Below, one piece after another: positions 1 to 42,901 of a DNA stretch of 42,901 bases. Position 1 is the first letter of the stretch, and the number at the start of each line of letters is the position of its first letter. A model generated the notes under the pieces. That model searched no databases, was not told the origin of the DNA, and worked only from the letters and a program-made list of their open reading frames with translations. The translations under genes and the position numbers were made by a program. Source of the stretch: Thermomicrobiales bacterium. GTDB taxonomy: Bacteria > Chloroflexota > Chloroflexia > Thermomicrobiales > CFX8. The stretch is taken from contig JAMLIA010000023.1 of NCBI GenBank assembly GCA_023954495.1, forward strand, positions 1 to 42,901, written 5' to 3'.

Positions 1-1197
1 GCAGACCACACTGCGCAAGAGATTCCCGCTCTGCTCTGGGCCCGAATCAAACGCCTCCACCCACTGACGCTCTACCGAGCGATCGCGCTCGCCGTCGCCG
101 TCGCGATCATGGCGTCGCATCTTCACGCTGAGAGTACGGTCCGTGGTGAGCTGCTGGGAATCACGATTGCCCTGCTACATCTGATCGCTACCGCTGTCGT
201 GATCCGCCGCCTTCCGCGCCGGCTCACACCCGTCACGGCTGCAGCAGTGCTCATTGATGCGGCGGTGTGCGTGCTGCTGATCGGCACCAGTTATGGCTGG
301 CAAGGGCCATTCTGGCTCTACGGGCTGTCGGCAGTCTTCTGGCCAGCGTTCGTCATGCCGTTGGTCTGGGCGATCGTCTGGGTCGCGCTCTTTGATGCGG
401 CGATCCTGCTCACGAACCTTGACCGTATTCGATCGACATTCAACGACGGCTTCGGGGGCGACCTGGCAGCCCGACTGCTCATGGTCTTCCTCATCGCTGG
501 TGCGATCTCGCTGGCTGCGCGCATGATGGCGGCTGTACGCGTTCTGGCGACCGAGGCGGAACGCAATCGCATCGCCCGTGACCTGCACGACGGTGTCGGC
601 AAGACGCTCGGCGGCATCAGCCTGGAGGCGCGCTCGCTGGCGCAATGGATCGAGCGCGATCCAGTCGAGGCGCGCCGCCGCGCCCGCTACGTCACGCGCA
701 TCTCCGAACGCGCCGCGATGGAGGTCCGCGATGTCATCCGTAGCCTGCGCCAGACAGAGGCAACTGAGTATCTCCTGCCCGCCGTCACCAGCCTGCTCGA
801 AGAGTGGGACCAGCGTCGGCCGGAAACGCTCCACGTCCGCACCAATGGGCCGGATAATCCAGTGCCGATCCTGATTCACTCCGAGATTCTGCGCATGCTG
901 GAGGAGCTGCTGAGCAACGTCGAGCAGCACGCCGACGCGAAGAATGTCTGGGTTCGCCTTACACTGTCGTCGATGGCCGTCACGTTGTCGGTTCGCGACG
1001 ATGGCGTCGGCTTTGATCAGCGCTGGCTCGATCCATGGGCGGATGATGGACATTTCGGTCTGCTGGGTGCGCGCGAGCGCGCTACGATCATGGGTGGGCA
1101 TTTCGAGCTCGAGTCTGCGCCGAGAGTCGGGACTGAAGTGACCGTCGACATCCCCCTGACACCGCGAGAGGAGCGCCCCGTTCGTGTCCTTCGGTGA
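1..1197 (+). CDS. Sensor histidine kinase, NarL/LiaS type (5' end outside window)
   Basis: Membrane histidine kinase that would phosphorylate the response regulator encoded directly after it. The frame is open from base 1 with no GTG or TTG, and the first ATG (109) would cut through a hydrophobic helix, so the true start lies upstream. About six membrane helices fill the N-terminal part with little extracellular loop, which suggests sensing in or at the membrane. A HisKA_3 dimerisation box follows, with the phospho-accepting His in ARDLHDGVG (His160 counted from the ATG at 109). The ATPase domain shows the N box (LEELLSNVEQHA), RDDGVGFD and GHFGLLGARERA. The last 14 bases overlap the regulator gene, so the two are probably translationally coupled. 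The signal sensed cannot be told from sequence. Confidence 0.9.
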   Translation, partial: ADHTAQEIPALLWARIKRLHPLTLYRAIALAVAVAIMASHLHAESTVRGELLGITIALLHLIATAVVIRRLPRRLTPVTAAAVLIDAAVCVLLIGTSYGWQGPFWLYGLSAVFWPAFVMPLVWAIVWVALFDAAILLTNLDRIRSTFNDGFGGDLAARLLMVFLIAGAISLAARMMAAVRVLATEAERNRIARDLHDGVGKTLGGISLEARSLAQWIERDPVEARRRARYVTRISERAAMEVRDVIRSLRQTEATEYLLPAVTSLLEEWDQRRPETLHVRTNGPDNPVPILIHSEILRMLEELLSNVEQHADAKNVWVRLTLSSMAVTLSVRDDGVGFDQRWLDPWADDGHFGLLGARERATIMGGHFELESAPRVGTEVTVDIPLTPREERPVRVLR

Positions 1198-1906
1198 GAT
1201 CTCAACACCAACCACGGGGCAATCGCCCGTAAGTAAAGACGTCTATGCAACCGTCCCAGGTGAGGTGCGAGTCGTGATCGTCGACGACAACTTCGTCGTT
1301 CGACGCGGTCTGCAATCGAGCCTGGAGTTTGACCCGGAGATCGAAGTGATCGGTGAAGGAGCATCCGGCGACGAGGCAATTGAGCTGGCCCGCGACCTGG
1401 TGCCCGATGTCATCCTGATGGATATTCGTATGCCGGATCGTGACGGTATCTCCGCAACGGAAGTTATCAGCGATGAATCGCCAACGTCGAAAGTCCTGAT
1501 CCTGACGTGGTCTGAGGATCCCGAGCACTTGCGGAGTGCCGTACTGGCAGGTGCGAAAGGCTATCTCGTCCATGGACGGTTCTCCCCGGAGCGTCTCTCC
1601 GAGGCGGTCCACATCATCCACGAAGGCGGCGCGCTGATCACGCCGATGCTTGCGCCGGCGCTGCTCGAGTTCGTGCGCTCCAGCGCCCAGAGCGGCCGGA
1701 GTCGCACCGCCCCCGGCTCCGTGCTGACACCGCGCGAGCTGCAGGTGCTGGAGTTCATCGTCGCCGGCAAGTCGAATCGCGAGATCGCAGAACTCCTCTT
1801 CATTGAAGAGAAGACGGTCAAGAACCACATCAGCAACATCTACTCGAAACTACACCTGAAGAACCGCTACGAAGCCATCACCCGCGGCCGCGACCACCTG
1901 CGCTAG
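1184..1906 (+). CDS. NarL/FixJ-family response regulator
   Basis: Two-component transcription factor of 240 residues, partner of the upstream kinase. The receiver domain (about 28-145) has the acidic pair Asp34-Asp35 and the phospho-acceptor Asp80 in LMDIRMPDRDG. A C-terminal LuxR-type helix-turn-helix (about 180-238) begins LTPRELQVLEFIVAGKSNRE and contains the recognition helix EKTVKNHISNIYSKL. The start is the GTG at 1184, inside the last codons of the kinase gene, preceded by a GAGAGGAG ribosome site. The roughly 27 residues before the receiver domain are extra; a later start would be possible, but no better ribosome site is seen. The target genes are unknown. Confidence 0.92.
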   Translation: MSFGEISTPTTGQSPVSKDVYATVPGEVRVVIVDDNFVVRRGLQSSLEFDPEIEVIGEGASGDEAIELARDLVPDVILMDIRMPDRDGISATEVISDESPTSKVLILTWSEDPEHLRSAVLAGAKGYLVHGRFSPERLSEAVHIIHEGGALITPMLAPALLEFVRSSAQSGRSRTAPGSVLTPRELQVLEFIVAGKSNREIAELLFIEEKTVKNHISNIYSKLHLKNRYEAITRGRDHLR

Positions 1907-2074
1907 GAAACCCGGAAGGAACGATACTGGCGTGTGTTGTGGACGAGGCGGTGTCCGGGCGTTCGGCAGTCGGTTCTGGGCCAAATGGGCGTTCGCGATA
2001 AACCCCAACATTGGCTGCGTAGCCCAACACATGGCCCGGTTCGCAAGGCACTAGATTTGCGGAACGGATGCGGT

Positions 2075-2100
2075 GATGCAGGAGCGTATTGCATACGCCC
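2075..2100 (+). repeat. Copy 1 of a 26-bp dispersed palindromic repeat
   Basis: A 26-base unit beginning GATGCAGG and ending GCATACGCCC lies between the response regulator and the LCP gene. A second copy (21281-21306) matches at 22 of 26 positions and a third, inverted copy (21381-21406) is closer still. The core GCGTATTGCATACGC is itself palindromic. Small open frames across it look spurious. It resembles short intergenic repeats I recall from Chloroflexi genomes, which is recollection and not a search result. Confidence 0.7.
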
Positions 2101-2171
2101 GTTCAGGCTCACAACCCCGTTTGGGCAACGCCCTCCAACGTTGTGACCGCCGCACCAGTTCAGTGCGTGGC

Positions 2172-4250
2172 CTACGGACCGAACCGCGAGACAAGATCAT
2201 CGCCGACAGAGACGACGATGCCGGTGCCGCCGCTGCCAGGCACGACCGCTGAGGCGTCCAGACCCAGCTGGCGGGCAATGGCTTCCGCGGTCTCAGGGTC
2301 CGACACGTAGTCGTAAATGGTCGTCGTCGGCATCACGTTGACACCCATCTCCTGGGAGACCGTCGTGAATCCGGCGTCTTCGAGCAGGTTGGAAGCTATC
2401 GCGCCGCCGGTGTTGCTCGAGGTGTCGTCACGCACGATGATCGGGATGTCGAGGTTGCCGATCGCCGTGGAACTGGCCGCGGTGCTGCTCGTTGTCGATG
2501 TCGACGCAGCGCCGGCAGTCGTATCAGCTGTCTTCATCGGGAAGTACGTGTCGAACAAATCACCGGCGATATCCCAATCGAGCACCATGTAGAAGGCGTC
2601 CCCCTCGTACTCGGGGTTGTGTTCGACCAGCGCTCCCTCTTCCCAGAGGTTGACGCGGGCGATGTCGGCCGGGTCAATATCGCGAGCGAGGTTGGCCAGC
2701 GCCAGAAGCTGGTTGAAGCTCAGGTCGGTCGTGAACGAATCCCCCATGCTCTCAATCAGCGAACGCGCGTTGAGCAGGAGATCGACATTCAGCGTCGAGC
2801 CCTTTTCGCGCATGGCCATCAGCACCTGCTGCTGCCGTTCACTCCGGGCGATGTCGTTGTCACCGTGGCGCGTCCGCGCATAGCGCAGCGCGGTTTCGCC
2901 GTCCATCTTCTGCAGACCGGTCGGGAAGTAGACGCGGGTCAGGCCGAAGTCTTCAGACGGATACTGGTCGTCCTTGATCGGCGCATTAACATCAATGGTG
3001 ATGCCGCCGAGCGTATCGATGATCTTGCGGAACCCGGCGAAATCGACCGTTACAAAATAGTTGATCTGGATATTGAAATTGTACGAAATCGTCTCGGCCA
3101 GCAACGACGGGCCACCGCCGGTTCGCGCATCTTCGCCGTACGCGAACGCAGCGTTGATCTTTTCATCCCCATAGTCCGGAATCGTCACGAGCAGATCACG
3201 AGGAAGGCTCATCATCGAGACTTCTTTCGTGGCCGGATCGATACGCATGATGATGATCGAATCGGAGCGAGCCGGCTCTTCATCGCCGTTGCGGAAGTCA
3301 ATGCCGATCAGCAACAGGTTGATCGGGTCCTTTTCATCCCAGTTTGGCAGGTATTGCGCCAGCTGCTCCGTCGGTACGGCAACCGGTGTGCCCTGTTCGT
3401 TGACGGTGTAGAGCGTATACGGCGTCGGGTCGACATGGGCCTTGTCAAAGGCGTCATTAATCGCCAGCGCGATGTAGAGCACGTAGGCGAGAGCGGCGAT
3501 GACGAGCACACCAATGACGATGCCGAGCGCGATCAGCCAGCGCTTCCAGCGTCGCGGTCGCGACGGTTCGTCAATACCAACGCCGCCATCGTCCGGAGGG
3601 AGCGAACCGCCGCCCTGCGCCGCGCGTTGGCGGCGGACGGCGTCGGGCGTCAGAACAGTCACTGCGCCCGCCGCCACATCGGCTGCGGTATCGGCACCGG
3701 CTGACGCTTCCTGCGGCTCGGCTGGCTCTGCGACATCGCCGCGCTCGCGAGCAGCCGCTTCTTCGACGGATCGCACGACATCAGCATAGTCTTCGCTCCC
3801 GTCAGCCGCTTCGATGACCGTGGTGTCATCGCTGACCGCGTCGACATCCGGCAACTCGTCTGCCACTGCCACTGACTCATCAGCCTGCTCAGCGACTGCG
3901 ACGTCTTGGGCAACTGCGTCGTCAACGACCGGTTCCGGTGTCTCGTCGGCGTCATCGACAGCGGCAATCTCGTCCGGAGCATCAATCGCAGGTGCTTCAG
4001 CGACAGCCTCAGGCTCGTCGGCAGATTCTTCTGGGATGTCTTGTTCGACTGACTCTGGAGCAGCTGCGAAGTTGGGGATTTCGAAGGCTGCGGTATCGGT
4101 CCGCACCGAGTCGAACTCGGTCTCTCCCGAATCGGACAGCGCATCTGCCGCGTCATCAGCCGCGGCACGCCCACCGCGCCGGACCTGATAGGCCGGAACG
4201 GGTCGTCGTCGCGCCGGGCGCGGCGTCAGGATTATCTTGCGTTGGGGCAT
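2172..4250 (-). CDS. LytR-CpsA-Psr (LCP) family cell-wall glycopolymer ligase
   Basis: LCP proteins move undecaprenyl-linked glycopolymers onto peptidoglycan on the outer face of the membrane. The start chosen is the ATG at 4250, with GGAG six bases upstream; a longer frame runs to 4355 without such a site. Of 692 residues, the first ~235 are a cytoplasmic, very acidic Ala/Asp/Glu-rich tail after a short basic stretch. One membrane helix follows (about 237-263), then the LCP domain (about 309-470) with NLLLIGIDFR, the ARSDSI motif, SLPRDLLV and the Arg-rich RYARTRHGDNDIARSERQQQ. A Ser/Thr-rich linker leads to a C-terminal LytR_C-like domain (about 590-690). The long acidic tail is unusual and may be a partner-binding or phosphorylation region (inference). 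It is transcribed alone. Confidence 0.9.
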   Translation of the reverse strand: MPQRKIILTPRPARRRPVPAYQVRRGGRAAADDAADALSDSGETEFDSVRTDTAAFEIPNFAAAPESVEQDIPEESADEPEAVAEAPAIDAPDEIAAVDDADETPEPVVDDAVAQDVAVAEQADESVAVADELPDVDAVSDDTTVIEAADGSEDYADVVRSVEEAAARERGDVAEPAEPQEASAGADTAADVAAGAVTVLTPDAVRRQRAAQGGGSLPPDDGGVGIDEPSRPRRWKRWLIALGIVIGVLVIAALAYVLYIALAINDAFDKAHVDPTPYTLYTVNEQGTPVAVPTEQLAQYLPNWDEKDPINLLLIGIDFRNGDEEPARSDSIIIMRIDPATKEVSMMSLPRDLLVTIPDYGDEKINAAFAYGEDARTGGGPSLLAETISYNFNIQINYFVTVDFAGFRKIIDTLGGITIDVNAPIKDDQYPSEDFGLTRVYFPTGLQKMDGETALRYARTRHGDNDIARSERQQQVLMAMREKGSTLNVDLLLNARSLIESMGDSFTTDLSFNQLLALANLARDIDPADIARVNLWEEGALVEHNPEYEGDAFYMVLDWDIAGDLFDTYFPMKTADTTAGAASTSTTSSTAASSTAIGNLDIPIIVRDDTSSNTGGAIASNLLEDAGFTTVSQEMGVNVMPTTTIYDYVSDPETAEAIARQLGLDASAVVPGSGGTGIVVSVGDDLVSRFGP

Positions 4251-4562
4251 CCAGGTCTCCGGAGCATCAGCAACGTCCCGCCTTACGTGGAACCCAGACG
4301 AGACACGCCCGGGGCACCGGCACAGTACAGAGTGTTGATTGCTCACGCTTCCCAAGACGCATTCGGGAAGTATAACAGCGGGATAGGGTCGGCTCAGGCA
4401 TCGGCCCGATCTGTCCTTGACTCGCAGTCACGCGATGCAGTACTGTACGTACATAGCGTTGCCGAAATCCGATTGCAGGGCTTCCGGCGAACGCACGTGA
4501 CAATCGCGCATCCTGCGTTCGGTCACGCGATGGGGACGGATTGGAACGAGGGTACGACAAGC
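4251..4562. other. 312-base divergent intergenic region
   Basis: This gap separates the starts of the LCP gene (minus) and the dCTP deaminase gene (plus). A candidate sigma-70 promoter for the plus gene is listed separately. The deaminase frame stays open through most of the gap, but the encoded stretch has no family-like sequence and the ribosome site lies at its 3' end. No RNA gene or repeat was seen. Confidence 0.5.
4417..4446 (+). promoter_or_regulatory. Candidate sigma-70 promoter for dcd
   Basis: TTGACT (4417-4422) and TACTGT (4441-4446) are separated by 18 bases. The -35 matches the consensus at five of six positions; the -10 is weaker. It lies about 115 bases before the dcd start. 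No start-site data are available. Confidence 0.4.
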
Positions 4563-5168
4563 ATGATCCTTTCAGATCGTGATATCCGCGCCGCGATCGC
4601 GAGCGGCCGCATCAAAATTACGCCACAGCCCAACCTCGACGAGCATCTCGGTTCCGTCTCAATCGACTTCCGACTCGGCAACACATTCATGGTGTTCGAG
4701 CATTCGCGCTTCTCCTACATCGACCCGCGCCAGCCGCAGTCGATCGGCGAAGCGATGCGCACCATCGTCGTGTCCGACGACGAACCCTTCATTATGCAGG
4801 CGGGTGACTTCGCTCTCGCATCAACCGTCGAATCGCTGGAGCTGCCGGACGACCTGCTGGGTCGGCTGGAGGGGCGCTCGTCCATCGCACGGCTCGGTAT
4901 CACCGTTCACTCTACGGCCGCTGTCTTCGAGCCGGGCTGGGTTGGCACCGCGACGATGGAGCTGTCGAACCTCGGACGGATGGCCGTGGCGCTCTATCCG
5001 GGCATGCGCCTGTGCTCATTCACCTTCGAGACGGTGTCGTCGCCGGTCGAAACGCCATACCGCCTGAAGAAGGGCAACAAGTACGCCGGGCAACGTGACC
5101 CACGCGCCAGCATGCTCTCCGAGGAGCAATCGTCGCTAGCTGGTCACGCCAACGGAACGCACTCATAG
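4563..5168 (+). CDS. dcd: dCTP deaminase
   Basis: Cytoplasmic enzyme of pyrimidine nucleotide metabolism that deaminates dCTP to dUTP on the route to dTTP. The product has 201 residues, close to the usual 190-205. The trimeric dUTPase-like fold is marked by GSVSIDFRLG near residue 35, the EGRSSIARLGI phosphate-binding box, and TAAVFEPGWVGTATMELSN, whose Glu corresponds to the catalytic base of the family. Start at ATG 4563, with GAGGG ten bases before it; the frame is open further upstream but only this start gives the family N-terminus (MILSDRDI). Some members, such as the Methanocaldococcus jannaschii enzyme, also hydrolyse dUTP; motifs alone do not settle which kind this is. Confidence 0.93.
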   Translation: MILSDRDIRAAIASGRIKITPQPNLDEHLGSVSIDFRLGNTFMVFEHSRFSYIDPRQPQSIGEAMRTIVVSDDEPFIMQAGDFALASTVESLELPDDLLGRLEGRSSIARLGITVHSTAAVFEPGWVGTATMELSNLGRMAVALYPGMRLCSFTFETVSSPVETPYRLKKGNKYAGQRDPRASMLSEEQSSLAGHANGTHS

Positions 5169-5186
5169 AACGGAAAGGTCCGTGCC

Positions 5187-5390
5187 ATGCGATCTGTCCC
5201 TGAGCGCTTCGTGACCTATCGCCAGCAGCACGCGTCTGAACCGCGCCGCACACGCGGCTCACGTCGCAACCGCGCGCCACTGACGGCACCGCGTCGCTCA
5301 CCGCTGCGCCCGACGCCAGCCTGGTCACGCCGCTCGCAAGCCGAGCGCCGACCGGTGAGAAACCTCCATCGCTGCAACATCAACTGGTAA
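5187..5390 (+). CDS. Small Arg-rich hypothetical protein
   Basis: A 67-codon frame starts 18 bases after dcd and is preceded by a good ribosome site (GGAAAGG, eight bases before the ATG). The product is very basic, with about a quarter Arg, many Ser and Pro, and no predicted membrane helix. I do not recognise it. In GC-rich DNA such Arg/Pro-rich frames are often spurious; the ribosome site is the main argument for it. If real, it could be a small nucleic-acid-binding protein cotranscribed with dcd (inference). Confidence 0.3.
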   Translation: MRSVPERFVTYRQQHASEPRRTRGSRRNRAPLTAPRRSPLRPTPAWSRRSQAERRPVRNLHRCNINW

Positions 5391-5420
5391 CGCCCACGCA
5401 TCTACCGTCATGAATCGTCG

Positions 5421-5447
5421 ATTTGGCACCGGATTCGGCTGCCAAAT
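5421..5447. promoter_or_regulatory. Perfect inverted repeat upstream of the aldehyde dehydrogenase
   Basis: ATTTGGCA (5421-5428) and TGCCAAAT (5440-5447) are exact reverse complements separated by 11 bases. No T-run follows, and it lies just upstream of a possible promoter, so an operator seems likelier than a terminator. No regulator gene is next to it. Confidence 0.45.
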
Positions 5448-5480
5448 TGGCGTTTGCATGCCTATTCAATGATTGAGGAC

Positions 5481-5489
5481 TGATAGAAT
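5481..5489 (+). promoter_or_regulatory. Candidate extended -10 promoter for the aldehyde dehydrogenase
   Basis: TGATAGAAT fits the extended -10 pattern TGN-TANNNT and lies about 60 bases before the aldehyde dehydrogenase start. No convincing -35 is visible, as is common for extended -10 promoters. Confidence 0.35.
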
Positions 5490-5548
5490 AGACGTATCGA
5501 GTTGCAGCCGGGCGGAATAAAACCGCCGGGAGGGAGACAGGAAGACGC

Positions 5549-7009
5549 ATGGCCACTGAGACAGCAACTGCTGACTTCAAGCTGCTCATCGCGGGCAAGA
5601 TGGTTGACGCGGCGAGCGGCGAAACATTCGACGCCTATAATCCGGCGACGAACCAGGTCATCGCCAAGGTAGCCAAGGCCGGCACCGAGGATGTCGATCG
5701 CGCGGTCGCTGCTGCGCGCAAGGCGTTCGATGAGGGCACCTGGGCAAACTCCGCGCCGGCCGCGCGCGGACGCATTCTGCAGAAGATCGCCGACCGCATC
5801 CGTGAGCGCGCCGACGAGGTCGGTGAGCTGGAGAGCCGCAACACCGGCAAGCCGATCGCCCGCGCCAAGGGCGAGATCCTCGGCAGCGCGGCTGTCTTCG
5901 AGTACTACGCAGGTGCCGCCGACAAGTTCTACGGCGAGACGCTGCCACTGGGCGGCAACATCCTGAACACCACCTGGCGCGAGCCGGTCGGCGTCGCCGG
6001 CCAGATCGTGCCGTGGAACTTCCCATTCATGATGGCCGTCTGGAAGGTCGCACCGGCACTGGCCGCCGGCTGCACGGTCATCCTCAAGCCGGCCTCGAAC
6101 ACCCCGCTCTCGGCTGTCCTTCTCGGCGAGATCTGCTACGAGGCAGGTGTACCGGAAGGCGTCGTCAACGTGCTGCCGGGTCCGGGTGGCCTGATCGGCG
6201 AGCACATGTCGGCACACCCGCTGATCGACAAGATCGCCTTCACCGGCGAGACGGCGACAGGCGCAGCCATCCTGCGTGCATCGTCGGACACGATCAAGAA
6301 GGTATCGCTGGAGCTGGGCGGCAAGAGCCCGAACATCATCTTCGCCGATGCCGATCTGGAGAAGGCTGCCGCCGCCGCCGTCCCGGCCGCGTTCGGCAAC
6401 TCCGGCCAGGTCTGCACCGCCCGCACGCGACTGTTCGTCGGCTCGAAGGCCTACGACGATGTCATGCAGGTGCTGGTCGATCAGGCCGAGTCGTTCAAGG
6501 TCGGCGACCCGCTGGACGCCTCGACCTCGATGGGCCCGGTCATTTCGCGCAGCCAGTGGGATCGCGTCACCTCCTATGTCGACATCGGCAAGGACGAGGG
6601 CGCTGAGCTGATCTACGGTGGAGGCCGCCCGTCGTCGTTGGCCGAGGGCCACTTCATCCAGCCGACGATCTTCGGCCAGGTCTCGAACGACATGCGGATC
6701 GCCCGCGAGGAGATCTTCGGCCCGGTCCTGTCCGTCATCCCGTTCATGGACGAGGAAGACCTGATCCGCGAGGCAAACGCCAACGACTACGGTCTGGCAG
6801 GCTCGGTCTGGACGAAGGACATCGGCAAGGCGATGCGTGTGGCGAAGGCCCTGCGCACCGGCCAGGTCGCCATCAACTCCAACGGCGGCCCGGGCGTCTA
6901 TGGTCCGTTCGGCGGCTACAAGAAGTCCGGCCTCGGCCGCGAGCTCGGCATGCACGGCATGGAGCTGTACACCGAGATCAAGAACATCTACATGGACCTG
7001 AACCCGTAA
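5549..7009 (+). CDS. NAD(P)-dependent aldehyde dehydrogenase
   Basis: Cytoplasmic enzyme oxidising an aldehyde to the acid with NAD(P). Its 486 residues span the full family length. Visible active-site elements are the oxyanion Asn157 in PWNFP, FTGETATG for cofactor binding, the general-base Glu255 in LELGGKSP, and the nucleophile Cys289 in GQVCTA. EEIFGPVL and the C-terminal GGYKKSGLGRELG are also typical. The overall pattern is closest to betaine-aldehyde, aminobutyraldehyde or phenylacetaldehyde dehydrogenases, but the substrate cannot be assigned. The ATG at 5549 follows the Shine-Dalgarno sequence GGGAGGGAG. It is flanked by a candidate promoter with inverted repeat and a strong hairpin, so it probably forms its own transcript. 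Confidence 0.92.
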   Translation: MATETATADFKLLIAGKMVDAASGETFDAYNPATNQVIAKVAKAGTEDVDRAVAAARKAFDEGTWANSAPAARGRILQKIADRIRERADEVGELESRNTGKPIARAKGEILGSAAVFEYYAGAADKFYGETLPLGGNILNTTWREPVGVAGQIVPWNFPFMMAVWKVAPALAAGCTVILKPASNTPLSAVLLGEICYEAGVPEGVVNVLPGPGGLIGEHMSAHPLIDKIAFTGETATGAAILRASSDTIKKVSLELGGKSPNIIFADADLEKAAAAAVPAAFGNSGQVCTARTRLFVGSKAYDDVMQVLVDQAESFKVGDPLDASTSMGPVISRSQWDRVTSYVDIGKDEGAELIYGGGRPSSLAEGHFIQPTIFGQVSNDMRIAREEIFGPVLSVIPFMDEEDLIREANANDYGLAGSVWTKDIGKAMRVAKALRTGQVAINSNGGPGVYGPFGGYKKSGLGRELGMHGMELYTEIKNIYMDLNP

Positions 7010-7038
7010 ACAACGGGAACTCACAGCGTTCATTGAGA

Positions 7039-7064
7039 GGCCGGGGCCGTAATTGGCTCCGGCC
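7039..7064 (+). terminator. Hairpin terminator after the aldehyde dehydrogenase
   Basis: GGCCGGGGCC (7039-7048) pairs with GGCTCCGGCC (7055-7064) around a six-base loop: ten pairs including one G-T. It starts 30 bases after the stop codon. The following bases (TACTTGTG) give only a weak T-tract. Confidence 0.7.
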
Positions 7065-7225
7065 TACTTGTGACGTGTCGGCCTCCTCATTCAATCGCAG
7101 GGCAACTCCGTCGGTTGCGATCATGATGCAGCGGGCACGAGCGATTCCACGTCTCCAGACATGGAATACTTGACGTTGCCTTTCCTGATGGGCGAATGGC
7201 GCAGCAGCGACGACCTGGAGGACGG

Positions 7226-9442
7226 ATGTTTCGGAGCTACGAGCAGCAGGCGGTTTCCCGGATCAATGACATCATCACCGAGCTCGGGTTCCAGCCGCGT
7301 CCGTTCGAGATGCGGGCGATCCCGTTCTCGGGCCAGTGGGGCACGGCGGCGTCAGTTGCTTACGCGCTAGCCAACGAAGTCGCGGCCAACGAGCCGGACG
7401 ACGACGCCGAGGGGCTGTCCAAAAAGGAGCGCAAGCAGCGCCAGCAGGCACGCAGCCGCGAGAAGGCGCAGGAGATCGCCGAGCAGATCACGGCCAAGCT
7501 ACTGGAAGACGGCGATTACGCGCGCATTGAGGCGGCCAACGGCTACATCAACATCTATTTCGATACACACAAAGTAGCCAATGAGGTGCTTGGTGCAGTT
7601 CACCAGCACGGGACAGACTATGGCCGTGGCGAGCACAAGGCCGACAAGGTCATGATTGAGTTCTCGCAGCCGAACACGCACAAGGAATTTCACGTCGGCC
7701 ACCTGCGCAACGCATCACTGGGCGACGCTGTCTCACGGATCACCGAGTTCGCCGGCTTCGACACCGTCCGCGCGAATTACATCGGCGACATCGGCATGCA
7801 CGTCATCCGCTGCCTCTGGTGCTTCCTGGAATTTCATCAGGACGAGAAGGACCAGGTCACGCCGTCAGACCGTGGGCGCTGGCTTGGCAATCTCTATGCC
7901 GAATCGGTTGCGCGGCTGGAGTATCGCGATCAGATCGTCGGGCTGCTGAACGAGATGGCCAAGATGGACTCCATCTTCAGCAAGGCAGTCGACCGGCTGA
8001 TGAAGGAGCTCTACAAGGCCAGCGGGCATGGCGAGGATGTCGCCTACCTGCTCGGCCAGATCGCCAATCAGCGCGAGATCAAGTCCGACGCGATCTACAG
8101 CGACCGAACGATCCCGGCGATGTGGACGATCCTCGGCGAGCAGCTTGAGTCCGAGCTTGAGACGCTGCGCGCCGAAGGTCCGCACCAGGCACCGCCAATT
8201 CCGTCGCACTCTGGTGGGCCGCCGACGATCCCGCCGGTCGTCACGGTCGAGGACACCGAGGAGCGACTGGCACGCTGGCAGCGGCTGGGCGAGCATCTCG
8301 ATTGGTGGCCGCACGTCCCGCGCTGGCAGGAGCAGATCCGCGAGACGTTCCAGCGCTGGGAGCAGCGCGACCCCGAGTTCCTGGCGCTGTGGGACGAGAC
8401 GAAGCGCTGGAGCATGGACGGCTTCCATCGCATTTACAACGAGCTGGGCATCCCGTTCGATGTCTGGTTCTTTGAGAGTGAGGTTGAGGACGAAGGCCGC
8501 GCCATCGTCCAGGAGCTGCTGGATCGCGGCATCGCCGAGGTCAGTGACGGGCTGCCGGTGGTCAAGATCGACGAGCAGCTTGGCCTGACCAAGGAGACGT
8601 ACCGCACCATCCCGATCCTGCGCTCGGACGGCACGACGCTGTATTCCACGAAGGACCTCGCGCTGACGCGGCGCAAGTTCGAGGATTACGCGATCGACCG
8701 CTCGGTCTGGGTGATCGACGTCCGCCAATCGCTCTACATGCAGCAGATCTTCAAGGTCATGGAGCTGTACGGGTTCGAACAGGCCGACAAGTGCTTCCAC
8801 CTGGGCTACGAGGCGGTCATGCTGCCGGAGGGCGCGATGAGCAGCCGCCGCGGCAACGTCGTGCTCTACGACGATCTGGCCGCCGAAGCGCAGCGCCGGG
8901 CGCGCGACATCATCGAGGAGAAGGTGCGGCAGCTCGACCTTGCCGAGGAGCAGCGCCAGCAGATCGCCCAGCAGGTCGCCATCGGCAGCATGAAGTACAT
9001 GATGCTGGCGCGCGACAACAACCGCGTCCTCGTCTTTGATATGGAAGAAGCGCTATCGTTCGAGGGCCATGCCGCGCCGTACATCCAGTATGCGCACGCG
9101 CGCGCTTGCCGCATTCTGGAGCGCGCCGGCGAGCTGCCGACGGCGGGTGAGATTACGTTCGGCGACCTGCAGCCGGAGGAGACGGACCTGATCCAGCAGA
9201 TCGGCATCTTCCCGACTGAGGTGCAGCGCGCGGCAGACGAATATAAGCCGCTTGTTATCGCGAACTACGTCTTCGAGCTGGCGCGCCGGTTCAACGACTT
9301 CTACGCCGATATCGACAAGCGCCCGGTGCTGACCGCGCCAGAGCCGCAGCGCACGATGCGCCTGCGCCTGGTCGACGCAACGCGCCAGACGCTCGCGACT
9401 GGCCTCGGCCTGCTCGGCATCGCCGCACCGGAAGTAATGTAG
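7226..9442 (+). CDS. argS: Arginyl-tRNA synthetase
   Basis: Class I aminoacyl-tRNA synthetase charging tRNA-Arg. An N-terminal Add-1 type domain is followed by the Rossmann core with the HIGH-type motif HVGH (156-159, within FSQPNTHKEFHVGHLRNASL). The KMSKS-type loop reads MSSRRGN (near 538) and an all-helical DALR anticodon domain ends the protein. At 738 residues it is clearly longer than the usual ~550-600. Extra segments are a Lys/Arg/Gln-rich stretch near 58-82 and a Pro-rich insertion near 315-345 followed by Trp-rich sequence. The ATG at 7226 has GGAGG four bases upstream; an earlier ATG at 7196 has none. It begins a tight operon with arginase two bases downstream. Confidence 0.93.
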   Translation: MFRSYEQQAVSRINDIITELGFQPRPFEMRAIPFSGQWGTAASVAYALANEVAANEPDDDAEGLSKKERKQRQQARSREKAQEIAEQITAKLLEDGDYARIEAANGYINIYFDTHKVANEVLGAVHQHGTDYGRGEHKADKVMIEFSQPNTHKEFHVGHLRNASLGDAVSRITEFAGFDTVRANYIGDIGMHVIRCLWCFLEFHQDEKDQVTPSDRGRWLGNLYAESVARLEYRDQIVGLLNEMAKMDSIFSKAVDRLMKELYKASGHGEDVAYLLGQIANQREIKSDAIYSDRTIPAMWTILGEQLESELETLRAEGPHQAPPIPSHSGGPPTIPPVVTVEDTEERLARWQRLGEHLDWWPHVPRWQEQIRETFQRWEQRDPEFLALWDETKRWSMDGFHRIYNELGIPFDVWFFESEVEDEGRAIVQELLDRGIAEVSDGLPVVKIDEQLGLTKETYRTIPILRSDGTTLYSTKDLALTRRKFEDYAIDRSVWVIDVRQSLYMQQIFKVMELYGFEQADKCFHLGYEAVMLPEGAMSSRRGNVVLYDDLAAEAQRRARDIIEEKVRQLDLAEEQRQQIAQQVAIGSMKYMMLARDNNRVLVFDMEEALSFEGHAAPYIQYAHARACRILERAGELPTAGEITFGDLQPEETDLIQQIGIFPTEVQRAADEYKPLVIANYVFELARRFNDFYADIDKRPVLTAPEPQRTMRLRLVDATRQTLATGLGLLGIAAPEVM

Positions 9443-9444
9443 CC

Positions 9445-10404
9445 ATGCGCGACGAAGGCGACAGGACGAACCGGCTTAGCGATCCTTCGACCCCGATCGA
9501 CGTCTTTCAGGTTCCGATGGCGCTCGGTGCCAACCGCGAGGGCGTCGACCTCGGTGCGGCGGCGCTCGATGACGCCATGCGTCGCCTGCTCACGTCGCGC
9601 GGGTATCAGCAGGTCGCGGCACGGCTCCGGCCTTCGGTCGAGATCGACGTCGTGCCGTTCGATCCAGCCAGCGACGACCGCGGCGATACGCCGAACGCCT
9701 GGCACGTTGATGCCATTGCCAACGCCTGCGGCAGGCTGGCGGACGCTGTCGCGGAATCAATCGCTGCCGAACACTTCGCGCTAATGCTCGGCGGCGACCA
9801 TGCCGCGTCGATCGGTTCGCTGGCCGGAGCTGGTGTATCCGGTCGCGTCGGAGTCATCTGGATCGACGCACACGCCGACATCAATACACCGGAAACGAGC
9901 CCGAGTGGCAACGTCCATGGCATGCCGTTGGCCGTCGCGCTGGGGCACGGCCCCGAGCGACTGACTGCAATCGGGAGTCGTTCCGGTTTGCAGATGGACG
10001 ACCTCGTCTATATCGGGCTGCGTGACCTCGATCCAGCCGAACGCGATCTGCTACGCAGCGGTCCGGCGCTCGTGTACACGGCTGACGCCATCGAAGAGCG
10101 CGGCATCGAAGATGCCGTCATGACAGCAATTGACCGTCTGCTGAGCAATCACGTCGACGCGGTTCACCTGTCGATCGACATCGACTCGCTGGATCCGTCG
10201 GTCGTCCCCGGAACCGGCACGCGCTTCCCCGGCGGCCTGACTTATCGCGAGCTTACCCGCGCCGTCGGGCAGCTCCGACGCAGCAATCTGCCGATCGCCT
10301 CGGCCGATGTCGTCGAGCTGAATCCACTGCTCGACCCAACCGGCGGCTCGACGATCGTCGCTGCGGCACTGACGACCGCGCTGCTGGGCCGCACCGCGCT
10401 GTGA
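9445..10404 (+). CDS. rocF: Arginase
   Basis: Binuclear-manganese hydrolase converting arginine to ornithine and urea. The 319-residue product has all ureohydrolase metal motifs: GGDHAAS, WIDAHADINT and SIDIDSLDP. SGNVHGMPLA is the arginase-specific loop (agmatinases differ here), so arginase is preferred over agmatinase or formiminoglutamase. The C-terminus has VELNPLLD, also usual for the family. The ATG follows the argS stop after two bases, and the stop overlaps the next gene by four bases, so the three genes are probably one coupled unit. The pairing places arginine charging and arginine breakdown on one transcript. Expression control is not visible. Confidence 0.87.
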   Translation: MRDEGDRTNRLSDPSTPIDVFQVPMALGANREGVDLGAAALDDAMRRLLTSRGYQQVAARLRPSVEIDVVPFDPASDDRGDTPNAWHVDAIANACGRLADAVAESIAAEHFALMLGGDHAASIGSLAGAGVSGRVGVIWIDAHADINTPETSPSGNVHGMPLAVALGHGPERLTAIGSRSGLQMDDLVYIGLRDLDPAERDLLRSGPALVYTADAIEERGIEDAVMTAIDRLLSNHVDAVHLSIDIDSLDPSVVPGTGTRFPGGLTYRELTRAVGQLRRSNLPIASADVVELNPLLDPTGGSTIVAAALTTALLGRTAL

Positions 10405-10841
10405 CCGACTTCCGCATGATCGTGAACGTCGAGGTCGCAATCGTTAACGCGAGCGGCCACTACCTCATGATCGTGCGCAGTGACGACGAGCCGTACATGC
10501 CGGGAGTGCTCTCGATGCCCGGCGGCAAGGTCGATCCGGTCGTGACGGTAGACGCGCTCGAAGACACCGCCATCCGCGAAGTCCTCGAAGAAGTCGGCTT
10601 GCGCATCGAGCGGCCACAGTACGTCGAGAGCCACACGTTCTATGCCGATGATGCGCTCGTCCTCGATGTCGTCATGCTGGCTCGGCATCAGGGCGACGAG
10701 CCGCAGATCGTTGCAGCCGACGAGGTCGCCGGGCTGCGCTGGATGACGCTGGCCGAGATCGAATCCGATACCGACATTCCTTCGTGGACACGCAACAGTA
10801 TCCTGCGCGCAGAAGCCGTTCGTCAGATCCTGGGCTGGTAG
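10401..10841 (+). CDS. NUDIX hydrolase
   Basis: Hydrolase for nucleoside diphosphate-linked compounds. The Nudix box is present as MPGGKV followed by REVLEEVGL, but the spacing between them is three residues longer than in the consensus, and the first conserved Glu is not in its usual place. The REVLEEVG metal-binding helix is intact, so activity is likely. The GTG start at 10401 overlaps the arginase stop (GTGA); an internal ATG twelve codons in (MIVNVEVAIV) would also give a complete domain. The product has 146 residues. Its substrate is unknown; linkage to argS and arginase may be only cotranscription. Confidence 0.85.
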   Translation: MTDFRMIVNVEVAIVNASGHYLMIVRSDDEPYMPGVLSMPGGKVDPVVTVDALEDTAIREVLEEVGLRIERPQYVESHTFYADDALVLDVVMLARHQGDEPQIVAADEVAGLRWMTLAEIESDTDIPSWTRNSILRAEAVRQILGW

Positions 10842-10915
10842 CCCCCGCAGCAGGCGGCGAGCGAGTACAATCCCCGAACCGTCGGTCGGCGGCCAGCCGC
10901 CACGGATTGGGGGGA

Positions 10916-12179
10916 ATGGCTACGTCTCAGCCGGAGAGCTCACCACCACCAACGCCAGTTCGTGAGCCGCCGCGCCGCTCAGTCGGCGGATCGGTCACGC
11001 TCGCACTGCGCCTCTACCCGTCATTCCGCGCGATGTGGCTGGGGACGGTCGCCACCAACCTCGGCCAATGGATGCAGAACATCGCCCTCGGCTGGTACAT
11101 GCTCGTCCTGACCGATTCTCCACTCTGGGTCGGTCTGATCGGCTTCGCAGCCGGTGTGCCGTATCTGTTGATCACCCTGCCGGCCGGAGCGCGCTCATCG
11201 ACCGCGCCGACGAGCGCAAGGTCCTGATGGGCACGCAATGGGCCGCAATGGCGACGGCAACCGCGCTGGCGGCACTGATCCTCAGCGGCGCAGCTGAGAG
11301 CTGGCATCTCCTTATCGCTGCGGCAGTATTGGCGCGATCATGGCGGTCAATGGCACCGTCCGGCAGACGTTCGTGCCGTCGCTCGTCTCGCGCGACCATC
11401 TGGCGAACGCGGTCTCCTCAACTCAGCCGGCGCGAACGCGATGCGCATCATCGGCCCATCGATCGCTGGCGGCATCATCGGGCTGTTCGGCGTCGCCATC
11501 ACCAGCCATCCTGCAGGCGGTCGCGCTCGCGGGCGCCTTCGCCCAGCGACGGTCAGGATCGAGCCGGTGCCGAACACGCGGGCCGGGATCGCGCCGGGCG
11601 GCATCATGACGGTCTCCATGAGGTTCGACGCAATCGGCGCTCGGCTCACTCATGATCCTGACTGCCGTGCCGGCGACGCTCGTCTTCCCCTATATCCAGC
11701 TCATGCCAGTGTTTGCCCGCGACGTCTGGGATATCGGTGCCAGCGGCCTCGGCGCACTGATGGCCGCCAGCGGTGTCGGCGCATTGACTGGCGCGCTGAT
11801 CGCGGCGACGATGGATCGTGTCGAGCGCAAGGGCATCGCGGTGATGCTGCTGACGACGATCTACTGCGCTGCCGTCGCGGCGTTCGCCGCCAACCCGACG
11901 CGATCCTTACACGATGCAAGAGCTATTCGTATCCGGCGTCACCGGCTCGATCTTCGGTTCGCTCAGCAATGCGCTGCTCCTGCTGCTGAGTAATGCGCGC
12001 GTTCGCGGTCGTGTCATGGGCATCTACATGCTGACAAGCGGGTTCACGCCGTTCGGCGCGCTGGCGTTAGGCGCGATCGCTGAGAGCATCGGCACGCCCA
12101 AAGCAGTCTCCGGCGCGGCCTTCCTGGCCATGCCATTGTCGGAATCGCCACAACACGGATGCAACGACTCCGCACGTAG
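10916..12179 (+). pseudogene. MFS transporter (EntS/MFS_3-like), multiply frameshifted
   Basis: Joining frames gives one continuous major facilitator protein with about 12 helices, of the type that exports siderophores or drugs. The first segment begins at ATG 10916 and includes FRAMWLGTVATNLGQWMQN. Later pieces in other frames read ALIDRADERKVLMGTQWAAM, VNGTVRQTFVPSL, MRIIGPSIAGGIIGL, ILTAVPATLVFPYIQLM, MQELFVSGVTGSIFG and a short tail ending at TAG 12177. Frame changes fall near 11190, 11331, 11416, 11505 (apparently two), 11547, 11610, 11636, 11905 and 12130. Most are repaired by adding one base in a short G or C run. Such regular damage in a well-conserved protein suggests assembly or sequencing errors more than decay, but as given it cannot encode the transporter. 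The substrate is unknown. Confidence 0.75.
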
Positions 12180-12208
12180 CACAATAGAGAGAATCGGAGG
12201 AGGGGAAC

Positions 12209-12843
12209 ATGAGCCGCACCCATCTGGGGCGAGCGACGGCGCTGACGCCATCGCAGCGCCTGCTCTATCGTGCGCTGATCGACGCAGTCATTGATACCGG
12301 CGAAGCGCCAACGATGGAGACCATGAGTCAGCGCGTCGGCTTGTCAACGCGGGAGACATCACAGATCGCCGGAGAGCTTGTCGAAGCGGCTGGATTGCCA
12401 CCGACGACGAGGGTACGGTGACATGTGTCTACCCATTTTCCATTGCTCCGACGAGCATCAACGCCAACTGGGATAACGTCGAGCGGGCGATGATGCGCGG
12501 TCGATGCGCTCGGCGCTGCGCCGATGCTGGAAAGTCCGTACTCGTGCGCGCCAACTGCCAGCACTGCAACCGGGCGATCACCATCGACGTGGAGCCGGAT
12601 CGTCTGAAGAAGCGCACGCCGCGCTCAACAGTCATCATCCGCCGACGCACAGTCGGCCCAGCAGCCGCGAGCCGCTGCGCCGCCACGCGCTTCGCCTGCT
12701 CACCAGACCACGCCCAGCAGTGGATCCACGAGCACGGCGGCCCGGACGATGTCATACAGTCGCTGGAAGCGTCATTTATTGAGGGGCGAACGATTTTCGC
12801 CAACGCCTATCGGCACGGCAGCTCAGCACACCACGACGACTGA
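12209..12843 (+). pseudogene. Alkylmercury lyase (MerB)-like protein, frameshifted
   Basis: MerB cleaves carbon-mercury bonds using two Cys and one Asp. Here an N-terminal winged-helix part (LTPSQRLLYRALIDA, then VGLSTRETSQIAGEL) starts at ATG 12209 after a strong GGAGGAGGGG site. A frame change near 12397 leads to DDEGTVTCVYPFS. Another, near 12493, gives CAVDALGAAPML, matching the MerB Cys-x-x-Asp element. A third, near 12529, restores KSVLVRANCQHCNRAITIDV and the C-terminal SRCAATRFACSPDHAQQW with the second Cys. All catalytic residues are therefore present across the frames. About 212 residues are expected, the usual size. Related proteins of unknown chemistry exist, so mercury activity is not certain. 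It sits 29 bases after the equally broken MFS gene. Confidence 0.7.
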
Positions 12844-12872
12844 GCAGGCCAGAGAGAAGGGGACTGGAGACG

Positions 12873-13913
12873 ATGGCAAGCACCACCGACCTGGAGCGAC
12901 GAGACCCGGCCGACCTGGGGTTCGACCCGGAGAAGCTGAGCGCCGCAATCGCGTTCGTCAGCGACCACGAAGCGCGCGGTGACCACCATACGCGGGTCGA
13001 TCTCAACCTGCCGGACAACGACATCGTCGGTCCGCTGAAGGATCGCGGTGGACATAACGGCATGATTCTGCGCCACGGCGCGGTCGCCGCCGAGTGGGGC
13101 GACACCGGGCGCGTCGACATGACCTACAGCATCTCGAAGAGCTACCTGTCGACCGTCGCCGGTCTGGCCTTCGATCGCGGCATGATCCGCGACCTCGACG
13201 AACGCGTCGCCGTGCTGGTTCCGACCGAGCACTTCAGCGGCGAGCACAACGGCCAGATCACCTGGCGGCACCTGCTGCGCCAGACGAGCGAGTGGACCGG
13301 CACGCTGTGGGGCAAGCGCGACATCGCCGACCGCCGCAAGGGTGTCGACCGCGAGATCCAGCAGCCCGGCACGTTCTACGAATATAACGATGTGCGAGTA
13401 AATCTGCTCTCGTTCGCCCTGATGAACATCTGGAAGCGTCCGCTGCCGGAGGTCATCAAGGAGTACGTCATGGATCCGATCGGTGCGTCGGACACCTGGG
13501 AGTGGCACGGTTACAGCACATCCTGGGAAGAGATCGACGGGCAGAAGATCCACGGCGTCTCAGGCGGCGGCCACTTCGGCGGCGGCGTCTGGATCGCCAC
13601 TCCTGACCACGCGCGCTTCGGCCAGCTCTTCCTGCAGCGCGGCAAGTGGGACGGCCAGCAGCTCATCTCCGAGCGCTGGATCGACGAAGCCACGACGCCG
13701 GCATCAGTCGAGCCGACCTACGGCTTCATGTGGTGGCTCAACCCGGACCACCTGATGTTCCCGAGCCTGCCGACCAACAGCTACGCGGCGCGCGGCGCAG
13801 GCAGCAACATCATCTACATCTCCCCCGACGACGACCTCGTCATCGTCCTGCGCTGGGTCGACGGCGCGTCGATGGATGCGTGTCTGGCCGAGGTGCACAA
13901 GGCACTGAAGTAA
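12873..13913 (+). CDS. Serine hydrolase, beta-lactamase class C/esterase family
   Basis: Single-domain serine hydrolase of 346 residues. The nucleophile lies in the S-x-x-K motif SISK (within TYSISKSYLS), and the second motif region reads FYEYNDVRVNLL, so the usual Tyr-x-Asn is Tyr-Asn-Asp, as in one branch of this family that includes esterases and 6-aminohexanoate-dimer hydrolase relatives. GGGHFGGGVWIATPDHARFG is typical of the C-terminal half. No signal peptide is visible, which argues against a cell-wall or beta-lactam role and for an intracellular esterase or amidase. ATG 12873 has GGAG nearby. It is followed by a strong hairpin facing the convergent amidohydrolase gene. The substrate is unknown. 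Confidence 0.85.
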   Translation: MASTTDLERRDPADLGFDPEKLSAAIAFVSDHEARGDHHTRVDLNLPDNDIVGPLKDRGGHNGMILRHGAVAAEWGDTGRVDMTYSISKSYLSTVAGLAFDRGMIRDLDERVAVLVPTEHFSGEHNGQITWRHLLRQTSEWTGTLWGKRDIADRRKGVDREIQQPGTFYEYNDVRVNLLSFALMNIWKRPLPEVIKEYVMDPIGASDTWEWHGYSTSWEEIDGQKIHGVSGGGHFGGGVWIATPDHARFGQLFLQRGKWDGQQLISERWIDEATTPASVEPTYGFMWWLNPDHLMFPSLPTNSYAARGAGSNIIYISPDDDLVIVLRWVDGASMDACLAEVHKALK

Positions 13914-13945
13914 GAGACCTCACCTCCACCCGGAGGGTACCCGGG

Positions 13946-13969
13946 CCCCCTCTCCCGTGGGAGAGGGGG
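13946..13969. terminator. Bidirectional hairpin between convergent genes
   Basis: CCCCCTCTCCC (13946-13956) and GGGAGAGGGGG (13959-13969) pair over 11 bases with only GT between. It lies between the stops of the serine hydrolase (plus) and amidohydrolase (minus). A short T-run (CCTTTTCC) follows on the plus strand. CCCTCTCCC-type hairpins of this kind are often dispersed repeats, but only one copy was noticed here. Confidence 0.65.
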
Positions 13970-13995
13970 AGCCTTTTCCGATTGGGCTATGCGTC

Positions 13996-15198
13996 CTAGG
14001 CGTTGTCGACCATGACCTGGCCGGACTTGAGGACGAGGAGGGTGTTGCGCAGGGCGCCGATGTCGTCCATGGCGTTGCCGCGAACGGCGAGCACGTCGGC
14101 GCGCTTGCCGGGGGCGAGGGTGCCGAACTCGTCGGAGCCAATGGCTTCGGCAGCCTGGCTGGTGCCGGTGCGGATCGCCTGCGCGGACGATGCGCCGACG
14201 TGCTCAACGAGCAGCTCAAGATCGAGCTGGAAGTCGTCGAAGCGGGTCATCGTGACACCCGCGTCATTGCCAGAGACGAACTTGACGCCTGTCTCCCACA
14301 GCTTGCGCAGATTGTCGATGCGTGTGTGGCGATGGGCCGAGAACGGATTCTCGATGCCATTCTCTTCCATCCACTGCTGCGCGCGCTGGCCGACGCCGAA
14401 GGTCGGGCAGACGTAGATACCCTTCTCGGCGACGTCGTTGGCGACCGACTGCTCGTAGTGGATGCCGTCCGGCACCTGGAAGGAGCAGTGCTCGATCGTG
14501 CGGACGTTGGCGGTGACGGCGTTGCGGATGCCCGGTGTGCCGTGGCAGTGCGCAGCGACGTAGCGACCGAGGCGGGCCGAATCCTGAACGATCGCGACCA
14601 TCTGCGCCTCGTCGAATTGCGCCTCACGCGGGTTGGTGTTGGGCGTCAGACCACCGCCGGTCGCCATGACCTTGACGAAGTCAGCGCCAGCCTTGATCTG
14701 CTCGCGGACGGCGCGGCGGGCTTCCTCAACCGTATCGACTTCGTTCCCGAAGAAATAGCAATGTCCACCAGTCGAGGTCAGGACATTCCCGCTGGCCCAG
14801 ACATGTGGCGCAGCGATCAGCCCATCCTTCGATGCCTGGCGGATCGAGAAGACAATCGAGTCAAGCGTGCCGCAATCGCGGATTGTCGTCACGCCGGACA
14901 TAATCGCCTGCCGAGCGTGCTCGACGGCACGCATCATCTTCACCTCGTAGGTGTCGTACAACGCGTCCTGCAGGCATTGGCGACTACCTGACAGTGTCAG
15001 GTGAGTATGCATGTTGACCAGTCCGGGCAGAATCGTCGCATCTCCAAGATCGCGTGCGCCGCTTGCCGCGCTGCCGAGATCTTCGCGTCGGCCAACCGCC
15101 TTGATCGTGCCGTCCTCAATCTGGACGAATCCATCAGTGACGAACTCGTCTCCGGTGGCGTCGAAGACGGTCTTCGCCAGCAGTGTCGTGACTGCCAT
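13996..15198 (-). CDS. Amidohydrolase, imidazolonepropionase-like
   Basis: Metal-dependent hydrolase of the amidohydrolase superfamily, 400 residues. Metal and catalytic residues are visible as NMHTHLTL (His-x-His), FVKVMATGGG (bridging Lys), AAHCHG, IEHCSF and the catalytic Asp in SGNDAG. The C-terminal strand set (FGTLAPGKRADVLAV) completes the composite beta-sandwich. The start is ATG 15198 after GGGGGAGGAC; the frame runs open further upstream without a ribosome site. Family members include imidazolonepropionase, prolidase-type and carbamate- or pesticide-degrading enzymes, so the substrate is open. A second member of the same family lies at 39570-40802. Confidence 0.88.
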   Translation of the reverse strand: MAVTTLLAKTVFDATGDEFVTDGFVQIEDGTIKAVGRREDLGSAASGARDLGDATILPGLVNMHTHLTLSGSRQCLQDALYDTYEVKMMRAVEHARQAIMSGVTTIRDCGTLDSIVFSIRQASKDGLIAAPHVWASGNVLTSTGGHCYFFGNEVDTVEEARRAVREQIKAGADFVKVMATGGGLTPNTNPREAQFDEAQMVAIVQDSARLGRYVAAHCHGTPGIRNAVTANVRTIEHCSFQVPDGIHYEQSVANDVAEKGIYVCPTFGVGQRAQQWMEENGIENPFSAHRHTRIDNLRKLWETGVKFVSGNDAGVTMTRFDDFQLDLELLVEHVGASSAQAIRTGTSQAAEAIGSDEFGTLAPGKRADVLAVRGNAMDDIGALRNTLLVLKSGQVMVDNA

Positions 15199-15351
15199 GC
15201 GTCCTCCCCCGTTTTCCCGCGTGGTGCGGTGGTAGTGAAACAACGCGCATATCTTCGCATGACTCTGAATCGACCGCCACAGGTGAGCGGAACGCACAGG
15301 GCAAGCGCGAGTTGATACTATCCGAACCATCGATTGCGATTTGCGGCAGGA

Positions 15352-15371
15352 TTGGCCGACGGTTCGGCCAA
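15352..15371 (+). promoter_or_regulatory. Perfect inverted repeat just upstream of the lipoprotein ribosome site
   Basis: TTGGCCGA (15352-15359) and TCGGCCAA (15364-15371) flank a four-base loop. The GGTGGAG ribosome site of the following gene begins two bases later. It could act as an operator or as an mRNA hairpin affecting initiation; neither can be decided from sequence. Confidence 0.4.
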
Positions 15372-15381
15372 CGGTGGAGCG

Positions 15382-16440
15382 ATGAAACAGACACGACAAC
15401 AACGACGAACGAAACTGGGCAGAGCGATCTGCCTCATCGGATTGCTGGTGCTGCTGGCCGGTTGCGGTGTTCCGGATTCGGACTTCGCGACACCGGCAGC
15501 AACGACAGCTCCACAGCCGGCCGCCGATGACCCTGACGGCGAAATCCTCTTCGTCGCCAAAGGCAACATCTATCGCTGGGACGGCGACATCGAGCAACTG
15601 ACGGACGACGGTCAGGCGCGCTCACCGGCCTGGAGCAGCGACGGGCAACGCATCGCCTATGTCCGCACCTGGGACGAGGGCTACTCCGACCTCATCATCG
15701 CCGACCGCTCCGGCAAGGAGATCAAGCAGGTAACGACCCACAAGCCGGACGAGGAGCCGTGGTCACGACGCTTCGCACACTATGCCTATTGGGCGATCGA
15801 TCCCGAATGGTCACCAACCGTCCCGGATCAGATCATCTACGGCAGCGACAAGGGCGGCTACGAGTATGACTTCCCCGAGGATCCCGAAGATCCCGGTCGC
15901 TTGAACGACCCGATCTTCCTCTGGCTTGTCGAGCGCGACGGCGTCGATCCGTACATCCTGAACGCCTCGATGGCGCTTGGCATCACCCAGGAGAACCCCG
16001 ACTTCGATCCGACCGGCACATCCGTCACCGTCACAGCACGCGAGGATGTCGGCGCGACGCAGATCTGGACGCTGAACCTCGATACCGCCGAGGCGAACAA
16101 GCTCGTCGATGGGCAGGTATCCGACCCCGCCTGGTCGCCGGACGGCCAATCGATCGCCTTCATCGAGCAGGACAGCAGCGGCAACAACATCTACATCGTG
16201 CCGAGCGACGGCGGTGAGTCGTACGCGCTGACGAACGGACTAGCCGCAGCCGCGCCAACCTGGGCACCGGACGGCAGCGGGCTGGCGTTCATTGAGCTGG
16301 CCGACAATGCGTTCCGCGTCTCATTCATTCCGGTCTCGCGCGAGGCGGATGGACGGCTGACGGCGGGCGAGCCGGAGGTGCTCTTCACCGCGGACGGCAT
16401 CGACGCGCCGTCCGGCCTGTCGTGGCACGTCGGCGGTTAA
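15382..16440 (+). CDS. TolB-like beta-propeller lipoprotein
   Basis: Exported lipoprotein of 352 residues. A basic N-terminus and hydrophobic stretch end in the lipobox LLAGC, so it should be lipid-anchored on the outer face of the membrane. A short Ala/Thr/Pro linker leads to repeated WD40-like/PD40 units: SPAWSSDGQRIAYVR, DPEWSPTVPDQIIYGSD, NPDFDPTGTSVTVTA, DPAWSPDGQSIAFIE and APTWAPDGSGLAFIE. These are the strands of a TolB-type propeller, used for protein or ligand binding. No enzyme motif is seen. The ATG at 15382 has GGTGGAG upstream; an earlier ATG at 15334 would add 16 residues before the signal peptide and has no site. The partner is unknown. Confidence 0.85.
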   Translation: MKQTRQQRRTKLGRAICLIGLLVLLAGCGVPDSDFATPAATTAPQPAADDPDGEILFVAKGNIYRWDGDIEQLTDDGQARSPAWSSDGQRIAYVRTWDEGYSDLIIADRSGKEIKQVTTHKPDEEPWSRRFAHYAYWAIDPEWSPTVPDQIIYGSDKGGYEYDFPEDPEDPGRLNDPIFLWLVERDGVDPYILNASMALGITQENPDFDPTGTSVTVTAREDVGATQIWTLNLDTAEANKLVDGQVSDPAWSPDGQSIAFIEQDSSGNNIYIVPSDGGESYALTNGLAAAAPTWAPDGSGLAFIELADNAFRVSFIPVSREADGRLTAGEPEVLFTADGIDAPSGLSWHVGG

Positions 16441-16447
16441 GCCGACG

Positions 16448-17887
16448 CTAACCGATCCGGATCGGGGCCTCGGGGAACTTGTAGCGCACGACCTGCTGGC
16501 GAAGCTGCAGGGCGTAGACGACAGTCAGCGGCCCCAAGCGGCCAAAGAGCATCGTGATGCAAAGAACGAGCTTCGCTGGATCGGACAGGCTTGCGGTAAT
16601 ACCGGTCGTGACGCCTACGGTCGCAATCGCGCTGGTTGTCTCAAAGAGGATGTCGATAAATCGCAGATCGCCACCAGTTAGATGTTCGATTAGCACGAGC
16701 GCAAGTGTAGCGAAGAAATGCACGACGAACATGATGGCGATGACTGCCATCGCTCGAAACACAAGTGCAGTGGGAATGCGACGCCCGAATACTTGTGGCT
16801 CCATCTGACCACGCACAGTTGAGAATACTGCAAGCCCGACGACTCCGACAGTCGTCAACTTGACTCCACCAGCAGCCGAACCGGAAGCTCCTCCGACGAA
16901 CATGACTGCTACCCAAACAAAGAGCGTAATGTCGGTTGCTGAACCGAAGTCGATTGTTGCGAAGCCGGCCGTTCGAGCAGAGACACTTTGAAACAGCGAC
17001 ACCAGCGGCCGATCAACGACTGGCACGTCGGCAAGCGATGCATTCCATTCAGCTCCAAGGAACACTCCGGTACTAATGAGAAGTAACAAGGCATTCATTA
17101 TCAGGATAATCTTGGATTCAATTGTCAAACGGCGGAATCGACGCCGCAGCGCAATATCGGCGAAGAACAGATATGATAGCGCCCCAGCCTGAATCAGAAC
17201 GATCAGCATGACGTTAATAACAAGCGAATCGTCGTAACCGCGGATAGATTGGAAGCCACCCTGCAAATCGAACCCAGCGTTGCAGAACGCGGCAATGGAG
17301 TGGAACACTCCTTTCCAGACAGCGAGATGTAAGGGTTCATCGAACGCAAATCGGATGGCGAGAATGACAGCCCCGATGCCCTCCATCAGGAAGGTGAAGC
17401 GAACGATCTGCCCTGATAGCTCGGCTGCTTCGCGCAACGACAGTGTTGGTGCGCCGTCTTGGAGCAGCAACGTATCTCGCAGGCTGGACGCGCCACGCTG
17501 GAGAGCCCGGAGCAACAGGCTTGCTCCGACCATAAACCCCAATCCGCCTACCTGAATAAGCGCAATGATGAGCAGCTGACCTGCAAAATTCCAATGGTCG
17601 CGAGTATCGACAACGGTTAGCCCGGTAACGCAGGTTGCCGAAACAGCTGTAAATAGCGCGTCGATGAACGGTGTCCACTCGCCATCGCGGCTGAACCACG
17701 GCAACGTCAGGAGTGCGCCCGCTGTCACGACAAGAAGCAGGAGCCCAAGAGCGAACAACTTGGCATGCTGCCGCACATTTGGCACAGATTGCCGCTCCGG
17801 CGCGGCAGGCAAGTCAATGACCTGCGTCGCCTGCAGACGCCGCCGGATGATGCGATCCCCTGGCCGACGAGAGCCCGGGCCGCTCAT
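16448..17887 (-). CDS. ktrB: Potassium uptake channel subunit, TrkH/KtrB family
   Basis: Ion-conducting membrane subunit of a K+ uptake system, 479 residues. The four pore-loop filter regions are visible as ATCVTGLTVVD, AFCNAGFDLQ, SARTAGFATID and TSAIATVGVTTG, each with the filter Gly. Hydrophobic helix pairs surround each, giving the four M1-P-M2 repeats. It overlaps the upstream ktrA by four bases (ATGA), so channel and gate are made together. The single-RCK partner favours Ktr over Trk naming, though the family boundary is not sharp. Parts of this gene, around 16.6-17.3 kb, look richer in A/T-ending codons than its neighbours. Confidence 0.9.
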   Translation of the reverse strand: MSGPGSRRPGDRIIRRRLQATQVIDLPAAPERQSVPNVRQHAKLFALGLLLLVVTAGALLTLPWFSRDGEWTPFIDALFTAVSATCVTGLTVVDTRDHWNFAGQLLIIALIQVGGLGFMVGASLLLRALQRGASSLRDTLLLQDGAPTLSLREAAELSGQIVRFTFLMEGIGAVILAIRFAFDEPLHLAVWKGVFHSIAAFCNAGFDLQGGFQSIRGYDDSLVINVMLIVLIQAGALSYLFFADIALRRRFRRLTIESKIILIMNALLLLISTGVFLGAEWNASLADVPVVDRPLVSLFQSVSARTAGFATIDFGSATDITLFVWVAVMFVGGASGSAAGGVKLTTVGVVGLAVFSTVRGQMEPQVFGRRIPTALVFRAMAVIAIMFVVHFFATLALVLIEHLTGGDLRFIDILFETTSAIATVGVTTGITASLSDPAKLVLCITMLFGRLGPLTVVYALQLRQQVVRYKFPEAPIRIG

Positions 17888-18573
17888 TCCGCTAGCTCAC
17901 GACCAGGATGCATGAACTTGTAAATCTCAATGTCAGGGCCAACGAGCAGCAGCTCATCGTCCGGCTGGATGCGTTCCTCGTAGTGCGGCATGACAATAAC
18001 GCGCCGCCCCCGCTTGATCATCAGCAGGTTCAGTTGCGCGTGCTGCGATGCACCGAGTTCGGCGATCGTATGGCCGATGAAGTGCGGTGGAGCAACTACC
18101 TTGACGACACCAGATGTTTCGGTGAGTGAGATGTAGTCGTTGATATTGCGGACGCCGAGCGAGTGCGCGAGACGTGCGCCGGCCTCCGCTTCCGGATAGA
18201 CAACACGATCCGCGCCGATGCGCTCCAGCAGTTCGCCATGCAGGCGCGTGCGCGCCTTGGCCACGACCCACGGCACTTCCAGTCGTTTCAACAGCAGTGT
18301 GGAGAGGACGCTACCCTCCAGGCTGGCACCTTGCGCGACGATTGCGACATCGGAGCGATCGACGTGCAGCGAGCGCAGCAATTCCTCGTCGGTGCCGTCG
18401 CCCTGCGCCGCCAGTGAGACGAAGTTAGCGACTTCCGCCACGCGCTTCTCGTCGATGTCGATCGCCGTGACCTCGTAGCCAAGATCGTGCAGATTGCGGG
18501 CGAGGCTGGTGCCGAAGCGCCCGAGGCCAAGGATGGTCACGCGTTCCGGCTGAAGTGCTGTCTCTGACGCCAT
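17884..18573 (-). CDS. ktrA: Potassium uptake gating subunit, KtrA/TrkA-type RCK protein
   Basis: Cytoplasmic regulator that forms a ring under the KtrB channel and gates it in response to nucleotides. Its 229 residues hold one RCK_N Rossmann domain with GLGRFG (16-21) and the acidic DID after the second strand. An RCK_C (TrkA_C) domain (about 140-225) contains IGHTIAELGASQHAQLNLLMIKRG and DDELLLVGPD. E. coli TrkA has two such units, so this is the KtrA-like short form. It lies first in a two-gene operon with ktrB. The ribosome site (GTGAGTATCA before ATG) is weak. Confidence 0.9.
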   Translation of the reverse strand: MASETALQPERVTILGLGRFGTSLARNLHDLGYEVTAIDIDEKRVAEVANFVSLAAQGDGTDEELLRSLHVDRSDVAIVAQGASLEGSVLSTLLLKRLEVPWVVAKARTRLHGELLERIGADRVVYPEAEAGARLAHSLGVRNINDYISLTETSGVVKVVAPPHFIGHTIAELGASQHAQLNLLMIKRGRRVIVMPHYEERIQPDDELLLVGPDIEIYKFMHPGRELAE

Positions 18574-18717
18574 TGATACTCACTCAGCTGTCATCGGTTG
18601 TGTCAATCGCCAGCCACAGCATGCCGTCGACCAGCGGGTCGCGCTAGTGTACCCGACGTAGCCGCGTACTGCGGAATGGCTTATTGCTGATGGGGCGGGT
18701 GGTGTCTGCGGCTCTTC

Positions 18718-18723
18718 TATAAT
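18718..18723 (+). promoter_or_regulatory. Perfect -10 hexamer upstream of the ECF operon
   Basis: TATAAT lies 54 bases before the GTG start of the sigma factor gene. No good -35 stands at 16-18 bases. It may be the housekeeping promoter of this operon; no ECF-type promoter was recognised. Confidence 0.35.
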
Positions 18724-18776
18724 GCCGCGACGGCTCTTGCATCCCAACGTATACCGCACAGAGTGAGAGGCGACGC

Positions 18777-19457
18777 GTGCTGTTTGGCCTGCGGCTCCGC
18801 CGCACCGGTCCCGACCGGGCAGACAACACCGAGACACCGGGTGATGAAGACCTGATTGTGTCCGCTCTGAGCGGCGACCTCAACGCGTTCAACACGCTGG
18901 TTGAGCGCCACGAGCGGGCGGTCTACTCGGTCGCGCTGCGCCACCTCCGCACCGCCGACGCCGCGCAGGACGTGACCCAGGACGCATTTCTGCGGGCGTG
19001 GCAGGCGCTGGATACGTTCCGCGGCGGCCATCCGGGTGGGTTCCGCGCCTGGGTACTGCGCATCGCGGCGAATCGCGCACTCGACACGCTGCGAGCACGT
19101 GCCCGGCGACCGGAGCAATCGCTCGATGCACGACAGGACGACGAGGAGCGCATCTGGGAGCCGGAATCCGACGAGCCGGACGCCTTCGATCTGGTCAGCC
19201 GCGTCGAGATGTCCGGCGCACTGGAGCTCGCCCTCGGGCAATTGCAACCGGACCAGCGGCTGGCCGTCATCCTCAGCGACGTGCAGGGGCACTCGTACGA
19301 CGAGATCGCCGAGATCAGCGGCGTTGCGCTGGGCACGGTGAAGTCACGCATCAATCGTGGGCGGGCGCGCCTCAGAGAAGTCCTGCTTGCCGATGAGGCC
19401 GGCTGGGAACTTCTCGGTCGCTCGCCACGTCTAGAGAGTAGCGGTCGCGATGAGTAA
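18777..19457 (+). CDS. ECF-type RNA polymerase sigma factor
   Basis: Alternative sigma factor of 226 residues with the two ECF domains. Sigma-2 (about 25-105) has FNTLVERHERAVYSVALR and DAAQDVTQDAFLRAWQALDTFRG, followed by FRAWVLRIAANRALD. Sigma-4 (about 140-205) has LQPDQRLAVILSDVQGHSY and the DNA-reading helix GVALGTVKSRINRGRARL. GTG start at 18777 with GAGAGG before it. The gene is followed 42 bases later by a zinc-type anti-sigma factor and then by a SIMPL protein, forming a sigma/anti-sigma operon. Such factors normally respond to envelope or oxidative stress and control their own operon; the stimulus here is unknown. Confidence 0.93.
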   Translation: MLFGLRLRRTGPDRADNTETPGDEDLIVSALSGDLNAFNTLVERHERAVYSVALRHLRTADAAQDVTQDAFLRAWQALDTFRGGHPGGFRAWVLRIAANRALDTLRARARRPEQSLDARQDDEERIWEPESDEPDAFDLVSRVEMSGALELALGQLQPDQRLAVILSDVQGHSYDEIAEISGVALGTVKSRINRGRARLREVLLADEAGWELLGRSPRLESSGRDE

Positions 19458-19499
19458 GCGGCCACCATTGAGCAGCATGAACTGGACAGGAGGGCGACC

Positions 19500-20363
19500 G
19501 TGAGCGACGACCACCACGTCGCCCCGCAGCACAACGAAGAGCATATCGATCCGGAAGCGATCGTCACCTGGCTCGATGAGCCGGAGAGCCTCGCTCCCGA
19601 AGAGCGGACGCGCATTGAGCAGCATCTGGCGCAGTGCGCCGAGTGTCAACAGGTCGCCGAGGAGTTCCGCGCGCTCGTTGGTGCGCTGGCCGCGTTGCCG
19701 GAAATCGCGCCACCACGCTCGTTCGGTCTCACAGCCGAGCAGGTTGATCGAGAGACGGCAACGCTGGCTCCGCCAATACCGATCCGCACGCCGAACCGCT
19801 GGTACGACCGGCAGATGCACGCAATCCGCTGGGCAACTGCGGTGGCTGCCGTGCTCTTTGTCCTCGTCCTCGGTGTCGACCTGGTAACAACCCGCTTCGA
19901 TCGATCGATGACAAGCGACACCGCGGTAGTGATGTCGGCGCAAGATTCGGGCGGCGGCGCTGAGGAAGCGCCGGCGGCGGCGGGAGCGGCGATGTTCGCG
20001 CAAGAGGATGAAACCGCGACATCGAGCGCAGCCGAGGCGGAAATCGCTCCCGGCGAAGTCGCAACACCTCAAGCCGAAGTCGCGGAATCCGGGGAGACTG
20101 CGGCGGCGAACGAGGAATCCGAAGCACCACCAGCCGAAGACAGCGCTGCCGATGCCGAGTCGACGGTTGGTGCGGACAGTGCGCGTCAGGCAGACGTCGC
20201 ACAAGTAGACGAGACGAGCCAGCCTGAACAGGCGTCGGCAGCATCGTCGCGCGAGGAGCGCTTACGGCTGATCGAGTTTGGCCTGGCAGCCATCTTCGTC
20301 TGGCTGCTGGGGCTGATGATCGCGCTGCCACGATTGCGCCGCAATCGCGGGAACCTTTCCTGA
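19500..20363 (+). CDS. Zinc-binding transmembrane anti-sigma factor
   Basis: Partner of the ECF sigma factor just upstream, 287 residues. The N-terminal anti-sigma domain carries the His-x3-Cys-x2-Cys zinc motif (His42, Cys46, Cys49 in QHLAQCAEC). A membrane helix (about 110-128) follows, then about 130 residues very rich in Ala and Glu. A second hydrophobic helix (about 259-277) ends in a basic tail, which would place both termini in the cytoplasm with the acidic segment outside. The second helix is unusual for this family. The GTG start at 19500 follows AGGAGGG. Release of the sigma factor could be by thiol oxidation at the zinc site or by proteolysis; both are family knowledge, not shown here. 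Confidence 0.87.
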   Translation: MSDDHHVAPQHNEEHIDPEAIVTWLDEPESLAPEERTRIEQHLAQCAECQQVAEEFRALVGALAALPEIAPPRSFGLTAEQVDRETATLAPPIPIRTPNRWYDRQMHAIRWATAVAAVLFVLVLGVDLVTTRFDRSMTSDTAVVMSAQDSGGGAEEAPAAAGAAMFAQEDETATSSAAEAEIAPGEVATPQAEVAESGETAAANEESEAPPAEDSAADAESTVGADSARQADVAQVDETSQPEQASAASSREERLRLIEFGLAAIFVWLLGLMIALPRLRRNRGNLS

Positions 20364-20423
20364 CTCGCCAGCGTCATACCAGCAGAAGGTTGTGTTGATG
20401 AACCGCAGTGACAGGAGTGAACC

Positions 20424-21179
20424 GTGAGACTGATGTTGCAGAGGGGATCCGTGCCGCTCGCCGGCGTGCTGGTGGCCGTCGCGCTGGTGGGTGCGCTCGT
20501 GCTGAGCACCTGGGATCATGACGACAGCCGCGCGACCGCGGCCGAACCGGACACCACCCGTACGATCAACGTGAACGGCGAGGGGCGCGTCTCGCTGACG
20601 CCCGACGTCGCCATCCTTAACCTCGGCGTGATGACCCGCGACCCGCAGCTGGCGACAGCCCAGCAGAGCACGACCGAGGCGATGAACGCGGTCCGACAGG
20701 CGCTCATTGACGCGGGCGTGAAGACCGAGGATATCCAGACCAGCACATATGCCGTCAATGTCGAGCAGGACTACAACCAGCCGAATCAGCCAATCATCGG
20801 CTATTACGTGATTCAGACTGTCAGCGCGAAGGTGCGCCAGATCGACACCGCTGGTGATGTCATCCAGGCAGCCGTCGATGCCGGCGCGAATCAGGTGAAC
20901 GGCATCTCGTTCACGCTCGAGGACACCTCAGCCGCGATCAACAAGGCCCGCGAGCTGGCCGTTGCCGACGCTCGCGAACGCGCTGAGCACCTGGCCGAAC
21001 TGTCGAACGCGACCCTCGGCCCTGTCCAGACGATTACCGAGGGCTACACGACGCCCGTCTCGCCGGTCCGCGAGGGTGCTTTCGCTGCCGCCGAAGATTC
21101 CGCCGCCGGTGCCCCGACCATCGACGCCGGCACGATGGAAGTCACAGTCAGCGTTTCGGTGACGTACGTGATGCAGTAA
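20424..21179 (+). CDS. SIMPL (DUF541) domain exported protein
   Basis: Exported protein of 251 residues. An N-terminal hydrophobic helix (about 11-28) is followed by the SIMPL/DUF541 domain: TINVNGEGRVSLTPDVAILNLGV at its start, TEDIQTSTYAVNVEQDY in the middle, and AVADARERAEHLAE near the end. The domain is found in BP26/Omp28 and related periplasmic or surface proteins that are linked to oxidative stress. GTG start with AGGAG upstream, 60 bases after the anti-sigma gene and before a strong hairpin, so it is probably the last gene of the ECF operon. It may be a target or a sensor accessory of that regulon (inference). Confidence 0.85.
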   Translation: MRLMLQRGSVPLAGVLVAVALVGALVLSTWDHDDSRATAAEPDTTRTINVNGEGRVSLTPDVAILNLGVMTRDPQLATAQQSTTEAMNAVRQALIDAGVKTEDIQTSTYAVNVEQDYNQPNQPIIGYYVIQTVSAKVRQIDTAGDVIQAAVDAGANQVNGISFTLEDTSAAINKARELAVADARERAEHLAELSNATLGPVQTITEGYTTPVSPVREGAFAAAEDSAAGAPTIDAGTMEVTVSVSVTYVMQ

Positions 21180-21195
21180 CGCCAGGGCAATAGTC

Positions 21196-21239
21196 ACAAA
21201 GAACGGACGTCTCGCAGATGCGGGTCGTCCGTTCTTTGT
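21196..21239 (+). terminator. Strong hairpin ending the ECF operon
   Basis: ACAAAGAACGGACG (21196-21209) pairs perfectly over 14 bases with CGTCCGTTCTTTGT (21226-21239), with a 16-base loop. It begins 16 bases after the SIMPL stop codon. The descending arm is T-rich at its end. Confidence 0.8.
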
Positions 21240-21280
21240 TGGTCGCTGGCTAACGATCCGCAAGGCAACGTGATCGCGAT

Positions 21281-21306
21281 GATGCAGGGGCGAGTCGCAT
21301 ACGCCC
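21281..21306 (+). repeat. Copy 2 of the 26-bp palindromic repeat
   Basis: Begins GATGCAGGGGCG and ends GCATACGCCC. It is the left arm of an inverted pair with 21381-21406, with 74 bases between. The pair lies in the intergenic space after the ECF operon and could fold into a long hairpin. Confidence 0.7.
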
Positions 21307-21380
21307 GGCTGGGGACACGACCATCCAGTAAGGGTGCCCAGGTGCGGTGGCTGCCAGTTGGAACGGGTTGGGGGCGGGAC

Positions 21381-21406
21381 GGGCGCATGCAATACGCCCC
21401 TGCATT
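21381..21406 (-). repeat. Copy 3 of the 26-bp repeat, inverted
   Basis: Read on the minus strand it begins AATGCAGGGGCG and ends GCATGCGCCC. With copy 2 it gives a 126-base element with inverted ends, MITE-like in form but without any transposase gene or visible target duplication. Confidence 0.7.
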
Positions 21407-21427
21407 ATTGTTTTGCGTTACGGCGAT

Positions 21428-22207
21428 TCAGCCATCCCGCACGATCCTCTTGCAGGGGAACGCCATCGCCACGGCAGCCCGCCCGCCTGCAGCTGCACCA
21501 CACTGATCGTCTCTGCTGCGTCGAGCTGGTACGGTGCCGATGGCAGTGGCGTGGGCGCGCCAGTTAGTGCGGAGGGCGGCTGGGTCGCTGGTCTGCGAGG
21601 CGTGCTCCAGGCGGGCGTCGATCTGCAGATCGAGCGTCGCCGTGATGTCGATTGCCGTTGTTGGCAGCGACGTTGAGAACATCCAGACCTGCGAGACGAT
21701 GTGCGGCTCCAGACCGGCGGCAACCTGCGCAGGAAAGAACAGATGGTCGCGCGCCATCGGGTAAACCGCGTCGAGGACGGCACGACCGACGATACGATGA
21801 TCGCGGTGAGTGATGTACGGCGGCCAGACGTGCTCGGGGTCGTGAGAGAAGATGACATCCGGCCGCACCTCACGAATCAGCTCGACGATCTTCCGGCCCA
21901 GTTCCAGTGTGTCATCAACCTCACCATCGCGCTCGTCAAGAAAGCGCAAATCGGTCAGGCCGAGGCGCTCATTCGCGCGCGCCGGCTCAGCCAGCCGCGT
22001 TGCCGCGACATCATCCGGTGTCACGCTGCGATCTGCCGAGCCTGTATCACCGGCAGCCACCAGCGCCATCGAGACGTCCGCGCCCTGCTGAACCAGATGC
22101 GCGAGCGTGCCGCCGCACCACGACTCCATGTCGTCAGGATACGCGCAGATGACCAGCACAGTCGCCACGTTTGGCAACGGCGCATTCTGGATGACAGGTG
22201 ATTGCAC
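21428..22207 (-). CDS. PIG-L/LmbE family deacetylase
   Basis: Zinc-dependent N-deacetylase of 259 residues. The first metal motif reads AYPDDMESWCGG (usually AHPDD, so the first His is Tyr here), and the later THRDHRIVG supplies the second His site. VSMALVAAGDTGSADRS and DVIFSHDPEHVWPP fit the family fold. Members act on GlcNAc-type sugars in mycothiol, bacillithiol or lincosamide pathways; which applies is unknown. The AYPDD variant occurs in real members, so activity is not excluded. The start is GTG 22207 with GAGTGAGGG before it. The last ~30 residues are Ala/Arg-rich and not family-like. It lies downstream of the HtrA gene but a hairpin separates them. Confidence 0.82.
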   Translation of the reverse strand: MQSPVIQNAPLPNVATVLVICAYPDDMESWCGGTLAHLVQQGADVSMALVAAGDTGSADRSVTPDDVAATRLAEPARANERLGLTDLRFLDERDGEVDDTLELGRKIVELIREVRPDVIFSHDPEHVWPPYITHRDHRIVGRAVLDAVYPMARDHLFFPAQVAAGLEPHIVSQVWMFSTSLPTTAIDITATLDLQIDARLEHASQTSDPAALRTNWRAHATAIGTVPARRSRDDQCGAAAGGRAAVAMAFPCKRIVRDG

Positions 22208-22262
22208 GTACCCTCACTCCCCGATCAACGATCTCGACGCTGAGATCCTGTTCGGAAACACA

Positions 22263-22294
22263 CAACGCCCGGAGCAATACTGCTCCGGGCGTTG
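22263..22294 (-). terminator. Hairpin terminator after the HtrA-like gene
   Basis: CAACGCCCGGAGCA (22263-22276) pairs perfectly with TGCTCCGGGCGTTG (22281-22294) around ATAC. Read on the minus strand it is followed by TGTGTTTCC. It lies between the HtrA-like stop and the start of the PIG-L gene. Confidence 0.75.
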
Positions 22295-22352
22295 CGCGGG
22301 GGTGGTGGGGTGGAGAGTGGTCGCCATGCGGGCACGACGACCACGGGTGTAC

Positions 22353-23603
22353 TTACTGGTCGGCCGGCCGCGTGCCGAGGGTGACCTGAACGGTCACGGT
22401 CTCGCCGGTCGTGCCGCGGGCGATAGTCAGCTCAACCGTGTCACCCGGCTTGTGCTGGAACAGGATGTCCTGCAGCGATGTGGTCTGACTGATCTCCTCA
22501 CCGTCGATCGCGGTGACGATGTCGTTCGCCTCAACACCGGCTGTCGCAGCCGGCCCACCGGCGACCACATCGGCGATGAACGCGCCGTGGTCAACTGGCA
22601 GATTCTGGGCAGACGCGATCTGCGGGTTGATGAGCTGGTAGGAGATGCCGAGGAACGGACGCACAACCTGACCGTTTTCGATCAACTGGGAGGCGATGTC
22701 CTTGACCGTGTTGCTCGGAATCGCGAAGCCCAGACCCTCAGCGGTCACGCCCGGCTCTGCCTGGCGAACGACGGCTGTGTTGACACCGATGACCTGGCCC
22801 TGCATGTTCAGCAGCGGGCCGCCGGAGTTGCCCGGGTTGATCGGCGCATCGTGCTGGATCATGTTCTCCATGCCAGCGCCGCCCTGCGAATCGAGCGAGC
22901 GACCGAGGCCGGAGACGATGCCCTGGGTGACGGTGTTGGTGTATTCGCCCAACGCACTACCGATCGCCACCACGTCTTCACCAACGCGCAGCGTGCTGGA
23001 ATCGCCAATCTCTACCGTGGCCGGGACCGTCTGATCGATCTTGATGACGGCGATGTCGCTCACCGGATCGGTGCCAACGAGCGTCGCGTCAACCTCGGTG
23101 CCGTCCACGAAGAGGACGGACAGGCTGTCGCTGCCCTCAACGACGTGGTTGTTGGTGATGATGTATCCGTCGTCGCTGACGATGAAGCCGGTGCCACTGC
23201 CGGCCGGCTGCAGCTCGCTGGACGACTGGCCAAACCCTGCGAATGTCTGCTTGTTGATCACGGTCACGACGGCCTGATTCACGTCGTCAACCAGATCGGC
23301 CGTATTGTCGTAGGTCGGTGCGTCAGCGGAGCCAACGAGGAATGGATAGGCGGTCGATTGTGTGGCGGCCGGTTTCGCGCTGGTGGTCTCGACCTTCACC
23401 GTCGAGGTGTTCGTTGCCGCCGCCGTTGTGCTTTCGGTCGTCGCCGATGCGGCCCCGGTTGCTGATGTGGCTGTGGCGATGACCGCCGTGCCGTCGTCAT
23501 TGCCACTGGAGCCGGTCGAGCAGGCGGCCGTCAGGCCCATTGTCACCATCAGGACAATCACGAGCAGGAGATGAGATAACGAGATTCGTCTTACACGTTG
23601 CAT
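22353..23603 (-). CDS. HtrA/DegP-like serine protease lipoprotein
   Basis: Envelope quality-control protease (S1C family), 416 residues from the ATG at 23603. A signal peptide ends in a lipobox-like LTAAC (Cys28), so it is probably lipid-anchored outside the cell rather than held by a helix. A ~60-residue Ser/Thr/Ala linker follows. The trypsin-like domain has the triad His153 (ITNNHVVEG), Asp183 (VSDIAVIK) and Ser260 (NPGNSGGPLL). A single PDZ domain (about 315-410) contains GPAATAGVEANDIVTAIDG. A GTG twelve bases upstream (23615) is also in frame, but GGAAAGG overlaps that codon and suits the ATG better. Substrates would be misfolded exported proteins. Confidence 0.9.
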   Translation of the reverse strand: MQRVRRISLSHLLLVIVLMVTMGLTAACSTGSSGNDDGTAVIATATSATGAASATTESTTAAATNTSTVKVETTSAKPAATQSTAYPFLVGSADAPTYDNTADLVDDVNQAVVTVINKQTFAGFGQSSSELQPAGSGTGFIVSDDGYIITNNHVVEGSDSLSVLFVDGTEVDATLVGTDPVSDIAVIKIDQTVPATVEIGDSSTLRVGEDVVAIGSALGEYTNTVTQGIVSGLGRSLDSQGGAGMENMIQHDAPINPGNSGGPLLNMQGQVIGVNTAVVRQAEPGVTAEGLGFAIPSNTVKDIASQLIENGQVVRPFLGISYQLINPQIASAQNLPVDHGAFIADVVAGGPAATAGVEANDIVTAIDGEEISQTTSLQDILFQHKPGDTVELTIARGTTGETVTVQVTLGTRPADQ

Positions 23604-23830
23604 ATCCAGATGCACCTTTCCGTTCTTACGCCATCCGCCGCCGGCCCTGTGGCATCATCGAGCGGATCTGGCGGATGTCGCCGCTCCAGTCACACCGGGG
23701 CATTTCGTTTATGAGTATCACGGAAGCAACTGAGGTACTGGTGAATGCGACCTGAAAGTTCGCTGAAAACGCATCGCCCCTGTTTGCACCGGAGTGGTGG
23801 TCAATTGTCACGTCGCGTAGTGCAGCAATC

Positions 23831-24769
23831 GTGCCGCCCACAATCCGCCTGACGCGCCGCGCGCTGCTGGCCACGACGGTCGGCCTCGTCGCCGGAGCAT
23901 GCCTGCCGACGGGCGGCGAGTCAAACGATCCGCCCACGCTCTCGACGACTGCCTTCCCCAATCCCGACATTCTCGCGACGACGGACTGGCTCGCCGAGCA
24001 GATGAGCAACCCGCACCTGCGGCTGGTCGATTGCTCGTCGCTGCGGTCGTGGAGGCGCGATCATCTGCCCGGCGCGCGGCACGTCTGGTGGCAGGACACG
24101 ATCGAGATCCACAACGAGATCTACGGGATGCTGGCCGGGGCAGAGAGTCGGCAGCGCATCTTGAGCGACGCAAGCATCACTGCCGATTCCATGGTCGTCT
24201 GCTACGACCGCTCCGGCGGTGTCTGGGCGAGCCGCGTCCTCTGGATGCTGCACGCCAGCGGCTTCCGGAACGTGCGGCTCCTGGACGGTGGCGAGCAGGC
24301 GTGGCGGACGTCCGGGCATGCCGGAGAGCGTGCCGTCGAAGCCTCGGGCGAGCCCGTACATATCCAGCAGGACGAGAGCGTCATCGCGCACGGCGCAGAC
24401 ATCGTCGGGCTGCTGGAGCGCCCGGAGGTCGCGATTCTGGACACCCGCACGGAGGCGGAGCGCCGCGAGACGTGGTTCGATCACCTGCAACGCGGCACGA
24501 TCCCGAACAGCCACTGGCTGCCGCGCGACGCATTCCTGATCGGCGGCGACAGCCTGGCGCTGGTTGCGCCGGACCTGCTCGAACAGCGTCTCGCCAGCGC
24601 AGGTGTGTCGCCGAACGCCGAGGAGATTATCGTCTTCGGCCTGCATGGCACGCTCGCCTGCCTGCCATACGTCGCGTGTCTCGCACTCGGGCGACAGCGC
24701 GTGCGCGTCTACGACGGTTCGTGGGCGGAGTGGGGCGCACAAGCCAAGTGGCAGATTGCGCCGATCTGA
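23831..24769 (+). CDS. Two-domain rhodanese-like protein lacking the C-terminal catalytic Cys
   Basis: Family members move sulfur from thiosulfate or 3-mercaptopyruvate through a Cys in the second domain. This 312-residue protein has an RR-containing N-terminus (LTRRALLATT) and hydrophobic stretch ending in AGAC, so it is probably exported, possibly by the Tat route and perhaps lipidated. The first domain ends with VRLLDGGEQAW. In the second, the active-site loop reads VFGLHGTLA where VYC-x-x-G is expected: the Cys position is Gly270. DGSWAEWG near the end is conserved. The only nearby Cys are Cys124 in the first domain (VVCYDRSGG) and Cys277. It may bind rather than transfer sulfur. GTG start at 23831 without a clear ribosome site. 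Confidence 0.82.
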   Translation: MPPTIRLTRRALLATTVGLVAGACLPTGGESNDPPTLSTTAFPNPDILATTDWLAEQMSNPHLRLVDCSSLRSWRRDHLPGARHVWWQDTIEIHNEIYGMLAGAESRQRILSDASITADSMVVCYDRSGGVWASRVLWMLHASGFRNVRLLDGGEQAWRTSGHAGERAVEASGEPVHIQQDESVIAHGADIVGLLERPEVAILDTRTEAERRETWFDHLQRGTIPNSHWLPRDAFLIGGDSLALVAPDLLEQRLASAGVSPNAEEIIVFGLHGTLACLPYVACLALGRQRVRVYDGSWAEWGAQAKWQIAPI

Positions 24770-24825
24770 GACTAGCCTGATAGCGCCTGAGCCGGTAGCA
24801 TCTGCGGCGGGGGGCAGATAGCCGG

Positions 24826-26259
24826 GTGTCATCTGAACAAGCAGACCAACGACTCCAACGCCGACGACTGATCGTCTCAGTCGTCGCCTTTGCCTTTCCG
24901 CTCATGGCCTCAATCGCACCGCCGACCATCGACGATCTGAGTCCGTGGGGGCTGCGAGTCCTCTCGGTCGTCGTCGCTGGGCTGATCCTCTGGATGTCGG
25001 AGGCGATGCCGATCGCCGCCACGTCGCTCGGCGTCGTCGCGATGCTGGCCATTGTCGGTCCGGGCGAGAGCGACGATGCGCTGCGCACGGCGCTGGCCGG
25101 GTTCGAGTCGCCGGCCCCGTACTTCCTGCTCTGCGCGCTCGCCCTCGGCACAGCAACGGTCAAGACCGGCCTGGCCCGGCGATTGGCGCACATGCTGGTG
25201 CGCGGCGCGCGCGGCAGCGGTCGTCGTCTCTACAGCCAGATGGTCGGGATGATGGGTCCGATGGCGGTGCTCGTGCCGTCTGCGCTCACCCGCAGCGCCA
25301 TCCTGATCCCGGCCTACGAGTCGGTTTTCCAGACCCATCGGATTGAGCGCGGCCACCGTCTGCCACGGCTGGTGATGCTCGGTACCGGGCTGCTGCAGCC
25401 GCTGGCATCGACAGCAGTGCTGACCGGCGGGGCGGTTCCGGTCGTCGCGTCGTCGCTGGTTGGTGGCATCTCGTGGGCGCGCTGGTTCGCGCTGATGTCA
25501 GTGCCGATGTACACCCTGCTGATTTGTGTTGGCACCGCGCTCTACGTGCTCTACCGCCCGATCGACATGCCGGCCGAACGTCCGGCTCAAGCTGACGCGA
25601 AACCCACCGAGCTGCCACCGATGAGCGCCGTCGAGTGGCGCGGATTGATCATCATCGGCTCGACGACGATCCTCTGGCTGACCGACTTCCTCCACCACCT
25701 GAACCCGGCGATTCCGGCGCTGATCGGCGCGACAGCGCTCTTCCTGCCGGTCGTCGGCGTCTTGCGCTGGGATGAGTTCGAGAGCGGCTCGCCGTGGTCG
25801 ATCTTCCTTGTCACAGCCAGCGCGTTATCGTTGGCGGTCGCGCTGAACGACAGCGGCGCGGCCTCGTGGGTGGCCGCAACGATCGTTGAGCAAATCCCGC
25901 TAGACACGTTCCCGCTGGTCCCGCTGTTACTCTCAATGATGGCGATCGTCGCCGTAGTGAACGCCATCCTGCCCAACCGGACAGCTGTGCTCGGCATCAC
26001 GATTCCGCTACTCATGTCGCTGGCCGGCCCGCTGGGGCTGAACCCGGTCGTCGTCGGGCTGATGGCCCCGATCATCGCTCAGACAACGATCTTCTACCCG
26101 GTACAGATTGCAACCGCGCTGATTACCTACCGGACAAACCACTACACCGCCGGGGAGCTGGTGCGCGGCGGGGCGATTCTGACCGTCGTCAGTATCTTGA
26201 TGATCTTCCTCGTCGCGCTGCCCTGGTGGGCACTCATGGGTGAGCCAATCCATCCATAA
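24826..26259 (+). CDS. SLC13/DASS-type anion permease
   Basis: Membrane transporter of 477 residues with about 11-12 hydrophobic helices, of the divalent anion/Na+ symporter group that takes up sulfate, phosphate or dicarboxylates. Family-like features are WMSEAMPIAATSLGVVAML early on, the re-entrant regions around PSALTRSAILIPAY and VNAILPNRTAVLGITIPLL, and the two-fold repeat of the transport domain. The usual Ser-Asn-Thr signatures are altered (SALTR and PNRTA), so ion and substrate choice are uncertain. GTG start at 24826, 56 bases after the rhodanese-like gene, so the two probably share a transcript. That pairing would suit a sulfur anion, but this is inference. Confidence 0.8.
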   Translation: MSSEQADQRLQRRRLIVSVVAFAFPLMASIAPPTIDDLSPWGLRVLSVVVAGLILWMSEAMPIAATSLGVVAMLAIVGPGESDDALRTALAGFESPAPYFLLCALALGTATVKTGLARRLAHMLVRGARGSGRRLYSQMVGMMGPMAVLVPSALTRSAILIPAYESVFQTHRIERGHRLPRLVMLGTGLLQPLASTAVLTGGAVPVVASSLVGGISWARWFALMSVPMYTLLICVGTALYVLYRPIDMPAERPAQADAKPTELPPMSAVEWRGLIIIGSTTILWLTDFLHHLNPAIPALIGATALFLPVVGVLRWDEFESGSPWSIFLVTASALSLAVALNDSGAASWVAATIVEQIPLDTFPLVPLLLSMMAIVAVVNAILPNRTAVLGITIPLLMSLAGPLGLNPVVVGLMAPIIAQTTIFYPVQIATALITYRTNHYTAGELVRGGAILTVVSILMIFLVALPWWALMGEPIHP

Positions 26260-26288
26260 GAGTTACGCAATGTTTTCCCCGCGTGGCT

Positions 26289-26304
26289 GCGTCGGATGCG
26301 ACGC
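26289..26304 (+). terminator. Weak hairpin after the permease gene
   Basis: GCGTCG and CGACGC pair around GATG, 29 bases after the permease stop codon. Six pairs and TTGTGC after it give only modest support. Confidence 0.35.
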
Positions 26305-26459
26305 TTGTGCATGACTCTTGACGCAAATGGTAAAACCTTCTGCGATTGCTGGAATGCCAGCTCGACAGCGCCACGCGACCTGCCAACTTCTCACCCGTTC
26401 GTGGATATGCTGCGACCCCTGGCCAGCCGAAGAGCGCTCCTCTTCGGGGAAGGTTTCGT

Positions 26460-27136
26460 GTGTCTCGCTATCGTGCATCGGCGTTGCTTGCCGTCGTAGC
26501 AGCCTTCGCGCTGCTCCTTACCTCCGTACCGCTACCATCACTCGGTGCCCGCCCGTCGATTACTGCCGGGCTCCAAACCTCACCTTCGCTGCCTCCAATT
26601 GACCCTGCCGTCAGCGCCCAGTGGGACGCTGCAGATGGCCCTGTCGCGCGCTTCGAAGTGACGCGCGGCTGGGTCTGGGGGCCGTCAATTACCGCTATCA
26701 GTGTCGACGATGTACCCGGAACAGACGGCGCAGTGCGGCGACAGGTCTACTTCGACAAGGGCCGTCGCGACGTTTGTCGATCCCGCCGCCGATCTCGCGG
26801 CCGTGGTTCGCGGTCGGCGCTCAACTGGTGACCGAACTGCTCTCGGCGCGATTCAGACGGCGGACGGTCAGTGGATTGAGCGCGGCCCTGCCCAACATTC
26901 CGGTCGTCGGCGATGTGGACCAGCCCAATCCAGTAACCTACGCGACCCTCGGCACACTCTCGCGCCTGCCAACCGACGAGTCGCCGGTGCTCGCCGACGA
27001 CGCGACCGGCTCAGCCGTCACCGCCTTGCTGCACCCAGACGGGTCCGTGTCGGCAGACGGCCTGCCCGCGCCGGCGATCGCCATCGGTCGCTTCGACGAA
27101 CAAACTCGTCACAATATCGCCTGCGGCGGTTGTTGA
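26460..27136 (+). pseudogene. Secreted WMWGP-type protein, broken 5' part
   Basis: N-terminal half of a large exported protein. The start is GTG 26460 with GGGGAAGG six bases upstream. A signal peptide (ALLAVVAAFALLLTSVPLPSLGA) is followed by ARFEVTRGWVWGP. Further homology to the intact protein at 32803-33711 continues only by changing frame: near 26760 (VYFDKG to ATFVDPAAD), near 26800 (to PWFAVGAQLVTELLSARF), near 26853 (to QTADGQWIERGPA), near 26889 (to NIPVVGDVDQPNPVTYATLG) and near 27120-27136, where an in-frame TGA ends the segment. Alignment with the homologue shows no block missing, so single-base errors or recent decay are both possible. The frame downstream continues the same protein. 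Confidence 0.7.
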
Positions 27137-28477
27137 GTGGGAAGCACATCGCAGCCGTATTCCGCACTGTACGTCCTCGGCCACCCACTGAGCGAGCCGT
27201 ACTGGGTGCAGACGGAGGTCGCCGGTGTCGAGCAGTACGTCCTGCTCCAGGCATTCGAGCGCCGGGTGCTGTCGTACACACCCGGGAACCCGGACGGTTG
27301 GCAGACCGAATCCGGCAACGCCGGACAGCACTACCGCATCTGGCGCAACCTGCATACGATCGCAGATCCACGACTCGCGGCGCTTGCCGTCACGATCCCG
27401 TACGGTGATGAAATCGTCCAGGCGGCCACCGAAGCCGGCGTCGATCCGTGGCTGATGGCGGCGATCGCGACAGCCGCGTCGGATGGCAACCCGCTATCGA
27501 CGACCGACGACGGGCATACCGGGCTCATGGGTATCCGTTGGAGCGATGTGCCACGCGATCCGCAGGCAAATACCCGGATCGCGGCGGCGGAGCTCGCCCG
27601 CATCAGTGCCGCGACGAACGACACGTCGCTCATCCTCGCCCGCTACTACGCCGGGGACAACGCTGACCCGGCTGCAGGAAGCGTTGCGGCGTTCGTCAGT
27701 TCCGCGACAACAGCATTGAACGCTCTCCACGCGCGCATCAGCATCCCTGAGGCAGCCACCAACGCGGCATCGAGCGACCCAGCCAATGCACCCCTCGTGC
27801 AACTCCCCGCTCGCTTTGACAGCAGTTGGTGGTCGCAGTCGCTAGCCTGGTATGCAAGCTGGTCAGGTGCGCGCCCGGGCGCTGCGGATGATCCGGCGGA
27901 CCGCTGGTGCGTCGCAGATGGCTACGTGCCCGGCGACCGCCTCCAGCTCACGGCCAACGGCAAGACGACCGACTGCACTGTCGGCGCGACGCCGGGATCA
28001 GTCGGCCTGCCAACCCTGGCTGACGGCAGCATCGGCATCAGCGCGGCGGCGGCAACGAGCCTGTCGCTCAACGGCGAAGCCGATGGCGCTGTGATTGAGC
28101 TCAGCACACAGCCAACGGTACAAACGCAGTCCGCCGAGCAACTCGTTGGCGAGGGCGCTGCCGCCTACTACAGCGCCAGCTACGACCGCGCCTGGTGGGA
28201 GCGCACAATCGGTCTGCACGCCAGTTGGGGCGGTGCGGTGAGCGGCTGGGCCGTCGACCCGAACGGCTACTACTGCGTCCATCCGGACTTCCGGCCGGGC
28301 CAGCGCCTGCGGCTCGTCGCCAACGGCATCACCATCGAGTGCACCATTGGCGATACGGTCCAGGCAGCGCATCAGGCGCAGTGGCGCTCGCGCTGGGCGA
28401 TTGAGCTCTCCTGGAGCAGCTTCGCCGCACTCGGCCTCGACAAGAAGAACGTCGTCCAGGTGTTTGCAATCGAGTAA
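27137..28477 (+). CDS. Secreted protein, 3' part: FERR/GQHYY module, degenerate SLT domain, two barrel repeats
   Basis: The intact 446-codon 3' segment of the preceding gene; alone it would begin with GTG right after the TGA and lack a signal peptide. Residues 1-70 complete the module shared with 32803-33711 (QAFERRVLSYTP, GNAGQHYRIWR). Residues about 85-175 match a soluble lytic transglycosylase domain (GVDPWLMAAIATA, then GHTGLMGI, then ARYYAG), but the catalytic Glu of the Glu-Ser pair is Ala114 and the Gln of GLMQ is Gly132. Two tandem ~105-residue repeats follow (about 224-330 and 340-446), each with paired Trp, WCVADGYVPGDRLQLTANG or YCVHPDFRPGQRLRLVANG, and a second Cys in CTVG/CTIGD. 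They resemble double-psi barrel domains such as RlpA. A role in binding the cell wall is inferred. Confidence 0.75.
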   Translation: MGSTSQPYSALYVLGHPLSEPYWVQTEVAGVEQYVLLQAFERRVLSYTPGNPDGWQTESGNAGQHYRIWRNLHTIADPRLAALAVTIPYGDEIVQAATEAGVDPWLMAAIATAASDGNPLSTTDDGHTGLMGIRWSDVPRDPQANTRIAAAELARISAATNDTSLILARYYAGDNADPAAGSVAAFVSSATTALNALHARISIPEAATNAASSDPANAPLVQLPARFDSSWWSQSLAWYASWSGARPGAADDPADRWCVADGYVPGDRLQLTANGKTTDCTVGATPGSVGLPTLADGSIGISAAAATSLSLNGEADGAVIELSTQPTVQTQSAEQLVGEGAAAYYSASYDRAWWERTIGLHASWGGAVSGWAVDPNGYYCVHPDFRPGQRLRLVANGITIECTIGDTVQAAHQAQWRSRWAIELSWSSFAALGLDKKNVVQVFAIE

Positions 28478-28499
28478 CGCCTGCCAGACGCATGCGTTC

Positions 28500-28529
28500 G
28501 CGCGGGATAGTGCTTGCGCTGTCCCGCGC
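28500..28529. terminator. Bidirectional hairpin between convergent genes
   Basis: GCGCGGGA (28500-28507) pairs with TCCCGCGC (28522-28529) between the stop of the secreted protein gene and the stop of the metalloprotease gene, overlapping the latter by one base. Confidence 0.6.
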
Positions 28530-29557
28530 TAATTCGGGTTCATCACCGTTGCGCCATCCCAGTTGTCGACATAGTCGAGGAAGCGACGGATGTGATCGGC
28601 GAGCTCGGCGGTGGTGGGGTAGCCATCGACGCGGGTGAGCGGGCGCTGGTAGGCGTGCGACGCCGGCTCGTGGGATTGCACGGCTGCGTAGAACTCGACC
28701 CGAGCGCCGTTGGCTTCCGGGATCGCATGAACCAGCAAGCCACGCTGGAACCCGGCAGATGACCAGCGAATGACGACCTGCGCTGCTTCGGCCTGATCGT
28801 CGGTGGCGATCGTCACCGGATGCCGCCAGCCGTTGCTGGCTGTGCCAGCTGCGACCGCCAGGATACCGGCCAGCTCGCGGCGGCCATCGTCCGGCTGCAT
28901 CTCCGGGCGCGGTCCGGCAAAGGCGGCGAACTCCTGGCGCAGACCGGTGCGGCGTTCATATCCGGCCCGAATACGCGGATCGCGCCAGAGGACGACTCCA
29001 GCGATCAGAATCGCGACGTGCAGCACGCCGATGACGGCGCTGAAGACCGGCGTCTGCCGCGAATAGATCGTCTCCCAGTCGCCGGAGACGCCACCCACCG
29101 CATCGATCAGCGGATAAAACACGAGCGCATTCAGCAGGCTGAAGGCACCGAAGACGAACAGCAGATAGGTGATCGCCACGTTGCCGGGCTTGAACCAGGC
29201 CCAGGCAAATGCGCCGAATCCAAGGATGACGTTCACCAGCGTGCCTGCAAAAGCGATCCAGGCCAACTCGATCGGCGTGTAGCGCCCGATATGCTCGACG
29301 TAGCCGTAGTAAAGGAAGAAGCCCCAGCCGACGATCTGGCCGCCGAGCGCCTTGACGAAGACCGCATGTCCGAGCTCGTGGAGGATGACGCTGATCGGCA
29401 CCAGCACGAACAGCGCAAGGCGGGTCAGGCGCTGGCGCTCGTCCATCGTCAGGCGATTGTCGAACAGCGCCTTGCGGTTTCGGACGGCGTCGACGAGCGA
29501 CGCGACGGCAATGACCGCCAGCATCACCGTGAAAATCGGCATCCCACCATCAAACAC
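28529..29557 (-). CDS. Site-2-type (M50-like) membrane metalloprotease
   Basis: Multi-pass membrane protein of 342 residues. A zinc-protease motif HELGH (His60-Glu61, His64) lies inside a hydrophobic helix (VLVPISVILHELGHAVFVKA). A later membrane segment has LLNALVFYPLIDAVGG, which fits the Asn/Pro/Asp region that supplies the third zinc ligand in site-2 proteases. About five further helices precede a ~130-residue soluble C-terminal part with no known motif. Such enzymes cut helices inside the membrane, often of anti-sigma factors, but no target is linked here. The start is uncertain: GTG 29557, or ATG 29542 (MPIFTVML). It is transcribed toward the secreted protein gene. Confidence 0.78.
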   Translation of the reverse strand: MFDGGMPIFTVMLAVIAVASLVDAVRNRKALFDNRLTMDERQRLTRLALFVLVPISVILHELGHAVFVKALGGQIVGWGFFLYYGYVEHIGRYTPIELAWIAFAGTLVNVILGFGAFAWAWFKPGNVAITYLLFVFGAFSLLNALVFYPLIDAVGGVSGDWETIYSRQTPVFSAVIGVLHVAILIAGVVLWRDPRIRAGYERRTGLRQEFAAFAGPRPEMQPDDGRRELAGILAVAAGTASNGWRHPVTIATDDQAEAAQVVIRWSSAGFQRGLLVHAIPEANGARVEFYAAVQSHEPASHAYQRPLTRVDGYPTTAELADHIRRFLDYVDNWDGATVMNPN

Positions 29558-29738
29558 GGTCCCGGTGCCCCCGTCCGGCTCTGCTCCACGCGCCGCACCA
29601 TCTGCGACGTCGCCATTGTACTGAGAGTGGGCGACGCAACTCTCGGCACGCGATATGCGTCATTGGATAACACCAAACGTCGTGTTCGCGTTTTTGGCAT
29701 CGATCACTAGATCGGCGTTGCGAAAGGGGTGTCCGCCA

Positions 29739-30014
29739 ATGCTTTTCCCTGACGATCAGAGCCCGATCTCTGAGCTGCTTCACCGTGACCATTACACACC
29801 GGACGAGCTGGCACGACTGCTCGATCTTAGCCCGGAGGTGGTTCGTCACGAGGTCCGCGTTGGCCGACTGAAGGCGTACATTATCGATCACCGGGTAATC
29901 GACATCCGACGGCCAGACGTGATCGATTGGCTCGATCGCCGCCACACTGAGCTGATCGACATGCTGCAGCGTGGCGCGAGCGAGCCGGCGACGTCGCATT
30001 CCAGCGAAGACTGA
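29739..30014 (+). CDS. Small excisionase/MerR-like DNA-binding protein
   Basis: A 91-residue protein with one winged-helix domain of the HTH_17 (excisionase) type: YTPDELARLLDLSPEVVRHEVRVGRL forms the helix-turn-helix, followed by a wing and DIRRPDVIDWLDRR. The ATG at 29739 has AAAGGGG before it; the frame runs open to 29655 but without a site. No integrase or phage gene is near, so a regulatory role is likelier than recombination. Its stop codon is part of a hairpin shared with the convergent gene. Targets are unknown. Confidence 0.75.
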   Translation: MLFPDDQSPISELLHRDHYTPDELARLLDLSPEVVRHEVRVGRLKAYIIDHRVIDIRRPDVIDWLDRRHTELIDMLQRGASEPATSHSSED

Positions 30015-30036
30015 GCGCGCTAGCACGCTCAGTCTT
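30007..30036. terminator. Bidirectional hairpin that includes both convergent stop codons
   Basis: AAGACTGAGCG (30007-30017) pairs perfectly with CGCTCAGTCTT (30026-30036) around an eight-base loop. The TGA of the plus gene (30012-30014) and the TGA of the minus gene (30029-30031) lie in opposite arms at matching places. Confidence 0.7.
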
Positions 30037-31000
30037 GCACGACCGCAGCTGCCGCCGAGCGCAGCGCGCTCGTGGCAACTGCGGTCATGTGGCGGATGAT
30101 CTCATCGACCGGCAGAATCGCGTCGATCAAGCCAACGCTCTGGCCGGACATGGCAACGAGCTCGTAGAGACGGCCCGCTGCGCCCGCGGCTGCCACTTCG
30201 CGGCGCATCGCCTCGACATCCAGCGTGCCGGCCTGCCAGGCCGCTTGCACACGCTCGGCAAACGGCGTGCGGATGGCAGTCGGAACGGTCGCGTACTCGC
30301 CGGGTGCCGGTGGGAAGATGGTGTTCCAGGCGTTGAGCTTCATGACATCGCCCGGCCCGCTGGCGACGATCATCTCTTTCCAGCCCTGCGCGATCTCCGC
30401 CTCGACGGAGGCGAGGAAGCGCGTCCCGACGTTCACGCCCTGTGCGCCAAGGGCCAGCGCCGCGGCGATCCCACGCCCGTCGGCGATCCCACCGGCTGCG
30501 ACGACCGGTATCGGCGACACGGCGTCGACGACCAGCGGTACCAGCTCAAGCGTCGAGATCGCGCCGGTGTTGCCGCCCGCCTCAGCGCCCTGGGCGATGA
30601 TGATATCTGCGCCACCCTCAGCCGCCTCAACTGCCGCGCGAACCGTGACGACCTGCTGGACGACGACCGCGCCGACCTCGTGGGCACGCGCGACAAGATC
30701 ACCCGGATCGCCAAGCGCGAACGAAATGACGGCTGGTCGCGCGTCGAGCGTGGCCTGAAAGGCTTCCTCATCAAGCTGGGAGATGCCGTGATTGACCGCG
30801 AACGGGCCATTGGTGCGCTCGGCGGCCACCTCAATCTCGTGGCGCAGCGCGTCGGCACTGAGCCGCAGTGCGGCAATGCTCCCCAGCGCACCGGCGTTCG
30901 AGGCAGCCGCGGCCAGCATGCCGGTCGCCGCCCCGCCCATCGGCGCTTGAATGATCGGTGTCTCGATCTTCAGCAGATCGCACAATGCGGTGCGTAGCAT
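30029..31000 (-). CDS. Nitronate monooxygenase-like FMN oxidoreductase
   Basis: TIM-barrel flavoenzyme of 323 residues of the 2-nitropropane dioxygenase/NMO family, which oxidises nitronates such as propionate 3-nitronate; FabK enoyl-ACP reductases share the fold. Visible elements are PIIQAPMGGAATG at the N-terminus, ADIIIAQGAEAGGNTG with the FMN phosphate region, PIPVVAAGGIADGRGIAAAL and GAQGVNVGTRFLAS. The usual catalytic His in GxEAGGH is Asn here (AGGNTG), which leaves the exact reaction open. ATG 31000 follows GGAGGGG. It starts 27 bases after the serine hydrolase gene in the same direction, so they are probably cotranscribed. Confidence 0.85.
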   Translation of the reverse strand: MLRTALCDLLKIETPIIQAPMGGAATGMLAAAASNAGALGSIAALRLSADALRHEIEVAAERTNGPFAVNHGISQLDEEAFQATLDARPAVISFALGDPGDLVARAHEVGAVVVQQVVTVRAAVEAAEGGADIIIAQGAEAGGNTGAISTLELVPLVVDAVSPIPVVAAGGIADGRGIAAALALGAQGVNVGTRFLASVEAEIAQGWKEMIVASGPGDVMKLNAWNTIFPPAPGEYATVPTAIRTPFAERVQAAWQAGTLDVEAMRREVAAAGAAGRLYELVAMSGQSVGLIDAILPVDEIIRHMTAVATSALRSAAAAVVQD

Positions 31001-31027
31001 GACCCCTCCATATCCCCACCCGTGGCC

Positions 31028-32674
31028 CTATGGCGTGAAGAACCGATAGTAGTCGCCGCCCGAGATCGTGGCGCGCAGGGCCTCGCCATCAACGATCGTG
31101 TCGAATCGGATCCAGTCGTAGATGTGACCGTTAATCGGAATGCCGAAGAGACCATCGCCTTGCGGCACAAGTGCCTGCTCTTCGTCAAAGCCATCCGGCG
31201 CTGCATAGGTAAAGAGCAGTTGCAACTGGCCCTCACAGGCAACGACACGAACATCACTCGTCCACGGGTTATGCGAACGATAGTGGCCAGTGTAGGCGTG
31301 CCACTCCTCAGGCAGCGGGTCATATGACGGGCGTTCGACGCCGTCGCGGTAGAGCACATCGCCACCATGAACGAGCGCCACAGCGTTCTCACCATCAAAG
31401 CGCACTTGTAGCCAGGTCCAGGCGAGTTCCGGGTCAGCCGCACGGAACGAGGTCGCGCCCAGCTTCGTCAACGGAACCCGGCGTCCCTCAGTGACCAGCG
31501 ACAAGCGATCGCCGGACGCCACGATCTCCCAGGTAAGCAAATCGGAGCGATAGGTTCCAGCGATGCTGTCAGCATTCTCAACGGCATCGAGGTCCGGCTC
31601 GTCCGGCAGCGGCGGCAGATCGGTCCCGTCCTGCGCGGCAGCGAGGACCGAGATCGCGTAGCGCACGATCCGCTGCTGCATGCCAGTGCCGTTGACCAGG
31701 ACAACAGCACCGATGCCGCGCTCGACATCCGCGAACATCGCCGATTCGTAACCGACCATGCCGCCGGTGTGCCCGAGAATCTCCATCCCCTCGCGCGTGT
31801 CGGTATACAGCCCGCAGCCGTACCAGAGGCCAGAGCCCTTGCCCATCTCGATGACCCGCTCGGTCAGCAGCGCAAAGCTCTCCTCGGAGAGAACGCGTCC
31901 GGCTGGGCCGACTCCACCGTTCATCAGCATCCGTAGCCAGATCGTCAGGTCGGATGCGGTCGAGCAGATGCAGCCGTCGCCGGTGTTGGACTCCAGCCAG
32001 GTCGCCGGAGCGAGTGGGTCGCGCGGGTGCCACGGGCGGTCACCATCACGAGCGACGTAGCCGACAGCCAGCCGCGGTCGCACGTTGTTGTCGATTACCG
32101 GCACTGTATCGTGCATCCCGAGCGGGTCGAGCAGACGCTCGCGAATAACCTCCGCGTAGGGCTTGCCCTCCAACCGCTCCAGCAGCAGGCCGAGCGCCTT
32201 GTAGCCCAGGTTCGAGTAGTGGAATCCCTCGCCGGGTGCGTGCGCCGCCTGCAACTCGCGTGTCGCCCAGACCTCGAAGCGCGGATCGGGCGTGAAGTCG
32301 TTCCCGCCGGACAGGCCGGATGAATGCGTCAGCAGGTGATGAACAGTGATCGGCGCGTACTCGGACTGAATCGCAAACAGCGGCAGCAGATCGGAGACCG
32401 GCGTATCCAGATCCAGCCGACCCTCGTCGCGAAGCTGCAACAACGCAACCGCCGTGAACGACTTGCCGATCGAACCGAACTCGAACAGGTGCGATGGTTT
32501 GACCGGTATCCCGGCTGCAACGTCAGCCAGACCGGTCGTCGCGACGGCGATCAGCTCGTCGCGCGTGGTGAGTGCCAGCGAAATCCCCGGACCGGTATCT
32601 CGCGCGAGCCGTGCATTGACGAATTCGTCGATCCTGCCGAGTGCAGCATCGAGCGCCTCGTTGGTCCAGTTCAC
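31028..32674 (-). CDS. Serine hydrolase, class C beta-lactamase family, with extra C-terminal domain
   Basis: Enzyme of 548 residues. The beta-lactamase/D-peptidase fold fills about the first 350: nucleophile motif SIGK (FEFGSIGKSFTAVALLQL), Tyr-x-Asn as YSN (GFHYSNLGYKALGLLLE) and HTGG (ILGHTGGMVGY) as the third motif. About 180 further residues form beta-rich sequence (for example ADSIAGTYRSDLLTWEI and YTGHYRSHNPW), similar to the lipocalin-like tails of other family members. No signal peptide is seen. GTG start at 32674 with GGAGG before it. The catalytic motifs are all intact, so activity is likely; substrates could be peptides or esters. The other class C-like gene (12873) is a different, shorter type. 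Confidence 0.87.
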   Translation of the reverse strand: MNWTNEALDAALGRIDEFVNARLARDTGPGISLALTTRDELIAVATTGLADVAAGIPVKPSHLFEFGSIGKSFTAVALLQLRDEGRLDLDTPVSDLLPLFAIQSEYAPITVHHLLTHSSGLSGGNDFTPDPRFEVWATRELQAAHAPGEGFHYSNLGYKALGLLLERLEGKPYAEVIRERLLDPLGMHDTVPVIDNNVRPRLAVGYVARDGDRPWHPRDPLAPATWLESNTGDGCICSTASDLTIWLRMLMNGGVGPAGRVLSEESFALLTERVIEMGKGSGLWYGCGLYTDTREGMEILGHTGGMVGYESAMFADVERGIGAVVLVNGTGMQQRIVRYAISVLAAAQDGTDLPPLPDEPDLDAVENADSIAGTYRSDLLTWEIVASGDRLSLVTEGRRVPLTKLGATSFRAADPELAWTWLQVRFDGENAVALVHGGDVLYRDGVERPSYDPLPEEWHAYTGHYRSHNPWTSDVRVVACEGQLQLLFTYAAPDGFDEEQALVPQGDGLFGIPINGHIYDWIRFDTIVDGEALRATISGGDYYRFFTP

Positions 32675-32802
32675 GTCTATCCTCCGGTGTGCGAATCACT
32701 GCTACACGTGCCGACCGACCATTGGCCGATCCAATAGCAGAATAGCGCACTCCGTCCGGAGAGACTGGCTGTCAACACGCCCGGTTGCGCAGCGGTGCTG
32801 GC

Positions 32803-33711
32803 TCAGCCGATCGGTGCAGGGACAGGGCTGTTGTCGGCGTAGCGCCAGCGGTAGTAATGCTGGCCGATGTTGCCCGCCTCGACCTGCCAGCCGGCGGCGT
32901 TGTCGGGTGTGTAAGTCAGACAGCGTCGCTCGAAGCACTGAATCAGCACGTCCCGATCGACACCGGCGACCTTGACCGTCGCCCAATACGCCTCGGTGAT
33001 CGGGAAGCCGGTGGCGTAGAACGGATCCTGGAAGATCTTGCCCTGCGCCGTGTTGCCGTTGTCCCAGACGACGCCGCTCGAATTCATGAAATCCCAGAAG
33101 ACGGACGCGACCTGGTGGTCGATGCCCCACGTTTGCAAGCGATAGCCAGCAGTGACGCCAAAGCGCGCCAGGGAGCTGTCGGTGGTTGTCCGGCCATCGC
33201 GGGCGACACGGGTCGTCAGCACCTGGCCGTCCATCGCAGCCGGAGCGTTGAGCAGCCGCAGGAACGTCGCGTAGGTTGGCGCAGTCGGGTTGACCGCATC
33301 ACCGGCGACCGGGATCTGCGCCGGCTCCCAACTCCAGAACAGGTTATCGCCAGCCTGCACGCGCCCGGTAATCAGCTCCTTCGCCAGCAGACCGTTTGTG
33401 ACGTACCACGGGGAGTCGGGGGCAACAGTCGGATCGGTCGTGATCTCCATCCGACTCTTGTCGAAGTACTGGACGATGCGCTTGCCACCGGGCGCTTCGA
33501 CATACGGCTCGATGATGCCGCCGGTGTAGCCCGACGGCCCCCACATCCAGGTGCGGCTGACCGCGACATCCGCGACCGGCTTGTCAGTACGCTGCCAGGT
33601 GGTTTCGAACGCCGGAGTCCAGATCAGCGACCCAGCGCTGGCAGCCGAGGTCGCCAGGGGGAAAACAACGACAACAACAATAAACACCAACGGAATGAAC
33701 CGAGATCGCAC
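32803..33711 (-). CDS. Secreted WMWGP / FERR-LTYTP / GQHYY-RW family protein
   Basis: Exported protein of 302 residues with no known function. A signal peptide (MRSRFIPLVFIVVVVVFPLA, cut near ASA) is followed by SRTWMWGP (55-59). The middle has IVQYFDKSRMEI and TAPTYATFLRLLN. The C-terminus has QCFERRCLTYTP and GNIGQHYYRWRY. I associate these motifs with secreted Chloroflexi proteins, where they often precede other domains. It is the intact relative of the broken protein at 26460-28477, of which it covers only the first half. No enzyme motif is seen; its role at the surface is unknown. GTG start at 33711 with only a weak ribosome site, two bases after the stop of a coding-like fragment upstream. 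Confidence 0.78.
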   Translation of the reverse strand: MRSRFIPLVFIVVVVVFPLATSAASAGSLIWTPAFETTWQRTDKPVADVAVSRTWMWGPSGYTGGIIEPYVEAPGGKRIVQYFDKSRMEITTDPTVAPDSPWYVTNGLLAKELITGRVQAGDNLFWSWEPAQIPVAGDAVNPTAPTYATFLRLLNAPAAMDGQVLTTRVARDGRTTTDSSLARFGVTAGYRLQTWGIDHQVASVFWDFMNSSGVVWDNGNTAQGKIFQDPFYATGFPITEAYWATVKVAGVDRDVLIQCFERRCLTYTPDNAAGWQVEAGNIGQHYYRWRYADNSPVPAPIG

Positions 33712-33713
33712 AG

Positions 33714-33892
33714 TCAGATACTTCCAGAGTAGAGAACGGGTCGGGCGGTGACGCCGAGCTTCCCGGCCCCGGCGTCGAACCAGAAGTATTCACCGCCGGG
33801 GTGGCGGTTGCCGAATTCAAGGTTCGCATCGAGTTCGCGCCTGCGTCAGTGCCGCAGACCACTCGCGCGATAAAGTGGTCGGCAAAGTCCAA
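33714..33892 (-). pseudogene. Possible small gene or gene remnant upstream of the secreted protein
   Basis: On the minus strand, 43 codons ending at TGA 33714 read like real protein (GNRHPGGEYFWFDAGAGKLG). Their upstream end meets a stop, but a one-base change near 33835 joins them to a frame beginning TTG 33892 (DFADHFIARVVCGTDAGAN), giving about 59 residues. The stop lies two bases before the GTG of the secreted protein, as in an operon. It may be a small frameshifted gene or the tail of a gene cut off by the AT-richer stretch beside it. No family is recognised. Confidence 0.3.
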
Positions 33893-33964
33893 GTTTTGTC
33901 TGGGATATGGTAATGCAATCGTGTTGTTCGCAGCACCAGGCGTGTTGCTTCAAGGAGTTACATT

Positions 33965-34099
33965 ATGACTCTCGCTATCCGTTCTGCACACAACCAGCTT
34001 TCTGAACAACTGCAATGTGCGCTCAGCGACGGTTACCTGACCACTGAGCAGGTTCGAGAGCGGTGCATTTCAAACCCAATCGCCTCGACCTCAACGTAG
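33965..34099 (+). CDS. Small 44-residue hypothetical protein
   Basis: A short frame with an excellent ribosome site, AAGGAG seven bases before the ATG. The product (MTLAIRSAHNQLSEQLQ at the start, then a DGYLTTEQVRERC segment) is soluble, slightly charged and probably helical. I do not recognise it. It lies in the AT-richer stretch and is followed 96 bases later by another unknown gene in the same direction. That arrangement would fit a small two-gene module, but no motif proves it. Confidence 0.45.
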   Translation: MTLAIRSAHNQLSEQLQCALSDGYLTTEQVRERCISNPIASTST

Positions 34100-34195
34100 C
34101 CGAGGCTATACAGTGTGCCCACAACGACAGTCTTCCTCAGACAACTGTGGGTGCGGACTTGAGCTCCTTATCAGCCTCCTCGCTGACTAGCCTGC

Positions 34196-34816
34196 ATGCC
34201 AATCTGCGGACGCACCCTGCGTGAGGCAGTTGGCGAGTTCGTTCATCATCTGAATTCCCTGCTCAGCAGGATGTTGACGCATACACCTCTCCAGTCATTC
34301 GTCTCCGAACGCATCGAGAATGGCACTCGCCGCGAATTTGCAGTTGTCACGTTCCCTCGCCAAAGCGACGGGACTGCAACGATCGAACTGGCAACCGGAT
34401 ACGGTCTAATGGACTTCTACATTGCCCAGACGCTCGACGGTGTTGAGGATCCTGATCGGAAGCAATTGCGACTACGAGCCGTGAGCTATGTATATGCGCT
34501 TCAACCGCATTCGTGGGACGATCGCATCGTTCGGTGGGAGTACGTCAAATTCCCGGCTCAGGAGTCATTCTGGTGTCGCCATCATCTCCAGGGGCCGTTG
34601 GAGTTTGCGATTCGTGACAGCCGAGGTGCAATACATACCTCGACATTGAACGAATGGCACCTGCCAACCGGGTGGGTCACAATCGAAGAAGTCATCCGCT
34701 TCTGTCTACACGATCTCGAAGCGTCAGCGCTCACGGATCGCCAAGAGTGGCATGCGGCACTGAACGACAGCATCGAGATCTTTCGAACCCGATTCTCAGC
34801 GTTTGGTGAGACGTAG
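34196..34816 (+). CDS. Hypothetical protein in AT-richer patch
   Basis: A 206-codon frame; an in-frame TGA lies four codons before the ATG, so the start is at 34196 or later (another ATG is at 34271). The ribosome site is poor for both. The protein is soluble, without signal or membrane helix. The middle has VRWEYVKFPAQESFWCRHHLQG and the end has HLPTGWVTIEEVIRFCL. This outline (Trp-x-Tyr strand, His-His, then a closing helix) recalls small uncharacterised proteins linked to toxin-antitoxin loci, but only loosely. Codon use is less GC-rich than in the neighbouring genes, which suggests later acquisition. Function unknown. Confidence 0.6.
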   Translation: MPICGRTLREAVGEFVHHLNSLLSRMLTHTPLQSFVSERIENGTRREFAVVTFPRQSDGTATIELATGYGLMDFYIAQTLDGVEDPDRKQLRLRAVSYVYALQPHSWDDRIVRWEYVKFPAQESFWCRHHLQGPLEFAIRDSRGAIHTSTLNEWHLPTGWVTIEEVIRFCLHDLEASALTDRQEWHAALNDSIEIFRTRFSAFGET

Positions 34817-35159
34817 AAGCGCCTGCGCTCGCCGGGCCCGCGTTTAGCCAATACTGCTGCTTCACCTGCCGTCTGCGTTGCGCAGCCAAGCGCATACCCT
34901 GAATTCGTTGTAGAATTCACAACCCGAGGCATGTCGATGCGCAGGGTCGTCAGGACAGCGTGCGCTGGTCACGTCCTGACAGCGAATCTGGGCCATCCGA
35001 TGGGGGTCGGAACGCTACCTCGGTCCGGTACAGCGACCACCTGCGGCGACATCCACGTCTGGCCGACGAGAGGCGTCAGGCACCTCGTTGCGCACCTGCG
35101 CACGAGCGATTGCGATGTCTACCCGTCGGCACGTTCAATCTCTGGGAGGCGTACCGGTC
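34817..35159. other. 343-base leader region before pntAA
   Basis: No convincing gene is seen. The region holds an inverted repeat TGAATTC-GAATTCA (34900-34919) and a stronger hairpin (34949-34980). Open frames that overlap it upstream of the pntAA start lack family-like sequence and are treated as shadows. Confidence 0.5.
34949..34980 (+). promoter_or_regulatory. Hairpin in the pntAA leader
   Basis: GTCAGGAC (34949-34956) and GTCCTGAC (34973-34980) are exact reverse complements separated by 16 bases, and three further pairs can form inside. It stands 179 bases before the pntAA start without a T-run, so an operator or leader RNA element is more likely than a terminator. Confidence 0.4.
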
Positions 35160-36362
35160 ATGGTGGAATCCGCACCTACAGCTGCTGCCCAGGCCCGTCC
35201 GGTAACCATCGGCGTGCCGAAAGAGATCGTCGAGAACGAGCGTCGCGTCGCGCTCATCCCCGACGCAGTCAAGAAATTTGTGGCAGCCGGCCACTCCGTC
35301 CTCATTCAGTCCGGGGCAGGGCTGGAGGCGGCGTACACCGATGATGCCTATACGGCAGCCGGTGGGACGATTGTGCCGGACGCCGCTGCCGTGTTCGGCA
35401 AAGCTGATCTGATCCTCAAGATTCAGAAGCCGGAACCGAACGAAGTCGCGATGCTGCGCAATAGCACGACGCTCCTCGCCATGCTGCAGCCGCTGGTGAA
35501 CCACGATCTCGTCCGCCAACTGGCGAGCGCAGGCGTGACGTCCGTCTCGATGGACGCGATCCCGCGCACGACGCGCGCGCAGTCGATGGACGTGCTCTCG
35601 GCGATGAGTACGCTCGGTGGCTACAAGGCCGTCCTGCTGGCAGCCGACAACATGCCCAAGATCTTCCCGATGCTGATGACCGCCGCCGGCACAATCGCAC
35701 CGGCCAAGGTGCTGATCATCGGCGCTGGCGTGGCCGGGCTGCAGGCGATCGCGACGGCACGTCGCCTCGGCGCGGTCGTCGAGGCGTATGACACTCGCCC
35801 GGTCGTCAAGGAGCAGGTCGAGTCGCTCGGCGGCAAGTTCGTCGAAGTCGACATGACCGGCATTGAGGCACAGACGCAGGATGCCGGTGGCTATGCCCGC
35901 GAGGCGTCGCCAGAGCTGCTGCGCCGCCAGCAGGAGACGATGGCAAACCGGGCGGCGCGCTCCGACGTGGTCATCACTACGGCGCTCGTGCCGGGCCGAC
36001 CAGCTCCGAAGCTGGTGATGGCCGACACCGTCGCTAAGATGCAGACCGGCTCAGTGATCGTCGATATGGCCGCCGAGACGGGTGGCAACTGTGAGCTGAC
36101 CGTCCCCGGCGAGATCATCACGACACCCAACGGGGTGACGATCATCGGTCTGACGAACCTGCCGTCCACGCTACCGTTCCACGCGAGCCAGATGTACTCG
36201 AAGAACCTGCAGAACCTCCTGGCGATCATGCTGACCAAGGAGGGCGCGCTGAACATGAACTTCGAGGATGACATCATCAAGGGCACGACGATCACGATGG
36301 ACGGTGCGATCATCCACGAGGCCACGAATAAGGCGATGGGACAACCGGCCGCAACGAGCTGA
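35160..36362 (+). CDS. pntAA: NAD(P) transhydrogenase alpha subunit, NAD-binding part
   Basis: Soluble NAD(H)-binding domain I of the proton-translocating transhydrogenase, which makes NADPH from NADH using the proton gradient. The 400 residues begin with VTIGVPKEIVENERRVALIP, typical of the alanine dehydrogenase/PntA fold. The regions PRTTRAQSMDVLSAMS and VLIIGAGVAGLQAIATARRLGA (GAGVAG at 188-193) bind NAD. It lacks the C-terminal membrane helices of E. coli PntA, which are encoded separately by the next gene, as in Rhodospirillum. ATG 35160 has GGGAGG ten bases upstream. It leads the pntAA-pntAB-pntB operon. Confidence 0.93.
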   Translation: MVESAPTAAAQARPVTIGVPKEIVENERRVALIPDAVKKFVAAGHSVLIQSGAGLEAAYTDDAYTAAGGTIVPDAAAVFGKADLILKIQKPEPNEVAMLRNSTTLLAMLQPLVNHDLVRQLASAGVTSVSMDAIPRTTRAQSMDVLSAMSTLGGYKAVLLAADNMPKIFPMLMTAAGTIAPAKVLIIGAGVAGLQAIATARRLGAVVEAYDTRPVVKEQVESLGGKFVEVDMTGIEAQTQDAGGYAREASPELLRRQQETMANRAARSDVVITTALVPGRPAPKLVMADTVAKMQTGSVIVDMAAETGGNCELTVPGEIITTPNGVTIIGLTNLPSTLPFHASQMYSKNLQNLLAIMLTKEGALNMNFEDDIIKGTTITMDGAIIHEATNKAMGQPAATS

Positions 36363-36434
36363 ACGACTGACGATCAGCGAGCGTTGGACCTGGGGGTAAG
36401 GAGAGGTTGTGCGTCATGAATCGGGGGCTCGGGT

Positions 36435-36746
36435 ATGAGTAACGAGGTCCTCCTCGGGATCTACGTCTTCCTGCTGGCGATCTTCGTCGGCGTTGAGGTA
36501 ATCGGCAAGGTGCCATCGACCCTGCACACGCCGCTGATGTCGGCGACGAACGCCATCCACGGCATCGTCCTGCTCGGCGCGATGATCGTGCTCGGCTGGG
36601 CAGATCAGTGGTGGCTGCAAGTGATTGGCTTTTTCGCGGTGATCCTCGGCGCGGCCAACGTCTTCGGCGGCTTCGTCGTGACTGACCGCATGCTGGAGAT
36701 GTTCAAGCGCAAGCCGGGCGCTGGATCGGCAGGCCAGAAGCGATGA
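36435..36746 (+). CDS. pntAB: NAD(P) transhydrogenase alpha subunit, membrane part
   Basis: Small membrane subunit of 103 residues with three to four helices (GIYVFLLAIFVGVEVIG, then the AIHGIVLLGAMIVLG helix, then VIGFFAVILGAANVFGGF). It is equivalent to the C-terminal helices of single-chain PntA and forms part of the proton channel with PntB. TPLMSATNAIHGIV and NVFGGFVVTDRMLEMF are conserved family stretches. The ATG lies 72 bases after pntAA and the stop overlaps the start of pntB by four bases (ATGA). Confidence 0.92.
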   Translation: MSNEVLLGIYVFLLAIFVGVEVIGKVPSTLHTPLMSATNAIHGIVLLGAMIVLGWADQWWLQVIGFFAVILGAANVFGGFVVTDRMLEMFKRKPGAGSAGQKR

Positions 36747-38179
36747 GCGATCTGTTTACGACCCGCGACGGTCTGGTCGGACTGGCCTATCTCGTCGCTG
36801 CGATCTTCTTTATCTTCGGTCTGCGCTACCTGTCGAACGCCCAGACGGCGCGACGCGGCAACCAGATCGCCGCAATCGGCATGGGTATCGCCATTCTGGC
36901 GACATTCTTCCTCCACCAGGATGGTGTGGGGATGTCGGCCACCAACATCGTCCTGATCATCGTTGCCATCGCGATCGGCGGCGCTGCATCGACCTATCCG
37001 TCACGCAAGGTGCCGATGACGGCGATGCCGCAGATGGTCGCCATCTTCAACGGCATGGGCGGCGCGACGGCAGCACTGGTTGCCATCGGCGAGTTCATGC
37101 ACCTGAGCGACGAGCTCAGCCGCGGACAGACCATCTCGGTCGTCCTCGGCGTCATCATCGGCTCGATCTCCTTTGCCGGTAGTGTCATCGCCTTCCTGAA
37201 GCTGCAGGAGATGATCTCCGGTCGGCCAATCGTCTGGACCGGACAGAACATCGTCAACGCGATCGTCGCCCTGGGCATCGTGGTGCTCGGCGTCTCGGTG
37301 GCGCTCGGCTTTGTCGAGGGTGATACGGCCAAGGGCCTGCTGCTTGGCGTCTTCGGCCTGTCGCTGCTGCTCGGTCTGGCGACGGTGCTGCCCATCGGTG
37401 GCGCGGACATGCCGGTCGTCATCGCGATCCTGAACTCGTTCACGGGCGTCGCGGCGGCCATCACCGGCTTCCAGCTCGACAACCAGGCGCTGATCGTGGC
37501 TGGTGCGCTCGTTGGTGCGTCCGGTGCATTCCTGACGCTGTTGATGGCTCGCGCGATGAATCGCTCCGTCTCCAACGTCCTCTTCGGCGCATTCGGCTCG
37601 CACACAACATCTGGTGGTGGTGCCACTGGCGCAGGCGGCGAGGCGCTGCCGGTGCGCGAGATCAGCGCCGAGGATGCGGCGATCCCGCTGTCATATGCCG
37701 AGCGCGTCATCATCGTGCCGGGCTACGGTCTCGCCGTGGCGCAGGCGCAGCAGCAGGTGCGTGAGCTGGCCGATCTGCTCAAGGAGCGCGGCGTCGATGT
37801 GCGCTACGCAATCCACCCGGTGGCAGGTCGTATGCCGGGCCACATGAACGTCCTCCTCGCCGAGGCCAACGTCGCTTACGACGACCTCTACGAGATGGAG
37901 CAGATCAATGACGACTTCGCCAACACCGATGTCGCGCTCGTGATCGGCGCGAACGACGTCACCAACCCGGCGGCGCGCAGCGACACGAGCAGCCCGATTT
38001 ACGGCATGCCGATTCTGAACGTCGACCAGGCGAAGAACATCATCGTCCTGAAGCGTGGTATGAGCTCCGGCTTCGCCGGCATCGAGAACATGCTCTTCCA
38101 CGACCCGAAGACATCGATGCTCTTCGGCGACGCCCGCGCCTCCCTCGGCAAGCTGATCGAGGCGGTCAAGGCGACCTAG
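36743..38179 (+). CDS. pntB: NAD(P) transhydrogenase beta subunit
   Basis: Membrane and NADP(H)-binding subunit of 478 residues. About eight to nine helices form the proton channel (domain II), including MPQMVAIFNGMGGATAALVA. After a linker near 300, domain III binds NADP(H): VIIVPGYGLAVAQAQ, GRMPGHMNVLLAEA, VIGANDVTNPAA and NIIVLKRGMSSGFAGIEN are all family signatures. With PntAA and PntAB it makes a complete three-gene transhydrogenase. The start overlaps pntAB by four bases. A hairpin follows 21 bases after the stop. Confidence 0.95.
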   Translation: MSDLFTTRDGLVGLAYLVAAIFFIFGLRYLSNAQTARRGNQIAAIGMGIAILATFFLHQDGVGMSATNIVLIIVAIAIGGAASTYPSRKVPMTAMPQMVAIFNGMGGATAALVAIGEFMHLSDELSRGQTISVVLGVIIGSISFAGSVIAFLKLQEMISGRPIVWTGQNIVNAIVALGIVVLGVSVALGFVEGDTAKGLLLGVFGLSLLLGLATVLPIGGADMPVVIAILNSFTGVAAAITGFQLDNQALIVAGALVGASGAFLTLLMARAMNRSVSNVLFGAFGSHTTSGGGATGAGGEALPVREISAEDAAIPLSYAERVIIVPGYGLAVAQAQQQVRELADLLKERGVDVRYAIHPVAGRMPGHMNVLLAEANVAYDDLYEMEQINDDFANTDVALVIGANDVTNPAARSDTSSPIYGMPILNVDQAKNIIVLKRGMSSGFAGIENMLFHDPKTSMLFGDARASLGKLIEAVKAT

Positions 38180-38200
38180 GCCCAGCACATCTGACACAGT

Positions 38201-38234
38201 GACACGAGCGGGGGAGAAATCTCCCGCCCGTGTC
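38201..38234 (+). terminator. Hairpin ending the pnt operon
   Basis: GACACG-A-GCGGG pairs with CCCGC-C-CGTGTC around a 10-base apical segment, with one A-C mismatch. GTTGTCC follows. It also faces the convergent cupin gene. Confidence 0.65.
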
Positions 38235-38256
38235 GTTGTCCACGCACAACAGTCGC

Positions 38257-38781
38257 TCATCGACTGGCAGACGGTGGCCGATAGCCGCGCAGGCGGACAA
38301 ACGGTCGGAGCAACAGACCTCCAACCCGGATGATCGACCAGGGCGGCGATGTCGGACGCAACACATCGCCGTAGCTGCTGATGAGAACGATCATCCTCGG
38401 CGTTACTTTCACGCCGTCAGACGTCGGAGGTGTTTCGTCCATCAACGCAAACCAGTCGCGGAAGAACTCTTCACTCCGCAGCGCCGGTCGCGCTTCCTGC
38501 AGAGAGTGGGCGTCCTCCGGGCCGGGGTTCCAGAAGTTGTGGGGAACATTGGGAGGAATGACGATGCGCTCACCAGCGCGAACGACGTACTCCTGTCCTT
38601 CAATCGAGAAATGCAGCACTCCAGCCAACACTTCAGCTGATGTCTCCTGATGTGGGTGAACATGCATCGGCTCCGGTGGTCCGGGCGGGTTGACCGTGTC
38701 AATCTGTAGCAGAGCTGCATCATGATGAACAAACAGCATGCGCTGACCAGTGCGGGGATTGACGATCTCGTTGGTGGGCAT
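38257..38781 (-). CDS. Cupin-domain protein
   Basis: Small beta-barrel protein of 174 residues. The first cupin motif is MHVHPHQETSAEVLAGVLHF (metal ligands His, His and Glu) and the second is IVIPPNVPHNFWNPG, giving the usual metal site. The C-terminal ~60 residues, with a hydrophobic stretch (WSIIRVGGLLLRPF) and a basic end, lie outside the barrel. The ATG at 38781 has AGGAAGGAG in front. It is divergent from a TetR gene across 85 bases that hold a promoter and palindrome, so it is a likely TetR target. Whether it is an enzyme (for example a dioxygenase) or a binding protein is unknown. Confidence 0.82.
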   Translation of the reverse strand: MPTNEIVNPRTGQRMLFVHHDAALLQIDTVNPPGPPEPMHVHPHQETSAEVLAGVLHFSIEGQEYVVRAGERIVIPPNVPHNFWNPGPEDAHSLQEARPALRSEEFFRDWFALMDETPPTSDGVKVTPRMIVLISSYGDVLRPTSPPWSIIRVGGLLLRPFVRLRGYRPPSASR

Positions 38782-38831
38782 GGCCGACTCCTTCCTCTGG
38801 GTGAACGTCGATGCTGTGGTTCGGCACATTG

Positions 38832-38860
38832 TTTGATATTCGATAGAGTGAATCTATACT
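38832..38860 (+). promoter_or_regulatory. Promoter of the TetR gene, giving a leaderless message
   Basis: TTTGAT (38832-38837) and TATACT (38855-38860) are separated by exactly 17 bases. The ATG of the TetR gene begins seven bases after the -10, which is where transcription normally starts, so the message should have no leader. No ribosome site is present, in agreement. Confidence 0.55.
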
Positions 38861-38866
38861 GAATAT
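38836..38866. promoter_or_regulatory. Nested inverted repeats over the TetR promoter (candidate operator)
   Basis: ATATTC (38836-38841) and GAATAT (38861-38866) form outer arms; ATAGA (38843-38847) and TCTAT (38853-38857) form inner arms around GTGAA. They cover the space between -35 and start codon, fitting autorepression and control of the divergent cupin gene. Confidence 0.5.
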
Positions 38867-39508
38867 ATGACACCGTCAAGATCTCGCCGCCAATACGATT
38901 CAGCCAGACGCCGCGAACAGGCCGCAGCCACCCATGAGCGTATTCTCGTGACTGCTGAGCGGCTATTCGCCGAGTTCGGCTACACGACGGTAACGATGGA
39001 CTTGATTGCTCGGGAGGCCGGTGTTGCGGTCGCGACTGTCTATCAGCACTTCCCGGCACGAACGGCGATCATCGAAGCTATGGCTGATGCCGTTGTTGCT
39101 GCGCCGGATCTGAACGTTGAACAGGTGACAGCCGAGGTCGACCCAATCGAGCGCTTCAAAATCGGAGCACGGATCATCAGTGACCTGAACGAGCGAGCGT
39201 GGCTGGTCAACAGCATCTTGCGCGATTCGCGCGGAAGTGACGCAAGGCTGGCAGAGATATGGAACACGTGGCAGTCGCGTCACTACAACGCGGTTCGGCG
39301 CGCGGTCGACTCACTGGCTGCTGCTGGCGATCTGCGCGCAGGCGTCGATACTGAGCGGGCTGCCGACGTGCTCTACGCGCTGATGGGCAGCGAAGTGTAC
39401 CGGGCACTTGTCAACGAACGTGGCTGGACGCGGAAACAGTACGAAGAGTGGCTCTTCCAGATTACCAGCCGCGAACTGCTGGACGGTCCACCAAACGACC
39501 TGCGGTAG
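38867..39508 (+). CDS. TetR/AcrR-family transcriptional regulator
   Basis: One-component repressor of 213 residues. The N-terminal DNA-binding domain reads RILVTAERLFAEFGYTTVTM, then IAREAGVAVATVYQHFPARTAII, the classical TetR helix-turn-helix. The rest is the variable ligand-binding and dimer domain with a conserved-looking end (GWTRKQYEEWLFQIT). It is divergent from the cupin gene and its start seems to coincide with the transcription start, under a palindrome. Ligand unknown; the cupin gene, and less likely the amidohydrolase 61 bases downstream, are candidate targets. Confidence 0.9.
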   Translation: MTPSRSRRQYDSARRREQAAATHERILVTAERLFAEFGYTTVTMDLIAREAGVAVATVYQHFPARTAIIEAMADAVVAAPDLNVEQVTAEVDPIERFKIGARIISDLNERAWLVNSILRDSRGSDARLAEIWNTWQSRHYNAVRRAVDSLAAAGDLRAGVDTERAADVLYALMGSEVYRALVNERGWTRKQYEEWLFQITSRELLDGPPNDLR

Positions 39509-39569
39509 ACTAGCCGCGGCGTGCCTCTCGGCGATGCCAGGAGAGAACGATGGAGATGGGAGAGACGCG

Positions 39570-40802
39570 ATGGCAGGGCGATATCTGATTCGTGGCGGTG
39601 TGCTGATTGACGGTACCGGCGCAGATCCGATTGAGGACGGCGCGGTTCTGGTCGAGGACGACAAGATTGTCGAAGTCGGACCGGCCAGCGCCATTTCGGC
39701 CGGCAGGGCGGACGTGATCGACGCCAAGGGCCGCACGATCATGCCGGGCATGATCGACACCCATATCCACATCGGCTCGGATGGCAACCCGAACCCGATG
39801 GGACGGCTCAAGGACCTCGTCGCGTATTCCGCTATCAAGTCGGCGGTCCACGCCAAGGCGCTGTTGGAGGCGGGCTTCACCGCCGTCCGCGATGCCGGCG
39901 CGCACGGCTACACCAACATCGCCACCCGCCAGGCGATCAACAACGGGCTGATCGTCGGGCCGCGCATGCGCGCGCCGGGCTACGGACTGACCAGCACCGG
40001 CGGCCACGGCGATAGCTACTACCGCCCAGAGGTCCACATCGACAATCCCGGTCTGGTCGACGGACCGGACGAAGTGCGCCGCACCACCCGCCTGATGCTG
40101 AAGATGGGTGCCGACTGCATCAAGTTCGTCTCGGCCACTGGCGGTGTCATGTCGGACGGCGACGAGCCGGCAGTGCCGCAGTTCACTGTCGAGGAGATGG
40201 CGGCAGGCATCCACGAGGCCAAGATGCACGGCGTCTACACCTTCGCGCACGCGCAGGGCAATCAGGGCATCAAGAACGCCATCACGGCCGGTATCAACAG
40301 CATCGAGCACGGCTTCTGGATCGATGATGAAGCTGCCCAGATGATGATCGACAACAACGTCTGGTTCGTCCCGACACTCAACGCCGTCTATCAGATCGTT
40401 GAGTACGGCGAAGAGGCTGGTATCCCGTCCTACGCGGTGCGCAAGGCACGCGCTGCGCAGGAAGCCCACCTCGAGAGCTTCGACCGCGCCTACAAGGCGG
40501 GCGTCAAGATCGCGATGGGCACAGACGCCGGCACGCCGTTCAATCGCCAGGGCGAGAACGCGATCGAGGTTGACCTGATGGTCCGCGCCGGCATGAAGGC
40601 GATGGACGCCATCGTCGCCACAACCAAGACTGCTGCCGAGCTGCTGCAGTGGGGCGACAAGACCGGCACGCTGGAGGCCGGCAAGTGGGCCGATGTCATC
40701 CTCGTCGACGGCAACCCGCTCGACAACGTCGGCATCCTCCGCCAGCCGGATCATATTGCGCTGGTCATGAAGGGCGGCACCGTCGCCGCAAGCCGGATGT
40801 AG
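39570..40802 (+). CDS. Amidohydrolase, imidazolonepropionase-like (second copy)
   Basis: Metal-dependent hydrolase of 410 residues. Metal motifs are MIDTHIHIGSD (His-x-His), CIKFVSATGGV (bridging Lys), TFAHAQG, SIEHGFWI and the catalytic Asp in MGTDAG. The C-terminal TGTLEAGKWADVILV strand is typical. It is a paralogue of the protein at 13996-15198; in the region before the bridging Lys both have the STGGH segment followed by a long helical stretch. The start ATG 39570 has GGGAGAG upstream; the frame is open to 39408, overlapping the TetR gene, but that part looks non-coding. It may be cotranscribed with the TetR gene. Substrate unknown. Confidence 0.87.
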   Translation: MAGRYLIRGGVLIDGTGADPIEDGAVLVEDDKIVEVGPASAISAGRADVIDAKGRTIMPGMIDTHIHIGSDGNPNPMGRLKDLVAYSAIKSAVHAKALLEAGFTAVRDAGAHGYTNIATRQAINNGLIVGPRMRAPGYGLTSTGGHGDSYYRPEVHIDNPGLVDGPDEVRRTTRLMLKMGADCIKFVSATGGVMSDGDEPAVPQFTVEEMAAGIHEAKMHGVYTFAHAQGNQGIKNAITAGINSIEHGFWIDDEAAQMMIDNNVWFVPTLNAVYQIVEYGEEAGIPSYAVRKARAAQEAHLESFDRAYKAGVKIAMGTDAGTPFNRQGENAIEVDLMVRAGMKAMDAIVATTKTAAELLQWGDKTGTLEAGKWADVILVDGNPLDNVGILRQPDHIALVMKGGTVAASRM

Positions 40803-40829
40803 GCCGACAACCAATCCATCTGCAACAGC

Positions 40830-40867
40830 GTGAGCCGTTAGGATTCCCGAGAATCCCAACGGCTCAC
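40830..40867. terminator. Bidirectional hairpin between amidohydrolase and anti-sigma-like genes
   Basis: GTGAGCCGTT (40830-40839) pairs with AACGGCTCAC (40858-40867), and inside it GGATTC pairs with GAATCC around CCGA; only one A-C mismatch interrupts. TTT follows on the plus strand. Confidence 0.8.
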
Positions 40868-40879
40868 TTTCGCATTCCT

Positions 40880-42148
40880 TTACGGAGTGCTCGTAATGGC
40901 CTCGACGAGATCGACCAGATCATCGAGCGTCCAGCGCGGCGCGGCCAGCACGGAGATTGAGTACCACGACTCAGCGTCCGACCATACGGCACTCGCCGGA
41001 TCGCCGCTGTCTGGATGACCAACCCAGGCCACCTCGCCAATTGATGTGGTGATGTGCTGCGCCGCACGAGGTGCTGTCACAACGGTATTGCTGCGTGGGC
41101 TGATTGTGAGTTCCAGAGGCATGCCATCGGTGCTGCTCAGGATAATGTGATCCCAGGTGCCATCTTCGCAATATTGATTGGTGACCTGCCATTTGACGGG
41201 CAGCACCGCCTCGATCATGACTCGCGAGCACGTCGCGGAGGCTGCTGCTGTTGGCGTTGCAAACACGTCACTCGCCAATTGCTCACTCGGCAGCTCATCC
41301 CAGGTTTGGACATCGGACGAAGAGACGACGACAGTCCCACTATGCGCTGTCTCAGCCACGAAACTGATGCTCAACAGCCGTTCGCTGTGATCATCCAGTA
41401 CAACACGGCGATGCACGCCGACTACGTCATCATCGATGGCATTGGAGAGCGACGCGAGCGACGCCGCGTCGAACTCAGGTGAAAGGTCAACGTCGATGAG
41501 CTGCTGACCTTCGCTTTCAGTAATGCGGATGTGATCAGCATCAGCAGCAATGAGATTCGTCCGAATCTGATCGAGCGACAGTCGTGTCACGTTCAGCTCG
41601 TCCGGAACCCATGTCGGCTCGCCGTCACCTGTCGCGACTCCATCTCGATACAGCAGCGCCCAGGTTGTTTCGGTTTGAACAAGGCGACCGATCACCGTGC
41701 CATCCAGGTCACGGGCCTCGATCGTTTGTTCCCAAACTCCGTCGTCAGAAGTTCGCTCCCAAATCTCCGTGACCCATGTTCGCTCACCACCCTGCTGACT
41801 CGAACGCTGGAATACCGTCGCGACAATATGACGGCCCTGTCCAGCGTCCGGAACAGAGACGAGTCGCTCGGCCGCTGAGGCAACATCGAATGCGTGATTC
41901 GGCTCGCGTTGGAGAAGCAGGCCAACAGCAATCAAGATGACCAACACAGCACCATACAACCCGGCCCGCATGAACCCCGGACGACCTGCCAACCAGAATC
42001 GCTTGGGTTGTTCTTGTTGAACGTTGGACGAAGCAACGATCATCAGCACTCGTTTTCGAACCGACGCTGGCGCATAGATCGATGTGAATGTCGAACGCAG
42101 TTCATCTTCAATCGCATCATCATTCGTCATCAGGTTATCTATCTGCAT
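40880..42148 (-). CDS. Membrane protein, candidate anti-sigma factor with large outer domain
   Basis: A 422-residue protein whose start overlaps the end of the sigma factor gene by ten bases, so the two should be made together. The first ~50 residues are cytoplasmic (DDAIEDELRSTFTSIYAP then ASVRKRVL), followed by one membrane helix (about 61-80) and about 340 residues outside the cell. No zinc anti-sigma motif is present. The outer part begins AAERLVSVPDAGQGRHIVAT and is beta-rich, similar in outline to RseB/LolA-like lipid-binding folds (weak resemblance only). By position it is the regulator of the sigma factor. A second in-frame ATG lies six codons on (MTNDDAIEDE). Codon use is somewhat less GC-rich than the window average. 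Confidence 0.75.
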   Translation of the reverse strand: MQIDNLMTNDDAIEDELRSTFTSIYAPASVRKRVLMIVASSNVQQEQPKRFWLAGRPGFMRAGLYGAVLVILIAVGLLLQREPNHAFDVASAAERLVSVPDAGQGRHIVATVFQRSSQQGGERTWVTEIWERTSDDGVWEQTIEARDLDGTVIGRLVQTETTWALLYRDGVATGDGEPTWVPDELNVTRLSLDQIRTNLIAADADHIRITESEGQQLIDVDLSPEFDAASLASLSNAIDDDVVGVHRRVVLDDHSERLLSISFVAETAHSGTVVVSSSDVQTWDELPSEQLASDVFATPTAAASATCSRVMIEAVLPVKWQVTNQYCEDGTWDHIILSSTDGMPLELTISPRSNTVVTAPRAAQHITTSIGEVAWVGHPDSGDPASAVWSDAESWYSISVLAAPRWTLDDLVDLVEAITSTP

Positions 42149-42723
42149 GCAGCAACCTCTTCACGGAGTTGGCGAATAACGCGCGTCAGGCGCATACGAA
42201 CAGCGCTGCTCGAAATACCCAGGATGTCGGCAATTTCCACGCTTGTCAGTTCAGCGGCATATCGAAGAGCCACCAGCTCGCGTTGGTCACCAGGGAGTCG
42301 TGCAACCGCATTGAGAAGACAAATGCGCGTCTCAGTTCTTGCAACAGCAGCAAACATCTCGTCATCAGCGGTAACCTGACGGCGTCTGCGAGTGTCTACC
42401 GCATGCTTGATTGCACGCCATCTGTTGCGCTGGTGGTCAGCGATTCGACGAGACGCAATCGTGAACACCCAGGTGGTAAAAGCTCCGCGGTCGGCATCAA
42501 ATGCATCAAGACGTTCGAACACGGCTAGCATTGTTTCGCTTGTAATGTCCTCTGCGGCATCGAAGGAGCTGGTTCGCGATAAGGCATAGCGAAAAACGCG
42601 ATCTGCGTATCGGTCGTACAACTGAGCGAAGCGCTCAGGGTCATGCAGCGCAGCCACGACCAGTTGCGCGTCACTTACCTCTGTGCCCGTCACAACTTCT
42701 GAGGAAACGACCTCAAACGGCAT
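42139..42723 (-). CDS. ECF-type RNA polymerase sigma factor
   Basis: Sigma factor of 194 residues. Sigma-2 has FAQLYDRYADRVFRYALSR and AAEDITSETMLAVFERLDAF, followed by FTTWVFTIASRRIADHQR. Sigma-4 has LPGDQRELVALRYAAELTS and the recognition helix GISSSAVRMRLTRVIRQLREE. It is a different type from the sigma factor at 18777. ATG 42723 has GAGGGGAG before it. The overlapping downstream membrane protein is the probable anti-sigma partner. The stimulus and regulon are unknown. Confidence 0.92.
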   Translation of the reverse strand: MPFEVVSSEVVTGTEVSDAQLVVAALHDPERFAQLYDRYADRVFRYALSRTSSFDAAEDITSETMLAVFERLDAFDADRGAFTTWVFTIASRRIADHQRNRWRAIKHAVDTRRRRQVTADDEMFAAVARTETRICLLNAVARLPGDQRELVALRYAAELTSVEIADILGISSSAVRMRLTRVIRQLREEVAACR

Positions 42724-42826
42724 GACACTCCCCTCACTGGTGCGAGTTGCCGCAAGTCTGATCGTTATTCGGGGAATACAGCAAAGTGCAACACAGAGAG
42801 CGAAGCCCCTGCCGATCCCTCCGCAT

Positions 42827-42846
42827 GGACAGGACCCGGCCTGTCC
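42827..42846. terminator. Inverted repeat upstream of the second sigma gene
   Basis: GGACAGG (42827-42833) and CCTGTCC (42840-42846) pair around six bases. It may end the transcript of a gene outside the window or be an operator for the sigma gene 104 bases away; no T-run is seen on either side. Confidence 0.35.
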
Positions 42847-42901
42847 TCGCCGTGAGGCGATTCTCCCGCGCCAAATGATCGTTTCTGGAATCTACGCCAT
42901 C

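Follow-up and report, generated by a model that had tools for sequence, protein, structure and literature searches.

A putatively secreted protein family of the Thermomicrobiales pairs a transglycosylase-like domain lacking its catalytic glutamate with an RlpA-like barrel

Results

A gene with a clean 3' half and a frameshifted 5' half

The window analysed here is a 42,901-nucleotide stretch of DNA from a Thermomicrobiales bacterium (assembly GCA_023954495.1, contig JAMLIA010000023.1). The gene under study lies at 26460-28477 on the forward strand, and the features of the locus are as follows.

26460..26549, +: putative GTG start and Sec-type signal sequence (VSRYRASALLAVVAAFALLLTSVPLPSLGA), from the sequence
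26607..27349, +: WxWGP/FERR module (N-module), broken by frameshifts in this copy, located by tblastn with seven intact relatives
26770..27150, +: about five single-base frame changes, from the tblastn frame map and three-frame translation
27137..28477, +: 3' half of 446 codons with the end of the N-module, the dead SLT domain and two barrels, from the open frame and codon-position GC
27362..27751, +: SLT-fold domain, residues 76-205, catalytically dead, from PF01464, AlphaFold2 (AF2) and VIA
27476..27478, +: codon of Ala114 at the catalytic Glu position, from HMM alignment to MltE E64/E64Q, with Ala, Ser, Thr or Val in all relatives
27530..27532, +: codon of Gly132, which replaces the Gln of GLMQ, from the family alignment
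27803..28111, +: first barrel repeat, residues 223-325, degenerate, with Ala at both the RlpA His and Asp positions, from BLASTP and alignment
28124..28474, +: second barrel, residues 330-446, the C-terminal barrel of the family, from pLDDT, conservation in all relatives and Foldseek
28274..28282, +: Cys380-Val-His382 of YYCVHP, with the His at the RlpA AH position, from alignment
28340..28354, +: Cys402 to Asp406 of CTIGD, with the Asp at the position of the RlpA catalytic Asp, from alignment
28529..29557, -: convergent M50-like membrane peptidase, a conserved neighbour, 52% identical to the neighbours of the L043 and L034 homologues
32803..33711, -: intact stand-alone N-module paralogue of 302 aa, a clean copy of the whole module

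The initial annotation had described a secreted multidomain protein in which an SLT domain without its catalytic Glu is combined with a Chloroflexota-type WxWGP/FERR module and tandem barrels, and our analysis supports this description. The 3' half was confirmed to be a single open frame of 446 codons (27137-28477), the codon-position GC of which (0.66/0.56/0.79) resembles that of the neighbouring genes. The same gene begins in the 5' half (26460-27136), where frameshifts interrupt it: seven intact relatives match it piecewise and in differing frames in tblastn, and relatives possess hydrophobic N-termini similar to that of the window copy. There is one net shift of frame, near 26771, and two compensated short patches, at about 26850-26893 and 27115-27147, were read off the three-frame translation.

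At the rate observed in the broken stretch (about five changes in some 380 bases), around 17 indels would be expected in the 1.34 kb of the 3' part, and none is present. As this part is free of shifts and normal in codon composition, we consider a local consensus error more likely than slow decay, and the 5' cluster of frameshifts in the window copy is probably such an error. A less probable reading is that the window gene is dead and its clean 3' half an accident of recent decay. The clustering of about five frame changes within 26770-27150, the degenerate first barrel and the presence of an intact 915-aa paralogue elsewhere in the genome (G000:C26) are all consistent with a dead gene, but uniform decay is very unlikely to have left the remaining 1.34 kb without a stop or a shift, a consensus error fits the indel expectation better, and a neighbour gene is common to the window locus and to the homologue loci in two related genomes. 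The dead-gene reading concerns the window copy only and is compatible with every other explanation of the family considered below. With its frameshifted 5' half and an extra barrel that lacks both presumed catalytic positions, the window copy is in any case the poorest representative of its family.

Distribution and gene neighbourhood of the family

Of 61 genomes, made up of 60 relatives and the one that holds the window, 28 have a match to the 446-residue protein, with members from Sphaerobacter, Thermomicrobium, Thermalbibacter, HRbin26/28 and related genomes. Most of the strong matches are about 550-915 residues long and feature a signal-like N-terminus, the N-module, the SLT-like domain and one barrel; the second, intact member in the window's genome, located on another contig (L031), has 915 residues. 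Across the class, strong matches to the barrel occur in 24 of 158 genomes (two more are borderline), all of which belong to three families of the window's order, which comprises mostly heat-loving Chloroflexota-type bacteria, and the protein family is near-universal in two of the three. One of the 24 genomes, from a different family of the order, encodes a secreted barrel on its own (221 residues; L024, G008:C14); it comes after a proline-rich linker and is accompanied by neither SLT domain nor N-module.

The M50-like peptidase gene adjoins the locus in three genomes (window, L043 and L034); its L043 copy weakly matches PF13398/PF02163, and the window copy matches no Pfam family. While this gene is the conserved neighbour in one family of the order, HAD-phosphatase-like and threonine-aldolase-like genes, named from their sequence, take this place in another. 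A functional operon was ruled out, since the conserved neighbours vary by family and none of them is a wall gene.

A multi-copy N-terminal module

The WMWGP/FERR module noted in the initial annotation is indeed present and spans about 260 residues. It has no match in Pfam or NCBIfam and no convincing match in the PDB (best E 0.0077), and in the Sphaerobacter homologue L044 it is predicted to be folded, with pLDDT mostly above 90. The module (32803-33711, L041, L063-L077, L096-L100) is found in at least 11 copies in the window's genome and in up to 12 copies in other Chloroflexota genomes, fused to unrelated secreted domains that apparently include CAP/SCP, NHL-like repeats, a glycosyl-hydrolase-like domain and others; one such open frame is 2414 aa long. 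No protein joining the N-module to an intact SLT domain was found nearby: in seven stretches of related genomes, taken around partial matches to the 446-residue protein, the module was located by phmmer and is followed by unrelated domains.

An SLT fold without catalytic Glu throughout the family

A Pfam profile search bore out the proposed transglycosylase-like domain, with residues 94-176 matching PF01464 (E=9.7e-5, 22.4 bits against a cut-off of 21.3). The same profile is matched at E<=1 by 25 of the 27 aligned members, the best reaching E=3.2e-10. Structure prediction with AlphaFold2, built on 23 sequences, likewise returned an SLT fold, with pLDDT mostly 78-97 across residues 80-200, and comparison with MltF, LtgA, Slt, MltC and MltE produced VIA Z scores of 12-14 (maximum 14.0) at an rmsd of 2-3.6 A over 112-124 residues; for the SLT domain of homologue L044, Z rises to 16.4.

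Ala114 in place of the catalytic Glu and Gly132 in place of the Gln were both found as originally claimed. Alignment of the family profile to MltE places the Ala114 column at Glu64, which is Gln in the crystallised E64Q variant. We looked for relatives that keep the Glu, which would contradict the initial annotation, and found none: the position is occupied by Ala, Ser, Thr or Val in all 27 members. A private Glu-to-Ala mutation of a decaying copy is ruled out, because Glu occurs in no member, and the alignment indicates that the loss is ancestral to the family. The Gln of GLMQ is retained solely in four members of the Thermalbibacter group (L053-L056). Three canonical SLT genes in the window's genome keep their Glu (in QES, IES and VES), demonstrating that the method does recognise live SLT domains. 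The family thus resembles the SLT-type lytic transglycosylases (PF01464; MltE, MltC, MltF, Slt) in its above-threshold profile match, its fold and its DP..N and G-L-L/M positions, and departs from them in lacking the catalytic Glu in every member and the GLMQ Gln in most, as well as in the fusion of the SLT domain to the WxWGP/FERR module and a barrel.

Nei-Gojobori analysis of ten pairs of relatives put dN/dS at 0.10-0.44 in the SLT domain and at 0.10-0.37 in the N-module; the barrel, at 0.02-0.23, is the lowest of the three domains in all ten pairs. The values for the SLT domain signify that it is still under selection despite being catalytically dead, and therefore kept for something other than Glu-dependent cutting.

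Dead wall-enzyme domains, such as dead LytM domains, are known as regulators. It is conceivable, if rather improbable, that the SLT domain acts in a similar manner as a pseudo-enzyme, docking on and controlling the cell's own functional lytic transglycosylases or amidases. A precedent exists in DipM, the dead LytM protein of Caulobacter, which controls wall enzymes (PMC10336132), and the genome offers three canonical SLT proteins, including SLT-NlpC/P60 and LysM-SLT types, that could be regulated by a domain under purifying selection. However, genomic linkage to those enzymes was not seen, and the SLT domain is more variable than the barrel in every pair compared. What the family shares with the DipM/EnvC-type dead LytM regulators is that a wall-enzyme fold has consistently lost its catalytic residues and yet remains under selection; the fold itself differs, and a regulatory role is putative here.

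Tandem barrels resembling RlpA

The tandem repeats of the initial annotation were recovered by BLASTP, which aligns 27803-28111 with 28124-28474 (E=1e-18, 46% identity over 61 residues). Taken with the profile and fold matches of the SLT domain, this greatly exceeds what chance would produce. In the AF2 model, the second barrel has pLDDT mostly 90-97 and the first 30-65, the low values of the first being explained by an alignment that consists there of the window sequence alone. The tandem arrangement is also found in L034. In a further member (G002:C286, L041:790-3354), a second barrel is located at the extreme C-terminus after a proline-rich linker, and duplication of the barrel may therefore have occurred more than once. 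A barrel tree for dating the tandem duplication was abandoned, the first window barrel being too divergent to place.

In the main barrel of the family, the Asp at the RlpA position (Asp406 in the window copy) and the Cys residues of the motifs are present in 23/23 sequences; at the RlpA His position, 17 have His and the other six Arg or Lys. A disulfide between Cys380 and Cys402 of the second barrel is likely. By eye and by alignment, YYCVHPDFRPGQRL...CTIGD corresponds to AH..LPFGT...VxDRGP of RlpA, and Asp406 falls on the D of the D-R-G-P motif of RlpA-like proteins from Chloroflexota. His and Asp lie 24-25 residues apart in the family, compared with 24 in two Chloroflexota DPBB_1 proteins and 26 in a third. 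Four residues do not vary across the family, phage and RlpA-like sequences, and the Asp is among them. On this alignment, the family Asp would be the same residue as the catalytic Asp of RlpA, and the window copy apparently carries one live and one dead barrel repeat.

Foldseek searches with models containing the barrel within a larger protein retrieved 4avr (E about 1e-3, prob 1.00, TMt 0.60-0.64 for two models) and the expansin 2bh0 (prob 0.99); the VIA lists, filled by SLT chains, contain no barrel structure and are uninformative on this point. The proposed identification as a double-psi barrel was not borne out at the profile level: DPBB_1 (PF03330) has no match at E<=10 to the barrel or to its phage and stand-alone relatives, and no convincing Pfam or NCBIfam match was obtained for the barrel at all. 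A PDB sequence search returned chance antibody matches only. Comparison with Chloroflexota RlpA-like proteins by hhalign was colinear but weak (probability 7.9, E 0.0044), with an unrelated control scoring worse. The C-terminal barrel resembles the double-psi barrel of RlpA and expansins and is probably a divergent relative of it. It shares with the bacterial expansin EXLX1 (2bh0) the Foldseek match, which most likely falls in the barrel, although residue ranges are absent from the output, and differs in that the PDB sequence search found no sequence similarity.

In Pseudomonas aeruginosa RlpA, the Asp of the lytic transglycosylase domain is catalytic, whereas E. coli RlpA lacks this Asp and is structural and naturally dead (PMC9712689). 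The SPOR domain presents denuded glycan to the RlpA barrel (PMC6895207). Similar to RlpA (DPBB_1, PF03330, plus SPOR), the family protein is putatively secreted; its barrel is colinear with that of RlpA, including the places of His and Asp, and is paired with another domain potentially able to hold glycan. In contrast to RlpA, the barrel has no Pfam match, contains two conserved Cys residues and carries some 30 residues, WW among them, ahead of the His motif, and a dead SLT domain stands in place of SPOR, which has no match in any of the 27 members. DPBB_1 proteins were not detected by Pfam in 41 sampled genomes of the window's order.

The description of the protein as non-cutting thus goes too far: as the barrel resembles RlpA, a lytic transglycosylase that uses an Asp, and this Asp is invariant in the main barrel of the family, the protein may still cut the wall. 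We regard it as possible but not favoured that dead SLT domain and barrel are both lectin-like binders, in a wall-binding surface protein that fixes or cross-links a protein-rich envelope. The absence of the SLT Glu from every member, the replacement of the barrel His in 6/23 and the loss of both His and Asp from the first window barrel argue for such a binder, as do the protein-dominated wall with little peptidoglycan reported for Thermomicrobium (PMC2615216) and E. coli RlpA as a known structural, non-catalytic case (PMC9712689). Speaking against it, neither the main barrels of the family nor those of the phages ever lack the Asp, and no other domain is as constrained as the barrel.

Phage-borne relatives of barrel and module

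Short proteins that contain the barrel and have a hydrophobic stretch at the N-terminus are encoded on four viral contigs. One of these proteins (L123) reads AHPDLPFGTRL...VVDRVAP, an intermediate form. In another (L121, with L122 as its near-twin), a mini FERR-like segment comes after the barrel; the barrel gene lies directly upstream of, and overlaps, the gene for an Amidase_2 endolysin, which has a similar FERA segment at its end (L121:4917-6972). The place of that segment at the end of the endolysin suggests that phages of these bacteria use the FERR/FERA segment for wall binding.

Discussion

The family described here is a wall-enzyme pseudo-domain paired with an RlpA-like barrel. The window gene is best explained as a broken or mis-assembled paralogue in an order-specific family of secreted envelope proteins. 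For the family, the explanation that we prefer, and to which we would give roughly even chances, is that the retired SLT domain cradles glycan next to an RlpA-like barrel that may be active, with the Chloroflexota-specific module holding the protein at the envelope. In this mechanism, the signal sequence would export the protein and the WxWGP/FERR module of about 260 residues would anchor it to the cell envelope; the SLT domain, its catalytic Glu permanently gone, would act as a glycan-holding or spacing module that presents substrate to the barrel, the part played by SPOR in RlpA, and the C-terminal barrel would carry out chemistry or tight binding. By analogy with the Asp-dependent barrel of RlpA, we lean towards the barrel acting on the glycan strands of peptidoglycan.

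This explanation draws on the SLT fold that lacks the Glu family-wide while three SLT genes of the same genome retain it, on SLT dN/dS values similar to those of the N-module with the barrel most constrained, on the RlpA-type Asp and, in most sequences, His of the barrel together with its matches to 4avr and 2bh0, and on the phage-borne barrels and the lack of a DPBB_1 protein in the 41 genomes of the order. It is weakened by the missing family-profile match and weak hhalign score of the barrel, by the six barrels with Arg or Lys for His, and by the lack of a partner gene indicative of cell-wall work.

More tentatively, a handover may have taken place, in which an ancestor of two or three of the families exchanged the SLT active site for an active RlpA-like barrel and retained the SLT cleft as a substrate holder; the barrel would then replace RlpA and may suit a protein-dominated wall containing galactosamine. 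Such a wall, with little peptidoglycan and galactosamine replacing glucosamine, has been reported for Thermomicrobium roseum (PMC2615216); this lends plausibility to an unusual wall protein without being proof of one. We found no support for the family being the reported dominant wall protein of T. roseum, which is rich in Pro, Glu, Gly and Ala, as Glu makes up just 4% of the Thermomicrobium members.

A literature search of incomplete coverage revealed neither an SLT domain described as dead across a whole family nor an SLT-barrel fusion. A parallel is that of Rpf, with its SLT-like domain, and Sps (YabE), with an unrelated MltA-like domain, which serve the same function (PMC1084345); Rpf and Sps are alternatives in different phyla, whereas here both domains reside in one protein and the SLT domain is dead. 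The N-module in turn constitutes an unnamed, multi-copy surface module of Chloroflexota, relatives of which appear to sit on phage endolysins. If the barrel is active, the family would represent a new peptidoglycan-remodelling architecture in a group with a reportedly unusual wall, and would add to the idea from Rpf and Sps that SLT and barrel domains replace each other, with both of them united here in a single protein.
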